Of a DNA stretch of 64,000 bases, positions 1 to 64,000 are shown piece after piece; within the stretch, counting starts at the first letter, position 1, and every line of letters begins with the position of its first letter. Made by a program: the position numbers and the translations under genes. A model generated the notes under the pieces. It saw nothing but the letters and a program-made list of their open reading frames with translations. It ran no database searches and was not told the origin of the DNA. This DNA comes from Gammaproteobacteria bacterium (GTDB lineage: Bacteria; Pseudomonadota; Gammaproteobacteria; JAABTG01): NCBI GenBank assembly GCA_017999615.1, contig JAGNLM010000005.1, positions 62,001 to 126,000 on the forward strand, given 5' to 3'.

Positions 1-313
1 TCTCGGCCCGGGCCCGGCAGTGGACCGATGGCGGGTCGTCGTGGGGCTCGAGGTCGAGCTCGACCCGGGTGAGGGCGATGGGGTGGCAGAGTGGGACGAG
101 GTCGGCGGTCCGCTTGGAGGCCATGATCCCCGCCACCCGGGCCACGCCGAGCACGTCGCCCTTCTTGTGGCCGCCCTCGACGATGAGGCGCAGGGTGGCG
201 GGAGCCATCCGGATGGTGCCCTCGGCGACGGCGACTCGGTGGGTCGCAGGCTTGGGGCCGACGTCGACCATGTGGGCCTCGCCCGCGTCGTTGAAATGGG
301 TCAGCTCGCGCAT
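1..313 (-). CDS. moaC: Cyclic pyranopterin monophosphate synthase MoaC (partial, C-terminus outside window)
   Basis: MoaC converts 3',8-cyclo-7,8-dihydro-GTP to cyclic pyranopterin monophosphate, an early step of molybdenum cofactor synthesis in the cytoplasm. About 104 of the usual 160 or so residues are visible. The N-terminus reads MRELTHF...GEAHMVDVG, as in the family; further on come a [20 protein letters not shown] stretch and the LVPLCHPI segment that contributes to the active site. I chose ATG 313 because it gives the standard family N-terminus and has AAGG about 9 bases upstream; ATG 319 is an in-frame alternative. The gene runs off the left edge. It is divergent from moaD-moaE, with about 75 bp between the starts. 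Identification is firm. Confidence 0.93.
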
Positions 314-388
314 ACTCATGTGCCTTGCGGTGCGGGGCATACTGGACACCCCGGGGGGCAGCCCTCGGCGGGGCGGGAGGAGGTGAGG

Positions 389-619
389 GTGGCGATCACG
401 GTACGGTACTTTGCCAGCCTGAAGGAACGGATGGGAAGGGCCGGGGACTCCCTCGGGCCGGGGACCGTCGGCACGGTGCGGGAGGTCTGGGAGCAGGTCG
501 GCGGCGGGCCCCTGCCGCCCCACACGCTCGTGGCGGTCAACCTGGAGTACGTCGACCTCTCGCACCCGGTGCGCGACGGCGACGAGGTGGCCTTCTTCCC
601 GCCCGTCACGGGGGGCTGA
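389..619 (+). CDS. moaD: Molybdopterin synthase sulfur carrier subunit MoaD
   Basis: Small ubiquitin-fold sulfur carrier (76 residues, usual length about 80). Its C-terminal Gly-Gly is adenylated and thiocarboxylated, then donates sulfur to precursor Z in complex with MoaE. The sequence starts [16 protein letters not shown] and ends FFPPVTGG, with the obligatory GG terminus. GTG 389 is chosen because an AGGAGG sits about five bases upstream; GTG 383 is in frame but too close to that site. The frame is open further upstream, but that part is antisense to moaC and is not a gene. moaE follows after 4 bases, so the two subunits are probably translated together. Confidence 0.92.
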
Positions 620-623
620 GGCC

Positions 624-1064
624 ATGCGGGTAGAGATTCGACCCACGCCCTTCGACCCCTGGGCCGAGCTCGCGGCCTGGACCTCGCCGGCCGGGGAGGG
701 AGGCGCGGGCAATTCCGGCGCCACGGCGGTGTTCATGGGCACCACCCGCGATTTCAACGGTCCCCATGCCGTGCGGGAGATGACGCTCGAACACTACCCG
801 GGGATGACCGAGCGCTACCTCGAGCGCATCGCGGGGGAGGCCACGGAGCGCTGGGGGCTTCTCGACGTGCTCGTCGTGCACCGGGTGGGACACCTGCTGC
901 CCGGGGACCCCATCGTCCTCGTGGCCGCGCGGTCGGCCCACCGGGGGCCCGCCCTGGATGCCTGCCGCTACCTCATCGAGGAGCTGAAGCATCGGGCGCC
1001 CCTGTGGAAAAAGGAGGTGACCCCCGGGGGCGAACGCTGGGTGGAGAGCAACACGCCCGGGTGA
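624..1064 (+). CDS. moaE: Molybdopterin synthase catalytic subunit MoaE
   Basis: Catalytic subunit (146 residues) of molybdopterin synthase, which inserts two sulfurs from thiocarboxylated MoaD into cyclic pyranopterin monophosphate. Family hallmarks include MGTTRDFN near residue 33, the LEHYPGM segment, the [10 protein letters not shown] stretch and the C-terminal [11 protein letters not shown] containing the conserved catalytic lysine region. It lies four bases after moaD in the same operon. The next gene, glnD, is convergent, 60 bp away, with a GC-rich hairpin between them. Confidence 0.94.
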
Positions 1065-1101
1065 CCGGAGGGGCCGCTGGGGCCCGGGTGGCCCGGGGCG
1101 T

Positions 1102-1118
1102 CGCCCCGCCGCGGGGCG
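1102..1118. terminator. GC-rich hairpin between convergent moaE and glnD
   Basis: A perfect 7-bp stem, CGCCCCG (1102-1108) and CGGGGCG (1112-1118), with a 3-base loop lies between the converging moaE and glnD stops. There is no T-tract on either side, so it is a weak bidirectional terminator candidate rather than a canonical intrinsic terminator. Confidence 0.35.
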
Positions 1119-1124
1119 TGGGGC

Positions 1125-3797
1125 TCAGTCCGCCAGCGCCCTTAGAACGTGGTCCCCCAGGCGCGCGCGCGCCGGCGCCGCGAGGGGCTTGCCGTTCCCG
1201 TCCGTGACGTAGAAGAGGTCCTCGACCCGTTCCCCGAAGGTCGCGATACGGGCGCTGTGCAGGCTCACGCCGCTCTCGCTCAGGGCGACGGCGATCCGCG
1301 CCAGCACGCCCGGCCGGTCGGTGGCCGTCACCTCGACGACGGTGCGTCCGGCGACGTCGTCCCGGTACCGGACCTCGGTGGCCACCGGGAAGTGCCGCAG
1401 GCGGCGGTGCGCCCTGCGGCTCACCGGAGCCGGCGGGCCGGAGATGGCGGCGAGCTCCCGGCGCAGGGTCTCCGAGACCTCGCGCAGGCGCTCCGGGTCC
1501 GTGAGGGGCCCGCCGTTCTCGTCGAGCACGATGAAGGTGTCCAGCACCGTGCCGTTGCGGGAGGTGGCGATCCGGGCGTCCTGGATGTCGAGGCCGAGCC
1601 GGTCCATCACCGTGGTCGCGGTCGCGAAGAGATAGTCCCGGTCGCGGGTGAGGACGAAGACTTCGGTGCCGCCGCGCCGGCTGCGGGGGCTGACCTCGAC
1701 CAGGGGAAAGTCCTCGGGCGAGCTGTAGAGCACCGCTCGCGTGTGGCGCGCGATCTCCTCCGGCGAGTGGCGCAGGAAATAGTCCTCCGGCAGCCCGCCC
1801 CAGAAACGCGCGACGCGCACGTCGGTGCGCCGGAGCTCGGTCAGCCGTCCCCACGCCTCGTCCCTCGCCTCGGCGACGAGCTCGGCCTTGTCCACCGGGT
1901 TTTCGAGCCCACGGCGCAGGGCGCGCAGCGTGGCCTCGTAGAGCTCGAGGAGCAGCGCTGCCTTCCAGCCGTTCCAGACCCTGGGGCTGGTGCCGCGGAT
2001 GTCGGCGACCGTGAGCACGTAGAGGTAGTTCAGGTGGACCTCGTTGCCCACGAGCCGTGCGAAGCGGTCCACGACGGCCGGGTCCGTGATGTCCTCGCGC
2101 CGGGCCGTGCCCGACATCGTCAGGTGGTGACGCACCAGCCAGGCCACCAGGCGCGCGTCGTGGGCGCTCAGGTCGTGGCGCAGGCAGAACTGCAGCGCAT
2201 CCCCCGCGCCGAGCTCGGAGTGGTCCCCGCCGCGCCCCTTGGCGATGTCGTGGAACAGCGCCGCGAGGTAGGCCAGCTCCGGCTTCGGTAGGGCCTTCAT
2301 CGCCTCCACGGCGCGGGGTGTCTCCTCGATGCCCCCCCCGGAGGCGAGGCGGCGGAGGTTGCGCACCACCGCGAGCGTGTGCTCGTCGACCGTGTAGACG
2401 TGGAAGAGGTCGTACTGCATCTGGCCCACGATGGCCCCGAACGCGGGGACGTACCCGGCGAGCACGCCGTAGCGGTGCATGGCGCGCAGGGCGTGGGTCA
2501 CGCCCCGGGGCTGGCGCAGGATCTCGAGGAACAGGCTGCGATTGCGGATGTCGGCGCGGAAGGTGTCGTTGATGAGGTGGCGGTGGTCGCGGATGAGACG
2601 GATGGTGGAGGCGCGCACCCCCCGCAGGCTCGGGTTCTGCTGCAGGACCAGGAACACCTCCAGCAGCGCGAACGGGTAGCGCTCGAAGAGGCGCTCGGCG
2701 GTGGCCTCCACGTACCCGCCGCGCGCACGGAAACGGGAGTTGATCGGCGTGGTCCCGCCCGGCTCGTCGGCCGTCAGGATGGCTTCCCGGAAGAGTTGCA
2801 GCAGCAGCTCCGCGAGGCGGTCGATCTCGCCGATCGCCCGGTAGTAGTCCTTCATAAAGCGCTCCACGCCGAGCTGGTGGCCGTCGTCGCGGTAGCCGAA
2901 GGACTGCGCCAGGGCGCGCTGATGGTCGAACAGCAGGCGGTCCTCGCGCCGCCCGGTCAGGTCGTGCAGGCCGAAGCGCACGCGCCACAGGAAGTCGCGC
3001 GCCTCGATGAGCGTGGCGTGCTCGCTGCGGCTCAGGAACCCGGTGCGGACCAGGTCGCCGAGGTCGTTCGCGCCGAAGTGCCGTTTCAGGACCCAGCCGA
3101 TGAGCTGGACGTCGCGCAGGCCTCCGAGGCCCTCCTTGACGTTCGGTTCCAGGTTGTAGACGGCGTCGTCGAGCCTGGCGTGGCGTCCCTGCTGCTCGGC
3201 GAGCTTTGCGGCGAAGAACTCGGCGCTCGGCCAGACGCGCTCGCGCCCCGTCGCCTCGCGCATCCCCTCGAAGAGCGCCGGCGAGCCGGCGAGGTGGCGC
3301 GCCTCCATCAGGTTCGTGACCACAGTGAGGTCGGCGCGGGCCTCGCGCGCGCAGTCCTCCACGGTGCGCACGCTGTGCCCCACCTCGAGGCCGACGTCCC
3401 AGAGCAGGGTGAGGTAGCGCTCGACCTCGCCCGCGCAACGCTCCCGGCAATCGGGCTCGATCACGACCGTGACGTCGATGTCGGAGGACGGGAAGAGCTC
3501 GCGCCGCCCGTAGCCCCCCACGGCCACCAGCGCCGCCGCCCCGGCGTGGGGACCCAGGACGTGGTCCCACAGGCCCGTCAGGACCTGGTCGGCCAGGTCC
3601 GAGGTCTGGTGCAGCCGCTCGCCCACGGCGAGCCCGGCCTGGTAGCGGAGTTGGATCTCCCGGCGTGCGCCCCTCAGGGCCTCGCGCAGGCCGGCGGCGA
3701 GGCGGGCCGCCGGCAGCGCCGACGCGAGCGCCCGCACGTCGAGGGGGGGGGCGCCGCTGGGGGTGTCGTCGTCGGGGGCGGGCCCGCCCTCGCTCAC
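1125..3797 (-). CDS. glnD: Bifunctional [protein-PII] uridylyltransferase/uridylyl-removing enzyme GlnD
   Basis: Primary nitrogen sensor that uridylylates PII proteins (GlnB/GlnK) when glutamine is low and removes UMP when glutamine is high. The 890 residues match the usual length. Domains in order: nucleotidyltransferase with GGYGRRELFPSSDIDV (Gly-Gly at about 94-95 and the two metal-binding Asp near 106-108); a GlnD central domain; an HD hydrolase domain with LFHDIAKGRGGDHS; and two C-terminal ACT domains (VEVTATDRPGVLARIAVAL marks the second) that bind glutamine. The GTG start at 3797 overlaps the map stop as GTGA, so translation is probably coupled to map. The same frame is open far upstream, but that part is antisense or out of frame to map and is not coding. 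Confidence 0.95.
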   Translation of the reverse strand: MSEGGPAPDDDTPSGAPPLDVRALASALPAARLAAGLREALRGARREIQLRYQAGLAVGERLHQTSDLADQVLTGLWDHVLGPHAGAAALVAVGGYGRRELFPSSDIDVTVVIEPDCRERCAGEVERYLTLLWDVGLEVGHSVRTVEDCAREARADLTVVTNLMEARHLAGSPALFEGMREATGRERVWPSAEFFAAKLAEQQGRHARLDDAVYNLEPNVKEGLGGLRDVQLIGWVLKRHFGANDLGDLVRTGFLSRSEHATLIEARDFLWRVRFGLHDLTGRREDRLLFDHQRALAQSFGYRDDGHQLGVERFMKDYYRAIGEIDRLAELLLQLFREAILTADEPGGTTPINSRFRARGGYVEATAERLFERYPFALLEVFLVLQQNPSLRGVRASTIRLIRDHRHLINDTFRADIRNRSLFLEILRQPRGVTHALRAMHRYGVLAGYVPAFGAIVGQMQYDLFHVYTVDEHTLAVVRNLRRLASGGGIEETPRAVEAMKALPKPELAYLAALFHDIAKGRGGDHSELGAGDALQFCLRHDLSAHDARLVAWLVRHHLTMSGTARREDITDPAVVDRFARLVGNEVHLNYLYVLTVADIRGTSPRVWNGWKAALLLELYEATLRALRRGLENPVDKAELVAEARDEAWGRLTELRRTDVRVARFWGGLPEDYFLRHSPEEIARHTRAVLYSSPEDFPLVEVSPRSRRGGTEVFVLTRDRDYLFATATTVMDRLGLDIQDARIATSRNGTVLDTFIVLDENGGPLTDPERLREVSETLRRELAAISGPPAPVSRRAHRRLRHFPVATEVRYRDDVAGRTVVEVTATDRPGVLARIAVALSESGVSLHSARIATFGERVEDLFYVTDGNGKPLAAPARARLGDHVLRALAD

Positions 3798-4561
3798 AGG
3801 CTCTCGTCCGAGCGCAGCGTGAGCACCTCGCAGCCCTCGGGGGTGACCACCACCGTGTGCTCCCACTGGGCCGAGAGGCTGTGGTCCTTGGTGACGACCG
3901 TCCAACCGTCGGGCAGCACCTTCACCTGGCGTTTGCCCGCGTTCAGCATGGGCTCGATCGTGAACGTCATGCCGGACTGCAGTACGAGGGAGGACTTCGG
4001 GTCGTCGTAGTGCAGCACCTGCGGGTCCTCGTGGAACTCCCGGCCGATCCCGTGCCCGCAGTACTCGCGCACGACGCTGCAGCCGTTCGCCTCCGCGTGG
4101 CGCTGGATCACCCGTCCGATCGAGCGTAGGGACGCGCCGGGGCGGACCTGGGCGAGGCCGAGAAGCAGGCACTCCCGGCTCACCTGGGAGACCCTGCGGG
4201 CCTGCACGGAGACGTCGCCGATGAGGAACATCTGGCTCGTGTCCCCGTAGTAGCCGTCCTTGATGACGGTCACGTCGATGTTGACGATGTCCCCGCCGCG
4301 CAGCACGCGCTCGCCGGGGATGCCGTGGCAGACCTGCTGGTTCACCGAGGTGCAGATCGACTTCGGGAACCCGTGGTAGTTGAGCGGCGCCGGCACGGCG
4401 CCCTGCACCCTCACGATGTGGTCGTGGCAGACCCGGTCGAGCTCGGCCGTGGTGACGCCCGCCTGGACGTGGGGCGCCACGACCTCGAGCACCTCGGCGG
4501 CGAGGCGCCCGGCGACGCGCATCTTCTGGATCTCCTCGGGGGTCTTGATCGTGACGGCCAT
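3794..4561 (-). CDS. map: Type I methionine aminopeptidase
   Basis: Removes the initiator methionine from nascent proteins (255 residues). The N-terminus MAVTIKTPEEIQKMRVAGRLAAEVLE is typical of the bacterial type I enzyme without an N-terminal extension. Metal-ligand regions are visible: NIDVTVIKDGYYGDTSQMF (two Asp), GHGIGREFHEDPQVLHY (His), FTIEPML (Glu) and QWEHTVVVT (Glu). ATG 4561 is chosen by homology; the upstream ATG at 4666 lies in the promoter region. The gene is divergent from rpsB, as in enterobacteria, and is followed by glnD with a 4-base overlap. Confidence 0.96.
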   Translation of the reverse strand: MAVTIKTPEEIQKMRVAGRLAAEVLEVVAPHVQAGVTTAELDRVCHDHIVRVQGAVPAPLNYHGFPKSICTSVNQQVCHGIPGERVLRGGDIVNIDVTVIKDGYYGDTSQMFLIGDVSVQARRVSQVSRECLLLGLAQVRPGASLRSIGRVIQRHAEANGCSVVREYCGHGIGREFHEDPQVLHYDDPKSSLVLQSGMTFTIEPMLNAGKRQVKVLPDGWTVVTKDHSLSAQWEHTVVVTPEGCEVLTLRSDESL

Positions 4562-4595
4562 GGGTCTCGGGTCTCGGGCTGGCGCGGCAGGCCGA

Positions 4596-4625
4596 TTGTC
4601 GCCACAAGGGGCGCTATGGTATAAA
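4596..4625 (+). promoter_or_regulatory. Putative sigma-70 promoter of the rpsB-tsf operon
   Basis: TTGTCG (4596-4601), an 18-base spacer and TATAAA (4620-4625) lie on the plus strand in the 228-bp divergent region between map and rpsB. The -10 element is one base from consensus. It would leave a 5' leader of roughly 155-160 bases before the rpsB ATG. In other bacteria the rpsB leader is the site of S2 autoregulation; I could not resolve a specific S2-binding fold here. Confidence 0.45.
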
Positions 4626-4789
4626 CCGGCGCCCCGTAAAGGCAAACCGAGGCCCGGGCTCGGCATCGAGCAGCGGGCCGAAACGACTCACACGTGCCGT
4701 CACGTGCGCCGGGGTGCCCCGTGGCTCAAAGCCCGGGGTTGGCGCGCGGGGCGCGTGGAGGCTCAACCCGACCCGCGAGGACGAATCCG

Positions 4790-5644
4790 ATGGCAGCAGT
4801 GACGATGCGCGACATGCTGGAGGCCGGCGTGCACTTCGGCCACCAGACCCGGTTCTGGAACCCCAAGATGGCGCCCTTCATCTTCGGCGACCGCAACCGG
4901 ATCCACATCATCAATCTCGAGAAGTCCCTTCCTCTCTACCTCGACGCCGTGAACTTCTGCGGCCGCATGGCCGCGAACAACGGCATGATCCTGTTCGTCG
5001 GCACCAAGCGCTCGGCCCAGGACGCGGTGCGCGAGGCGGCGCAGCGCTGCGGCATGCCCTTCGTGAACCGGCGCTGGCTCGGCGGCATGCTCACGAACTT
5101 CAAGACCGTCAAGCAGTCCATCGCCCGGCTGAAGGAGCTGTCGGCGATGATGGAAGACGGCAGCGTGGACCGCGTGAACAAGAAGGAAGGCCTGCTGCTG
5201 CGGCGCGAGCTGCAGAAGCTCGAGGCCAGCCTCGGCGGAATCAAGGACATGGGCGGGCTCCCCGACGCGCTGTTCGTGATCGACGTGGGGTTCGAGAAGA
5301 TTGCCATCAGCGAAGCCGCCAAGCTCGGGATCCCGGTGGTGGGCGTGGTGGATACCAACAACAGCCCGGACGGCGTGGACTACGTCATTCCCGGCAACGA
5401 CGACGCGATTCGCTCGATCCAGCTCTACGTGGGCGGCGTCGCCGACGCCATCATCGACGGGCGCGATCGGGCCCAGGCCGTTCTGACGGGCAAGCCCGAG
5501 GAGGCGGACGAGGGCTCCGCGCGGCGGCCGGCCCGGCGCCGCCCGGCGGCGGCACGCCCGCCCGTGCGCGGCGCGGCAGGAGACGCGGCGGAGCCGGATT
5601 CGGCTGCCGACGACTTGGCCGCGGAAGCCGCCGCAGGGGGTTGA
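4790..5644 (+). CDS. rpsB: 30S ribosomal protein S2
   Basis: Structural protein of the small ribosomal subunit, 284 residues against about 240 in E. coli. The start [20 protein letters not shown] and motifs such as [12 protein letters not shown] and [19 protein letters not shown] are diagnostic. The extra length is a low-complexity C-terminal tail of about 45 residues rich in Ala, Arg and Pro (from about residue 238), probably disordered and variable between species. ATG 4790 follows a GAGGACG ribosome-binding site. It begins the rpsB-tsf-pyrH-frr run; a 9-bp hairpin separates it from tsf. Confidence 0.97.
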
Positions 5645-5691
5645 CGGACGCCCGGGGGCTCCGAGGGGCCTGCCGGGTCGGATTCCACGTC

Positions 5692-5713
5692 CGCGGGAGG
5701 ACCCCCTCCCGCG
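5692..5713 (+). terminator. Hairpin in the rpsB-tsf spacer (attenuator or RNA-processing site)
   Basis: A perfect 9-bp stem, CGCGGGAGG (5692-5700) pairing with CCTCCCGCG (5705-5713) around a 4-base loop, lies in the 90-bp rpsB-tsf gap. No U-tract follows, so it is more likely a partial attenuator or transcript-stabilising/processing hairpin that sets S2:EF-Ts stoichiometry than a full terminator. Confidence 0.5.
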
Positions 5714-5734
5714 CGGATAGCGAGGCCTGTTCCT

Positions 5735-6619
5735 ATGGAAATCAACGCAGCACTCGTGCGCGAGCTGCGCGAGCGGACCGGCGCCGGCATGATGGACTGC
5801 AAGAAGGCGCTGGTGGAGGCGAAGGGCGACATCGAGGCCGCCGTGGAGTTGATGCGCAAGTCCGGTGCGGCAAAGGCGGACAAGCGCGCCGGCCGGGTCG
5901 CGGCCGAGGGTGTGGTGACCCTCGAGACGTCGCCGGGCGGCGCTGCCGTTGCGATGGTCGAGGTCAACAGTGAGACCGACTTCGTCGCCAAGGGCGACGA
6001 GTTCCAGACGTTCGCCCAGGAGGTGGCCGCCGCGGCGCTCGCGGCCGCGCCCGCGGACGTGGACGCCCTGGGCGCGGTGGCGTTGCCGGGGCGCAGCGGG
6101 CTCACCGTGGAGGAACGCCGGCGCGAGCTCATCGCCAAGATCGGCGAGAACATGAACGTGCGCCGCGTCTATTGGCGTGAGGGTGGGGCGGGGGTGCTCG
6201 GTGTCTACCGGCACGGAACCCGGATCGGGGTCGTCGTGCACCTGGAAGGCGGTGACGCCGCGCTCGCGAAGGACATCGCCATGCACGTGGCGGCCAGCCG
6301 CCCGGTGGCGATCGACGCCGCGGGGCTGCCGGCGGAGCTGGTCGCCAAGGAGCGGGAGATCTACCTCGCCCAGGCCCAGGAGAGCGGAAAGCCCGCGGAC
6401 ATCGTCCAGAAGATGGTCGAGGGGCGGGTCAAGAAGTTCATGCAGGAGGTGACGCTCCTCGGTCAGCCGTTCGTCAAGGACCCCGAGACGACCGTCGCCC
6501 AACTCCTGGCCAAGCACAAGGCGCGGGTGCTCGCCTTCGAGCGTTTTGCCGTCGGCGAGGGCCTGGAGAAGAAGTCGGGCAACTTCGCGGAAGAGGTCAT
6601 GGCCCAGGTGGGTCGTTGA
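5735..6619 (+). CDS. tsf: Elongation factor Ts
   Basis: Guanine-nucleotide exchange factor that regenerates EF-Tu-GTP (294 residues, E. coli 283). The N-terminal UBA-like module contains [17 protein letters not shown], followed by [20 protein letters not shown]. The core domain has [17 protein letters not shown], including the conserved TDFV segment that contacts EF-Tu, and the C-terminal module is [15 protein letters not shown]. It lies 90 bp downstream of rpsB and 31 bp upstream of pyrH in the same direction. Confidence 0.97.
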
Positions 6620-6650
6620 CGCGCCCCGGCCCCTGCGAGGACGGAGCGTG

Positions 6651-7406
6651 ATGGAAGCGAAGATGGAGCAGGGGACGGGTTCCACGGCCTATCGCCGGAT
6701 TCTGGTCAAGCTGAGCGGCGAGGCGCTGATGGGCGAGGGGGAGTGGGGGATCGACCCGCTCGTCCTCGCCCGCGTGGCGCGGGCGGTGGGGGAGGTCCGG
6801 GCGGCGGGCGTCGAAGTGGCCCTGGTGATCGGCGGGGGCAACATCTTCCGGGGTGCGGCGTTGGCGGCCTCGGGGCTCGACCGGGTCACGAGCGACCACA
6901 TGGGCATGCTGGCCACGGTCATCAACGCCCTCGCCCTGCAGGACTCGCTCGAGCGCACCGGTCTGTTCGTGCGCGTGATGTCCGCCATCCGGATCCAGGA
7001 GGTCTGCGAGGACTACATCCGGCGCCGGGCGGTACGCCACCTGGAGAAGGGGCGGGTGGTGGTCTTCGCCGCGGGGACCGGCAACCCGTTCTTCACCACC
7101 GACTCCGCGGCCGCCCTGCGCGCGGTCGAGGTGAACGCGGACCTCATGATCAAGGCGACCAAGGTCGACGGGGTGTTCTCCGACGACCCGGTTCGCAATC
7201 CCTCGGCCCAGCGGTACGATTGGCTCGGATACGACGAGGTGATCGAGCGCAAGCTCAAGGTGATGGACGCCACCGCCGTCGTCCTCTGCCGTGACCACGG
7301 CCTGCCGTTGCGGGTGGTGGACATGAACCAGCCCGGTGTGCTGATGCGTGTCGTCTCCGGGGAGCCGGTGGGGACCCTGGTGAGCGCGACACGCCCCGGC
7401 GCCTGA
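6651..7406 (+). CDS. pyrH: UMP kinase
   Basis: Phosphorylates UMP to UDP with ATP; bacterial-type amino-acid-kinase fold, normally hexameric and regulated by GTP and UTP. 251 residues. Motifs: [16 protein letters not shown] near the start, [10 protein letters not shown] (phosphate-binding glycine loop), [15 protein letters not shown], and [20 protein letters not shown] 6651 is chosen because it has GGACGGAG just upstream; ATG 6663 is possible. It lies between tsf and frr, the conserved order in proteobacteria. Confidence 0.96.
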
Positions 7407-7424
7407 GTACGTGGAGAGAGTTCC

Positions 7425-7985
7425 ATGACGATCAACGACGTCACCACCGATGCCAAGACCCGGATGACGCGGAGCATCGACGCCCTGCGCCAGGAGCTGA
7501 GCAAGGTCCGCACGGGGCGGGCACACCCGAGCCTGCTGGACCACGTCCGGGTCTCCTACTACGGGTCCGACATGCCCCTCAACCAGGTGGCGAACGTGTC
7601 GGTCCAGGATGCCCGGACCCTGGGGGTCTCGCCGTACGACAAGGGGATGGTCAGCGCGGTCGAGAAGGCCATCCGGGACTCGGACCTGGGACTCAACCCG
7701 GTCACCGCGGGGACCCTCATCCGGGTTCCGTTGCCGGCCCTGACCGAGGAACGTCGCCGGGACCTGATCAAGGTCGTACGCCACGAGGCCGAGGCGGCTC
7801 GGGTCGCGGTGCGCAACGTCCGCCGGGAGGCCAACCACGCGCTGAAGGAGCTCGTCAAGGAGAAGCTGGTCTCCGAGGACCAGGAGCGGCGGGCCGAGGA
7901 AGAGGTCCAGAAGCTGACCGACCGGTTCATCGCAGAGGTCGACAAGGTCCTGCAGGCGAAGGAATCGGACCTGATGGAAATCTGA
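7425..7985 (+). CDS. frr: Ribosome recycling factor
   Basis: Splits the post-termination ribosome together with EF-G. 186 residues, matching the family's 185. Typical segments are [15 protein letters not shown], the [23 protein letters not shown] stretch (shown here only as a landmark) and the C-terminal helical bundle ending [15 protein letters not shown]. It lies 18 bp after pyrH and 14 bp before uppS, in the usual operon. Confidence 0.97.
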
Positions 7986-7999
7986 GGTCGGGCCCCGCC

Positions 8000-8767
8000 A
8001 TGCCAGTCGTCGAGCAGACCGCCCGGCGCGAGAAGCGGGTTCCGAGGCACGTCGCCATCATCATGGACGGCAACGGCCGCTGGGCCGAGCGCCGTCACCT
8101 TCCCCGGTTTGCCGGCCACAAGGCCGGCGTGGATGCCCTGAGGGCCGCGGTCGAGACCGCGGGCCGGCGCGGTGTGAAGGTCCTCACCGTCTTCGCTTTC
8201 AGCAGCGAGAACTGGCGCCGGCCTGAAGAGGAGGTCGGCCTGTTGATGGGGCTGTTCCTGACCGCGCTCGAGCAGCGGGTGCAGGAGCTCCACGAGAACA
8301 ACGTCCGCGTGCGGGTCGTCGGGGAGCGCACCGCGTTCAACGCGAAGCTCCAGGAGCGTATCGACGAGGCGGAACGCCTGACCCTGGCGAACGATGGGCT
8401 GCAACTGATCATCGCGGCCAATTACGGGGGGCGCTGGGACGTGGTCCAGGCCGCGCGGCGGGTGGCCGAGGAAGTGCATTCCGGCACGCTCACCCCTGGG
8501 CAGGTCGACCTCGAGGCCTTCGCCTCCCACCTCTGCCTCCACGGCGTGCCGGAGCCGGACCTCTTCATCCGGACCGGGGGGGAGCGGCGGATCAGCAACT
8601 TCCTGCTCTGGGACCTCGCCTACACGGAGCTCTATTTCACGGACACGCTCTGGCCCGACTTCGACGCCGAGGCTCTCGACCAGGCCCTCGCCTCTTACGC
8701 GGCCCGCCAGCGGCGGTTCGGGAAGACGGGGAAACAGGCCGAGCAGGGCGAAGGCGAGCACGGCTGA
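8000..8767 (+). CDS. uppS: Isoprenyl transferase (undecaprenyl diphosphate synthase)
   Basis: Cis-prenyltransferase that condenses eight isopentenyl diphosphates onto farnesyl diphosphate, making the C55 lipid carrier for peptidoglycan and LPS sugars. 255 residues. HVAIIMDGNGRWAERR carries the catalytic Asp; GHKAGVDALR, the FAFSSENWRRP segment and RTGGERRISNFLLWD (substrate phosphate-binding Arg residues) are all present. The gene is followed by cdsA after 9 bp, so carrier-lipid and phospholipid precursor synthesis are in one operon. Confidence 0.96.
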   Translation: MPVVEQTARREKRVPRHVAIIMDGNGRWAERRHLPRFAGHKAGVDALRAAVETAGRRGVKVLTVFAFSSENWRRPEEEVGLLMGLFLTALEQRVQELHENNVRVRVVGERTAFNAKLQERIDEAERLTLANDGLQLIIAANYGGRWDVVQAARRVAEEVHSGTLTPGQVDLEAFASHLCLHGVPEPDLFIRTGGERRISNFLLWDLAYTELYFTDTLWPDFDAEALDQALASYAARQRRFGKTGKQAEQGEGEHG

Positions 8768-8776
8768 AGGCCGACG

Positions 8777-9607
8777 GTGAGCGGTCTGAGACAGCGCGTC
8801 CTCACCGCCGTGGTCCTGGGGCTCGGTGCGCTCGCGGCCATCTTCTGGCTTCCGACCCCTGCATTCGCCACCGTCACCGCGGGGGTGGTCCTCGCGGGGG
8901 GCTGGGAGTGGTCGCGGCTCGCCGGCTGGACCGACGCAGCCCACCGCTGGGTCTTCCTGCTCGTGCTCGCTGCGGTCCTCGGGGCGGCGGCACTCCTCGT
9001 GCACCGGGGCGGGCTCGCCCTCGTACTGTTCGCGGGGGCCCTCTGGTGGCTCGCCGCCCTGGGCCTGGTGTTGCGCTACGAGCGATCCGGCACAGGGCTC
9101 CCGGCCTCGGCAGGGCTGCGGGCGCTGGCCGGTCTCCTGACGCTGGTGCCGGCCTGGCTGGCCCTGGTGGCGTTGCACGGGCAGGGGGCGCGGGGACCCG
9201 CGTGGGTCTTCTTCCTGGCCGCCCTGGTGTGGCTCGCGGACATCGGAGCCTACTTCGCGGGACGGCGCTGGGGCCGCCGGCGCCTCGCCGTCCGGGTGAG
9301 CCCGGCGAAGAGCTGGGAAGGGGTCGTTGGCGGCACGCTGGCCGCGCTCGCGTGGACCCTCACCGCCGCCCTCGTGGCGGGGCTGCCGCCCGCGCGGTGG
9401 CCCGCCCTGCTGCTGGTGGCGGCGGGCACCGTGGCCGCGTCGGTGCTGGGTGACCTGACCGAGAGCCTCTTCAAGCGCGAGGCCGGGGTCAAAGACAGCG
9501 GCGACCTGTTGCCGGGCCACGGCGGCGTTCTGGACCGCATCGACAGCCTGACCGCGGCGGCGCCGGTCTTCCTGCTGCTCGTGCACTGGGCCGGGGGGCC
9601 GCCGTGA
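8777..9607 (+). CDS. cdsA: Phosphatidate cytidylyltransferase
   Basis: Integral inner-membrane enzyme that makes CDP-diacylglycerol from phosphatidate and CTP. 276 residues with about eight hydrophobic segments. The C-terminal CDP-DAG synthase signature is visible as [12 protein letters not shown] followed by [33 protein letters not shown] (Asp and Lys residues of the active site). GTG 8777 is the start. Its stop overlaps the dxr start as GTGA (9604-9607), indicating translational coupling. Confidence 0.95.
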
Positions 9608-10794
9608 AGGGCGTCGCTGTCCTCGGCGCGACGGGCACCATCGGCCTGAACACCCTGGATGTCGTCGCCCGCCACCCGGACCGCTTCCGCGTCGTGGCCC
9701 TCACGGCGAATACCGACGACGCCCGGCTCGCCGAGCAGTGCGAGCGCTGGACGCCTGCCTTCGCGGTCATGGCCGACGCGGACGCGGCCCGGCGCCTCGC
9801 GCAGCGCCTCAGCGCCTCGGCACCGACGGTCCAGGTGCTCTCGGGCGTCGCGGGTCTGGAGACCGTCGTCCAGTTGCCCGAGGTCTCCAGCGTGATGGCC
9901 GGGATCGTCGGTGCCGCAGCCTTGCTCCCGACGCTTGCCGCGGCGCGCGCAGGAAAACGCATACTGCTCGCCAACAAGGAAGCGCTTGTGATGTCGGGGC
10001 GCCTGTTCCTGGACACCGCGCGCCGCCACGGTGCCGAGGTCCTGCCCATCGACAGCGAGCACAACGCCATCTTCCAGTGCCTGCCGCCCGACTACGGCCG
10101 CGGGTTGGATTCGGTCGGCGTGCGCCGTATCCTGCTGACCGCGTCGGGGGGGCCGTTCCGCACCCGCACGCTGGCGAGTCTCGCTGCGGCGACGCCGGAA
10201 GAGGCCTGCGCCCACCCGAACTGGGTGATGGGGCGCAAGATCTCGGTGGACTCGGCCACCATGATGAACAAGGGCTTGGAGGTGCTCGAGGCCTGCTGGC
10301 TGTTCGGCACCACTCCCGATCGGGTCGAGGTCCTGGTGCATCCCCAGAGCGTCATCCACTCGATGGTCGAATACCAGGACGGCTCGGTGCTGGCGCAACT
10401 CGGGAACCCCGACATGCGTACCCCCATCGCCCACGCGCTGGCCTGGCCCGAGCGCATCGGATCGGGCGTCGCAACCCTGAACCTGGTGTCCATCGGGCGG
10501 CTGGATTTCGAGCCCCCCGACCCGGACCGCTTCCCCTGCCTGCGGCTCGCCCGCGAGGTGGCGGGGGCGGGCGGCACGGCCCCCGCGATCCTCAACGCTG
10601 CCAACGAGGTCGCCGTGGAGGCCTTTCTCGGCCGCCGGCTGCGCTTCACGGACATCCCGCGCGTCATCGAGGCGGCCCTGTCGGCCCTGCCCGCGCGTCC
10701 GGCCGAGGAGCTCGGCGTGATCCTCGATGACGACCGGAGGTCGCGGGAGTTTGCCCTCGCCGTCGTGCGCCGGCTCGAGCCCGGGCCCGCCTGA
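9604..10794 (+). CDS. dxr: 1-deoxy-D-xylulose-5-phosphate reductoisomerase
   Basis: Second step of the MEP isoprenoid pathway: NADPH-dependent rearrangement and reduction of DXP to MEP. 396 residues. The nucleotide-binding loop [14 protein letters not shown] is at the N-terminus. The metal site and catalytic loop follow: [14 protein letters not shown] (Asp and Glu ligands), [28 protein letters not shown] (shown as a landmark), and the C-terminal [14 protein letters not shown]. The start is the GTG overlapping the cdsA stop. It feeds precursors to uppS in the same operon. Confidence 0.96.
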
Positions 10795-10797
10795 GCC

Positions 10798-12162
10798 ATG
10801 GAAGCGCTCTCCAGCCTCGTCTGGTTCCTGGTGGCGCTCGGCATCCTCATCACGGTGCACGAGGCCGGCCACTTCGCGGTGGCCAAGCGGCTGGGCGTGA
10901 AGGTGCTGCGATTCTCCCTGGGCTTCGGGCGGCCGCTGTGGATGCGCCGGTACGGGCCGGACCGCACCGAGTACGTCGTGGCGGCCCTGCCGCTCGGCGG
11001 CTATGTCAAGATGCTCGACGAGCGGGAAGGGCCCGTGGCAGCGGGGGAGAGGGGGCGGGCCTTCAACCGCCAGCCCCTGTGGGTGCGGTTCGCCGTGGTC
11101 GCGGCGGGCCCGGCCGCCAACTTCGCCTTTGCCCTGTTCGCCTACTGGCTGATGTTCGTCGTGGGCGTGACGGGCCTGCGGCCGCTCGTCGGCTCGGTCG
11201 AGGCGGGCTCCCCGGCAGCGGGAGCGGGCCTCAAGGCAGGGGACGAGGTGCTGGCCGTCGCCGGTGAGCCCATCGTGAGCTGGGACGGGGTGCTGCAGGG
11301 GCTCATCGACGCGGCCCTCGACGGCACGCCCGTCCTGCTGGAGGTGCGCCGCAGCGGTGGGGCCACGCGGGAGGTGGAGCTGGATCTCCGGGGGACCGAG
11401 CTCGAGGAGCTCGCCGCCGGCTCGGTCCTCGAGCGTCTGGGGGTGCGGCCGGCACGGCAGGAACTGGCCCCGGCGATCGGGAAGGTCGAGCCCGGTGGAG
11501 CCGCCGCCAGGGCCGGTCTGAGGCCCGGCGACCGGCTCACGAGCGCAGACGGCCAGCCCGTGGGGAACTGGCAGAGCTGGGTCGAGTACGTCCGTTCCCA
11601 CGGGGGACGCGACATCGTACTGGAAGTGGAGCGCGAGGGCGCCACCGTCACCCTCGAAGTGCGTCCCGACCTGGTCGAGGGAGCGCAGGGGCAGGTGGGC
11701 CGGGTCGGCGCCGCGGTGCGGGTCGACGAGGACATCGAGGCCGCTTACTACACGACCGAACGGTATGGCCCCTTCGCGGCCTTCGGGCGGGCGGCGGCCA
11801 GGACCTGGGAGGTCTCCACGCTCACCCTGCGCATGATCGGCAAGATGCTGACCCTGCAGGTCTCGGTCGACAACCTGAGCGGTCCCATCAGCATCGCCCA
11901 ATACGCGGGACACTCGGCGCGCGGGGGCCTCTCGCGCTTTCTGGAGTTCCTCGGGGTCGTCAGCGTCAGCCTGGCGGTCCTGAACCTGCTCCCGATTCCG
12001 CTACTGGATGGGGGGCACCTGATGTATTATCTGGTTGAACTGATTAAGGGTAGGCCCGTGTCCGAGGAAGTGCAGATGATCGGTCAGCGGGTCGGGCTCG
12101 CCATGCTCATCGGGCTCATGAGTCTGGCGTTCATGAACGACCTGGCGCGCGTGCTGGGTTAG
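10798..12162 (+). CDS. rseP: RIP metalloprotease RseP (site-2 protease)
   Basis: Intramembrane zinc protease of the inner membrane that cleaves anti-sigma factor RseA and remnant signal peptides in the sigma-E envelope stress pathway. 454 residues. The first transmembrane helix contains HEAGHF (zinc ligands and catalytic Glu, about residues 22-27). Two PDZ domains follow (cores near SVEAGSPAAGAGLKAGDEV and VEPGGAAARAGLRPGDRL). A C-terminal helix carries NLLPIPLLDGGHL with the third ligand Asp. The ATG starts three bases after the dxr stop, and bamA follows after 23 bp. Confidence 0.96.
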   Translation: MEALSSLVWFLVALGILITVHEAGHFAVAKRLGVKVLRFSLGFGRPLWMRRYGPDRTEYVVAALPLGGYVKMLDEREGPVAAGERGRAFNRQPLWVRFAVVAAGPAANFAFALFAYWLMFVVGVTGLRPLVGSVEAGSPAAGAGLKAGDEVLAVAGEPIVSWDGVLQGLIDAALDGTPVLLEVRRSGGATREVELDLRGTELEELAAGSVLERLGVRPARQELAPAIGKVEPGGAAARAGLRPGDRLTSADGQPVGNWQSWVEYVRSHGGRDIVLEVEREGATVTLEVRPDLVEGAQGQVGRVGAAVRVDEDIEAAYYTTERYGPFAAFGRAAARTWEVSTLTLRMIGKMLTLQVSVDNLSGPISIAQYAGHSARGGLSRFLEFLGVVSVSLAVLNLLPIPLLDGGHLMYYLVELIKGRPVSEEVQMIGQRVGLAMLIGLMSLAFMNDLARVLG

Positions 12163-12185
12163 ACCGCGGTACCTCTGATCACGAC

Positions 12186-14486
12186 ATGACCTCGTTTGCC
12201 CGGGCTTTCCTCGCCCCGTTTCTCATCGCACTCTGGGTCTCGCCGGCCGCTCTGGCGGCGGAGAGCTTCGTGGTGCGCGACATCCGCGTGGACGGGTTGC
12301 AGCGGATCTCGGCCGGCACGGTGTTCAATTATCTTCCCGTCAAGGCCGGGGAGACCTTCGACGACGCGCGCTCCGCCGAGGCGGTGCGGGCCCTGTTCAA
12401 GACGGGATTCTTTCAGGACGTCACGCTCCTGCGCGAGGGCCAGGTGCTGGTCGTGAACGTCGTCGAGCGGCCGGCGATCGGAGAGATTTCCTTCTCCGGG
12501 AACAAGAATCTCGAGACCGACAAGCTCAAGGACTCGTTGAAGGAGGTCGGTTTCGCGGAGGGCCGCATCTTCGATCAGGCGATCCTCGATCGGGTGCAGC
12601 AGGACCTGCGCGAGCTCTACTTCTCCCAGGGCCGCTACGGTGTGAAGGTGGAGACCACGGTCACGCCCCTCGAGCGCAACCGCGTGGGCGTCAACTTCGA
12701 CATCACCGAGGGAGACATCGCCCGGATCGAGCAGATCCGGATCGTCGGGAACCAGAGTTTCTCGGAAGACACGCTGCTCGACCTCTTCCAACTGTCGACG
12801 CCGACCTGGACCAGTTGGTTCACCAAGAACGACCAGTACTCGAAGCAGAAACTCTCGGGCGACCTCGAGGCGCTGCGCTCCTTCTACCTGGACCGCGGCT
12901 TCATCAACTTCAACATCGACTCGACGCAGGTCTCCCTGAGCCCGGACAAGAAGGACGTCTTCCTGACGGTCAACCTCTCCGAGGGTGATCGATACCGGAT
13001 TGGCGAGGTCAAGCTTGCGGGGGAGCTCCCGGTCGCGGCGGACGAGCTCTCGAAGCTGGTGGGGATCCGGCAGGGCGCGGAGTTCTCGCGCAAGCAGGTG
13101 ACCGAGACCAGCAGCAAGATCGCCGAGCGCCTCGGGGACGAGGGCTACGCCTTCGCGAACATCAACGCGATCCCGGACATCCAGGAGAAGACCAAGACGG
13201 TCAACCTGACCTTCTTCGTCGATCCGGGCAAGCGCGTGTACGTGCGCCGCATCGCCTTCAAGGGCAACGCCCGCACCTCCGACGAGGTCATGCGGCGCGA
13301 GATGCGCCAGATGGAGAGCGCCCCCATCTCGACGAGCAAGGTCAAGCGCTCCCAGCAGCGCCTGGAGCGGCTCGGCTTCTTCGAGGAGGTCAACGTGGAG
13401 ACCCCGGCCGTCGCCGGAACCACGGACGAGGTGGACGTCAATTACAGCGTGAAGGAGCGCCCGTCGGGCAACCTGATGGCGGGCATCGGCTATGCCCAGA
13501 CCCAGGGCCTGATCTTCAACGCGAGCATCAGCCAGGAGAACTTCCTCGGCACTGGAAAGCGGGTCCAGCTCATCTTCAACAACAGCAAGGTCCTGCAGAC
13601 CTACCTCTTTTCCTACACGAACCCGTACTGGACGGCGGACGGGGTCAGCCGTGGGTTCGACGTCTACAAGCGCAAGGTGGACGCCAACGACGCGAACATC
13701 AGCGACTACACCGCGGACCGCTACGGCGGCAACGTGCACTTCGGGATCCCGCTGACGGAGCACGACACCATCAACCTCGGGGTCGGCGGCGAGCACATCA
13801 AGATCAAGACCGGGACCTATCCCTCGAACGTCGTGCAGGACTTCCTGGATGAGGAGGGCGACGAGTACACCGTGGTCCCCGTCACGCTCGGGTACGCGCA
13901 CGACACGCGCAACCGCGCGATCTTCCCCGACGAGGGCGGCATCACGCGGGTGAGCGGTGAGGTCGACATCCCCGGCGGGGACCTGTCGTACTACAAGCTG
14001 ACGCTGCGCCAGGAGTGGTATCAGGCCCTCACCGAGCGGTTCACCTTCCACCTGACCGGCGAGGCGGCCTACGGGGACGGCTTCGGTGGCACCAAGAGCT
14101 TGCCGTTCTTCGAGTATTTCTACGCGGGCGGCATCCGCTCGGTGCGCGGTTTCCGGGACAACACGCTCGGTCCGCGCGACAACTACGACGACCCGACGGG
14201 CGGAAACTTCCGGGCCTATGCCTCGGCCGAGCTCCTGATGCCCATGCCTTTCGCGAAGGACTCGAAGTCCGTGCGGCTCAGCACGTTCGTGGACGCGGGC
14301 AACGTCTGGATCACGGACGACCAGGTCAGCACGGAGGACGAGGGGCCGATACGGTACTCGGCCGGCGTGGCGACGAACTGGTATTCTCCGCTCGGACCCA
14401 TCTCCGTGAGCTTTGCGTGGCCCCTCAACAAGCAGAGCGGCGACGACACGCAGGTGTTCCAGTTCACTCTGGGTGCAATGTTCTGA
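12186..14486 (+). CDS. bamA: Outer membrane protein assembly factor BamA
   Basis: Central component of the beta-barrel assembly machine. 766 residues: a Sec signal peptide (roughly 1-23, ending LAAE), five POTRA domains (about 24-420; the first begins FVVRDIRVDGLQRIS) and a 16-strand beta-barrel. Loop 6 of the barrel carries the conserved VRGF motif (SVRGFRDNTLGPRD). The protein ends in an aromatic residue (FTLGAMF), as outer membrane barrels do. The position between rseP and skp is the classic gammaproteobacterial order. Confidence 0.97.
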   Translation: MTSFARAFLAPFLIALWVSPAALAAESFVVRDIRVDGLQRISAGTVFNYLPVKAGETFDDARSAEAVRALFKTGFFQDVTLLREGQVLVVNVVERPAIGEISFSGNKNLETDKLKDSLKEVGFAEGRIFDQAILDRVQQDLRELYFSQGRYGVKVETTVTPLERNRVGVNFDITEGDIARIEQIRIVGNQSFSEDTLLDLFQLSTPTWTSWFTKNDQYSKQKLSGDLEALRSFYLDRGFINFNIDSTQVSLSPDKKDVFLTVNLSEGDRYRIGEVKLAGELPVAADELSKLVGIRQGAEFSRKQVTETSSKIAERLGDEGYAFANINAIPDIQEKTKTVNLTFFVDPGKRVYVRRIAFKGNARTSDEVMRREMRQMESAPISTSKVKRSQQRLERLGFFEEVNVETPAVAGTTDEVDVNYSVKERPSGNLMAGIGYAQTQGLIFNASISQENFLGTGKRVQLIFNNSKVLQTYLFSYTNPYWTADGVSRGFDVYKRKVDANDANISDYTADRYGGNVHFGIPLTEHDTINLGVGGEHIKIKTGTYPSNVVQDFLDEEGDEYTVVPVTLGYAHDTRNRAIFPDEGGITRVSGEVDIPGGDLSYYKLTLRQEWYQALTERFTFHLTGEAAYGDGFGGTKSLPFFEYFYAGGIRSVRGFRDNTLGPRDNYDDPTGGNFRAYASAELLMPMPFAKDSKSVRLSTFVDAGNVWITDDQVSTEDEGPIRYSAGVATNWYSPLGPISVSFAWPLNKQSGDDTQVFQFTLGAMF

Positions 14487-14521
14487 CGCTTACCGTCCGG
14501 ACCGGAGAGGGTGGCCATATC

Positions 14522-15043
14522 GTGAGGTGTGCGCGCGGGGCCGCGGCGGCCCTCCTCTGCTTGGTGGGCACGAGCGCGATCGGCGCAGAGCTGCGCGTCG
14601 CCTACGTGAACATGACCAAGGTCCTGGAGGACGCTCCCCAGGCGACGGAGGCCTCGGCGAAGCTCGAGCAGGCGTTCTCGCCGAGGGAGCGCGAGATCGT
14701 CGCGCTGCAGCGCGAGGTGCGCGAGCTCGAGGAGCGGCTCCTGCGGGAGGGGCAGGGCATGACCGACGTGGCGCGCGGTGGCCTGGAGCTGGACGTGCGC
14801 AGCCGCAAGCGGGAGTTGAAGCGCCAGCAGGACGAGTTCCGGGAGGACCTGAACCTGCGCAAGAGCCAGGAGCTGGCGGCCATCCAGCGGCTTGTCATCG
14901 ACGCCATCCAGGGGCTCGCGAAGCGCGAGGGCTACGACCTGGTGCTGAGCGAAGGGGTGATCTTCGCGAGCGGCCGCGTGGACGTCACCGACAGGGTCCT
15001 CGAGCGCCTGCGCCAGGCGGCCGAGCGCCGGGGCGGGAACTGA
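14522..15043 (+). CDS. skp: OmpH/Skp family periplasmic chaperone
   Basis: Trimeric periplasmic holdase for unfolded outer membrane proteins on their way to BamA. 173 residues. A signal peptide of about 22 residues ends SAIGAE, followed by LRVAYVNMTKVLEDAPQA, the beta-core start typical of OmpH. A long charged coiled-coil region (about 45-130) forms the tentacles, and the C-terminal strand returns as YDLVLSEGVIFAS. GTG 14522 is the only reasonable start that gives a signal peptide; the ribosome-binding site is weak. It lies 35 bp after bamA and 10 bp before lpxD. Confidence 0.9.
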   Translation: MRCARGAAAALLCLVGTSAIGAELRVAYVNMTKVLEDAPQATEASAKLEQAFSPREREIVALQREVRELEERLLREGQGMTDVARGGLELDVRSRKRELKRQQDEFREDLNLRKSQELAAIQRLVIDAIQGLAKREGYDLVLSEGVIFASGRVDVTDRVLERLRQAAERRGGN

Positions 15044-15053
15044 GGGGGCCGCC

Positions 15054-16103
15054 GTGGGCCTGAGCCTCGGGGATCTCGCGCGCGCGATCGGGGCAGAGCT
15101 GTCAGGGGAGCCCGGGCTCGTCGTCGAGCGCGTGGCGACCCTGCAGGGCGCGGACGGTGCCTGCGTCAGCTTCCTCGCCAATCGGCAGTATCGCCGTCTC
15201 CTCGGCTCCACCCGGGCCGCCGGGGTGATCCTCTCTGCCGAGGACGCACCGGCGTGTCCGGTGGCGGCCCTGGTGATGGAGAACCCCTACCTCGGGTACG
15301 CTCGGGCGGCTGCGCTGCTCGGGCCCCAGGACAGGCCGCGCAGCGGCGTGGACGCGATGGCGTGGGTGAGCCCCGAGGCGCGGGTGCACGAGACGGCCTG
15401 GGTCGGCCCGCACGCCGTGGTCGAGGCCGGGGCGGAGGTCGGTCCCCAGGCGCAGGTGGGGCCGGGCTGCGTCGTGGCCGAGGGGGCCGTGGTGGGCGCG
15501 GGCACGCGGCTCGTGGCGAACGTGACCATCGGTGCGCGGGTGAGGCTCGGCGCGCGGGTCCTGGTCCACCCCGGGGCGGTCCTCGGGGCGGACGGCTTCG
15601 GGTTCGCCCACGCGGGCGGCGCCTGGGTGAAGATCCCCCAGCTCGGCTCGGTGGTGATCGGCGACGACGTGGAGATCGGGGCCAACACGACCATCGACCG
15701 GGGCGCCCTGGACGACACGGTCGTCGAGGACGGGGTGAAGCTCGACAATCAGATCCAGGTCGGGCACAACTGTCACATCGGGGCGCACACCGCCATCGCG
15801 GGCTGCACCGGCATCGCCGGCAGCGCGCACATCGGGCGCCACTGCATGATTGGCGGTGGGGTCGGCGTGAACGGCCACATCGAGATCTGCGACGGGGCGG
15901 TGATCTCGGGCCGGTCCGTGGTCTATCAGTCGATCACGAAGCCCGGCCAGTACGCCTCGGGCGTGCCCCTGCTGCCCCAGGAGACGTGGGCACGGACCTT
16001 CCAGCGATACCGCCAGCTGGAGGACCTCGCCCGCCGGGTCAAGCGGCTCGAGCAGGAAGCATCGGCGCGGGCGGCCTTTTCGGGAGCGGAGGAGGAACAG
16101 TGA
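15054..16103 (+). CDS. lpxD: UDP-3-O-(3-hydroxyacyl)glucosamine N-acyltransferase
   Basis: Third step of lipid A synthesis: transfers a second 3-hydroxyacyl chain from acyl-ACP to the 2-amino group. 349 residues. It has an N-terminal uridine-binding domain (about 1-100, with [11 protein letters not shown]), a left-handed beta-helix built of hexapeptide repeats (about 105-300) and a short C-terminal helix. The [16 protein letters not shown] segment contains the conserved catalytic His. The start is GTG. Its stop overlaps the fabZ GTG start by 4 bases. Confidence 0.96.
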
Positions 16104-16564
16104 GCGATTCGGGCTCCAGAGCCATGGACATCCACGAGGTGCGCCGGTACCTGCCGCACCGCTACCCCTTCATGCTGATCGACCGCGTCCTCGACTACGT
16201 CCCGGGGGAGTACCTCACGGCGATCAAGAACATCACCTACAACGAGCCCCAATTCACCGGGCATTTTCCCGAGCGACCCATCATGCCGGGTGTCCTCCTG
16301 ATCGAGGCGATGGCCCAGGCGGCCGGGATCCTGGCGCAGGTGAGCACCGGGGTGCGCGTCGACGACCGTCACCTGTACTACCTCGTGGGCGTCGACAACG
16401 CGCGCTTCAAGCGCCCGGTGGAGCCCGGCGACCAGGTCGTCCTGCGGGCAGAGCTCCAGCGCGCGATCCGCGGGGTCTGGAAGTTCAGCTGCGAGGCCAG
16501 GGTCGACGGGCAGGTCGTCGCCAGCGCCGAGGTCATGTCGGTCCTGAAGGAAGTCGGCGACTGA
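16100..16564 (+). CDS. fabZ: 3-hydroxyacyl-[acyl-carrier-protein] dehydratase FabZ
   Basis: Hotdog-fold dehydratase of fatty-acid elongation; competes with LpxA for 3-hydroxyacyl-ACP, which explains its place among the lpx genes. 154 residues. The [17 protein letters not shown] segment and the helix motif [19 protein letters not shown] carry the catalytic His and Glu. GTG 16100 is chosen because a strong GGAGGAG lies about six bases upstream and the GTGA overlap with lpxD matches the local pattern. ATG 16124 would give 146 residues and is also acceptable. Confidence 0.95.
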
Positions 16565-16574
16565 GGCGTCGCCC

Positions 16575-17348
16575 ATGATCCACCCGACGGCGGTCGTGGA
16601 CCCCAGCGCCCGGCTGATGCCGGGCGTGAGCGTGGGGGCCTACAGCATCATCGGTCCTGAGGTCGAAATCGGGGAGGGGACCTGGGTCGGTCCCCACGTG
16701 GTCGTCAACGGCCCCACGCGGATGGGGCGCGACAACCGCATCTATCAATTCTCGTCCATCGGCGAGCAGGCGCAGGACAAGAAGTACTCGGGCGAGCGCA
16801 CGTGGCTCGAGATCGGCGACCGCAACGTCATCCGCGAGTACTGCACCTTGAACCGGGGCACCGCGCAGGACGCGGGCGTCACCCGGCTCGGGGATGACAA
16901 CTGGCTCATGGCCCACGTGCACGTCGCCCACGACTGCGTGGTCGGCTCGGGCACCGTCTTCGCGAACGGTGCGTCGCTCGCCGGGCACGTGCGGGTCGAG
17001 GACTACGCCATCCTCGGCGGGTTCGCCCTGGTCTACCAGTTCTGCCGCGTGGGGGCCCACAGCCTGTGCGCGTTCGGCAGCCACGTGCGCAAGGACGTGC
17101 CGCCCTTCGTGGTCGTGGCCGGCCAGCCGGCCGAGCCCCACGGGCTGAACACCGAGGGCATGCGGCGCCGGAAGGTGCCCCAGGACACCATCGCGGCGCT
17201 CCGCCACGCCTACAAGGTCCTCTATCGCGACGGCCTCACGCTGGAGGATGCCCGCGGCCAACTGGCGGAGCTCGCGGCGGCGACTCCCGACGTGGCCCGC
17301 TTCCTCGAGTTCCTGCAGGGGGAAAGCCGCCACGGGATCGTCCGCTGA
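16575..17348 (+). CDS. lpxA: UDP-N-acetylglucosamine O-acyltransferase
   Basis: First step of lipid A synthesis. 257 residues (E. coli 262), beginning MIHPTAVVDPSARLMPGVSV, with about ten hexapeptide-repeat coils of a left-handed beta-helix over residues 1-190. The catalytic His lies in MAHVHVAHDCVVG, and GGFALVYQFCRVGAHS follows. The C-terminal helical domain (about 190-257) includes LNTEGMRRR. The stop is at 17348, and lpxB overlaps or abuts the end of the gene. Confidence 0.96.
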   Translation: MIHPTAVVDPSARLMPGVSVGAYSIIGPEVEIGEGTWVGPHVVVNGPTRMGRDNRIYQFSSIGEQAQDKKYSGERTWLEIGDRNVIREYCTLNRGTAQDAGVTRLGDDNWLMAHVHVAHDCVVGSGTVFANGASLAGHVRVEDYAILGGFALVYQFCRVGAHSLCAFGSHVRKDVPPFVVVAGQPAEPHGLNTEGMRRRKVPQDTIAALRHAYKVLYRDGLTLEDARGQLAELAAATPDVARFLEFLQGESRHGIVR

Positions 17349-18513
17349 GGCGGGGACCGTCTCGGGGGGTGCGCCCCCCCGGCTCGGCCTCGTCGCGGGC
17401 GAGCTGTCCGGCGACCTGATCGGGGCGGGGCTGTTGGGCGCGCTCGCGCGGCGGCTCCCGAGCCTTCGCTGCGAGGGGATCGCGGGGCCGCGGCTGCTGG
17501 CCGCGGGCTGCCAGGGCCTCTACCCCATGGAGCGGCTCTCGGTCGTGGGCCTGGCGGAGGTGGTCCGCCGCGTTCCGGAGCTTCTCAGGGTGCGCCGGCG
17601 CCTCCTCGCGCGCTGGGCCGCGAGTCCCCCCGGGGTCTTCGTCGGGGTCGACGCCCCGGACTTCAACCTGGGGCTGGAACGCCAGCTGCGCGCACGGGGT
17701 GTGCCCACCGTTCACTACGTCAGTCCCTCCGTCTGGGCGTGGCGGCGCTATCGGGTGCGCAAGCTGGCCCGCGCGGTGGACCGGCTGCTGGTCCTGTTCC
17801 CCTTCGAGGCCGACTTCTACGAGCGCCACGGGGTGCCGGTGCGCCTGGTGGGTCACCCGCTGGCGGACCAGATCCCCATGGAGCCGGACGCCGCCCGGGC
17901 GCGCCGGGAGCTCGGGCTGCCGGCCGGTGGTGAATGGGTCGCCCTGCTGCCCGGGAGCCGGCCGGGGGAGGTCGCGCGGCTCTCGGCACCGCTCCTCGGT
18001 GCTGCAGCCTGGCTGCGCGCCCGGCGCCCTGGGCTTGGTTTCCTGGTGCCTGCGGCGAGCCCGGAGACCCGGGTGCTCTTCGAGGCCGAGTGGCGCCGGG
18101 CGGGGGCGGACCTGCCCCTGCGGGTATTCGACGGCCTCGGCCGTACCGTCATGGCGGCGGCCGACGTGGTCCTGCTGGCGTCCGGCACCGCGGCCCTGGA
18201 GGCGCTCCTCCTCAAGCGGCCCATGGTCGTCACCTACCACGTGCACCCGCTGACCTACGCCCTGGCCCGGCGCCTGGTTCGGGTGGCGCACGTCTCGCTG
18301 CCGAACCTGTTGGCCGGCCGGGCGCTGGTGCCGGAGCTCCTCCAGGACCGGGCGACCCCCGAGCGGTTGGGGGCGGCCGTTCTCTCCTTCCTGGAGGACC
18401 CCGGGGCGAGGGCTAGCCTGCAGGAAACGTTTCGGGCGCTGCACCGCACCCTGCGCCTCGGCGCCGACGACCGGGCGGCGGAGGCGGTGCTCGAGCTCCT
18501 CGGGCAGGGGTGA
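17248..18513 (+). CDS. lpxB: Lipid-A-disaccharide synthase (start uncertain)
   Basis: GT19-family membrane-associated glycosyltransferase that joins UDP-diacylglucosamine and lipid X. From about 17380 the protein is a normal LpxB: LGLVAGELSGDLIGAG, GVDAPDFNLGLERQLR, HYVSPSVWAWRRYRVRK (landmark) and ALLPGSRPGEV. The start is a problem. In this frame there is no ATG, GTG or TTG between ATG 17248, which lies 101 bases inside lpxA, and the conserved core. A GTG at 17369 is out of frame by one base, next to a run of seven C (17374-17380). Either 17248 is used (421 residues, an unusual 43-residue leader), or the start is non-canonical, or one C is missing from the C-run. Function is certain; the first about 40 residues are not. 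Confidence 0.85.
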   Translation: MPAANWRSSRRRLPTWPASSSSCRGKAATGSSAEAGTVSGGAPPRLGLVAGELSGDLIGAGLLGALARRLPSLRCEGIAGPRLLAAGCQGLYPMERLSVVGLAEVVRRVPELLRVRRRLLARWAASPPGVFVGVDAPDFNLGLERQLRARGVPTVHYVSPSVWAWRRYRVRKLARAVDRLLVLFPFEADFYERHGVPVRLVGHPLADQIPMEPDAARARRELGLPAGGEWVALLPGSRPGEVARLSAPLLGAAAWLRARRPGLGFLVPAASPETRVLFEAEWRRAGADLPLRVFDGLGRTVMAAADVVLLASGTAALEALLLKRPMVVTYHVHPLTYALARRLVRVAHVSLPNLLAGRALVPELLQDRATPERLGAAVLSFLEDPGARASLQETFRALHRTLRLGADDRAAEAVLELLGQG

Positions 18514-18519
18514 GGGGCC

Positions 18520-19098
18520 GTGGGGGGGACGGTTCTCGTGGCCGGGGTCGACGAGGTGGGAAGGGGCCCGCTCGCGGGGCCCGTCGTCACCGCCGCCGTC
18601 ATCCTCGACCCGGCCCGCCCCATCGCAGGGCTGCGCGACTCCAAGACCCTCGCACCGGCCCGCCGGGAGGCCCTGGCGCTCCTCGTTCGCGAGCGGGCGC
18701 TCGCCTGGGCGCTCGGGCGGGCAGAGGTCGAGGAGATCGACCGCTGGAACATCCTGCGGGCCACTCTGCTCGCCATGGAGCGCGCCGTACTGGCCCTGCC
18801 GGTCGCCCCGGACAGGGTGCTCGTGGACGGCAACCGCTGCCCCCGGGTGCCGTACCCCGTCGAGGCGATCGTCGGGGGCGACGGGCTGGTCGAGGCCATC
18901 AGCGCCGCGTCGATCGTGGCCAAGGTCGCCCGGGACGCGGAGATGGTCGAGCTCGAGGCCCGTTACCCGGGCTATGGGCTGGCGGGGCACAAGGGTTATC
19001 CGACCCGGGAGCACCTGGAGGCCCTCGCCCGGCTCGGCCCCGCGCCGGTCCACCGCCGCTCCTTCGGTCCCGTGGCCAGGGCGGCACGCACCGTCTGA
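18520..19098 (+). CDS. rnhB: Ribonuclease HII
   Basis: Endonuclease that removes ribonucleotides embedded in DNA and RNA from RNA:DNA hybrids. 192 residues. [20 protein letters not shown] contains the DE of the DEDD-type metal site near the N-terminus. [10 protein letters not shown] and VLVDGNRCP (third Asp) follow, and the fourth acidic residue is in [11 protein letters not shown]. The start is GTG 18520, 6 bp after the lpxB stop. lpxB-rnhB-dnaE is the conserved order. Confidence 0.95.
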
Positions 19099-19180
19099 GC
19101 GGGTGCCGGGCCCCTGGGTCTGAGCGCGCGCCCGGGGCTCCTGGCAAGCCTCTCCAGCTCCCTGGTAAGGTAGTCCGGTC

Positions 19181-22639
<3,459 letters not shown>

Positions 22640-22721
22640 GCGCCCGGGTGTCGCCTTGCCATCGCTGGGGGTGGCGTTTAATGTCTGCGCTCTGCCCGCA
22701 CGCGCAGGACGATTCCCCGGC

Positions 22722-23678
<957 letters not shown>

Positions 23679-23681
23679 GAA

Positions 23682-23703
23682 CCCGGCTCGCGCTCGCGCC
23701 GGG
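23682..23703. terminator. Hairpin between convergent accA and pgm
   Basis: CCCGGC (23682-23687) and GCCGGG (23698-23703) form a 6-bp stem with a 10-base GC-rich loop in the 30-bp gap between the converging genes. No T-tract; weak terminator candidate only. Confidence 0.3.
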
Positions 23704-23708
23704 CGTCC

Positions 23709-25390
<1,682 letters not shown>

Positions 25391-25440
25391 GTAACGGACT
25401 CGGCCGGGCCACCGGGGCGTGCTGCCAGGGGAGGGGTGCG

Positions 25441-26823
25441 GTGCGGTTCCACGGTATCGACGCAGGGGGAGGCAGGGTGGCGGGCAGAGAGCTCTCGTGT
25501 GTCGCGTTGGCCCGGGTCCTCGCGGAGTTGCCGCCGGCCCCGCGCTACCGGGTGGCGTTCAGCGGGGGGCTCGATTCCGCCGTCCTCCTCCACGCCCTGG
25601 CCGAGGTGCGCGGGGACCTCCCGGGGCCGCTCGAGGCCCTGCACGTGAACCACGGTCTGCACCGGGACGCGGGGCGCTGGGCGGAGCACTGCCGGCGGGT
25701 CTGTGCCGGGCTCGGGGTCCCCTGCCGGGTGGTGGCGGTGCCGGATGCCGTGGGCTCGGCCGGCGAGAGCCCGGAGGCGGCCGCGCGCGCCGCGCGCTAC
25801 CGGGCCTTCGCCGAGGGGCTCGAAGCGGGCGACGCGGTGCTGACCGCCCACCACCGGGACGACCAGGCAGAGACCCTGCTCCTGCATCTCCTGAGGGGGA
25901 GCGGGCCCCGGGGGCTGTCCGCGATGCCGGTGCGCCGTCCGCTCGGTGCAGGCTGGCTGGTGCGCCCCCTCCTCGGATGGCCACGGTCGGCCCTGCGGGC
26001 CTGGGCCGAGGCCCGGGGCCTCGCCTGGCTCGAGGACCCCAGCAACCGGGACGAGCGCTTCGAGCGCAATTTCCTGCGCTGGCGGGTGCTGCCGCTGCTC
26101 GAGACCCGTTGGCCCGGTGCCGCAGGGGTCCTGGCCCGGGACGCCCTGCTGCAGGCCGAGGCGGCCTCGGTCCTCGAGGACCTGGCGCGGGGCGACGCGC
26201 AGGCTGCCCGCGGTCCCGGTGCGGGGACGTTGTCCGTGCGGGCCCTGCTCGAGCTTTCGCCGGCCCGACGGGTCGAGGCCTTGCGGGAGTGGTTGCGCCA
26301 GCGGGGCCTGCCGCCGCCCGGGAGCGCGCACCTGGACCACGTCGTCCGCGACGTGCTGGGCGCCCGGTGGGACGCCGAGGCCCGGGTCGCCTGGCCCGGC
26401 GTCGAGGTCTGGCGTTACCGGGACACGCTCGCGGCGCTGCCCCCGGCGCCGGTGGTCTCCGCGGCGCAGGTCTGGGACTGGCGGCCGCCGGCCCCGCTCG
26501 CGCTTCCGGCCGGCACGCTCAGCGCGACGGTGACCGTGGGCGAGGGGCTCGCCGCCGCGCGCCTCGCGGACGGCCCGCTGCAGGTCCGGCTGCGCACGGG
26601 CGGGGAACGCTGCCGCCTCCCGCGCCGGGGCCACACGAGCGCCCTGAAGAAACTGCTGCAGGCCCACGGTGTCCCACCTTGGGTACGGTCCTGTCTGCCG
26701 CTCGTCTACCGGGGTGAAGAGTTGCTGGCCGTCGCCGATCTCTGGGTGTGCGAGCCCTGGGCCGCCGGTCCTGGTGAGGCCGGGTGGGCCCTGCGCTGGC
26801 AACGTCCGGCGGGCTGGCCGTGA
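25441..26823 (+). CDS. tilS: tRNA(Ile)-lysidine synthetase
   Basis: Modifies the wobble C34 of the CAU-anticodon tRNA-Ile to lysidine, changing its amino acid identity and codon reading; essential. About 460 residues. The N-terminal PP-loop ATPase motif is VAFSGGLDSAVLLHAL, followed by HVNHGLHRDA, AHHRDDQAETLLLHLLRGS (landmark) and DPSNRDERFERNFLR. The C-terminal tRNA-binding domain has LRTGGERCRLPRRGHTSALKKLLQ (landmark). Two in-frame GTG starts are plausible, 25441 and 25477, both with purine-rich ribosome-binding sites; 25477 is closer to the family length. Confidence 0.93.
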   Translation: MRFHGIDAGGGRVAGRELSCVALARVLAELPPAPRYRVAFSGGLDSAVLLHALAEVRGDLPGPLEALHVNHGLHRDAGRWAEHCRRVCAGLGVPCRVVAVPDAVGSAGESPEAAARAARYRAFAEGLEAGDAVLTAHHRDDQAETLLLHLLRGSGPRGLSAMPVRRPLGAGWLVRPLLGWPRSALRAWAEARGLAWLEDPSNRDERFERNFLRWRVLPLLETRWPGAAGVLARDALLQAEAASVLEDLARGDAQAARGPGAGTLSVRALLELSPARRVEALREWLRQRGLPPPGSAHLDHVVRDVLGARWDAEARVAWPGVEVWRYRDTLAALPPAPVVSAAQVWDWRPPAPLALPAGTLSATVTVGEGLAAARLADGPLQVRLRTGGERCRLPRRGHTSALKKLLQAHGVPPWVRSCLPLVYRGEELLAVADLWVCEPWAAGPGEAGWALRWQRPAGWP

Positions 26824-26950
26824 GGGTCGCGGTCGCCGAGAATTCCACCACGGCCGCTGCGGTGGCCGCTGTTCGGGAACGAGGGGGTGTAACGTGGGGG
26901 GTAGAGGTTTCGATGCCGATGGGCGTCGCACGCGAGGCGCGGGGGAAATC

Positions 26951-27613
26951 GTGAGCGGGTGGCTCGGGTCGGCCCTGGTGTTCTGTCTCGTTGTCCTGGC
27001 GGGGCCCGCCGCGCGCGCCGAGCCCACGGACCCTGCGAGCGTTCTGGCGGGGGTGACGGACCGTCTGGTCCAGGAGGCGTCGCGTCACGGCCAGGAGTAC
27101 CGGCGCGAGCCGGACCGCGCCCGGGCCCTGGCCGGGGAGCTGCTGGCGCCGCTGGTGGACTTCACCGGGATCGGGAGGCGGGTGCTGGGCGCCCACGGCC
27201 GGCGGGCGACCGCCGAGCAGCTCGACCGTTTCGCGGCGGAGTACCGGGAGTTCGTGGTCAACACCCTGGCCAGCGGCTTCGTGGAGCAGGTCGAGCGGGT
27301 CGCCCGCTATGGCCAGGGGGTGCGCTTCCTGCCCACTCGCTGGGGCGAGGGCCAGCGCACCGCCGCCGTGCGTGGCCGCGTCACCCTGGAAGGGGGCGTG
27401 CCGCTGGAAGTGGACTTCCGGGTCCGCGAGGTCGGGGGGGCCTGGAAGATCTACGACGTGCTGGTCGCGGGGGTCAGTCTCGTGCAGGCCAACCAGGCCG
27501 CGTTCGCGCGCGAGCTGGAGTCGGCCGGAGTCGAGGGCCTGACGGCCCGCCTCTCGACCCACAACCGCACGGTCGCCCCGGGCGAGGCGGGCCCCCGCGC
27601 CTGCTGCGGCTGA
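26951..27613 (+). CDS. mlaC: MlaC-family periplasmic phospholipid-binding protein
   Basis: Soluble periplasmic shuttle for phospholipids between outer membrane and the inner-membrane ABC complex (Tol_Tol_Ttg2 family). 220 residues. The signal peptide (1 to about 23) ends GPAARAE. The mature part has the family pattern LLAPLVDFTGIGRRVLG (typical PhvDf..is...lG) near residue 55-70 and FAAEYREFVVNTLASGF. GTG 26951 is chosen because it begins the hydrophobic signal. It overlaps the stop of a 13-codon upstream frame. In E. coli mlaC is fourth in the operon; here it is first, three bases before the permease. Confidence 0.85.
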   Translation: MSGWLGSALVFCLVVLAGPAARAEPTDPASVLAGVTDRLVQEASRHGQEYRREPDRARALAGELLAPLVDFTGIGRRVLGAHGRRATAEQLDRFAAEYREFVVNTLASGFVEQVERVARYGQGVRFLPTRWGEGQRTAAVRGRVTLEGGVPLEVDFRVREVGGAWKIYDVLVAGVSLVQANQAAFARELESAGVEGLTARLSTHNRTVAPGEAGPRACCG

Positions 27614-27616
27614 GCG

Positions 27617-28756
27617 GTGGCAGGCCTCTGGTTGCCGGTGGGTGGGCTCGAGGTCGATGACCCGGGCGCGGGCGACGTCCGCTGGCTCCTGAAGGGCGAC
27701 TGGACCACCCGCGCGATCCCGGCGGTCGAGGCGGCGCCTGCCGCTCCTTCCCGCCGCCCGGTACGGGTCACGGTCCACGCGGCGGGGCTCACCGCCCTCG
27801 ACACCGGCGGGGCCCTCCTGCTGCAGCGGCTGCTGGACGCCCTCGGCGGCTCGGGCCTGGCGGTCGACGTGACCGGGCTCACCCCGGCCCACCATCGGCT
27901 GCTGGAGCTCGTGCGCTCGCGCTCGGCGGCGGCCGGGTCACCGGTGCCGCCTGCGGCCCCCGAGCCGCGCGTGGAGGCGCTGGGGCGCCAGACCTGGCGG
28001 CACCTCTCCGAGGGTTGGGCCCTGCTCGGCTTCATCGGGGAGACCACCAGCGCGCTCGCCCGCGCCGTGGTCCGCCCGGCCCGCTTCCGGTGGCGGGCGC
28101 TCCTCGCGACGCTGCAGTCGGCCGGCGTGGAGGCCGTCCCCATCATCTCGCTGCTGGCCTTCCTCATCGGTGTCGTGGTTGCCTACCAGGGGGGCGTGCA
28201 GCTACGCGCCTACGGGGCGAACGTCTACGTGGTGGACCTGGTGATCCTGATGGTGCTGCGCGAGCTCGCGCCGATGATCGCCGCGATCATCGTGGCCGGG
28301 CGCACCGGCTCGGCCTTCACCGCCCAGATCGGGTCCATGAAGGTCCACGAGGAGGTGGACGCCCTGCGCACCATCGGCATCGACCCCGTGGAACTGCTGG
28401 TTGCGCCCCGGGTCGTGGGGCTCGTCCTCGCCCTGCCGCTGCTCACCGTGCTGGCCGGTGTGATGGGGGTGGCGGGCGGGATGGTCATGGCGGCGGGGCA
28501 GCTCGGCGTCGGGTTCCACGACTTCCTGCAGCGGGCGCCCCAGGCGGGCACCCTCTCCTCGTTCCTGGTGGGGATGAGCAAGGCCCCCGTCTTCGCGGCC
28601 GTCGTGGCCACCGTGGGGTGTTTCCAGGGCTTTCGCGTCGGCATGGGGGCCGACAGCGTGGGGCGGCACACCACGATGAGCGTCGTGCAGGCCATCTTCC
28701 TCATCATCGTGGCCGATGCGGCCTTTTCGGTCCTCTTCGGCTGGATGGGTGTCTGA
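27617..28756 (+). CDS. mlaE: STAS-MlaE fusion: lipid ABC transporter permease
   Basis: Inner-membrane permease of an MCE-type lipid transporter. 379 residues. The N-terminal about 115 residues form a STAS-like domain (core TALDTGGALLLQRLLDAL), equivalent to separate MlaB in E. coli. The C-terminal about 250 residues are the MlaE permease with five or six hydrophobic helices, including ELAPMIAAIIVAGRTGSAF, the conserved GSMKVHEEVDALRTIGIDP loop and the terminal helix. GTG 27617. mlaF begins directly after its stop. The fusion is known in other bacteria; here it fixes a 1:1 MlaB:MlaE ratio (inference). Confidence 0.92.
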   Translation: MAGLWLPVGGLEVDDPGAGDVRWLLKGDWTTRAIPAVEAAPAAPSRRPVRVTVHAAGLTALDTGGALLLQRLLDALGGSGLAVDVTGLTPAHHRLLELVRSRSAAAGSPVPPAAPEPRVEALGRQTWRHLSEGWALLGFIGETTSALARAVVRPARFRWRALLATLQSAGVEAVPIISLLAFLIGVVVAYQGGVQLRAYGANVYVVDLVILMVLRELAPMIAAIIVAGRTGSAFTAQIGSMKVHEEVDALRTIGIDPVELLVAPRVVGLVLALPLLTVLAGVMGVAGGMVMAAGQLGVGFHDFLQRAPQAGTLSSFLVGMSKAPVFAAVVATVGCFQGFRVGMGADSVGRHTTMSVVQAIFLIIVADAAFSVLFGWMGV

Positions 28757-29542
28757 GTGGGCGGGGCGCGCGAGGTCGTCGTCGAGGTCCGCGGGCTCAC
28801 CACCCGGCTGGACGGAGTCACCGTGCACGAGGCCCTCGACCTGGACGTGCGCCGGGGTGAGGTGCTCGCGATCGTTGGCGGCAGCGGCACGGGCAAGACC
28901 ACCCTCCTGCGGGCGATGGTCATGCTGCTCCGCCCGGCCGCGGGCACGGTGCGTCTGCTGGGCGAGGACGTGAGGGGCGCCTCACCGGCCGAGGCCTCCC
29001 GGCTGCGCGAACGCATCGGGGTCACCTTCCAGCACGGGGCCCTGTTCAGCTCCCTGAGCGTGCTGGAGAATGTGGCGCTGCCGCTGCGCGAGCACACGGC
29101 GCTGCCCCCGGCCCTGGTGCGGGACATCGCCCGGCTCAAGCTCTCGCTGGCCGGCCTCCCGGCCTCCGCCGCCGACAAGCAGCCCGGGGAGCTGAGCGGC
29201 GGGATGACGAAGAGGGCCGCGGTCGCCCGCGCCCTGGCGCTCGACCCCGAGGTCCTCTTCCTCGACGAGCCCACGGCGGGCCTCGATCCGGACAGCGCGT
29301 CGGCCTTCGACGAGCTGGTGCTGGACTTGCGCGACTCGCTCGGTCTCACGGTGGTGATGGTCACCCACGACCTGGACACGCTCTGGCGCACCGCCGACCG
29401 GGTGGCGTTCCTCGGCGAGCGGCGCGTGATCGCCCTCGACACGATGCGGGGCCTCTGCGGCCTGGACCATCCCCTGGTGAAGTCCTTCTTCGACGGGCCG
29501 CGCGGCCGCGCGGCGAGGGAGTGCGCGTGGAAGAGCGGGTAA
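28757..29542 (+). CDS. mlaF: MlaF-family lipid transport ATPase
   Basis: Cytoplasmic ATPase of the MCE lipid transporter, 261 residues. Walker A is GGSGTGKTTLL, the Q-loop region is VTFQHGALFSSLSV, the signature is ELSGGMTKRAAVARALALDP, Walker B is VLFLDEPTAGLDPDSA and the H-loop is VMVTHDLDTL. The GMTKR variant of the ABC signature is characteristic of MlaF. The GTG start follows the mlaE stop with no gap, and the end overlaps mlaD by 16 bases. Confidence 0.94.
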   Translation: MGGAREVVVEVRGLTTRLDGVTVHEALDLDVRRGEVLAIVGGSGTGKTTLLRAMVMLLRPAAGTVRLLGEDVRGASPAEASRLRERIGVTFQHGALFSSLSVLENVALPLREHTALPPALVRDIARLKLSLAGLPASAADKQPGELSGGMTKRAAVARALALDPEVLFLDEPTAGLDPDSASAFDELVLDLRDSLGLTVVMVTHDLDTLWRTADRVAFLGERRVIALDTMRGLCGLDHPLVKSFFDGPRGRAARECAWKSG

Positions 29543-30471
29543 ACTACGCCCTGATCGGGCTCTTCGTCGTGGTGCTGAGCACGGTGTTCGTGGGGGTGGT
29601 CACCTGGCTCGCCGCCGCCGGCGACGAGAAGACCTACGACACCTACGTCGCCTACACGGCGGAGTCGGTGTCCGGCCTGAGCCCGAAGGCGGCGGTGAAG
29701 TACCGGGGCGTCGACGTGGGCAGGGTCCGGGAGATCGCGCTCGACCGTGACAACCCGGAGCGCGTACGCCTGCTCCTCGAGATCGAGCGGGGCACCCCGA
29801 TCAAGGTGGACACCGTAGCCGTGCTCGCCACCCAGGGCGTGACCGGTCTGGCGTTCGTGGACCTGACGGGGGGGAGCCGCGAGGCCGAGGGTCTGGTGGC
29901 CCCACCGGGGCAGGAGCACCCGCAGATCCGGACCGGACCCTCCCTGATGATGCGCATCGACACGGCCGCCACGACCCTGATGACGCAGTTGGGGCAGGTC
30001 GCGGGAGACCTCTCGAAGGTCACGGACCGGATGACGTCGCTCCTGGATCCCGAGACCGTGGCCTCCGCCGGCGGCACCCTGCGCCACCTGGAACAGGTGA
30101 CGCGGGTCGTGGCGGAGCGGGTGGGCGACCTGGGCGACGGGATCCGCGAGGGGCGGGTGTTGCTCTCCAACTGGGCCAAGGCGAGCCAGGACCTTCCCGC
30201 GCTGGTCAGCAGCCTGAAGGATGGAGCCACCTCCGTGCACGAGGCCCTGGGAGGTGTGAACCGCGCGGCGGGGGGGATCGACCGCATGGTCGGGGACACC
30301 CGCAGGGACCTGGTGCGGGCCTCCACGGACACGCTGGCCCAGCTTGAGGCGCTGCTGGTGGAGTTGCAGCAGCTGACCCGCACGTTCCAGCGTCTGGGGG
30401 CCGACATCGAGCGCGACCCGAATCTGCTGCTGTTCGGGCGCAGGGGGCGGGAGAAGGGACCCGGGGAATGA
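29527..30471 (+). CDS. mlaD: MlaD-family MCE protein
   Basis: Inner-membrane-anchored MCE-domain protein that forms the hydrophobic lipid channel ring on the periplasmic side. 314 residues, much longer than E. coli MlaD (183). It has one N-terminal transmembrane helix (about 7-28), one MCE domain (about 38-115, with GLSPKAAVKYRGVDVGRV) and a long helical C-terminal region (about 145-300) likely to extend the channel. GTG 29527 is preferred over GTG 29521 because GCGAGGGAG lies about five bases upstream. The stop overlaps the lipoprotein start as ATGA. Confidence 0.9.
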   Translation: MEERVNYALIGLFVVVLSTVFVGVVTWLAAAGDEKTYDTYVAYTAESVSGLSPKAAVKYRGVDVGRVREIALDRDNPERVRLLLEIERGTPIKVDTVAVLATQGVTGLAFVDLTGGSREAEGLVAPPGQEHPQIRTGPSLMMRIDTAATTLMTQLGQVAGDLSKVTDRMTSLLDPETVASAGGTLRHLEQVTRVVAERVGDLGDGIREGRVLLSNWAKASQDLPALVSSLKDGATSVHEALGGVNRAAGGIDRMVGDTRRDLVRASTDTLAQLEALLVELQQLTRTFQRLGADIERDPNLLLFGRRGREKGPGE

Positions 30472-31136
30472 TGCCGATGGGACGGTTGCTCGACTCGGCG
30501 CCAGTCGCTCGGGGCCGGCGCAGGGCGGTGGGCCTGGGGGCGCTGGTCCTGGTCGTCGCGTGGCTCGCCGGCTGCGCCTCGGGTGGGCGGCTGGTCCAGG
30601 ACAGCGTGCAGACGCACCTGCTCTGGGTGCCTGCGGCGCCCCGGGTCGCACCGGCCTCCGCCGGACCGGTCCTGCTCGTCTCACCCCCCGGGGTGCGCGC
30701 CGGGCTCGATTCTCCGCGCATCGCCTACGTCCAGCGGCCCTTCGAGCTGAGCTACTTCGCCCGCAGCGAGTGGGCCGACACGCCGGCCCGCATGCTGCAG
30801 CCGCTGCTGGTGCAGTCGCTCGAGGGAAGCGGGGCGTTCCAGGCGGTCGTGGCGGGGCCGAGCCCCGCGGTGGCGGACCTGCGGCTCGAGACCGAGGTTC
30901 TCGCGCTCCAACAGGAGTTCCTCTCGACACCGAGCGTCGCCCGGGTTGCACTGCGGGCCCAGGTCGTCGACCCTGCCTCGCGCCGGGTGGTGGCGACCGA
31001 CACCTTCGAGGCCGTGGAGCCGGCCGATTCCGCCGACCCCTATGGCGGGGTGGTCGCCACCAATCGGGCGCTCGGCCGGGTGCTCGCCGAGCTCACGGCC
31101 TTCGTGTCGCGGCTCGGGCGGGGTGCTGCGCGCTGA
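30468..31136 (+). CDS. ABC-type transport auxiliary lipoprotein (PqiC-like)
   Basis: Predicted outer-membrane lipoprotein of the ABC_trans_aux (PqiC/YmbA) family, 222 residues. The signal sequence has an Arg-rich n-region (GRRRAVG) and a lipobox LAGC with the lipidated Cys near residue 36. Family features are VQRPFELSYFARSEWADTPARML (landmark), which matches the conserved Y...eW.dp...L pattern, and the terminal LAELTAFVS helix. Such proteins are thought to dock MCE channels to the outer membrane. It is the last gene of the mla-type operon, coupled by ATGA. The N-terminal two Met (30468 or 30471) are equivalent choices. Confidence 0.83.
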   Translation: MMPMGRLLDSAPVARGRRRAVGLGALVLVVAWLAGCASGGRLVQDSVQTHLLWVPAAPRVAPASAGPVLLVSPPGVRAGLDSPRIAYVQRPFELSYFARSEWADTPARMLQPLLVQSLEGSGAFQAVVAGPSPAVADLRLETEVLALQQEFLSTPSVARVALRAQVVDPASRRVVATDTFEAVEPADSADPYGGVVATNRALGRVLAELTAFVSRLGRGAAR

Positions 31137-31193
31137 GGGGCGGGTGCCGGCGGGCTGGGTTCTCGCGGGCGCGCTCGATCCCTTCGACCCCCG

Positions 31194-32561
31194 CTAGGCC
31201 TGCGTGCGGAGCCGGGAGAGGATCTCGGTGCGGGCGGAGGTGAGGAGCGAGTCCCGGTCCAGCGTGTCGAGGATCTCCTGCACCGCTCGCTTCGGGCCGA
31301 GGTCGCCCCAGGACCGGCCCTGCTGGAAGTAGCGCTGGGCGGCCCGGCCGACCACGTAGGTGGCGAAGTAGGCGACCGCACCCTGGGCCGTTCCGGTCAC
31401 GAGCGTCGACAACCCGAAGGTTCCCCCCTTCAGGAGGGAGGACACCAGGTTGACGCCCCACACGGTCCCCAGCACCAGCCCCATCTGGGCGCCGATGGTG
31501 CGCACCAACGCGCCGGCCTCGTTGTGGGTGACCGGCAGTCCGTAGACCCGGGACAGATGCCAGACGAGGCTCACGTCCACCGCGACGGCCGCCATCAGGT
31601 CGGAGATCGGCACGGGGTTGAGGCCGACGAGGACGCCCTTTGCCAGGCTCCAGTTGCGCAGGATGCGCTCGGCGAGGTCCCGCTGGGCGTCCACCGCCCG
31701 CCGGGCGAGGGTGTCGCTCAGTTTCCCGGCGAACAGGGTCGCGTTGAGGGCGGCGAGCGTCTTGCCCTCCCGCTCCAGGATGGTCCAGAGCCGGTCGCGC
31801 AGGTCCTGCACCTCTCTCGGGGGGGTCCGCTGGGTCTCCCGCTCGTTGCCCTGGGCGTCCACCTCCAGGTAGACCCTCGGCGCGGGCGCGGCGGCCGAGG
31901 TGACGATGTTCGCGGGGGGAACGATGCCCGCCGTGCGACGGGCGAGCGACTCGACCACCAGGGCGCGGTCGGCCCGGGTGTAGCGGTCGGCCTTGTTGAA
32001 CACGAGCAGCATCGGGCGGGACTCGGCCGCGATGCGCCGCAGGGCGGCGATCTCGGGCTGGGTGATGTCGCCGTCCACCACGAAGAGCACCAGGTCGGCC
32101 CGCCCCGCCACCTCGTGCGCCAGCCGCTCCCGGGCCTCGCCGTCCACCTCGTTGATGCCCGGGGTGTCGATGAGATAGACGCCTCCACCGCCCGACTCGG
32201 TCCGCCAGTGGGCCATGCGGGCGTCCTTCGTCTCCCCGTGCAGCGGGCTCGTCGCGAAGCGTGGCTCGCCGAGCAGGGCGTTCAGGAGCGCGGACTTGCC
32301 GACGCCGACCCGGCCGAAGACCGCGATGTGGATCTGGCCGTGCTCGAGCTTGTCCAGCATCGCCTGGACCCGGGCGAATTCGCCCGACAGGGCCCGGCGC
32401 ACCGGCGCCGGGACGTCGGTGTCGCTCACCAGGGCGCGCAGGGAATCGCGCGCCCGCTCCAGGTGCTCGTCGCCGGCCTCAGGAGCGCTGGGAGCGCGTG
32501 AGGCGGACTTCGGCCAGAGCGAGCTTCGCCAGGCGACGAGCGCGTCCTTCCACGTCTTCAC
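31194..32561 (-). CDS. GTPase with C-terminal DUF697-like hydrophobic domain
   Basis: Predicted GTP-binding protein of unknown function, 455 residues. The G domain has G1 GRVGVGKSALLNALL (about 83), G3 DTPG in YLIDTPGINEVDG, and G4 NKAD in LLVFNKADRYTRADR. The C-terminal region (about 300-410) contains hydrophobic segments typical of DUF697 proteins (NPVPISDLMAAVAVDVSLVW), which associate with the inner membrane. ATG 32561 lies 83 bases inside the upstream GTPase gene, and no later start would keep the whole N-terminal helix region. The two genes are homologous in layout and probably form a pair. I cannot assign a substrate or pathway. Confidence 0.82.
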   Translation of the reverse strand: MKTWKDALVAWRSSLWPKSASRAPSAPEAGDEHLERARDSLRALVSDTDVPAPVRRALSGEFARVQAMLDKLEHGQIHIAVFGRVGVGKSALLNALLGEPRFATSPLHGETKDARMAHWRTESGGGGVYLIDTPGINEVDGEARERLAHEVAGRADLVLFVVDGDITQPEIAALRRIAAESRPMLLVFNKADRYTRADRALVVESLARRTAGIVPPANIVTSAAAPAPRVYLEVDAQGNERETQRTPPREVQDLRDRLWTILEREGKTLAALNATLFAGKLSDTLARRAVDAQRDLAERILRNWSLAKGVLVGLNPVPISDLMAAVAVDVSLVWHLSRVYGLPVTHNEAGALVRTIGAQMGLVLGTVWGVNLVSSLLKGGTFGLSTLVTGTAQGAVAYFATYVVGRAAQRYFQQGRSWGDLGPKRAVQEILDTLDRDSLLTSARTEILSRLRTQA

Positions 32562-33987
32562 TCAACCTCTCCTCGAACGTCTTCAGGGCGACCTGCTCGG
32601 GCAGGGTGCCCCGCGCGGCCAGGGTATCGGCGACGGCCCGCCCCAGGCTGTCGAACAGTAATCCGTAGGCGACGGCGTGGACCAGGCCGCCGGTGAGGGT
32701 GCCGACCCCCGGAAACGCCTTCAGGGCGTTGCCGGCGACCGCGAGCAGCACCGGGACGGTCTTGTTGACCCGACCGCTCGCGTTCAGCAGAAAGCGCTCC
32801 ACGTCGACCTTCGACAGCGGGACCTCGTAGACGTCGGTGAGGCCCCGCAGCATCTGGAAGCCCAGGTAGCCCTGGATGACGACGTCGGTCCCGGGGCTTA
32901 CGGCCGCCATCGCACCGAGAATGGCCTTGCGGGTCGAGCTCGCGACGACCTCGAGGGCGCGCGTGCGTCGGTGGGCAGCGAGCGACTCGTCCAGCTTGCG
33001 CGACGCCAGGACGAACACCGCGGCGTCGCGTAGCCCGTCCAGCACCTTGCGGTCGCCGTCGATGCGCCGCTGGATCGCCTGGGCCAGTTCGTCCGTGCGG
33101 GGCGGGATAACGCGGGTCACGACGTCCTCGCGGCCGTCGCTGTGCATCCGGACGAGCTCCCGCTCGGCCCCGGCGCTCACCGAGACGACTTCGACCCGGC
33201 TTCCACCGGCCACCCTCGCCGCGAGCCGCGCGCGCAGGGTTTCCTGGTCCTCGGCGCTCATCAGGTCGCTCTTCCCGAGCGCCAGGATCACCGGTTTGCC
33301 AAGGGCCAGCACCTCGTGCAGGGCGGTCAGCTGGTCCCGGGTCAGGTCGCCCTCGATGAGGTACACCACCAGATGCGCCCGCAGGGCCTCTTCCCGCGCG
33401 ACCGTGTCGAGCGTCCCGTCCGCCTCCAGGAGCCCCGGGAGGTCGCTGATGACGAGGCGGTCTCCGGCGGGGCTTTCCCAGGTGTGGCGGGTGATCTCCC
33501 GAGTGGTACCCCCCACCGGGCTCACCGCCGCGGTCGCCCCGGGCAGCAGGGCACGGACCAGCGAGCTCTTTCCCGTGCTGACGGGGCCGAGCAGCGCCAC
33601 GTGGATCTGTCCCGCCTCGCGCCGGGCGGCCAGTTCCTCGAGCTCCTGGCGCGCCTCCTCGGCCTCTGCTACGGCCCCCTTCGACACCGCCCGCTCGATC
33701 CGGGCGTGGATCTCGGCCTCGGTGGGTGCGGGCGGGGCTTCGGCCTCGCGGCGCGCGCGCCGCCGCCGGCGGGGGGTCAGCACGCGCCAGATGAGGCGGG
33801 CGCCGAATCCCGTGAGCAGGGCCAGCCCGAGCACGTACAGTGCAACGAACCAGACCGGTGATTCCCGCAGGTGGTCCCAGACCTGGAAGGCGATACTGGT
33901 CGCGTAGAGCACGACGAGCAGCAGCAAGGCGAGACCGAGCGAGAGCCCGACGGCGATGAGCAGGCGCAGGGGCAGGGAGGATCGCAT
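32479..33987 (-). CDS. Membrane-anchored GTPase with C-terminal DUF697-like domain
   Basis: Second GTPase of the pair, 502 residues. Two N-terminal transmembrane helices (about 8-29 and 46-66) are followed by a basic stretch (RRRRRARR) and a predicted coiled coil rich in Glu and Ala (about 85-125). The G domain has G1 GPVSTGKSSLVRALL (about 134), G3 DLPG, and a variant G4, GKSD, in place of NKxD. The last about 170 residues resemble the DUF697 region of its neighbour. The start is ATG 33987; the upstream open frame reads through a CCGCAG repeat on the other strand and is not coding. The end overlaps the next GTPase by 83 bases. Confidence 0.82.
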   Translation of the reverse strand: MRSSLPLRLLIAVGLSLGLALLLLVVLYATSIAFQVWDHLRESPVWFVALYVLGLALLTGFGARLIWRVLTPRRRRRARREAEAPPAPTEAEIHARIERAVSKGAVAEAEEARQELEELAARREAGQIHVALLGPVSTGKSSLVRALLPGATAAVSPVGGTTREITRHTWESPAGDRLVISDLPGLLEADGTLDTVAREEALRAHLVVYLIEGDLTRDQLTALHEVLALGKPVILALGKSDLMSAEDQETLRARLAARVAGGSRVEVVSVSAGAERELVRMHSDGREDVVTRVIPPRTDELAQAIQRRIDGDRKVLDGLRDAAVFVLASRKLDESLAAHRRTRALEVVASSTRKAILGAMAAVSPGTDVVIQGYLGFQMLRGLTDVYEVPLSKVDVERFLLNASGRVNKTVPVLLAVAGNALKAFPGVGTLTGGLVHAVAYGLLFDSLGRAVADTLAARGTLPEQVALKTFEERLSEDVEGRARRLAKLALAEVRLTRSQRS

Positions 33988-34014
33988 GTTGTCCGGTGTT
34001 TCCCGAAGGCGCCC

Positions 34015-34020
34015 ATCATA
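34015..34020 (-). promoter_or_regulatory. Possible -10 element for the GTPase operon
   Basis: On the minus strand TATGAT (34020-34015) lies about 28 bases upstream of the GTPase ATG at 33987. It is a near-consensus -10 in very GC-rich surroundings. No convincing -35 is visible 16-18 bases further upstream, so this is tentative. Confidence 0.3.
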
Positions 34021-34158
34021 GTCGGCCACGCGCCTGCCGACGACTGCGGGCGTCCTGGCAGCGGGTGGCCCGACGCCGCCGGGGATTGATATCCTCGCAC
34101 CGGGGCTCGCCCGGGACGCCGTGTGGCGTGGCACGGGGCGAAGTCGCCCAGGTCTCAC

Positions 34159-34200
34159 CCGCAGCCGCAGCCGCAGCCGCAGCCGCAGCCGCAGCCGCAG
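34159..34200. repeat. Hexanucleotide tandem repeat (CCGCAG)7
   Basis: Seven perfect copies of CCGCAG occupy 34159-34200, ending directly before TCGGAGG, the likely ribosome-binding site of sixA. If translation began at the upstream in-frame ATG 34123, the repeat would encode alternating Pro and Gln. With the preferred start at 34213 it lies in the mRNA leader. Confidence 0.9.
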
Positions 34201-34212
34201 TCGGAGGCATCG

Positions 34213-34728
34213 ATGGCCCGAGAGTTGTTCCTCCTGCGCCACGCCAAGGCGGGCCTCTCCCACGCCGCCGAGGGGGATTTCGACCGTCCGCTCACGGACC
34301 GCGGCAAGCAGGAGGCGCCGAAGGTTGGCCGGTGGCTGCGCCGCCGGGGCCTCGTCCCCGACCTGGTGGTGAGCTCGCCAGCCCGGCGGGCGCGGCAGAC
34401 CGCGCGGCGCGTGTGCGAGGAGGTGGGCTTCGACACCGGCTCCGTGCTCTGGGAGCCACGCATCTACGGGGCCGAGCCCGACACGCTCCTGGAGGTCCTC
34501 GGGGCGCTGCCGGCCGGTGCCCGGCGGGTCCTGCTGGTGGGTCACAACCCCGGCCTGGAGGTGCTGCTCGCCTACCTTGGGGGCGAAACCACCAGGGTGC
34601 CGGCGGACGGTAGGATCCTGCCCACGGCGACCCTCGCGGGGCTCGAGCTACCGGAGGATTGGTCCCGCCTGGGGTCCGGGTCGGGTGCGCTGCGCTCCCT
34701 CACGCGGCCCGACGAGATGGACGACTGA
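34213..34728 (+). CDS. sixA: SixA-type phosphohistidine phosphatase
   Basis: Histidine-phosphatase-superfamily protein, 171 residues. It starts MARELFLLRHAKAGLS: the RHA(K/E) motif gives the catalytic His near residue 10. A conserved Arg lies in SSPARRARQTA and the second catalytic His in LLVGHNPGLEVLL. E. coli SixA removes phosphate from the His of phosphorelay or PTS proteins. ATG 34213 has GGAGG six bases upstream; the in-frame ATG 34123 would add a Pro-Gln repeat and is less likely. The gene converges on a CHAD-domain gene with 6 bp between the stops, a pairing that suggests a link to phosphate metabolism. Confidence 0.88.
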   Translation: MARELFLLRHAKAGLSHAAEGDFDRPLTDRGKQEAPKVGRWLRRRGLVPDLVVSSPARRARQTARRVCEEVGFDTGSVLWEPRIYGAEPDTLLEVLGALPAGARRVLLVGHNPGLEVLLAYLGGETTRVPADGRILPTATLAGLELPEDWSRLGSGSGALRSLTRPDEMDD

Positions 34729-34734
34729 CCTCCC

Positions 34735-35691
34735 CTACCGGTCCGTGCCGGGCCGAGCCCGGAAGGTCTCGCGGAAGGTGCCCACCGTCTCGGGCGCCGA
34801 GAACGTCTGGAAGCGCTCGGCGAACTCGAGCCTCACCCGGGCCTCGCGGCGCGAGAGCTCCCGGACGAGGCGGTCCATCGCCTCGCGCGCCTGCGCGGGG
34901 AGGTCGTCCTCGTCGGCCATCGCCTTCCCGAAGCCCCGCAGGCGCTCCTGCTGGACCTGGAGGTCCTGCATCTCGCCCAGGTTGTCCTGGAAGGTCTTGA
35001 GCGACCGGATGAGCGTGCCCAAGGCTTTCCGGGGGAAGAGGCTGCGGAAGGACTCCATGAGGTAGCGCAGCTTCTTGCCGGCGATGCGCACCGCGTGCAG
35101 GTCGCGCGCCGGCGACTCCGGGCCGATGGCGGAGCCGAGCTTCATCAGGCGCCGGTACGCCCGCCACACGCGCTTGCGCGCCACCTCGCCGACGGGGCTC
35201 AGGGCCCGGCGCGCAGTGGGCTTGCGGGGCAGGGGCCCGTGGGCGAGGGAGTGCCAACGCTTTTCCATGCGGCGATAGCGCGCGCACTCGAAGCAGCGGG
35301 CCGCCTCGGCGTAGGCGCTGACCCGCTGGGTGGTCAGGAAGCGCCGGAACGGCGCGAGGTGGGGGCGGGACGCCGGCGGGAGCCGGGCGGTGTACTCGTC
35401 GAGCGCCAGGAGGAAGACGTCCATGTCCCGGGCGGCGTTCGTGCAGCGCCCGAGCCAGCCCAGGTCCGCGCGCAGGCCCTCCACCCGCCGGGCCGGAAAG
35501 ACACCGCGAACCTGTCCGAGCAGGGACCGGGCGCGGCGGACCGCGACCCGAAGGTCGTGAAGGAACTCCGTGTCGACCTGATCGCGCACGCCAGGCACGT
35601 TGGCCAGCAGGCTGTCCAGCTGGCGCTGCAGGACGAGCTGCAGGGCGGCGTCCGTGCGCTGGTCCGCGGTGAGCGGGATGGGTGGGGTCAT
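34735..35691 (-). CDS. CHAD domain-containing protein
   Basis: CHAD domains are helical bundles with many conserved His, Arg and Lys residues on their surface and bind inorganic polyphosphate. 318 residues. The N-terminal motif is TEFLHDLRVAVRRARSLLGQ (His and Arg pattern of the family), and a second conserved segment is DLHAVRIAGKKLRYLMESF. No triphosphatase (CYTH) domain is fused. The gene follows fdxA on the minus strand with a strong hairpin between, and faces sixA. The phosphate-transport operon 500 bp away makes a polyphosphate role plausible (inference). Confidence 0.9.
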   Translation of the reverse strand: MTPPIPLTADQRTDAALQLVLQRQLDSLLANVPGVRDQVDTEFLHDLRVAVRRARSLLGQVRGVFPARRVEGLRADLGWLGRCTNAARDMDVFLLALDEYTARLPPASRPHLAPFRRFLTTQRVSAYAEAARCFECARYRRMEKRWHSLAHGPLPRKPTARRALSPVGEVARKRVWRAYRRLMKLGSAIGPESPARDLHAVRIAGKKLRYLMESFRSLFPRKALGTLIRSLKTFQDNLGEMQDLQVQQERLRGFGKAMADEDDLPAQAREAMDRLVRELSRREARVRLEFAERFQTFSAPETVGTFRETFRARPGTDR

Positions 35692-35707
35692 GTCGAGGCG
35701 CCTCCGT

Positions 35708-35735
35708 CCCCCCGCCCGTCACCGGGCTCGGGGGG
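35708..35735 (-). terminator. Hairpin downstream of fdxA
   Basis: CCCCCC (35708-35713) with GGGGGG (35730-35735), and CCCG (35715-35718) with CGGG (35723-35726), form a GC-only stem with a small internal bulge and a TCAC loop, in the 70-bp gap between the fdxA stop and the CHAD start. No U-tract follows, so it may be a partial terminator or a processing hairpin. Confidence 0.4.
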
Positions 35736-35761
35736 CGGGCCGGCGGGCGTGCCCGGCAGGC

Positions 35762-36085
35762 TCAGCGCTGGAGGTACTGGCGCTTGCCCCTCTTGCCGTC
35801 CCAGTCGGCGGCGTCGGGCAGAGGCTCCTTCTTCTCGGTGATGCTCGGCCAGACCTTGGCGAGCTCGGCGTTCAGGGCGATGAACTCACGCTGCTCGTCC
35901 GGCACGTCGTCCTCGGCGCGAATCGCCTCGGCCGGGCACTCCGCCTCGCAGAGCGCGCAGTCGATGCACTCGTCCGGGTCGATCACGAGGAAATTGGGGC
36001 CCTCGTGGAAACAGTCCACCGGGCAGACATCGACGCAGTCCGTGTATTTGCAGCGGATGCAGTTCTCGAGCACGACATAAGCCAT
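35762..36085 (-). CDS. fdxA: Seven-iron ferredoxin FdxA
   Basis: Small electron carrier with one [3Fe-4S] and one [4Fe-4S] cluster, 107 residues as is usual for the family. The first motif is [18 protein letters not shown] and the second [12 protein letters not shown]. The central [18 protein letters not shown] stretch (landmark) and the C-terminal about 40-residue extension ([18 protein letters not shown]) are typical of Azotobacter-type FdI/FdxA. ATG 36085. Divergent from pstC; a minus-strand TAAGAT at 36123-36118 could be part of its promoter, but no clear -35 is visible. Confidence 0.95.
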
Positions 36086-36178
36086 GACGAACTCCCCCCC
36101 CTGTGAGACGGGAATCCATCTTAATCCCGTGAAGCCCGGCGTGGCGAGTCCCGGCGCCCGGCGCGAAGACGCCCCGGG

Positions 36179-36213
36179 CTGACACGAGGCTGTAACATGG
36201 GCGGCGATATAAT
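36179..36213 (+). promoter_or_regulatory. Pho box and -10 element of the pst operon
   Basis: CTGACAC (36179-36185), a 4-base spacer and CTGTAAC (36190-36196) form a Pho box with one mismatch per half to CTGTCAC and the exact 11-base repeat period of PhoB sites. Eleven bases further lies a perfect TATAAT (36208-36213), the expected spacing for PhoB-activated promoters. The predicted transcription start (36220-36222) coincides with the pstC ATG at 36222. Confidence 0.8.
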
Positions 36214-36221
36214 CCGCGCCC

Positions 36222-37610
36222 ATGCATCCCCTGATCTTCCTCGCGGTGCTGCTCGGCCTGACCGCCTTCGGGTACCAGGCCGGGCGCCACCGCTCCCTGG
36301 CCCTGGTGGGTGGGCTCGGCAACGCCCGGGCGCTGCACTCGCGGCCCTCGTACTACGGTGCCTACGCCGCGTTGTGGACCCTGGTCCCCGCCCTCCTGGT
36401 GCTCTTGCTCTGGCTCGTTCTGGAGCAGTCGGTCGTCACCGAGATCGTGCTGGCCGGTCTGCCCCCGGAGGTGAGGGACGTGCCCCCGGACCGGCTGAAC
36501 CTCCTGGTCAACGACCTGAGGAACCTGGTCAAGGGGAACATCGTCTCCGCGCAGGCCGGGCCGGCGATGCAGGCGGCGGTGGACCATTACCGCAGCCTCC
36601 TCTTCACCAGCCGGGCGGCGCTCGGCGTGTCGGTCCTCGTCCTGGCGGCCGGGGGCATGCTGCTGGCGCGCACCCACATCGCCCCTTCCCTGCGTGCGCG
36701 CAACCGGGTGGAGGGGGTGGTTCGGGGATTCCTCATCGGCAGCTCCAGCATCGCGATCTTGACGACCATCGGCATCGTCCTCTCGGTCCTGTTCGAGTCG
36801 ATCCGCTTCTTCCAGGTCGTGCCCGTCACCGAGTTCCTGTTCGGGACGCGCTGGAGCCCCCAGCTGGCGATCCGCGCCGACCAGGTCGGCTCTTCGGGCG
36901 CCTTCGGCGCCGTGCCCTTGTTCACGGGCACGCTGCTGGTCGCCGCCGTCGCGATGCTGGTGGCGGTGCCGATCGGGTTGATGGCGGCGATCTACCTGTC
37001 CGAGTACGCGGGCAAGCACTTTCGCAGCGTCGCCAAGCCGCTGCTCGAGGTCCTCGCCGGCGTGCCCACGGTCGTCTACGGGTTCTTCGCCGCGCTCGTG
37101 GTCGCGCCCCTCGTGAGGGACGCCGGGCAGTCCCTGGGGCTCGAGGTGGCCTCGGAGAGCGCGCTCGCGGCGGGGCTGGTGATGGGGGTCATGATCATCC
37201 CCTTCGTCTCCTCGATCTCCGACGACGTGATCAACGCCGTACCCCAGTCCATGCGTGACGGGTCCTACGCCCTCGGGGCCACGTCCTCGGAGACGATCCG
37301 GCGGGTCGTCATCCCGGCGGCCCTGCCGGGGATCGTCGGCGGGATCCTGCTGGCGGTCTCACGCGCCATCGGCGAGACCATGATCGTGGTGATGGCTGCG
37401 GGACTGTCGGCGAATCTGACTGCGAACCCGCTGGAGGCCGTGACCACCGTGACGGTGCAGATCGTGACCCTGCTGGTGGGCGACCAGGAGTTCGACAGTC
37501 CGAAGACGCTCGCCGCCTTTGCCCTGGGGCTCGCCCTCTTCGTGATGACGCTGGTGTTGAACGTGATCGCCCTGCACGTCGTGCGAAGGTACCGGGAGCA
37601 ATATGAGTAG
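36222..37610 (+). CDS. pstC: Phosphate ABC transporter permease PstC (long form)
   Basis: Inner-membrane permease of the high-affinity phosphate transporter. 462 residues; E. coli PstC has 319. The extra N-terminal part has an initial hydrophobic helix (2-20), [20 protein letters not shown] (landmark) and a soluble loop before a second helix. The C-terminal BPD_transp_1 domain includes the [20 protein letters not shown] and [11 protein letters not shown]-type region (here [14 protein letters not shown]), ending in [19 protein letters not shown] (EAA loop). The N-terminus [19 protein letters not shown] fits the long family form, so ATG 36222 is well supported even though the predicted mRNA starts at it. 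pstA overlaps by 8 bases. Confidence 0.93.
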
Positions 37611-38937
37611 CGACGCGGCCAGGGCGCCCGGCGGGCGCTCGCCAGCCTCCGAGCGAGCGAGCCCGCGCACCATCGACATCGTTACCGCGACGCTCGCCCG
37701 CCGGCACTCCGCCGAACGGCGGTTCCGGTTGTACGGCCTCGGGGCCATCATCCTCGGGCTCGTCTTCCTCGCGGTCCTCTTCGTGAGCGTCATCGGCACG
37801 GGCTACCGGGCCTTCCTGCGCACGGAGGTTGCCCTCGACGTGCCCTTCGACCCGGCGGCCCTCGCGCTGGAGGAGCGGCGCGACCCCGAGGCGCTGGCCG
37901 CAGCCGACTACGGAGCAGCGGTCAAGCAGGCGCTGCGGGATGCGTTCCCCGAGGTGCGCGAGCGCCAGGCGCTGCGCGCCCTGTACGGTCTCGTCAGCTC
38001 CGCCGCCGCCCTGCAGTTGCGCGACGCAGCGCTGAAGGACCCCTCGGTGATCGGCCAGACCCGCACCCTCTGGGTCCCCCTGGACGACGAGTACGACATG
38101 CTCGCCAAGGGGTACGTCGACCGCGAGCTCCCCGAGGGGGAGCGGCGCCTGAGCGACGCCCAGGTGGGGTGGTTCGACCACCTGCAGGCACGGGGTCGCG
38201 TCGCGACCCGCTTCAACGGGCAGTTCTTCATCGGAGGCGACTCGCGGGAGCCGGAGCTCGCGGGGATCGGTGGGGCGGTCGTCGGCTCCCTCTACACGCT
38301 CCTCGTGACCCTCGCGCTGTCGTTCCCGCTCGGGGTCGCGGCGGCCATCTACCTCGAGGAGCTCGCGCCGAAGAACCGCTGGACCGACCTGATCGAGGTG
38401 AACATCAACAATCTGGCGGCCGTGCCGTCGATCATCTTCGGTCTGCTCGGACTCGCCGTCTTCATCGACGTCTTCGGTGTGCCCCGCTCGGCGCCGCTGG
38501 TCGGCGGGCTCGTGCTCACCCTGATGACCCTGCCGGTGATCATCATCGCGAGCCGGGCGGCCCTGACCGCGGTCCCCCCCTCGATTCGGGAGGCGGCCCT
38601 CGGGGTTGGCGCCTCGAAGATGCAGATGGTGATGCACCACGTCCTGCCCCTGGCGATGCCCGGCATGCTCACGGGGGCGATCATCGGGATGGCCCGCGCC
38701 CTCGGAGAGAGCGCCCCCCTGCTGATGGTGGGGATGGTGGCGTTCATCGTGGACATCCCGCGCGGGGTGATGGACCCGGCCACCGTGCTGCCGGTGCAGA
38801 TCTATCTGTGGGCGGACAGCCCCGAGCGGGCCTTCGTCGAGAAGATGGCGGCGGCGATCATGGTCCTGCTCGCCTTCTTGATCGTCATGAATGCGCTCGC
38901 GGTGATTCTGCGCAGGCGCTTCGAGCGGCGTTGGTGA
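37603..38937 (+). CDS. pstA: Phosphate ABC transporter permease PstA (long form)
   Basis: Second permease subunit, 444 residues against 296 in E. coli. A cytoplasmic N-terminal segment (about 1-45) and a transmembrane helix (about 46-68) are followed by a periplasmic insert of about 150 residues, then the permease domain with GVAAAIYLEELAPKNRW, NLAAVPSIIFGLLGLAVF and an EAA-type loop IREAALGVGASKMQMVMHHV (landmark). The start ATG 37603 overlaps the pstC stop (ATGAGTAG), so translation is coupled. Confidence 0.94.
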   Translation: MSSDAARAPGGRSPASERASPRTIDIVTATLARRHSAERRFRLYGLGAIILGLVFLAVLFVSVIGTGYRAFLRTEVALDVPFDPAALALEERRDPEALAAADYGAAVKQALRDAFPEVRERQALRALYGLVSSAAALQLRDAALKDPSVIGQTRTLWVPLDDEYDMLAKGYVDRELPEGERRLSDAQVGWFDHLQARGRVATRFNGQFFIGGDSREPELAGIGGAVVGSLYTLLVTLALSFPLGVAAAIYLEELAPKNRWTDLIEVNINNLAAVPSIIFGLLGLAVFIDVFGVPRSAPLVGGLVLTLMTLPVIIIASRAALTAVPPSIREAALGVGASKMQMVMHHVLPLAMPGMLTGAIIGMARALGESAPLLMVGMVAFIVDIPRGVMDPATVLPVQIYLWADSPERAFVEKMAAAIMVLLAFLIVMNALAVILRRRFERRW

Positions 38938-38964
38938 CCCGCAGGGTTCGAGGGAAAGAAGCCG

Positions 38965-39858
38965 ATGTCTGAGACTGAAAAGGTCCCCGCGCACGAAATC
39001 GACGTCAGAGTCGCGAGGCCGGCCGATCATCTCCGGATGGCGGGAAGGTCCTCCGTGATCGACCGGAGCAGCCGCGAGACCGTGGGGGACTACACCCACC
39101 CGCACCCGCGCATGACGGCTCGCCACGTGGATGTCTACTACGGGGACAAGCACGCCATCAAGGACGTGAGCCTCGACATCGGGGCCAACGAGGTCATCGC
39201 GATGATCGGGCCGTCGGGCTGCGGAAAGTCCACCTTTTTGCGCTGCCTGAACCGGATGAACGACACCATCGACAATTGCCGCGTCACGGGGACGATCACC
39301 CTGGACGGGCAGGACGTCTACGAAGACAAGCTCGACGTGGTGCCGCTGCGGGCGCAGGTGGGGATGGTGTTCCAGAAGCCGAACCCCTTCCCGAAGTCGA
39401 TCTACGAGAACGTCGCCTACGGTCCACGGATCCACGGGCTTGCCTCCACGCGGGCCGAGCTCGACGTGGTCGTGCAGAGAAGCCTCGAGCGCGCGGGACT
39501 CTGGGAGGAGGTCAAGGACCGTCTGGACCAGCCGGGCACGGGGCTCTCTGGTGGTCAGCAGCAGAGGCTCTGCATCGCACGGACGATCGCGGTCAACCCC
39601 GAGGTGATCCTGATGGACGAGCCCTGTTCGGCGCTCGATCCCATCGCGACGGCGAAGATCGAGGAGTTGATCGACGAGCTGCGCGAGCAGTTCAGCATCG
39701 CAATCGTCACGCACTCCATGCAACAGGCGGCGCGGGTATCCCAGAGGGCCGCGTACTTCCACCTGGGCAATCTCATCGAGATCGGCGACACCAACCACAT
39801 CTTCACCAATCCCCGGCACCCCCTGACCGAGGACTACATCACAGGCCGTTTTGGCTGA
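38965..39858 (+). CDS. pstB: Phosphate import ATP-binding protein PstB
   Basis: ATPase of the Pst system, 297 residues with an N-terminal extension of about 45 residues before the ABC domain. Walker A is [19 protein letters not shown], the Q-loop region is [21 protein letters not shown] (landmark), the signature is [16 protein letters not shown], Walker B is [13 protein letters not shown] and the H-loop is [12 protein letters not shown]. The ending [10 protein letters not shown] is diagnostic for PstB. It lies 27 bp after pstA and 34 bp before phoU. No pstS is present in the window. Confidence 0.96.
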
Positions 39859-39892
39859 CGCAGGCGCCCAGGATCGAGCAGCAGGGAATTCC

Positions 39893-40633
39893 ATGATCAC
39901 GAGCGGGCCGACATCGGGACACACCGTCAGGCGCTTCGACGGTGAGATGATGAACCTGCACCGCCTGGTGCTGGAGATGGGTGCGCTCGCCATCGAGCAG
40001 GTCGAGCGGGTGCTGAAGGCGCTCGACGACGAGAGCCCCGAGGGGGCACGCGAGGTCATTGAGCGCGACCGCCTCGTGAACGAGTTGGACATGCGGATCG
40101 ACGAGGAGGTCGTCAAGCTCCTGGTCCGCCGCCAGCCCATGGCGGGCGACCTGAGAGCCATCATGACGGTGGCCAAGTCGGTCGTGGACCTGGAGCGGGT
40201 GGGGGACCAGACCCGCCGGGTGGCCCGGTTGGTCCAGCACCTCTACACCGAGGGGCCGACCGCCCCCAAGCCCGGGCTGCTCGAGGACATCCACCGGCTG
40301 GCCGCGATCGCTGTGCGCATGATGCGCACAGCCATGCAGGCATTCGATGCGTTCGACCTCGGCAAGGCGGTGGAGGTCATCCAGGAGAACGAGCGGCTCG
40401 AGGCGGAGTTCCAGTCGGCGCTGCGCCGCGTGACCACCTTCGTGCTGGAGGACCACCGCACCATCGGACACATGGTGGACGCCGTGCTCGGCCTGCGGGC
40501 GCTGGAGCGGATTGGCGGTCACGCAAAGAACATCGCGGGCTACGTCATCTACCTATGCACTGGCCGCGACGTGCGCCACGCGGACCTCGAGACCGTCGCC
40601 CAGGAGATCGTCGCCGGCAAGCCGGACGCCTGA
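39893..40633 (+). CDS. phoU: Phosphate signalling complex protein PhoU
   Basis: Negative regulator that couples the Pst transporter to the PhoR sensor kinase. 246 residues, two three-helix PhoU repeats (about 18-110 and 120-225). Each has the metal-binding acidic pattern: VVDLERVGDQTRRVAR in the first and LRALERIGGHAKNIAGYVIY in the second, the latter with His. ATG 39893 matches the family start and has AGGGA upstream; a TTG at 39851 overlaps pstB and is less likely. It completes the pstC-pstA-pstB-phoU operon. Confidence 0.95.
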   Translation: MITSGPTSGHTVRRFDGEMMNLHRLVLEMGALAIEQVERVLKALDDESPEGAREVIERDRLVNELDMRIDEEVVKLLVRRQPMAGDLRAIMTVAKSVVDLERVGDQTRRVARLVQHLYTEGPTAPKPGLLEDIHRLAAIAVRMMRTAMQAFDAFDLGKAVEVIQENERLEAEFQSALRRVTTFVLEDHRTIGHMVDAVLGLRALERIGGHAKNIAGYVIYLCTGRDVRHADLETVAQEIVAGKPDA

Positions 40634-40672
40634 GCCCAACCGGCGCAGGCTCTCAACGCCCGGGGCGTCAGC

Positions 40673-40701
40673 TTGTATCTTTGCCTGCTCGTGCCGACAA
40701 T
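40673..40701 (+). promoter_or_regulatory. Possible sigma-70 promoter upstream of the kinase-like gene
   Basis: TTGTAT (40673-40678), exactly 17 bases, then GACAAT (40696-40701), in the 93-bp gap between phoU and the 2-phosphoglycerate-kinase-like gene. This would allow expression separate from the Pho-controlled operon. The -10 is imperfect. Confidence 0.35.
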
Positions 40702-40726
40702 CTGGTCGGTATCGAGGTGGCGCTCC

Positions 40727-41938
40727 ATGGCGAAGACGCTGGTCATCGACCCGGAGGAGGGGACGCGGGCTCCGTTCCTGCGCGGGATCCTCACGCGCTC
40801 CCTCCAGGACTCGGGTCTTTCGTTCGAGGACGCCTACAAGCTCGCGTCGCGGGTCCGCCAGGACCTCGGCAGCATCCCGGAGATCACGGCTCCAGAACTG
40901 CGCCGGCGCGTCGCCGCCTACGTCCAGGAGTGCCACGGAGCCCAGGCGGTGCGCCGCTACCAGGAGCCGGCCGGGCCCGCGGCGGCGGTTCTGGTGCGGG
41001 ACGGCGCGGAGCAGGCGGTTCCGTTCTCCGACGCCCTCTACCGGCGCACGCTCCAGATCTGCGGGCTGTCCGACGACACGGCCGCCGTCATGGCCGCGCG
41101 GGTCTCGCGCTTCCTCGCCGAGCGGGCGGAGGCTGAGGTCAGCTCGGCCACCCTCGGGCGTACCACCCACCACTGGCTCGCCCAGGACCTCGGTGAGGCC
41201 GTGGCACGCCGCTACCTCGCGTGGGTCGACTTCCTTCACAGTGGGCGGCCCCTCGTCATCCTGCTGGGCGGGACCGCTGGCGTCGGCAAGAGCACGGTGG
41301 CCACGGACCTCGCCACCCGGCTCGACATCCCGCGGACCCAGTCGACCGACATGCTGCGGGAGGTCATGCGCATGATGCTCCCGCAACGGCTCCTGCCGGT
41401 GCTCTACGCCTCTTCCTTCGAGGCCTGGCGCACCCTGCCGCGGGCGCAGGACCCGGCGGCGGACCGCGTGGCGCTCCTCGCGGAGGGCTACCAGAGCCAG
41501 GCAGACCTGATCGCGTTGCCCTGCGAGGCCGTCATCCGACGCGCCCTGAAGGAGCGTGTGTCGCTCATCATGGAGGGCGTGCACGTGTGCCCGTCCCTGA
41601 TCTCGCGCGTCCCGGCCGAGGGGGACGCGGTGGTGGTGCCGGTGATGCTGGCCGTGCTGAAGCCGGACCTCCTGCGGGCCCGCATTCGCGGGCGGGCCGC
41701 GCGCGCCGTCCAGCGCCGGGCCGAGCGCTATCTCCGGAGCTTCGAGTCGATCTGGGGGCTGCAGGAGTTCCTGCTCTCGGGGGCGGACCGCCAGCAGATC
41801 CCCATCATCGTGAACGAAGACAAGGACCGCGCCGTGCAGGCGATCCTGGCGAGGGTGGTGGACACCCTCATGATTGGCTTCCGGGCCACGCCGCGGCATG
41901 TCTTCGGGAGCCCCGAGGCGCCGCGCAAGCGGGCCTGA
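40727..41938 (+). CDS. 2-phosphoglycerate kinase-like P-loop protein with N-terminal ATP-cone region
   Basis: 403 residues. The N-terminal about 75 residues (FLRGILTRSLQDSGLSFEDA, landmark; then ITAPELRRRVAAYV) look like an ATP-cone, an allosteric nucleotide-binding module, and a weaker similar stretch follows (about 100-160). The kinase domain starts at about 175 with P-loop GGTAGVGKSTVATDLATRL and STDMLREVMRMML. In methanogens the family makes 2,3-bisphosphoglycerate from 2-phosphoglycerate; its role in bacteria is not established. Placement right after phoU suggests a link to phosphate status (inference). ATG 40727 has GAGGTG eight bases upstream. Confidence 0.8.
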   Translation: MAKTLVIDPEEGTRAPFLRGILTRSLQDSGLSFEDAYKLASRVRQDLGSIPEITAPELRRRVAAYVQECHGAQAVRRYQEPAGPAAAVLVRDGAEQAVPFSDALYRRTLQICGLSDDTAAVMAARVSRFLAERAEAEVSSATLGRTTHHWLAQDLGEAVARRYLAWVDFLHSGRPLVILLGGTAGVGKSTVATDLATRLDIPRTQSTDMLREVMRMMLPQRLLPVLYASSFEAWRTLPRAQDPAADRVALLAEGYQSQADLIALPCEAVIRRALKERVSLIMEGVHVCPSLISRVPAEGDAVVVPVMLAVLKPDLLRARIRGRAARAVQRRAERYLRSFESIWGLQEFLLSGADRQQIPIIVNEDKDRAVQAILARVVDTLMIGFRATPRHVFGSPEAPRKRA

Positions 41939-41955
41939 CTCACTGAAGGGATACC

Positions 41956-42843
41956 GTGTTCACCGACAACGTCCTGGACCTGATTGGCAATACCCCGGTC
42001 GTTCGGCTGCGGGGAGAGTCCGTTTTTGCCAAGGCCGAGTTCCTGAACCCCGGCGGGAGCATCAAGGACCGCGTGGCCATGGCCATGCTCGACGGTGCGG
42101 AGAGCAGGGGCCTGCTGAAGCCCGGCTCGATCATCGTGGAGCCCACGAGCGGCAACACCGGGATTGGTGTGGCCCTGGTGGGCCGGCTCAAGGGCTACCA
42201 CGTCCGCATCGTCATGCCGGAGAACATGAGCGACGAGAGGAAGAAGCTCATCCGGGCCCTCGGGGCGGAGCTGGTGCTGACCCCCGCGCAGAAGAGCATT
42301 GCCGGGGCGGTGGAGAAGGTCCGCGAGATGCAGCGCGAGGACCCCCGCGTCTTCGTCCCCCAGCAGTTCGAGAACCCCGACAACCCGCGCGTGCACTACG
42401 AGGAGACGGCCCACGAGCTCTGGCGGCAGATGAACGGGGACATCGCGTGCTTCGTTGCGGGGGTGGGCAGCGGAGGTACCCTGCAGGGGATCGGTCAGTT
42501 CCTGCGCGAGCACAAGCCCGGCGTGGTGATCGCCGCGGTCGAGCCGAAGAACGTCTCGGCCCTCCTCGGCCACGAGCCGGGGCTGCACCAGATCCAGGGG
42601 ATCGGTGACGGGTTCGTCCCCGCGGTCCTCGACGTCTCGATGATCAGCGAGGTGATCGAGGTGACGGACGAGGATGCCATCGCCACTACGCGCGAGCTCA
42701 ACCGGGACTTCGGGCTGCTCGTGGGCATCTCCTCGGGGGCCAACGTGTGGGCCGCGCGGCGGCTGGCGGAGCGGATCCCGGGCAACATCGTGACGGTGCT
42801 GCCGGACCGGGCGGAGCGCTATTTCAGCACCTCCCTCATGTAG
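41956..42843 (+). CDS. cysK: Cysteine synthase (O-acetylserine sulfhydrylase)
   Basis: PLP enzyme that forms cysteine from O-acetylserine and sulfide. 295 residues, a little short for the family. The PLP lysine lies in NPGGSIKDRVAMAML, the substrate loop is EPTSGNTGIGVAL, the phosphate-cradle glycines are GVGSGGTLQGIG and the C-terminal ISSGANVWAA carries the ring-N ligand Ser. The CysK/CysM distinction is uncertain from sequence alone: residues PQQFENPDNPRVHYE resemble CysK-type A enzymes. The start is GTG 41956, 17 bp after the kinase-like gene. Confidence 0.92.
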   Translation: MFTDNVLDLIGNTPVVRLRGESVFAKAEFLNPGGSIKDRVAMAMLDGAESRGLLKPGSIIVEPTSGNTGIGVALVGRLKGYHVRIVMPENMSDERKKLIRALGAELVLTPAQKSIAGAVEKVREMQREDPRVFVPQQFENPDNPRVHYEETAHELWRQMNGDIACFVAGVGSGGTLQGIGQFLREHKPGVVIAAVEPKNVSALLGHEPGLHQIQGIGDGFVPAVLDVSMISEVIEVTDEDAIATTRELNRDFGLLVGISSGANVWAARRLAERIPGNIVTVLPDRAERYFSTSLM

Positions 42844-42864
42844 GGCGGTGCGCCGTCCGGGGCG

Positions 42865-43764
42865 TTACGCGAGCGCCGTGTCCAGCAGCATCATGACGAT
42901 GAAGCCGCCCATCAGGCCCAGGGATGCGAACTGCTCGTGGCCCTTGCGGTGGGTCTCCGGGATGATCTCGTGCGAGACCACCCAGATCATCGCACCGGCG
43001 GCGAAGCCGAGGCCCAGGGGGTAGAGCAGGGCGAGCCCGGTGGTGAGCAGGCTACCGACGACGGCGCCGATGGGCTCCGCCAACCCCGTGAGGGCTGCGA
43101 CCCCGGCGGCCCGGAACGGGCTGACGGCCGCGGCGCGCAGGGCGACGGCTACCACGAGACCCTCCGGGACGTCCTGAACGGAGATGGCCGCCGTGAGCGG
43201 CATGCCGACGGCGTTGTCGTTTCCGCTGAAGGCGACCCCGATCGCCATGCCCTCCGGGAAGTTGTGCAGGGCAAGGGCGAAGACCATCAGCCAGAGCTTC
43301 CGCAGACCCGCCACGTCAGGGCCGTGATGACCCACGGCCACGTGGTCGTGAGGGATCAGCCGGTTGGCGAAGAGGAGCGCGAGCGCACCGAGCGCGAGCC
43401 CGAAAGACACCCAGCCCGCTCCGAGGGCGCGGTGGCCGAGCATGCCGTCGGCTGCTTCGACGCCCGGGATGATCAGGGAGAAGCACGAGGCGGCCGCCAT
43501 GACCCCGGCACCGAAGCCCAGCATGACGTCCTCCGAGCGGGGGGAGATGCGTTCGACCAACACCGCGGGAAGGGCGCCCAGGGCCGTCGCCAGGGCGGCC
43601 AGGAATCCCCCCTGTACGGCCTTGCCCATGGGGGTGGCGAGGTCGGTCGCCCCCTGCTGCACGGCGACCCAGACGATGCCCAGGGTCAGCGCCACGCCGG
43701 GCCCCCACCAGGCGACTCCCCACCCTGGGGGCGCCCCGCGTGGTCCCGCGCCGGGCTCAGGCAT
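42865..43764 (-). CDS. ZIP family metal transporter
   Basis: Divalent-metal (Zn, Fe or Mn) importer of the inner membrane. 299 residues with about eight hydrophobic helices. The family signature is HNFPEGMAIGVAF in helix 4 (about 166) and QDVPEGLVVAVAL in helix 5 (about 196), which form the binuclear metal site. A His-rich loop (HDHVAVGHHG) lies between helices 3 and 4. The ATG at 43764 lies inside the end of the ankyrin gene (8-base overlap), so it is the third gene of a minus-strand operon with a secreted protease-like protein and a periplasmic ankyrin protein. Confidence 0.92.
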   Translation of the reverse strand: MPEPGAGPRGAPPGWGVAWWGPGVALTLGIVWVAVQQGATDLATPMGKAVQGGFLAALATALGALPAVLVERISPRSEDVMLGFGAGVMAAASCFSLIIPGVEAADGMLGHRALGAGWVSFGLALGALALLFANRLIPHDHVAVGHHGPDVAGLRKLWLMVFALALHNFPEGMAIGVAFSGNDNAVGMPLTAAISVQDVPEGLVVAVALRAAAVSPFRAAGVAALTGLAEPIGAVVGSLLTTGLALLYPLGLGFAAGAMIWVVSHEIIPETHRKGHEQFASLGLMGGFIVMMLLDTALA

Positions 43765-44950
43765 GCCGCCCGAAGCGCTGGTGCAGTCCGCGCAGCGCCT
43801 CCAGGAGGCGCTGCAGGCGCGACCTCTCCTTTACGGCGGCCCGGCGGAGAAGGAAATAGAGCAGCAGGGCCGTCAGCACCACCCCGAGCACCACGGCGCC
43901 GACGAGGGTGGCGGGGGAGTTGCCCGGACCGGTCGCTGTCCCCCCACGGGCCTCGGCGCGGGGTGCGCCGGCGTCGTCGGGACGTGGTGCGGCTGCGGCA
44001 GTCTCCAGGAGGCCCACCAACTCCGGCGCACCCAGGCGGCGGGCGAGATTGAGCGGCGTCTCTCCGCTCATGCCCACGGCCCCGAGGTCGGCCCCCGCCG
44101 CGAGCAGGAGCTTGACCATCTCGGCGTCCCGCCTCGCGACCGCGCTGTGCAGCGGGGAGCTGCCGTGCTGGCTGGCGACGTTCACCGAGGCCCCCCGGTC
44201 GGTGAGTAGCCGGGCCGTCCCGACCTGCCCGTGGCGCACCGCCCAGTGCAGGGGGGTGACGCCAATCCGGTTCTGCCGGTCGATCTGCGCCCCGCGGTCG
44301 AGCAGGCAGGCCGCGGTCTCCACGTGCCCGGCGCCCGCCGCGTGGTGCAACGGCGTGAGCCCCCGGCGGTTGACCGCGTTGGGGTCCGCGCCGGCGCGGA
44401 TCAACTGCTCGCAGAGCTTTGACTCCCCGAACGCCGCCGCCTCGTGCAGGGCGCTGTCCCCCGCGTGGTCGGGGTTCTGGCGGTCCTCGCGCTGGCTCAC
44501 GGCGCCGACGGCGGCGCCGTGCTCGAGCAGGAGCTTCACCAGGGCGAGGTCCCGGGTGCGCACCGCCAGGTGAAGCAGGGGGTCCCCCGTTCCGGGGGGC
44601 AGGCGGTTCGGGTCGGCCCCGGCCTCCAGCAACACGCGGGTGACCCCGGTGTGGCCTCGCTGGACGGCGGTCACGAGCGGCGGCTCGCCGGCACCCGTGC
44701 CGTTCGGGCTCGCGCCCTCGGAGAGGAGCCGCCGGACCTCCTGCTCGTCGCCGTCGGCCGCTGCGTTGGACAACCGGTCGGGCGCCGGCCCCTGGGTCGG
44801 CGCAGCCGACGAGAAGAAGGGTACCCAGGGCTGGAGCAATTGCCCGGCCTCCTCGGCGACCCCGGAAACCGGGGGCGGCTGTGCCCAGCCGCTGTCGAGG
44901 AGCAGGAAGGCCCCGAGCGTGCCGCACGCGAGACACCAGCCCCGGTTCAC
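43757..44950 (-). CDS. Ankyrin-repeat protein with signal peptide and C-terminal membrane anchor
   Basis: Unknown function, 397 residues. A signal peptide (1 to about 24, ending GWAQ) is followed by a linker and about eight ankyrin repeats (about 58-318), for example GLTPLHHAAGAGHVETAACL and GVTPLHWAVRHGQVGTARLL. A disordered Pro/Ala linker, one transmembrane helix (about 346-367) and a basic cytoplasmic tail (RRAAVKERSR...) complete it. The ankyrin domain should lie in the periplasm. GTG 44950 overlaps the protease stop as GTGA, and the stop overlaps the ZIP gene. The repeats probably bind a partner, perhaps the protease (inference). Confidence 0.85.
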   Translation of the reverse strand: MNRGWCLACGTLGAFLLLDSGWAQPPPVSGVAEEAGQLLQPWVPFFSSAAPTQGPAPDRLSNAAADGDEQEVRRLLSEGASPNGTGAGEPPLVTAVQRGHTGVTRVLLEAGADPNRLPPGTGDPLLHLAVRTRDLALVKLLLEHGAAVGAVSQREDRQNPDHAGDSALHEAAAFGESKLCEQLIRAGADPNAVNRRGLTPLHHAAGAGHVETAACLLDRGAQIDRQNRIGVTPLHWAVRHGQVGTARLLTDRGASVNVASQHGSSPLHSAVARRDAEMVKLLLAAGADLGAVGMSGETPLNLARRLGAPELVGLLETAAAAPRPDDAGAPRAEARGGTATGPGNSPATLVGAVVLGVVLTALLLYFLLRRAAVKERSRLQRLLEALRGLHQRFGRHA

Positions 44951-46053
44951 TTCGATGCCCTCGGCGGCTTCGAGGACAGCCCTCGCCGAGCGAGCCAGCG
45001 GTCGATCTGCTCCCGCAGGACGTCGGTGAGCTCCCCTTCGACGCGGACCGCCCGCAGAAAGTCGCCGAAGTACTGGCAGGCCGTCGTCTCCGGCGGCGTG
45101 TCCGGGTAGTGTCCGTAGAGGATGATGCGGTTGGTCATGAACGCGAAGGTCTCGTCCAGGTTGCAGCGCCGCTGTTCCACGTCCCTCGCGATCATCGTCG
45201 TGAGCCTCTCCACCACCCGGAAACGCGGAGGGTTCTGGTCGCCGAGCTTCCACAGCTCGGCGGCCTCGCCGCTCCCGTGGATGAACTGGAAGTACTGCCA
45301 GAGCTTCGCCAGCATCTGGGCGGTGGCCTCGTCCGCCTCGAGCTGCAGTTCGGCGAGGTGGTCGTAGGCCTCGTCGAACCCCGTCTGCGGGGTGATCCCG
45401 TACTGGCGCAGGATGCGCACGATGTGGGCCGTGCACCGGTCCCAGGAAGGCACGGCGTCGGGCTCCAGGTAATCCGGGTCACGCTCCCGGATCTCCTCCA
45501 GATACAGCCCCTGGATAAAATAGGCGAGCGCCTCATTCACCTTGGTCTCGGAGTTGTACGGCGCGAAGCGCCCCTCCAGGAACAGGTGGTGCGCGATCGC
45601 GTGCACCGCCTCGTGGACGACGAAGCTCGCGGCGGTGTAGAGGCGCCCGCGGGCCTCCGGGGTATCCCCGCCAGACCCCTCGAACAGGCTCGCGCTGACG
45701 GCGAGCTCTCCGCTCTCGAAGTACTCGGCGGCTGGCCCACCGTCGCGGCGCACCTCGACCAGGCGCAGGTGGTGACCTGCACCGCCAATCCCGTGTGTGC
45801 GGAAGCGCTCGATTGCGCTGACGACGAGACTGCCCACATGCGTGCCCCGGAGGACTTCATAGAGCACCGTGACGCGCTCCGGAGAGAGAGGGGTCCGGGT
45901 CTCGTCCTCGCCGCGGGTCGGCGAGAGGAACCGGCATTCCTCGAGCTCGATGGCGGCGTCACCACTCGGCTCCACGTGCGCGGGGAGCGGAGTCGTCGCC
46001 AGGAGGAGGAGTAGAGGGAGCAGCCGGCGGAACAACGGCATATCCATCAGCAT
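44947..46053 (-). CDS. Secreted putative zinc metallopeptidase (HEXXH)
   Basis: 368 residues; I do not recognise a named family. A signal peptide (1 to about 25: FRRLLPLLLLLATTPLPAH) directs it to the periplasm or outside. FVVHEAVHAIAHHLF contains HEAVH (His147, Glu148, His151), the zinc-protease motif, and NEALAYF supplies a possible third ligand Glu at about 174, 23 residues later, the spacing of gluzincins. The mature part carries Cys at about 40, 214, 308 and 330 that could pair. Start ATG 46053; two further Met at codons 3 and 5 are possible starts. It leads the operon with the ankyrin and ZIP genes, 173 bp after mutS. Confidence 0.75.
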   Translation of the reverse strand: MLMDMPLFRRLLPLLLLLATTPLPAHVEPSGDAAIELEECRFLSPTRGEDETRTPLSPERVTVLYEVLRGTHVGSLVVSAIERFRTHGIGGAGHHLRLVEVRRDGGPAAEYFESGELAVSASLFEGSGGDTPEARGRLYTAASFVVHEAVHAIAHHLFLEGRFAPYNSETKVNEALAYFIQGLYLEEIRERDPDYLEPDAVPSWDRCTAHIVRILRQYGITPQTGFDEAYDHLAELQLEADEATAQMLAKLWQYFQFIHGSGEAAELWKLGDQNPPRFRVVERLTTMIARDVEQRRCNLDETFAFMTNRIILYGHYPDTPPETTACQYFGDFLRAVRVEGELTDVLREQIDRWLARRGLSSKPPRASK

Positions 46054-46092
46054 GTTGCGTGCGAGCCTCCCAAGACTTCCTGTACCGGTCCG

Positions 46093-46130
46093 CCAGGAAG
46101 CCCGGGAGGCAGCACCCCCGGGGTTCCTGG
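46093..46130 (-). terminator. 14-bp hairpin between mutS and the metallopeptidase gene
   Basis: 46093-46106 pairs with 46117-46130 over 14 positions with a single mismatch, leaving a 10-base loop, in the 173-bp gap after mutS. A second partner for the 46093-46100 arm, CTTCCTG at 46076-46082, gives an alternative smaller hairpin. No U-tract is present. It may terminate or attenuate mutS transcription. The rest of the gap shows nothing recognisable. Confidence 0.5.
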
Positions 46131-46226
46131 TGAAACTTTAGCGCATCCTGGCCCGGGCAGCGGCAGGTCTTCCGGTGAGCGGCGGCGGGCCGCCCGCGAC
46201 TCGGCCGCGGGGGGGCGCGGTCCCGG

Positions 46227-48803
46227 TCACCCCCGCCCGGCGAGCTCCCGCAGACGGTAGAGCGTGTCCAGGGCCTGGCGCGGGGTCAAGCGGTCGGGGT
46301 CCACCCGGCGCAAAGCGTCCAGGGCCGGTGCGGGGTCCGCGGTGGCGAACAGGTCGAGCTGCCGCCGGGGGGCACCGGCGTCGAGGGGGCGGGTCTCCAG
46401 CTCCGCCAGGCGAGCCCGCGCTCTGCCGACCACGGGGGCGGGTACGCCGGCCAGCGCCGCCACCTGCAAACCATAACTCTGGCTGGCCGGCCCTTCCTTG
46501 ACCGCGTGCAGGAAGACGATTCGATCGCCGTGCTCGAGCGCGTCCAGGTGCACGTTCGCCACTCCCTCGAGCGTGTCGGCGAGCACGGTCAGCTCGAAGA
46601 AGTGGGTGGCGAACAGGGTGAAGGCGCCGATCTCCCGCGCGAGGTGCTCGGCGCTCGCCCAGGCGAGCGCCAGGCCGTCGAAGGTGCTGGTCCCGCGGCC
46701 CACCTCGTCCACAAGGACCAGGCTCTCCCGGGTCGCGTTGTGAAGGATGTTGGCCACCTCGGTCATCTCCACCATGAAGGTGGAGCGCCCTCCCGCCAGG
46801 TCGTCCGCCGCCCCGATGCGGGTGAAGATGCGGTCCACGGGCCCGATGACGGCGCGCTCCGCGGGCACGAAGCTGCCGGTGTGGGCCAGCAGCACGATGA
46901 GCGCCGCCTGGCGCATGTAGGTCGACTTCCCGCCCATGTTGGGGCCGGTGACCACGAGCATCCGGCGTCCCGCAGCCAGTTCCAGGTCGTTCGGCACGAA
47001 CGGTCCGTCGAGGCAACGCTCCACGACCGGGTGGCGGCCCCGCGTCACCAGGATCCCCGGCTCTTCGGTCAGCTCCGGCCGGGTCAGGTCCAGCGCGTCG
47101 GCCCGCTCCGCGAGATTGGCGAGGACGTCGGCCTCCGCCACCGCCTCGGCACAGGCCAGCAGATCCGCGAGATGCCCCGCGGCCCCCTCCAGCAGGTCCG
47201 CGTACAGGGTACGCTCGCGCGCGAGCGCTCGTTCCCGCGCGCTGAGCACCCGGTCCTCGAAGGCCTTCAGCTCGGGGGTGACGTAGCGCTCGACGCCCTT
47301 CAACGTCTGCCGGCGGACGTAGTCGGCCGGGGCGTTCGCCGCCTGGGCGCGGCTCAGCTCGATGTAGAAGCCGGAGACGCGGTTGTAGCCCACGCGCAGG
47401 CCGGGGATTGCGCTCCGGGCGCGCTCCCGGGCCTCGAAGTCGGCGAGCGCCTGTCCCGTGTCCCGGTCCAGGGCGCGCAGCTCGTCGAGCTCCGGGTCGT
47501 AGCCGTCCGCGATCACGCCCCCGTCGCGCACCGTGGGCGGAGGCGACTCGACCAGGGCCTGCTCCAGGCGCTCGCGCAGCTCCGGGAACGGGCGCACCGC
47601 CTCGGCCAGGGCGCCGAGCCGCGGGTCCCCGGCGGCGCCCAGGACGTCCCGGAGCTCGGGAAGCACCGCGAGGGCGAGCCGGAGCTGGACGAGGTCGCGG
47701 GGACGGGCGGAGCGCAGGGCCACGCGGGCGAGCACCCGCTCGAGATCGCCCACCGCCCGCAACGCGCAGTCGAGCGCCTCCCAGAGCCGGTCACCCAGGA
47801 GCGTCTCGACCGCCTGCTGGCGCCCCCTGAGCGCGGCCCGGTCGCGCAAGGGGCGGGCCAGCCAGCGCCGGAGCAGGCGGGCGCCCATCGGGGTCCGCGT
47901 CGCGTCCATCACCTGCGCCAGCGTGTTCTCCCGGCCCCCGGCGAGATTGACCTCGACCTCGAGATTGCGCCGGGCGACGGGGTCGACGTACAGGCTGTCC
48001 TCCCGGCGCTCGACCCGCAGGCCCCGGACGTGGGGCAGCGCAGAGCGCTGGGTCTCGCGCGCGTAGATGAGCAGGCTGCCGGCGGCCCCGACGGCCGCAG
48101 CGAGGCCCGCGCAGCCGAAGCCGGCGAGGTCGCGGGTCCCGAAGTGCTCGGAGAGCAGGCGCGTCGCCGCCTCGGGGTCGAAGTGCCAGGGTGGGCGCCG
48201 GCGCAGGGCGGCGCCCGGGGCCCCGGCCGGCAACGGACCGGTCTCCGGGACGAGCAGTTCGGCAGGCTGCAGCCGGGCGAGCTCGGCCGCCAGTCCCTCC
48301 GAGCCGTGCCCCTCGGAGGCGTCCCCCTCCATGACGGTCAACCGCCCGCTGGCGAGGTCGAGCGCCGCGGCGCCCCAGCGCCCACCGAGCACGTGCGCCG
48401 CGACGAGCAGATTGTCCCGGCGCTCCTCGAGGAGGGCGTCCTCGGTGACCGTGCCGGGGGTGACCACCCGCGTCACCCTCCGTTCCATCGGACCGCGCCC
48501 GGGAACCTCCCCGAACTGCTCGCAGATCGCCACCGACTCGCCGTGGCGCAGCAGCCGTGCCAGGTAGCCGTCGACCGCGTGGGCCGGCACCCCGGCCATG
48601 GGGATGGGCTCGCCCGCGGTCTGTCCCCGGCGGGTGAGCGCGATGTCGAGCAGCGCCGCGGCGCGCCGGGCGTCGTCGAAGAACAGCTCGTAGAAGTCCC
48701 CCATGCGGTAGAAGAGCAGGCAGTCGGGGTGCTCGGCCTTCAGCCGCAGGTACTGCTGCATCACGGGGGTGTGGCGGGAGAGGTCCTCGGGGCTGCTCCG
48801 CAT
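46227..48803 (-). CDS. mutS: DNA mismatch repair protein MutS
   Basis: Mismatch-recognition ATPase, 858 residues (E. coli 853). The N-terminal mismatch-binding domain has [21 protein letters not shown] (landmark), with the Phe-X-Glu of the YELF segment that stacks on the mismatch. Connector, lever and clamp domains follow, then the ATPase: Walker [15 protein letters not shown], Walker [17 protein letters not shown], and [12 protein letters not shown]. The C-terminal tail has [17 protein letters not shown] 48803 matches the family start. It is divergent from htpG with about 100 bp between. Confidence 0.97.
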
Positions 48804-48837
48804 GGGACCAGTGTACCGGAGGCGGACCGGCCGGGGG

Positions 48838-48865
48838 TTGAAAACGGCGGTGGGCACCCCACCTT
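48838..48865 (+). promoter_or_regulatory. Sigma-32 (heat-shock) promoter of htpG
   Basis: TTGAAA (48838-48843), a 13-base spacer and CCCCACCTT (48857-48865) match the RpoH consensus (CTTGAAA, 13-17 bases, CCCCATnT) with few changes. It lies about 40 bases upstream of the htpG ATG, exactly where a heat-shock promoter is expected. Confidence 0.75.
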
Positions 48866-48905
48866 CGGTAGAGCGCGTCGAGCCCCCGGGAGGATAGGCA
48901 CAGCC

Positions 48906-50789
48906 ATGACCGTCGAAGCCCACAAGGAGACCCTCGGGTTTCAAACCGAGGTCCGCCAGCTGCTGGATCTGGTGATCCACTCGCTCTACAGCAACAAGGA
49001 GGTGTTCCTGCGCGAGCTCGTCTCGAACGCCTCCGACGCGGCAGACAAGCTGCGTTTCGAGGCGCTGACCGACGACGCCCTCTACGAAGGCCAGGGCGAG
49101 CTGCAGATCTGGGTCACCTACGACAAGGAGGCCCGCACCGTAACGGTCCGCGACAACGGCATCGGGATGAGCCGCCAGGAGGTGGTGGACCACATCGGCA
49201 CCATCGCCCGCTCCGGCACGCGGGCCTTCTTCCAGAGCCTGACCGGAGACCAGGCCAGGGACAGCCAGCTGATCGGCCAGTTCGGGGTCGGGTTCTATTC
49301 CGCCTTCATCGTGGCCGACCGCGTCACCCTGACGACGCGCCGGGCCGGGCTCGGGGCGGAGCACGGGGTGCGCTGGGAGTCGACCGGCGGGGGCGAATAC
49401 ACGCTGGAGACCCTGGAGCGGGCGGAGCGGGGCACCGAGGTGGTGCTGCACCTGAGGCCGGACGAGGACGAGTTCCTCGACGGCTGGCGCCTGCGCGCCA
49501 TCCTGCGCAAGTTCTCCGACCACATCGCGCTCCCGATCCGGATGCCGAAGGAGGGCAACCCGCTGGAGTGGGAGGTGGTGAACCAGGGCACCGCCCTCTG
49601 GGCGCGGCCGAAGGCCGAGGTGACCGAGGAGCAGTACCGGGAGTTCTACCCTCACGTCAGCCACGACTTTGGCGAGCCGCTTGCCTGGACCCACAACCGG
49701 GTCGAGGGTGCCCTCGAGTACACCTCCCTGCTCTACCTGCCCGCGCGCGCCCCCTTCGACATCTGGGACCGGCGCGAGCGCCACGGCGTGAAGCTCTACG
49801 TGCGCCGGGTGTTCATCATGGACGACGCCGAGCAGTTGATGCCGCCCTATCTTCGGTTCGTGCGCGGGGTCATCGACGCCCAGGACCTGCCCCTGAACAT
49901 CTCCCGGGAGATCCTCCAGCAGAACCGCCAGATCGACTCGATCCGCTCCGGCTCCGTGAAGAAGCTGCTCGGACTGCTCGAGCACCTGGCGAAGGAGGAG
50001 CCGGAGAAGTACGCGACGTTCTGGAAGGAGTTCGGCCGGGTGTTCAAGGAGGGCGTGGTCGACGACCCGGTCAACCGGGAGCGCATCGCCGGGCTCCTGC
50101 GCTTCGCGTCGACCCGGGGCGAAGGCGAGAAGCCCTCGGTCTCCCTCGGCGACTACGTCGCCCGCATGAAGGAGGGGCAGGACGCCGTCTACTACATCAC
50201 GGCCGACTCCTATTCCGCCGCCCGCCACAGTCCGCACCTGGAGGTCTTCGAGCAGGAGGGGATCGAGGTGCTGCTCCTCACCGACGGCATCGACGAGTGG
50301 GTGGTGAGCAACCTGACCGAGTTCGAGGGCAAGCCCCTGCGCTCGGTGGCGAAGGGGCAGCTCGACCTGGGCAAGCTCCGGGACGAGACGGCCCGGCAGG
50401 CGGCCGAGGCGGCCGCGGACGCCCTGAAGCCCCTTGCCGAGCGGGTCAAGGCCGTGCTCGGCGACCGGGTGCAGGAGGTCCGGGTGAGCCAGCGGCTGTT
50501 GACCTCTCCCGCGTGCCTGGTGGCGGGAGAGCACGACTTCGGGCGTCACCTGGAGCGCCTCCTGCGGGCCTCGGGCCAGGAACTCCCGGCGGCGCGGCCG
50601 GTCCTCGAGCTCAACCCCACCCACCCCCTGGTGAAGCGCCTGGAGCAGGAGACGGGTGACCGGTTCGGCGAGTGGGTGGAGATCCTCTTCGACCAGGCTT
50701 TGCTCGCGGAGGGCAGTCAACTGGAGAACCCATCGGCCTTCGTCGGCCGCTTGAACCGCATGCTCCTGGAGCTGAGCGGAGGTGCCTGA
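48906..50789 (+). CDS. htpG: Molecular chaperone HtpG (bacterial Hsp90)
   Basis: ATP-dependent dimeric chaperone, 627 residues (E. coli 624). The GHKL ATPase domain has [18 protein letters not shown] (Glu and Asn for Mg-ATP), VRDNGIGM, and [15 protein letters not shown]. The middle domain catalytic Arg is in [13 protein letters not shown], and the C-terminal dimerisation domain ends [14 protein letters not shown] 48906 follows an AGGA. The open frame upstream is antisense to mutS and is not coding. The stop overlaps rimO by 8 bases. Confidence 0.97.
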
Positions 50790-52194
50790 GGGGGGTGGGC
50801 GCCGCAGGGCGGGGAGGGCGGCGAGGCCCGCCGGGACCGCGCCCCGCGTCGGCTTCGTGAGCCTCGGCTGCCCCAAGGCGACGCGTGACTCGGAGTTGGT
50901 CCTCACCCGCCTGCGGGCGGAGGGTTACCGCATCGTGCCGAGCTACGCGGAAGCGGACCTGGTGGTGGTGAACACCTGCGGGTTCATCGACCCCGCGGTG
51001 GAGGAGTCGCTCGAGGCCATCGGCGAGGCGCTCGCGGCCAACGGGCGCGTCGTGGTGACGGGCTGCCTCGGCGCCCGCAGCGAGGTCGTCCTCCGGGCGC
51101 ACCCGGAGGTGCTGGCCGTTACCGGGCCGAACGCCCTCGAGGAGGTGATGGCGGCGGTGCACGCCCACCTCCCGCCCGCCCACGTCCCCTTCGAGCACCT
51201 GGTCCCGCCCCAGGGCGTGCGCCTGACTCCGCCTCACTACGCCTACCTGAAGATCTCCGAGGGCTGCAGCCACCGCTGCACCTTCTGCATCATTCCGTCG
51301 CTGCGCGGTGACCTGCAGAGCCGCCCGTTCCCGGAGGTGATGCGCGAGGCCGAGACGCTGGTCGCGGCGGGGGTGAAGGAGTTGCTGGTCATCGCCCAGG
51401 ACACGGGCGCCTACGGGGTGGACGTCCGGCACCGGCGGGAGACCTGGGGAGGGAAGGCGGTGCGCACGCACATCCGGGACCTCGCCGAGGCCCTGGGGGG
51501 GCTGGGCGCGTGGGTGCGGCTCCACTACGTCTATCCCTACCCCCACGTGGACGAGCTCGTCACGTTGATGGCCGAGGGGCGGGTCCTGCCCTACCTCGAC
51601 GTGCCCCTCCAGCACGCGAGCCCACGGGTCCTCCGGGCGATGCGCCGGCCCGCGGACAGCGAGGACGCCCTGGCCCGGATCCAGGCCTGGCGCGCGGAGT
51701 GTCCGGAGCTGACCCTGCGCAGCACGTTCGTCGTGGGTTTTCCCGGGGAGACCGAGGAGGAGTTCGAGGAGCTCCTCGCATTCCTGCGCGCGGCGGAGCT
51801 CGACCGCGTCGGCTGCTTCGCCTACTCACCGGTGCAGGGTGCGGCGGCCAACGCCCTGCCGGGCGCCGTGCCCGAGCCGGTGCGCGAAGAGCGGCGCCGG
51901 CGCCTGATGGAACTGCAGGCCCGGATCAGCGCGGAGCGCCTGGCGCGCCAGGTGGGCCGGACCCTCACCGTCCTCGTGGACGAGGTGGGCGAGGAGGGGG
52001 CCGTCGCCCGCAGCGCCGCCGACGCCCCGGAGGTCGACGGTCAGGTCTTCGTCCGGGCGGCGGGGGGGATGCACCCCGGGGAGCTCCACTCCGTGCGGGT
52101 GGTGGCGGCCGGCGAGCACGACCTCTGGGCCGAGCCGGCCGTCTCCGGCGCGCCGGGGGCGGGGCCTGACGGGGACGGGCCGCGGGGAGCCTGA
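50782..52194 (+). CDS. rimO: Ribosomal protein uS12 methylthiotransferase RimO
   Basis: Radical-SAM enzyme that adds a methylthio group to an Asp of ribosomal protein S12. 470 residues. The N-terminal UPF0004 domain has [16 protein letters not shown] and NTCGF, which ligate the auxiliary cluster with TGCLGAR. The radical-SAM motif is [15 protein letters not shown] (CxxxCxxC), and a C-terminal TRAM domain follows, ending in a low-complexity Gly/Pro tail. GTG 50782 is the only in-frame start before the conserved part and overlaps the htpG end. Confidence 0.94.
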
Positions 52195-52276
52195 GCCCGG
52201 CTCGATCTTGATAGACTGCCGCTCCCTGCCGCCGCCCCCTGGCGAGGAGCCTGCCCGTGCCCGGACACCGCTGCCC

Positions 52277-53200
52277 GTGAACGTCGACACCGAAGAGCGG
52301 AACGAACTGATCGGGGAGCTGGTGACCCCCCGGGACTTCGTGCGCTGGGGCGCGAGCCGCTTCAACGAGGCCGGCCTGTTCTTCGGCCACGGCACGGACA
52401 ACGCCGTGGACGAGGCGAGCCTGCTGGTCCTGCACGCCCTGCACCTGGCGCCCGGGGTCCCGGACGAGCTGATGCGCGCCCGTCTCACGCGCGCCGAGCG
52501 GGCGCAGGTGCTGGACCTGCTGCGCCGGAGGATCACGGAGCGAGCTCCGGCCCCGTATCTCACCCACGAGGCGTGGTTCGCGGGGCTCGACTTCTTCGTC
52601 GACGAGCGCGTCCTGGTCCCGCGCTCCCTCCTCGGCGAGGTCATCGAGCAGGGTTTCTCGCCCTGGCTCGACGGCGTGACGGTGGACCGCATCCTCGACC
52701 TCGGGACGGGCAGCGGTTGCATCGCCGTGGCCTGTGCCCTGGCCTTCCCGGAGGCTGCGGTCGACGCGGTCGACGTCTCGCCGGAGGCGCTCGAGGTCGC
52801 CCGGGTCAACGTGGAACGCCACGGGGTGGAGGACCGGGTGCGCCTGTTGCGGTCGGACCTCTACGAGCAGCTCCCGAAGGGGCGCTACTCCCTCATCGTC
52901 AGCAACCCGCCCTACGTGGACGCCGAGGAGCTCGCGCACATGCCCGAGGAGTTCCGGCGCGAGCCCCTGGTGGGACTCGCCGCCGGAGAGGACGGGCTCG
53001 ACGTCGTGCGCCGGATCCTCGCAGGTGCGGCGAAGCGGCTCACCCGGGACGGCGTCCTAGTGGTCGAGGTCGGGGCGAGCCGGCCCGCCCTCGAGAGCGC
53101 CTTTGCCGATCTGCCCTTCACCTGGCTCGAGCTGGAGCGGGGGCCGGACGAGGTCTTCCTGCTGACAGGGGCGGAGCTGCGGAATGTGATGCCTGGTTGA
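52277..53200 (+). CDS. prmB: 50S ribosomal protein L3 N5-glutamine methyltransferase
   Basis: SAM-dependent methyltransferase that modifies a Gln of ribosomal protein L3. 307 residues. The N-terminal helical domain has FVRWGASRFNEAGLFFGHGT and TDNAVDEA. The catalytic domain has ILDLGTGSGCIAVACA (SAM) and VSNPPYVDAEEL, whose NPPY motif binds the substrate Gln. GTG 52277 gives the family-like N-terminus; a TTG at 52208 in frame would add 23 residues without similarity. The last codon is within an FNR-like box for hemN. Confidence 0.92.
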   Translation: MNVDTEERNELIGELVTPRDFVRWGASRFNEAGLFFGHGTDNAVDEASLLVLHALHLAPGVPDELMRARLTRAERAQVLDLLRRRITERAPAPYLTHEAWFAGLDFFVDERVLVPRSLLGEVIEQGFSPWLDGVTVDRILDLGTGSGCIAVACALAFPEAAVDAVDVSPEALEVARVNVERHGVEDRVRLLRSDLYEQLPKGRYSLIVSNPPYVDAEELAHMPEEFRREPLVGLAAGEDGLDVVRRILAGAAKRLTRDGVLVVEVGASRPALESAFADLPFTWLELERGPDEVFLLTGAELRNVMPG

Positions 53201-53210
53201 CTCAGGTCAA
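53197..53210. promoter_or_regulatory. FNR/ANR-type box upstream of hemN
   Basis: TTGAC-TCAG-GTCAA (53197-53210) is a perfect palindrome close to the FNR consensus TTGAT-N4-ATCAA. Its centre is 43.5 bases before the hemN ATG; an FNR-activated start would lie 41.5 bases from the centre, at about 53245. Activation of hemN under low oxygen is the known use in related bacteria. The box overlaps the prmB stop codon. Confidence 0.7.
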
Positions 53211-53246
53211 ACCCCTGCCCAAGCCCCCTCCACTAGCCTTCCGCCC

Positions 53247-54653
53247 ATGTCCGAGTCCCAGCCGGTCCCGTCGGTCACCTTCGATCCGGATCTCATTCGG
53301 CGTTACGACCGGTCGGGCCCGCGGTACACCTCCTACCCCACCGCGGTCCAATTCCACTCCGGGTTCAAGGAAGAGAACTACCGGGCCTGGGCGCAGCAGA
53401 CCAATGAGGAGCCCATCCCGCGGCCGCTGTCGCTCTATTTCCATGTCCCGTTCTGCGACTCGGTCTGCTACTACTGCGGCTGCAACAAGATCGTCACCAA
53501 GAACCGCGCCCACGCGGTGCCCTACCTGGAGCGCCTGCACCGGGAGGTCGCGATGCAGGGCGCGCTCTTCGATCGCGATCGCCCCGTGGAGCAGCTCCAC
53601 TGGGGCGGGGGCACGCCCACCTTCCTCAGCACGGCGCAGATGGAGGAGTTGATGGCGGTCACCCGCCAGCACTTCAACCTGCGCGACGGTGACGAGGGGG
53701 AGTACTCCATCGAGATCGACCCGCGCGAGGCGGACGCGGGGACCATCGCGCTGCTGCGCCGGCTCGGCTTCAACCGCATGAGCCTCGGGGTCCAGGACTT
53801 CGACCCGCGGGTGCAGAAGGCCGTCAATCGCATCCAGACCTATGAGGAGACGATGGCGGTCCTCAACGCGGCGCGCGACGAGGGCTTCCGTTCCATCAGC
53901 GTCGACCTGATCTACGGGCTGCCCTTTCAGTCGGTGGGGAGCTTCAAGGGCACCCTCGACACCGTCATCGAGGCGAGCCCGGACCGCATCTCGGTCTTCA
54001 ATTACGCCCACCTCCCGGAGCTCTTCAAGACCCAGCGCCAGATCAACGCGAGCGAGCTGCCGTCGCCCGCTGAGAAGCTCGACATCCTCGCCATGTGCAT
54101 CGAGCGGCTGACCGCGGCCGGCTACGTCTTCATCGGCATGGACCACTTCGCCAAGCCGGACGACGAGCTGGCCGTGGCGCAACGCAGCCGCACGCTCTAC
54201 CGCAATTTCCAGGGGTACTCGACCCATGCGAACTGCGACCTGGTGGGTCTCGGCATCACCGCGATCGGGATGGTCGGTGAGTCCTACAGCCAGAACGTCA
54301 AGACCACCGAGGACTACTACGCCGCGATCGACGCCGGGCACCTGCCCATCCTGCGCGGGGTCGAGCTCACGCCCGACGACCGCCTGCGCCGGCGGGTGAT
54401 CACGGAGCTCATCTGCCATTACCGCCTGGACTTCGAGCAGATCGAGCGCGAGTACCCGGTGCGCTTCCAGGAGTACTTCGCCCCCGAGCTGCAGGACCTC
54501 AAGGGAATGGAGGCCGACGGGCTGCTGACGCTGGACGCCGAGGGGATCCGGGTCGGTCCGCGCGGCAAGCTCCTCATCCGGAACGTCTGCATGACCTTCG
54601 ACCGCTACCTGCGGGAGAAGGCGACGGTCCAGCGGTTCTCCAAGGTCATCTGA
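53247..54653 (+). CDS. hemN: Oxygen-independent coproporphyrinogen III oxidase
   Basis: Radical-SAM enzyme that decarboxylates coproporphyrinogen III during anaerobic heme synthesis. 468 residues. The N-terminal part has [11 protein letters not shown], the cluster motif is [10 protein letters not shown] (CxxxCxxC plus a further Cys), and [11 protein letters not shown] and [15 protein letters not shown] follow; the last two are family hallmarks. The C-terminal HemN domain is complete ([10 protein letters not shown]...). No ribosome-binding site precedes ATG 53247, and an FNR box lies just upstream. aroC follows after 16 bp. Confidence 0.96.
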
Positions 54654-54669
54654 CCCTCGCGAGCCTGCG

Positions 54670-55782
54670 ATGTCCGGGAACACCATCGGCAGGCTTTTCA
54701 CCGTCACCACCTTCGGCGAGAGCCACGGCCCCGCCATCGGCGCCATCGTGGACGGCTGCCCGCCGGGGCTCGAGCTCGGCGAGGCGGACCTGCAGCAGGA
54801 CCTGGACCGCCGACGCCCGGGAAAGAGCCGCTACACGACCCAGCGCCGGGAGCCCGACGAGGTGCGGATCCTCTCCGGTGTCTTCGAGGGGCGGACCACG
54901 GGCACGCCCATCGGACTGCTCATCGAGAACGTCGACCAGCGCTCCCGGGACTACGGGGAGATCGCCGAGCTGTTCCGCCCCGGCCACGCCGATTACACCT
55001 ATCAACAGAAGTACGGCCTGCGGGACCATCGGGGCGGCGGACGCGCGTCCGCGCGGGAGACGGCTGCGCGGGTGGCGGCCGGGGCGATCGCGAAGAAATA
55101 CCTCCGGGAGCGGCTTGGCGTGAGCGTGCGCGGCTACGTCGCCCAGTTGGGCCCCATCCAAGCCGAGCGCCTCGACTGGGAGGCGGTGGAGGAGAATCCC
55201 TTCTTCTTTCCGGACGCCGGCAAGGTGGCGGAGCTGGAGTCCTACATGGACGCCCTGCGCAAGGAGGGCGACTCGGTGGGCGCCCGGGTGACGGTGGTGG
55301 CCGCTGGAGTCCCGCCGGGACTCGGGGAGCCCGTGTTCGATCGGCTGGACGCCGACTTGGCCCACGCGCTGATGGGCATCAACGCGGTGAAGGGGGTCGA
55401 GATCGGTGCGGGCTTCGCGAGTGTCGAGCAGAAGGGCTCGCGGCACCGCGACCCCATCACGCCCGGGGGGTTCCTGTCCAACCGCGCCGGAGGGGTTCTC
55501 GGCGGGATCTCCTCGGGTCAGGACATCGTCGCCAGCATCGCCCTGAAGCCCACCTCGAGCATCCGGCTCCCGGAACGCACCGTGAACCTGCGCGGGGAGC
55601 CTGCCGAGGTGGTGGTCCGCGGCCGCCACGACCCTTGCGTCGGGATCCGCGCGACGCCGATCGCCGAGGCGATGGTGGCCATCGTCCTGATGGACCACTG
55701 GCTGCGGCACCGGGGCCAGAACGGGGACGTGCGCTCGCCGACGCCCGTCATTCCCGCCCGGGGCGAGCCGCCCGCCGGCTGA
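54670..55782 (+). CDS. aroC: Chorismate synthase
   Basis: Last step of the shikimate pathway: FMN-dependent anti-elimination of phosphate from EPSP. 370 residues. Conserved segments are [19 protein letters not shown] (landmark), [18 protein letters not shown] (landmark), [25 protein letters not shown] and [20 protein letters not shown], which hold the FMN-binding and basic substrate residues. It follows hemN and converges on a minus-strand gene of unknown function with 27 bp between stops. Confidence 0.97.
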
Positions 55783-55785
55783 CCG

Positions 55786-55815
55786 CGCTTCGCCTCGGCC
55801 CGCTTCGCCTCAGCC
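55786..55815. repeat. 15-bp direct tandem duplication at the aroC end
   Basis: Positions 55786-55800 and 55801-55815 are two adjacent copies of CGCTTCGCCTC(G/A)GCC with one mismatch. The second copy contains the stop codon of the minus-strand coiled-coil gene. Probably a small slippage duplication. Confidence 0.8.
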
Positions 55816-57039
55816 CGAGCCCCGCAGGCGCAGGGTCAGGCGCTCGACCTCGCGGCGCATGGCGAGGTTCTCGAAGGCCCTCGGTGGCTGGACCTGCACC
55901 TGGCGCAGGGTCTCCACCAGGCGCCGCGCCGAGGCCATCATGCCGACCAGCTCGCCGGAGACCTTCACCGTCTCGTAGGTGTTCGTCGCGACGGCGATGT
56001 CGTGTGCCAGGCGCTCGCGCGCGCCCACCAGCTGACGGCGCTGGTCGAGGAGGTACGAGCGGTAGGCCGTCGCGGCCCGCACGGTGAGCTGCTGTGCCTC
56101 CAGGTTGGCCGCGAGTGTCGTCGCGTGCTCCCCGAGGCGGCGCTTGAGCGCACGGGTCTCGCGCATCAGCTCGAGGGTGCGCTCCACGACCGCCTCGATC
56201 GCGCGCACGTAGCGCGTGTCCAGGGCCTCGACCAGCTGCCCGTGCAAGCGGTCCAGGGCGCGCAGGAGCAGGCTGTACATGCCGTAGTACCGGCGTGCGG
56301 ACTCGATGTCCTCGTGGCTCTCGCCGACCAGGCGCTCGAGCTGACCGGTGATCTGGCGCACGTTGTCGAAGGCGAGCGCCATGCCGACCAGGTCGTCGCC
56401 CACCACGGTCGTGAGCAGGACGTCCAGGGCCGGCCCGTCGAGCGTCAGGCCGAGCTCCCGCAGCTCCCGGGCGAAACCCTCCCTCTCCTCGGCCAGTGCG
56501 TCCTCGGCCGCCTGGATCCGGCGCTCGAGGCCCCGCGCCTCCGCCTCGTAGCGCGAGGCGGTGCGGCGCCAGAGGGAGCGCTCCGGGGCGCTGATCCGCT
56601 GCTGACGGCACTCTGCCAGGCGGGTCCGGTACCAGCGGGTGGTGAGCTCCAGCTCCCGCACGCGTTCCCGGTGCCCGAGCCCCCCTCCGCCAGCCAGCAG
56701 GCTCGCGGCCTGGTCGAGCAGGGCGTCCGCCGCCCCCGGGCCGGGGGTGCCTGGCAGCGCCCGTGCCGGTGCGGCAAACGGCTTGCGCCGCCCCCGGTCG
56801 TGCTGCCCGAGGGCCCGCTCCAGGCGCGGCAGCAGCGCGTCCCAGAGGCCCGCGAAGTCCAGGCGCTCCCGGTCGGGCAGGCCCAGTCTCTTGCGGAGCC
56901 CCGCCCAGGAGCCCGCCAGCGCCACGCGGGGGAGACTGGGCGGCCCGGCACCCTCGGGCCGCGTGCGCGCCAGCGCCCGCACCCCGCGGTCGCAGAGGGG
57001 CAGGTCCGGGCACAGGGAGGCGGGGAGAAGCGTGCGCAA
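55810..57039 (-). CDS. Uncharacterised helical/coiled-coil protein
   Basis: 409 residues; I recognise no family. No signal peptide or transmembrane segment is obvious. From about residue 105 to the end it is almost entirely charged helix, with long stretches of heptad-like Leu, Arg and Glu (for example RELELTTRWYRTRLAECRQQ, and RRQLVGARERLAHDIAVAT), suggesting a coiled-coil, elongated cytoplasmic protein. The first about 100 residues are Pro/Arg-rich. The best start is a rare TTG at 57039; an in-frame GTG a little downstream is possible. It lies 31 bp after the degenerate histidine-kinase gene and is probably co-expressed with it. Confidence 0.7.
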   Translation of the reverse strand: MRTLLPASLCPDLPLCDRGVRALARTRPEGAGPPSLPRVALAGSWAGLRKRLGLPDRERLDFAGLWDALLPRLERALGQHDRGRRKPFAAPARALPGTPGPGAADALLDQAASLLAGGGGLGHRERVRELELTTRWYRTRLAECRQQRISAPERSLWRRTASRYEAEARGLERRIQAAEDALAEEREGFARELRELGLTLDGPALDVLLTTVVGDDLVGMALAFDNVRQITGQLERLVGESHEDIESARRYYGMYSLLLRALDRLHGQLVEALDTRYVRAIEAVVERTLELMRETRALKRRLGEHATTLAANLEAQQLTVRAATAYRSYLLDQRRQLVGARERLAHDIAVATNTYETVKVSGELVGMMASARRLVETLRQVQVQPPRAFENLAMRREVERLTLRLRGSG

Positions 57040-57070
57040 GGTTCCAGGCTCCGGTGGTCAGGAATTCAAT

Positions 57071-58180
57071 CTACGGCCCGAATGGCCCCTGGTTCAAGGT
57101 TGGCGCCCGGGGCAGGGTGAACCCGTAGCTCGTCGGCAGCCCCGGGGCGAGGGTGACCGCGAGCTCCCCCCCGTGCAGTTCGGCGATGCGCCTCGCGATG
57201 GCGATGTCCAACCCCTCGCCCGTCGCCGCATCGGTCCCCTTCGCCTGCGGGACGGACGGGGGCGCGTACAGGCTCTCGCTCGCCAGGTCGGCCTCGACCT
57301 GGCGGACTTGAGCGCGCACCCCCTCGGGCGCGTCCTGGAGTACGACCCGCACGCGGGTCCCCGCGGGGCAGTGGCGCAGGCAGTAGTCGAGCAGCCGCGA
57401 CAGCCCCTCGGCCACCAAGTCGTGGTCGGCGTCGACCATCGGCAGATCCGCCTGCGCGCGCACCTCGAGGTCCACCCCGAGCCGCGCCGCCTGGGGCCGC
57501 AACCTCTGGACGATGCCCTGCGCCAGCGTGTCGAGCTCGAACGCCTGGGCGCGGGTCTCCATCCCGGGGGTGTGGAGCCTCGCGAGCACCTCGGCGCCCG
57601 CGGCCAGGCGCATGACCTGCTCGATGTTCTGGACCGCGGCGTCCAGGACCGCCTGCCGCGCGTGGGGGGCCAGGGGGGCGTGGGGTCGGGACAGTTCACC
57701 CAGGCCCGCCTGAAGGGCCATCAGCGGGGGGTGGATCTCCCTGGACACGTGCAGCAGCGTCGCCTGCATCCGGGCCAGTGCGCTGCCCTCGCCCGCATCA
57801 CGCCAGAAGCGCTCGACCATCTCCCGGCAGGCCCGCTCGATGCTAAATACCTCCGCGCTCACCGGCGCGGGGGACGGGGGTGGCGGGCGGCGATACCCGC
57901 CCTGGCGGACCTCGGCCATCGAGCGGGACAGGGCGCGCAGGGGCCGGGTCAGGAGCCACGTGGCGAGGAGGGACAGCGCGAGCGCCACGCCGAGGGTGAC
58001 CAGCAGGGCAGCCCGCGAGGGTGGGGAGGCGGGTAGGGCCACGAGGGCCGCGAGGAGCCCAAAGAGCGCCAGGGAGAGCGCGGCGAGCTGGCCGTAGACC
58101 GAGCCGAGCAGCCCCTGGATCCTGCGGCAGGGACAGCGCCAGCGCCGCCCCTGCGTGCCCCGCCTCGCCCTCTGGTGCAC
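57071..58180 (-). CDS. Sensor histidine kinase-like protein with degenerate active site
   Basis: 369 residues laid out as a membrane histidine kinase: two adjacent hydrophobic helices (about 28-50 and 57-77) with almost no periplasmic loop, a HAMP-like linker (about 78-100), a dimerisation region and a GHKL-like domain. The H-box reads LLHVSREIHPPL where kinases have SHE(L/I)R(T/S)PL, so the phospho-acceptor His is Arg147. The ATP-binding N-box lacks the key Asn (LLDYCLRHCP), and the G-box is altered to GEGLDIAIARRIAELHGG. It is probably a pseudokinase, acting as an adaptor or sensor. GTG 58180. It lies between a YgbA-like gene and a coiled-coil gene, both on the same strand. Confidence 0.78.
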   Translation of the reverse strand: MHQRARRGTQGRRWRCPCRRIQGLLGSVYGQLAALSLALFGLLAALVALPASPPSRAALLVTLGVALALSLLATWLLTRPLRALSRSMAEVRQGGYRRPPPPSPAPVSAEVFSIERACREMVERFWRDAGEGSALARMQATLLHVSREIHPPLMALQAGLGELSRPHAPLAPHARQAVLDAAVQNIEQVMRLAAGAEVLARLHTPGMETRAQAFELDTLAQGIVQRLRPQAARLGVDLEVRAQADLPMVDADHDLVAEGLSRLLDYCLRHCPAGTRVRVVLQDAPEGVRAQVRQVEADLASESLYAPPSVPQAKGTDAATGEGLDIAIARRIAELHGGELAVTLAPGLPTSYGFTLPRAPTLNQGPFGP

Positions 58181-58276
58181 TGCCTCCTCCGCTCTCGGAC
58201 GCCCCTCGATGAGAGCCCTTCCCTGGGGGTCGGCGTCCCCGGACGCCAGGGTCCTCCGCTGGTAAAGACTAGTTTA

Positions 58277-58312
58277 GATTAGCTGGATTAGCTGGATTAG
58301 CTGGATTAGCTG
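58277..58312. repeat. 9-bp tandem repeat (GATTAGCTG)4
   Basis: Four perfect copies of GATTAGCTG occupy 58277-58312. The last copy carries the TAA stop of the minus-strand YgbA-like gene (58306-58308), and the others lie between it and the pseudokinase gene. The repeat is much more AT-rich than its surroundings. In the other two minus-strand frames it has no stop and would encode Pro-Ala-Asn or Leu-Ile-Gln repeats. Confidence 0.9.
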
Positions 58313-58704
58313 GGCCGTGGCGGCCGTTTGCGGGGCCATTCCGGAACGGGGCGCAAGCCATCGAAGAGGTGCCGCAGGGCAAGCCAGGGGTGGCGCAAGA
58401 GCATCCGCGGCCCCGCGTAGCGCATGACCTCGCGCACGCGGTCGCGCATCGCGGGGGCGTAACAGTGCACCGGGCAGCGGTTGCAGGTCGGCTTGTCCGC
58501 GCCGAACGGGCAATGCTGGAGCCGCTTGCCCGCATAGGCCACCAGGCTCTCGCAGTCGGCACAGAGCCCCCGGGATTGCCCGTGGTGGTCGTGGCAGTAC
58601 ACTTGAGCCATGGCGGCGATGGTCCTGAGCTCGCGCGCCAGACGCGGCGAACGGTAAGGAGGCCCCTGCGCGTGGAAAACTTTCGGCTGGTCCTGCCCGA
58701 GCAT
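58306..58704 (-). CDS. Nitrous oxide-stimulated promoter family protein (YgbA_NO)
   Basis: Small cysteine-rich cytoplasmic protein (132 residues) of the YgbA_NO family; E. coli ygbA belongs to the NsrR nitric-oxide regulon. Recognisable core: LARELRTIAAMAQVYCHDHHG, GLCADCESLVAYAGKRLQHC, then PFGADKPTCNRCPVHCY, giving paired Cys that could bind a metal or Fe-S cluster, and MRYAGPRMLLRHPWLALRHL (landmark). ATG 58704 is chosen because the conserved LARELRTI segment must be included; the next ATG, 58611, would drop it. This makes it overlap the divergent thioesterase start by 33 bases. The C-terminal codons run into a 9-bp repeat. Confidence 0.78.
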   Translation of the reverse strand: MLGQDQPKVFHAQGPPYRSPRLARELRTIAAMAQVYCHDHHGQSRGLCADCESLVAYAGKRLQHCPFGADKPTCNRCPVHCYAPAMRDRVREVMRYAGPRMLLRHPWLALRHLFDGLRPVPEWPRKRPPRPS

Positions 58705-59028
58705 CTGAATCACTTCGGCTACCTGTTCGGCGGGCACATGTTGCTCTGGGTGGACGAGATCTCCTGGATCGCGGCCAGCCTCGACTACCCGGGCTGCCGC
58801 TTCGTGACCATCGGCATGGACCGGGTGGAGTTCCGGCGGCCGGTGCGCGAGGGCGCCATCCTGCGCTTCGCGGTCGAGCGGGCATCGGTGGGCCGCACCT
58901 CGGTGCAATATACCGTCAACGTGTTCTCCGACGACATCGCGAGTGGCCGGGAAGAGCGGGTGTTCTCCACCCACGTCACCTTCGTCCGCCTGGACGAGGA
59001 GGGTCACAAGACGCTGTTGCCTGGCTGA
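58672..59028 (+). CDS. Acyl-CoA thioesterase (hotdog fold)
   Basis: Cytoplasmic acyl-CoA hydrolase of the YciA/BFIT type, 118 residues, a single hotdog domain. The start is VENFRLVLPEHLNHFGYLFGGHML, with the N-terminal Asn-His and the GG of the thioesterase helix; WVDEISWIAASLDYPGC and VTIGMDRVEFRRPVREG follow. GTG 58672 has AAGGAGG about nine bases upstream. Substrate chain length cannot be read from sequence. It is a lone plus-strand gene between two minus-strand groups. Confidence 0.85.
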   Translation: MENFRLVLPEHLNHFGYLFGGHMLLWVDEISWIAASLDYPGCRFVTIGMDRVEFRRPVREGAILRFAVERASVGRTSVQYTVNVFSDDIASGREERVFSTHVTFVRLDEEGHKTLLPG

Positions 59029-59097
59029 CCGGGGGCGAGGGCCGGGGAGGGCTCCAGTGCAGCCCGGCGAGCCCTGCGGCCACCCGCACCGCCCGGA

Positions 59098-60474
59098 CTA
59101 GGGGTCTTCGACCGCAGCGGGCGAAGGCAGGTGGACTCGCGCCTCGAGGCCCCCCGCAGGGCGGTTGGTGAGCTCCAGGCGGCCGCCGTACGCGGATTCC
59201 ACGATGTCCCGGACGACCGCCAGCCCGATCCCCTGGCCGGGTGTGCCGGGGTCGGCGCGGACCCCGCGGGTCGCGATCCGGGGCAGTTCCCCGGCCGGGA
59301 TCCCGGGACCGTCGTCCTCGACCGTGAGCTCCGTGCCGTCCGGCGGGCTCACCCGGGCGCTCACCCGCACGCGGCCCCGGGCCCACTTGGCAGCGTTGTC
59401 GAGGAGGTTGCCCAACACCTCCATCAGGTCACCCTCGTCGCCCGCGAGCCGCAGGTCCTCCGGTACCTCCACCTGGAAGCTCAGCGCACGCCCGGCGTGC
59501 ACCTTGGCCACCGAGGCGGCGACCCGCCGCACCAGGGGGGCCAGGGCGACGGAGGCGGTGAGCGGAGCCCGGCCCGTCGCTGCAGCCCGCCGCAGCTGGT
59601 AGTCCACCACCGTGGCCATCCGCTCCACCTGGTCGTGGACGCTCGCCCGGAGCTCGGGCGGCGGGGCCTCCCTCTCCAGGGCCCCCTGGAGCAGGGCCAG
59701 CGGCGTCTTCAGGCTGTGCGCCAGGTCGGCGAGGGCGTTCCGGTGTCGCTCGAGCTGGGATCGCCCGTGGGCGAGGAGGGCGTTCAGGCGGTCGGTGAGG
59801 GGGCGGAGCTCCCCCGGGTAGTGCCCGCTCAGGCCCTCCTGGCGCCCCGCCTCCACGGCGGCCACTTCGTGCACCACCCGCCGCAGGGGCGCGAGCCCCC
59901 AGCGCAGCACCAGCCCTTGCACGGCGAGCAGGCCGAGGCCGGCAGCGGCGAGCCAGCCCCACAGGCTCTGCCGGAAGCGGGCCACCTCGGCCTCCAGGGT
60001 GGCGCGGCTCTCCGCGACGCGGAAGGTGTAGCGCTCGTCGCGACCCGGCGCGAGCTCCCACACCACGCCGAGGGAGAGGGTGAGGAGGGCCGCCCCGTCC
60101 GAGCTCACGGTCTCCCGCAGCTCCGGATGCCCGGGCGGCGGCGGGGCGGGGAAGGGGACATCGAGTCCGAGGGCCGACCAGGAGCGCCAGAGCACCTCGC
60201 CTTCGCCGTCCACCACTTCGGCGTAGAGTCCGGAGCCGGGGGTCGCGAGCCGCGCGTCCGGGAGCACCTCGGGCACACTCAGGCCCAGCTCGGCGTCCAG
60301 GTCGGCCACCCCGAGCAGGAGGTACAGCTCGGCCTGCAAGCGGTCCCGTGCCGCGGCCTCGGCGCTCTGGCGAAAGCCGCGGTCGAGCGCGGCGCCGGTC
60401 AGTCCGAGGAAGGCGGTCAGCACGACCCCCGCCGCGACGAGGAGGCGGGTGTGCAGGGAGAGGGGCCGCCTCAC
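59098..60474 (-). CDS. PhoQ-like sensor histidine kinase
   Basis: Membrane sensor kinase, 458 residues. Transmembrane helix 1 (about 8-30), a periplasmic sensor domain of about 150 residues, transmembrane helix 2 (about 183-203), HAMP (about 205-255), then the DHp H-box DLAHSLKTPLALLQGAL, very close to PhoQ's. The ATPase domain is intact: N-box LGNLLDNAAKWARG, G1 DDGPGIP, G2 GQGIGLAVVRDIVE. The GTG at 60474 overlaps the response regulator stop as GTGA, so the pair is co-translated. It probably senses an envelope condition such as divalent cations or peptides (inference from the PhoQ likeness and the adjacent PepSY and glycine-zipper genes). Confidence 0.9.
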   Translation of the reverse strand: MRRPLSLHTRLLVAAGVVLTAFLGLTGAALDRGFRQSAEAAARDRLQAELYLLLGVADLDAELGLSVPEVLPDARLATPGSGLYAEVVDGEGEVLWRSWSALGLDVPFPAPPPPGHPELRETVSSDGAALLTLSLGVVWELAPGRDERYTFRVAESRATLEAEVARFRQSLWGWLAAAGLGLLAVQGLVLRWGLAPLRRVVHEVAAVEAGRQEGLSGHYPGELRPLTDRLNALLAHGRSQLERHRNALADLAHSLKTPLALLQGALEREAPPPELRASVHDQVERMATVVDYQLRRAAATGRAPLTASVALAPLVRRVAASVAKVHAGRALSFQVEVPEDLRLAGDEGDLMEVLGNLLDNAAKWARGRVRVSARVSPPDGTELTVEDDGPGIPAGELPRIATRGVRADPGTPGQGIGLAVVRDIVESAYGGRLELTNRPAGGLEARVHLPSPAAVEDP

Positions 60475-61181
60475 ACGCCCTCCGGAGCCCGGGCGGGAGG
60501 CGGGAGAGCGCTCTCGCACCGGAACCGGTATCCCCTCCCGCGCAGGGTCTCGATGGGGTCGAGCGCCCCTTCGGGGTCGAGCTTCCGCCGCAACCGGCCC
60601 ACCAGCACCTCGAGGACGTTGCTGTCGCGGTCGGCGTCCTCGTCGTAGAGGTGCTCGGTCAGCGCGGTCTTGGAGACCAACTCGCCCGCGTGCAGCATCA
60701 GGTAGTGGAGCAGCCGGTACTCGAACGCGGTGAGGGCCACGAGTTGGCCGGAGACGGTGAGGGCCTGCGCGGCGGTGTCCAGGGCGACCGGGCCGCAGTT
60801 CAGCACGGGGCTCGCCCAGCCGGCGGAGCGGCGCAGGAGCGCCGCGAGGCGGGCCAGGAGCTCCTCCATCTGGAACGGCTTGACCAGATAGTCGTCCGCG
60901 CCGGCCTCGAGTCCCTCCACCTTGTCCTGCCAGCGGCCGCGCGCGGTGAGGATGAGGACGGGAAAACGCAGGTCGCCCCGGCGCCACCCTCGGATCAGGT
61001 CGAGACCCGAGCCGTCGGGGAGTCCGAGGTCCACCACGGCCACGTCGACGAGGTACTCACTGGCGAAGAACTGGGCGTCGCGGGCGGTTCCAGCGGCGTC
61101 CACGGCGTAGCCGGCCCCACGCAGGCGCCCCGCCAACTGGTTGCGCAGTCCGGCCTCGTCCTCGACCACGAGTGCGCGCAT
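60471..61181 (-). CDS. PhoP-like OmpR-family response regulator
   Basis: 236 residues. The receiver domain starts MRALVVEDEAGLRNQLAGRL with the acidic pair (Glu8, Asp9), the phospho-acceptor Asp is in VAVVDLGLPDGSGLDLI (about residue 52), the Thr in ILTAR and the Lys in LVKPFQM. The C-terminal winged helix has LTAFEYRLLHYLMLHAGELV and GRLRRKLDP, then TLRGRGYRF. It regulates DNA in partnership with the following kinase. It lies 83 bp after a PepSY-domain gene in the same direction. Confidence 0.93.
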   Translation of the reverse strand: MRALVVEDEAGLRNQLAGRLRGAGYAVDAAGTARDAQFFASEYLVDVAVVDLGLPDGSGLDLIRGWRRGDLRFPVLILTARGRWQDKVEGLEAGADDYLVKPFQMEELLARLAALLRRSAGWASPVLNCGPVALDTAAQALTVSGQLVALTAFEYRLLHYLMLHAGELVSKTALTEHLYDEDADRDSNVLEVLVGRLRRKLDPEGALDPIETLRGRGYRFRCESALPPPARAPEGV

Positions 61182-61264
61182 GGGGAGCGTGCGGTCCGCT
61201 CGCCGTCAGCGCCTGGCCGGCGGGGCCGACGGGCCTGGGGAGAAACGCGGCGGTGGCCTTCGCG

Positions 61265-61693
61265 TCACTCGACCACCTCACCGGTCCGGGCGTCGATCCG
61301 GAGCACCCGGACGCGCCCCCCCTCGGTGATTACCTTGACCCGGTACTCCGGGGCCTCACCCCCGATGCCGAGCACGCGCCCGCCGCTCGCCCGCCCGGCT
61401 GCCCTGGCTGCCTGGTCGGGGCCGACGTCCCCCGACTGCTGGCGCGGCGGAGGTCGGCCGGAAAACGTCCGCCCCGACGGGTAGCCACGGGACTCGGCGG
61501 GCGGCGTCTCCCAGCGCGTGCGCGGCGGGGGCTGGTCCCCGCGGTCGCGGCCGGGCGGGCGGGCGGGCATTTCGCCGCCGCGGTCACGCCCGGGTGGTGT
61601 GAAGCGTGGGTCGGGCTCGGGAGGGCGCGCGCTCACGTCCCCCGAGGCCAGGGCGAGGGCCAGGGCGAACAGGGCGGGGAGGGCAGGGAGCAT
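61265..61693 (-). CDS. Secreted PepSY-domain protein
   Basis: 142 residues. A short signal peptide (1 to about 22: LPALPALFALALALASGDVSA) is followed by a Pro/Arg/Gly-rich, probably disordered region (about 23-90) and a small PepSY-like beta domain at the end: GRVLGIGGEAPEYRVKVI, then GRVRVLRIDARTGEVVE. Such proteins sit next to PhoP/PhoQ-type systems in many proteobacteria and may modulate the sensor. It is the gene before the response regulator and probably in the same transcript. Confidence 0.78.
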   Translation of the reverse strand: MLPALPALFALALALASGDVSARPPEPDPRFTPPGRDRGGEMPARPPGRDRGDQPPPRTRWETPPAESRGYPSGRTFSGRPPPRQQSGDVGPDQAARAAGRASGGRVLGIGGEAPEYRVKVITEGGRVRVLRIDARTGEVVE

Positions 61694-61763
61694 GGCCGCG
61701 TCGATTCAGGGTGGAGCCCCCGGAGGGGTCGTTCTGCCGGCCGGGGGCCCCCCCGAGCCTGGC

Positions 61764-62279
61764 TCAGCGATGATACCTCGCCCTTGGAGCCCAGTGGGGC
61801 GCCGGGCGCACGACGACGCGGGGCTCGGCGACCACCGCGTCGTACTCGGAGTAGACGGTCCGGCACCGGCGCTCGACGACCGCGACGGTGTCCCCTTCCC
61901 TGCTACGGGGCGTGAGGTCCTGGCCGATGGACGCCCCGAGCAGCGCGCCGGCCATCGTCGCGACGCCCTGGCTGCGGCCCGAGCCGACCTCGTGGCCGGC
62001 CACACCGCCCAGGATGCCGCCCAGGATGGTGGGCGTCGCGCTCTCGGCGCGCCCGCTCGCCGGGTAATGCACGACCTCGTCCCAGCACTCCTGCCGCGGC
62101 TCCCGCACCCGCACCACGGGCGCGGGGGCCAGGTCCACGACGTAGGGGCGGTAGGCCGGCCGTGCGATCGCCACCGGCCCGCCGAGCACCACCACGGGGC
62201 GGCCGCGGTCCGCCTGCGCGGCGGGTGCGGTCAGAGTCAGGCAAAGGCCTGCGGTCACTACTGCCGTCCAACGCTTCAT
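61764..62279 (-). CDS. Glycine-zipper 2TM-domain envelope protein (SlyB-like)
   Basis: 171 residues. A signal peptide (1 to about 23, ending AAQAD) precedes a Pro/Val-rich stretch and an RQECWDEVV segment. The glycine zipper is PTILGGILGGVAGHEVGSG followed by MAGALLGASIGQDLTP, the Rick_17kDa_Anti/SlyB pattern that inserts in or lines the outer membrane. A Cys pair (RQEC and ERRC) could form a disulfide. It lies 70 bp upstream of the PepSY gene on the same strand and 85 bp from a branched palindromic element. Confidence 0.8.
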   Translation of the reverse strand: MKRWTAVVTAGLCLTLTAPAAQADRGRPVVVLGGPVAIARPAYRPYVVDLAPAPVVRVREPRQECWDEVVHYPASGRAESATPTILGGILGGVAGHEVGSGRSQGVATMAGALLGASIGQDLTPRSREGDTVAVVERRCRTVYSEYDAVVAEPRVVVRPAPHWAPRARYHR

Positions 62280-62357
62280 GGCGTGTCCTCCGTCGGGTCT
62301 CATGGGGCGTGACGGTAACGGCACGGCGCTGAACGGCGCCTGAACGGTCAGACTTCG

Positions 62358-62467
62358 GCAGGTGCCCGGTGTGGCCCCGCGGGACACGCCGCAAGTACAT
62401 CCCTGTAGGCTCGTCTGCCGCCGTCCCTGGCGTCAGACGGTCCCGCGGGGCCGCACCGGGCACCTGC
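62358..62467. repeat. 110-bp branched palindromic element (28-bp outer stem, two inner hairpins)
   Basis: 62358-62385 and 62440-62467 are inverted repeats of 28 positions with one mismatch (a G:T-type pair). Within the loop lie a small hairpin TACA-TCCC-TGTA (62396-62407) and a second stem CGTCTG (62412-62417) with CAGACG (62434-62439), extended by CGCC/GGCG (62419-62422 and 62429-62432). The whole folds as a cloverleaf-like structure in either strand. It lies between mfd (ends 62492) and the glycine-zipper gene. Function unknown; it could be a REP-like repeat family or a transcript-end structure. Confidence 0.75.
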
Positions 62468-62491
62468 CGCGAGCGGCCCGACCCGCCGGCC

Positions 62492-64000
62492 TCAGCGTGC
62501 CCCGAGCCGGTCGAGGAGCGTGGACAGGGCCCACACCCGGGACTCGGCGTCGGGCAGGTCCGTGGTCACCCGGATGCGGTCGCCCCCCTCCAGGCGGTAG
62601 CGGCTGGGCTCCTTCTGGATGAGCTGAATGACCCTTGCCGGGTCGACGCTCGGCTGCGGGCCGAAGGCGACCCGCCCCCCCCGCGGTCCGAGGTCGACCT
62701 TGCGCACCCCGAGCGGGGTCGCGCGCAGCTTCAGCTCGGTCGCCCTGAACAGGACCCGGGTCGGCTCCGGCAGAAGGCCGAAGCGGTCGATCATCTCGGC
62801 CTGGAGGTCGCGCAACTGCTCGCTGTCCCTTGCGCTGGCGATGCGCTTGTAGAGGATCAGGCGCCCGTGCACGTCCGGCAGGTAGTCCTCGGGGATGAGC
62901 GCAGGGACGTGCAGGTCGACCTCGGTTCCGTGGTCCAGGGGGCGGTCGAGCTCCGGGCTCCTGCCGGCCTTCAGCGCCGCGACCGCGCGCTCCAGCAGTT
63001 CGGTGTAGAGGGCGTAGCCCACCTCCTGCATCTGCCCGCTCTGCTCGTGGCCGAGGAGCTCCCCGGCGCCCCGGATCTCCAGGTCGTGCGTGGCGAGGGT
63101 GAAGCCGATCCCCAGGTCTTCGAGGGACTCGATGGCCTCGAGGCGCTTCACCGCGTCGGCGGTCATGGCCTTCGGGTGGGGCGTGACCAGGTAGGCATAG
63201 GCCCGGTGGTGCGAGCGCCCCACTCGCCCGCGCAACTGGTGCAGCTGGGCCAGGCCGAAACGGTCCGCGCGGTTCACCACGATGGTGTTGGCGTTCGGCA
63301 CGTCGATGCCGGTCTCGATGATGGTGGTGCAGACCAGCACGTTGAAGCGGCGGTGGTAGAAGTCGAGCATCACCTGCTCGAGCTCCCGCTCGCGCATCTG
63401 TCCGTGCGCGACGCGCAGGTGCGCCTCGGGGAGCAACTCCGCCACCTCCCGCGCGGTCTTCTCGATGGTCTCCACCTCGTTGTGGACGAAGAAGACCTGC
63501 CCCCCGCGCTTGAGCTCGCGCAGGCAGGCCTCGCGCAGCAGGCGGTCGTCCCAGGTGTGGACGAAGGTCTTGATGGAGAGCCGGCGGGCGGGAGGCGTGG
63601 CGATGAGCGAGAGGTCGCGCAGCCCCGAGAGGGCCATGTGCAGGGTGCGCGGGATCGGGGTCGCGGTCAGGGTCAGCACGTCCACCTCGGCGCGCAGGGA
63701 CTTGAACCGCTCCTTGTGCCGCACGCCGAAGCGGTGCTCCTCGTCGATGACCACGAGCCCCAGGCGCTTGAAGGCGAGCCCGTCCTGCAGGAGCTTGTGG
63801 GTGCCGATGATGACGTCGACCTTGCCCTCGCCCAGGTCGCGGATGGTCGCGTCGAGCTCCTTCTTCGTTCGAAAACGCGAGAGCTGCTCGATCCGCACCG
63901 GCCAGTCCGCGAAGCGGTCCTGGAAGCTCTGGTAGTGCTGCTGGGCGAGCAGGGTGGTGGGCACCAGCACCGCGACCTGCCAGCCGTCCTGCACCGCGAC
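62492..64000 (-). CDS. mfd: Transcription-repair coupling factor Mfd (partial, C-terminal part)
   Basis: DNA translocase that removes RNA polymerase stalled at lesions and recruits UvrA. About 503 of roughly 1150 residues are visible; the N-terminus lies beyond the right edge. It contains motif Ia (VPTTLLAQQHY), motif Ib-like KVDVIIGTHKLL, Walker B DEEHRFG, LTATPIPRTLHMAL, and helicase motifs V and VI (TTIIETGIDVPNANTIVV, landmark; then LHQLRGRVGRSHHRAYAY, landmark). The C-terminal TRCF domain has VDLHVPALIPEDYLPD and ILYKRIA. Identification is firm. Confidence 0.95.
   Translation of the reverse strand, partial: VAVQDGWQVAVLVPTTLLAQQHYQSFQDRFADWPVRIEQLSRFRTKKELDATIRDLGEGKVDVIIGTHKLLQDGLAFKRLGLVVIDEEHRFGVRHKERFKSLRAEVDVLTLTATPIPRTLHMALSGLRDLSLIATPPARRLSIKTFVHTWDDRLLREACLRELKRGGQVFFVHNEVETIEKTAREVAELLPEAHLRVAHGQMRERELEQVMLDFYHRRFNVLVCTTIIETGIDVPNANTIVVNRADRFGLAQLHQLRGRVGRSHHRAYAYLVTPHPKAMTADAVKRLEAIESLEDLGIGFTLATHDLEIRGAGELLGHEQSGQMQEVGYALYTELLERAVAALKAGRSPELDRPLDHGTEVDLHVPALIPEDYLPDVHGRLILYKRIASARDSEQLRDLQAEMIDRFGLLPEPTRVLFRATELKLRATPLGVRKVDLGPRGGRVAFGPQPSVDPARVIQLIQKEPSRYRLEGGDRIRVTTDLPDAESRVWALSTLLDRLGAR

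Follow-up and report, generated by a model that had tools for sequence, protein, structure and literature searches.

Three genes follow one another on the minus strand of the window, by which we mean the whole 64-kb stretch of DNA analysed here. Read in order from 46053 to 42865, they encode a secreted orphan protein of 368 aa that carries an HEXXH motif (46053..44947, minus strand), a secreted ankyrin protein of 397 aa with a GTG start (44950..43757, minus strand) and a BbZIP-like metal importer of up to 299 aa whose start is uncertain (43764..42865, minus strand). The trio is flanked by mutS and by a convergent PALP-family gene resembling cysM, and a relative, genome G001, carries the same three genes between the same flanks.

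Gene junctions and operon structure

The stop of the HEXXH gene and the start of the ankyrin gene overlap by 4 nt, GTGA (44947..44950, minus strand), and the ankyrin stop and the ZIP start possibly overlap by 8 nt, ATGCCTGA (43757..43764, minus strand); both stretches are identical in the relative. A preliminary description of this DNA had reported overlaps of 4 and 8 bases. The first is as described, whereas the second is uncertain because it assumes that ZIP begins at the ATG at 43764. In the ZIP of the relative, 24 residues are inserted directly behind this ATG, and a crude codon-composition caller placed the ZIP start at an internal GTG (43695), so that either the ATG or an internal GTG such as this one may be the true start.

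We are confident that the trio forms one operon, and its genes are probably translationally coupled. The preliminary description went further and took the tight coupling as the sign of a single system. The layout and the conserved junctions agree with this view; however, gaps of -4 or tighter are common in the 64-kb window (8 of 38 same-strand neighbour gaps, ~21%, with a crude gene call), and overlap alone is therefore weak evidence for a functional link.

An orphan secreted protein with a gluzincin-like pattern

The product of the first gene has the motif attributed to it and is, by its sequence, a predicted exported protein. Its signal peptide, read by eye, is typical and covers approximately residues 1-25, HEAVH occupies residues 147-151, and the candidate third ligand, E174, lies in NEALAYF, separated from the second His by 22 residues. 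The segment HEAVHAIAHH brings together four His within 10 residues, and the four Cys of the protein (40, 207, 297 and 326) are all conserved in the relative. None of the 30 differences between the two proteins falls in residues 95-199, and this longest unchanged stretch, of 105 residues, holds both HEAVH and NEALAYF (permutation p=0.001). Over codons 97-199 the two genes differ by 18 nucleotide changes and by no amino-acid change.

Shuffling the mature protein at constant composition yields an HEXXH by chance in 4.9% of cases, and HEXXH followed at 15-35 residues by NExx[A/Y], a pattern chosen post hoc, in 0.01%. Among the ~50 gene models of the window, one other HEXXH protein was found, which is RseP/RIP-like.

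Searches of Pfam, NCBIfam, PHROGs, PADLOC and the PDB returned no significant match to the protein, and neither did the profiles of known zincin families or those of known periplasmic zinc-binding families. For the motif segment, Pfam offers at best a non-significant lead, DUF1570 (E=0.19), and a real DUF1570 protein aligned with the trio protein no better than chance. The other weak Pfam matches, among them Nitrate_red_del (E=0.03, which misses its cut-off), were rejected as short and lying outside the motif region.

The AF2 model of the mature protein built from the two sequences is of low confidence (mean pLDDT 48.9, pTM 0.50). It places two strands (mature residues 72-76 and 91-95) ahead of an HEXXH-bearing helix (107-134), and a Glu-bearing helix at 146-166, an order of predicted strands and helices that fits a zincin core. 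A zincin fold is not thereby established, since the model is weak and Foldseek found no match to it at E<=0.001. A single-sequence model was too poor (mean pLDDT 41), and its Foldseek matches are meaningless. The Pfam and structure checks proposed for this protein gave no family and a low-confidence model compatible with a gluzincin.

The comparison that suggests itself is with the thermolysin-type gluzincins of the Peptidase MA clan. The trio protein resembles them in its HEXXH and in the Glu that follows the second His at a distance of 22 residues, the two lying in neighbouring predicted helices, but it shows no significant sequence or fold match to them. What is present is the gluzincin pattern, HEXXH with a third Glu in a downstream predicted helix, as a pattern only. 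The protein is most likely gluzincin-type and zinc metallopeptidase-like, and we infer that it is, somewhat more probably than otherwise, a metallopeptidase. If this were true, it would found a new zincin family.

A probable periplasmic ankyrin protein, with a predicted anchor in the trio and none in its paralogue

The second product had been described as an exported ankyrin protein with about eight repeats and a C-terminal membrane anchor. The repeats were recovered, and signal peptide and anchor are predicted. Eight repeats can be counted by eye between approximately residues 60 and 318, and Pfam Ank scores 146.5 bits with six passing stretches. By inspection, the protein has a signal peptide with a cleavage site near GWA-Q; by hydropathy, a 19-residue hydrophobic segment begins at residue 350 and is followed by a basic tail. 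By the positive-inside rule, these features predict a type I topology. Repeats, signal peptide, C-terminal helix and basic tail together argue for a solenoid located in the periplasm and anchored in the inner membrane. A PADLOC match of this protein (PDC-M72A) was taken to reflect shared ankyrin repeats only.

Both genomes also contain a paralogue at 55% identity (L010 4860-5837 in G000:C4 and L011 1999-2976 in G001:C220), and alignment with it supports the GTG start of the trio gene. The paralogue is secreted, with a clearer signal peptide, and lacks the C-terminal helix, so that anchoring appears specific to the copy found in the trio. In both genomes its gene converges on a Na/Ca exchanger gene, and neither an HEXXH nor a ZIP gene adjoins it. 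The ankyrin family of this genus therefore does not require an HEXXH partner. All four ankyrin proteins have a segment EAGxxxQxWxPFF between the signal peptide and the repeats (residues 34-46 in the trio protein). An ORF with a Peptidase_S13 domain (D-Ala-D-Ala carboxypeptidase), the kind to which the ankyrin-inhibited Bd3459 of Bdellovibrio belongs, is found at L010 9273-11153, ~3.4 kb from the paralogue, with other genes intervening.

An ordinary ZIP transporter

The assignment of the third product to the ZIP family was borne out (Pfam Zip, 89.6 bits for a cut-off of 35.1). Its residues 38-298 match BbZIP with E ~3e-75, and the likeness to this Bordetella bronchiseptica transporter (PDB 5TSA/5TSB) extends over ~260 residues and all eight residues of the binuclear centre (PMC9873690). 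These are M99, H177, N178, E181, Q207, D208, E211 and E240 in BbZIP (PMC9873690), and M89, H167, N168, E171, Q197, D198, E201 and E230 here (8/8, at a constant offset of 10). By its sequence this is an ordinary, BbZIP-like ZIP.

The genome encodes no other ZIP. A ZnuA homologue is also present, which rules out ZIP as the sole zinc importer. Orthologues at 38-54% identity occupy 21 loci in 20 other genomes; all come from other genera, and one of these belongs to the same family. At none of these BbZIP-type loci does an ankyrin gene or a credible HEXXH gene lie within ~1.5 kb, and the operon context of the trio differs from theirs in this respect.

Conservation and distribution of the trio

Apart from the genome of the window, the relative is the one member of the genus that was searched; it was found a second time as CALMKJ010000022.1, which carries the label uncultured Ectothiorhodospiraceae bacterium. 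Between the window and this relative, protein identity is 92% for the HEXXH protein, 89% for the ankyrin protein and 91% for ZIP, with dN/dS values of 0.175, 0.232 and 0.213, respectively (0.134 for mutS and 0.051 for cysM). All three ORFs are genuine genes under purifying selection. It had been proposed that the HEXXH residues would be conserved among homologues and the three genes adjacent in related genomes. The one homologous locus keeps the HEXXH residues, the Glu as well, and the gene order, and both proposals survive weakly: with a dS of ~0.2 the relative is so close that conservation of motif and gene order constitutes weak evidence, adjacency persisting by default, and the other-genus BbZIP loci do not extend it.

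Outside the genus, the trio was found in none of the genomes sampled. The HEXXH protein has no homologue in three other genomes of the family, none in 369 genomes of the class and 398 of the phylum searched with a two-sequence profile, and no match in plasmids, phages or viral contigs. Six weak class-level matches were inspected and, as none had a convincing HEXXH, they were taken as noise. A scan of genome contigs from some 85,000 species, which detects close relatives only because it requires exact peptide patterns, returned the same relative alone. Moreover, the best matches of the cysM-like neighbour in other genera of the family reach only 41-44%, and the locus therefore appears to be genus-specific. 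Among the genomes sampled, the trio is restricted to one genus of uncultured Gammaproteobacteria.

Possible joint function

Taken as a whole, the reading that we favour, with a probability of about 0.4, is that a membrane-tethered ankyrin protein binds a gluzincin-like peptidase in the periplasm and that both are co-transcribed with a metal importer. The first product would be exported, with H147, H151 and E174 as predicted zinc ligands and E148 as the general base. The ankyrin protein would likewise be exported and, through its C-terminal helix, stay in the inner membrane with its solenoid exposed in the periplasm, where it would most likely bind the HEXXH protein or its substrate and restrain or position the former, in the manner of Bd3460. 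ZIP, working as BbZIP does, would bring zinc or a divalent metal like it into the cytoplasm. The parts of this reading do not stand equally: that the ankyrin protein binds the HEXXH protein itself is a tentative proposal, somewhat short of even odds, and a functional tie between ZIP and this pair is doubtful.

We favour a peptidase regulated by a tethered ankyrin because two exported products, one with a zincin-like pattern and the other of a binding type, head a self-contained unit, and because a precedent exists in Bdellovibrio. There, one operon encodes the endopeptidase Bd3459 together with its periplasmic inhibitor, the ankyrin protein Bd3460, which also acts on a further endopeptidase, Bd0816 (PMC4686830). 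The likeness lies in the combination, within one operon, of an exported peptidase (here peptidase-like) and an exported periplasmic ankyrin protein (PMC4686830). The differences are several: Bd3459, whose crystals contained bound penicillin G, is a DD-endopeptidase and not an HEXXH protein; Bd3460 has six repeats and the trio protein eight; and no ZIP gene is described with the bd3459/bd3460 pair (PMC4686830). Peptidase_S13 found no match in the HEXXH protein. Bd3459 is a serine enzyme of the S13 type, and Bd3460 is not known to be anchored. Another periplasmic ankyrin protein is AnkB of Pseudomonas, which goes with the catalase KatB. The trio protein resembles AnkB in being, by prediction, periplasmic and membrane-associated, and differs in its surroundings, since no catalase gene is adjacent; the genes around it are mutS, the HEXXH gene, the ZIP gene and cysM.

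A near rival, differing from our reading only in the functional link, is that the operon is incidental, its co-transcribed genes having unrelated jobs: a housekeeping ZIP importer, a stand-alone envelope ankyrin scaffold and a separate secreted enzyme. We consider this only slightly less probable. The frequency of overlaps of at least 4 nt in the window (8/38 same-strand pairs), the ankyrin paralogue that does without the other two genes, the 21 BbZIP-type loci devoid of HEXXH and ankyrin genes and the confinement of the trio to one genus among the genomes sampled all agree with it. It accounts less well for the preserved junctions, for a unit that, in both genomes, has the interval between mutS and convergent cysM to itself, and for two first products that share the periplasm.

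The place of ZIP in the operon raises the question of metal. The preliminary description had suggested that the importer supplies metal to a periplasmic protease, which fits poorly: ZIP proteins carry metal into the cytoplasm and out of the periplasm, and a ZnuA homologue is present as well. We do not favour supply to a periplasmic enzyme, as ZIP transport removes metal from that compartment. The same direction of transport suits another proposal, in which the HEXXH protein is a periplasmic metal-binder (buffer, chaperone or sensor) that hands zinc to ZIP, with the ankyrin protein as a docking platform near the transporter. This would account for the ZIP gene more readily than a peptidase, as the periplasm is where ZIP proteins take up their metal, and is consistent with the four closely spaced His and with an orphan protein whose catalysis is only predicted. 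However, HEXXH and a distant Glu in two predicted helices correspond to a catalytic zincin layout, and no known periplasmic zinc-binding family matches, so that we judge this proposal rather improbable. Slighter still is the likelihood that a lineage-specific, helical secreted protein with some other function contains HEXXH by coincidence. The 4.9% of shuffles with HEXXH alone, the lack of homology to any peptidase family and the weak prediction of the global fold point that way, but chance falls to ~1e-4 once the downstream NExx[A/Y] is added (post hoc), and no part of the protein is better conserved than the motif region.

The interest of the locus lies in the orphan secreted zincin-like protein and the membrane-tethered periplasmic ankyrin protein, not in the transporter. 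Should the two interact, they would constitute a further, independent periplasmic ankyrin-peptidase pairing, of a different catalytic class and membrane-anchored; should they not, the locus would be an ordinary ZIP operon with two lineage-specific secreted proteins. The most far-reaching version, a new single-genus family of zinc peptidases with a tethered periplasmic ankyrin inhibitor and operon-tied metal import, in which zinc availability and the envelope protease would be set together, is unlikely.

The region upstream of the trio

The intergenic region between mutS and the HEXXH gene (46054..46229, minus strand) yielded no match to a sigma-70-like promoter, which means little in a GC-rich genome. 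The ~60 nt upstream of the HEXXH gene (46054-46115) are nearly unchanged in the relative, and just upstream of this stretch we noticed an imperfect inverted repeat; these could represent a conserved leader or a mutS terminator. The mutS stops differ between the two genomes (46227-46232 in the window, 5908-5916 in L004): mutS of the relative extends to ATGCGCTAA, and the window retains ATGCGCTAA downstream of its own, earlier mutS stop.
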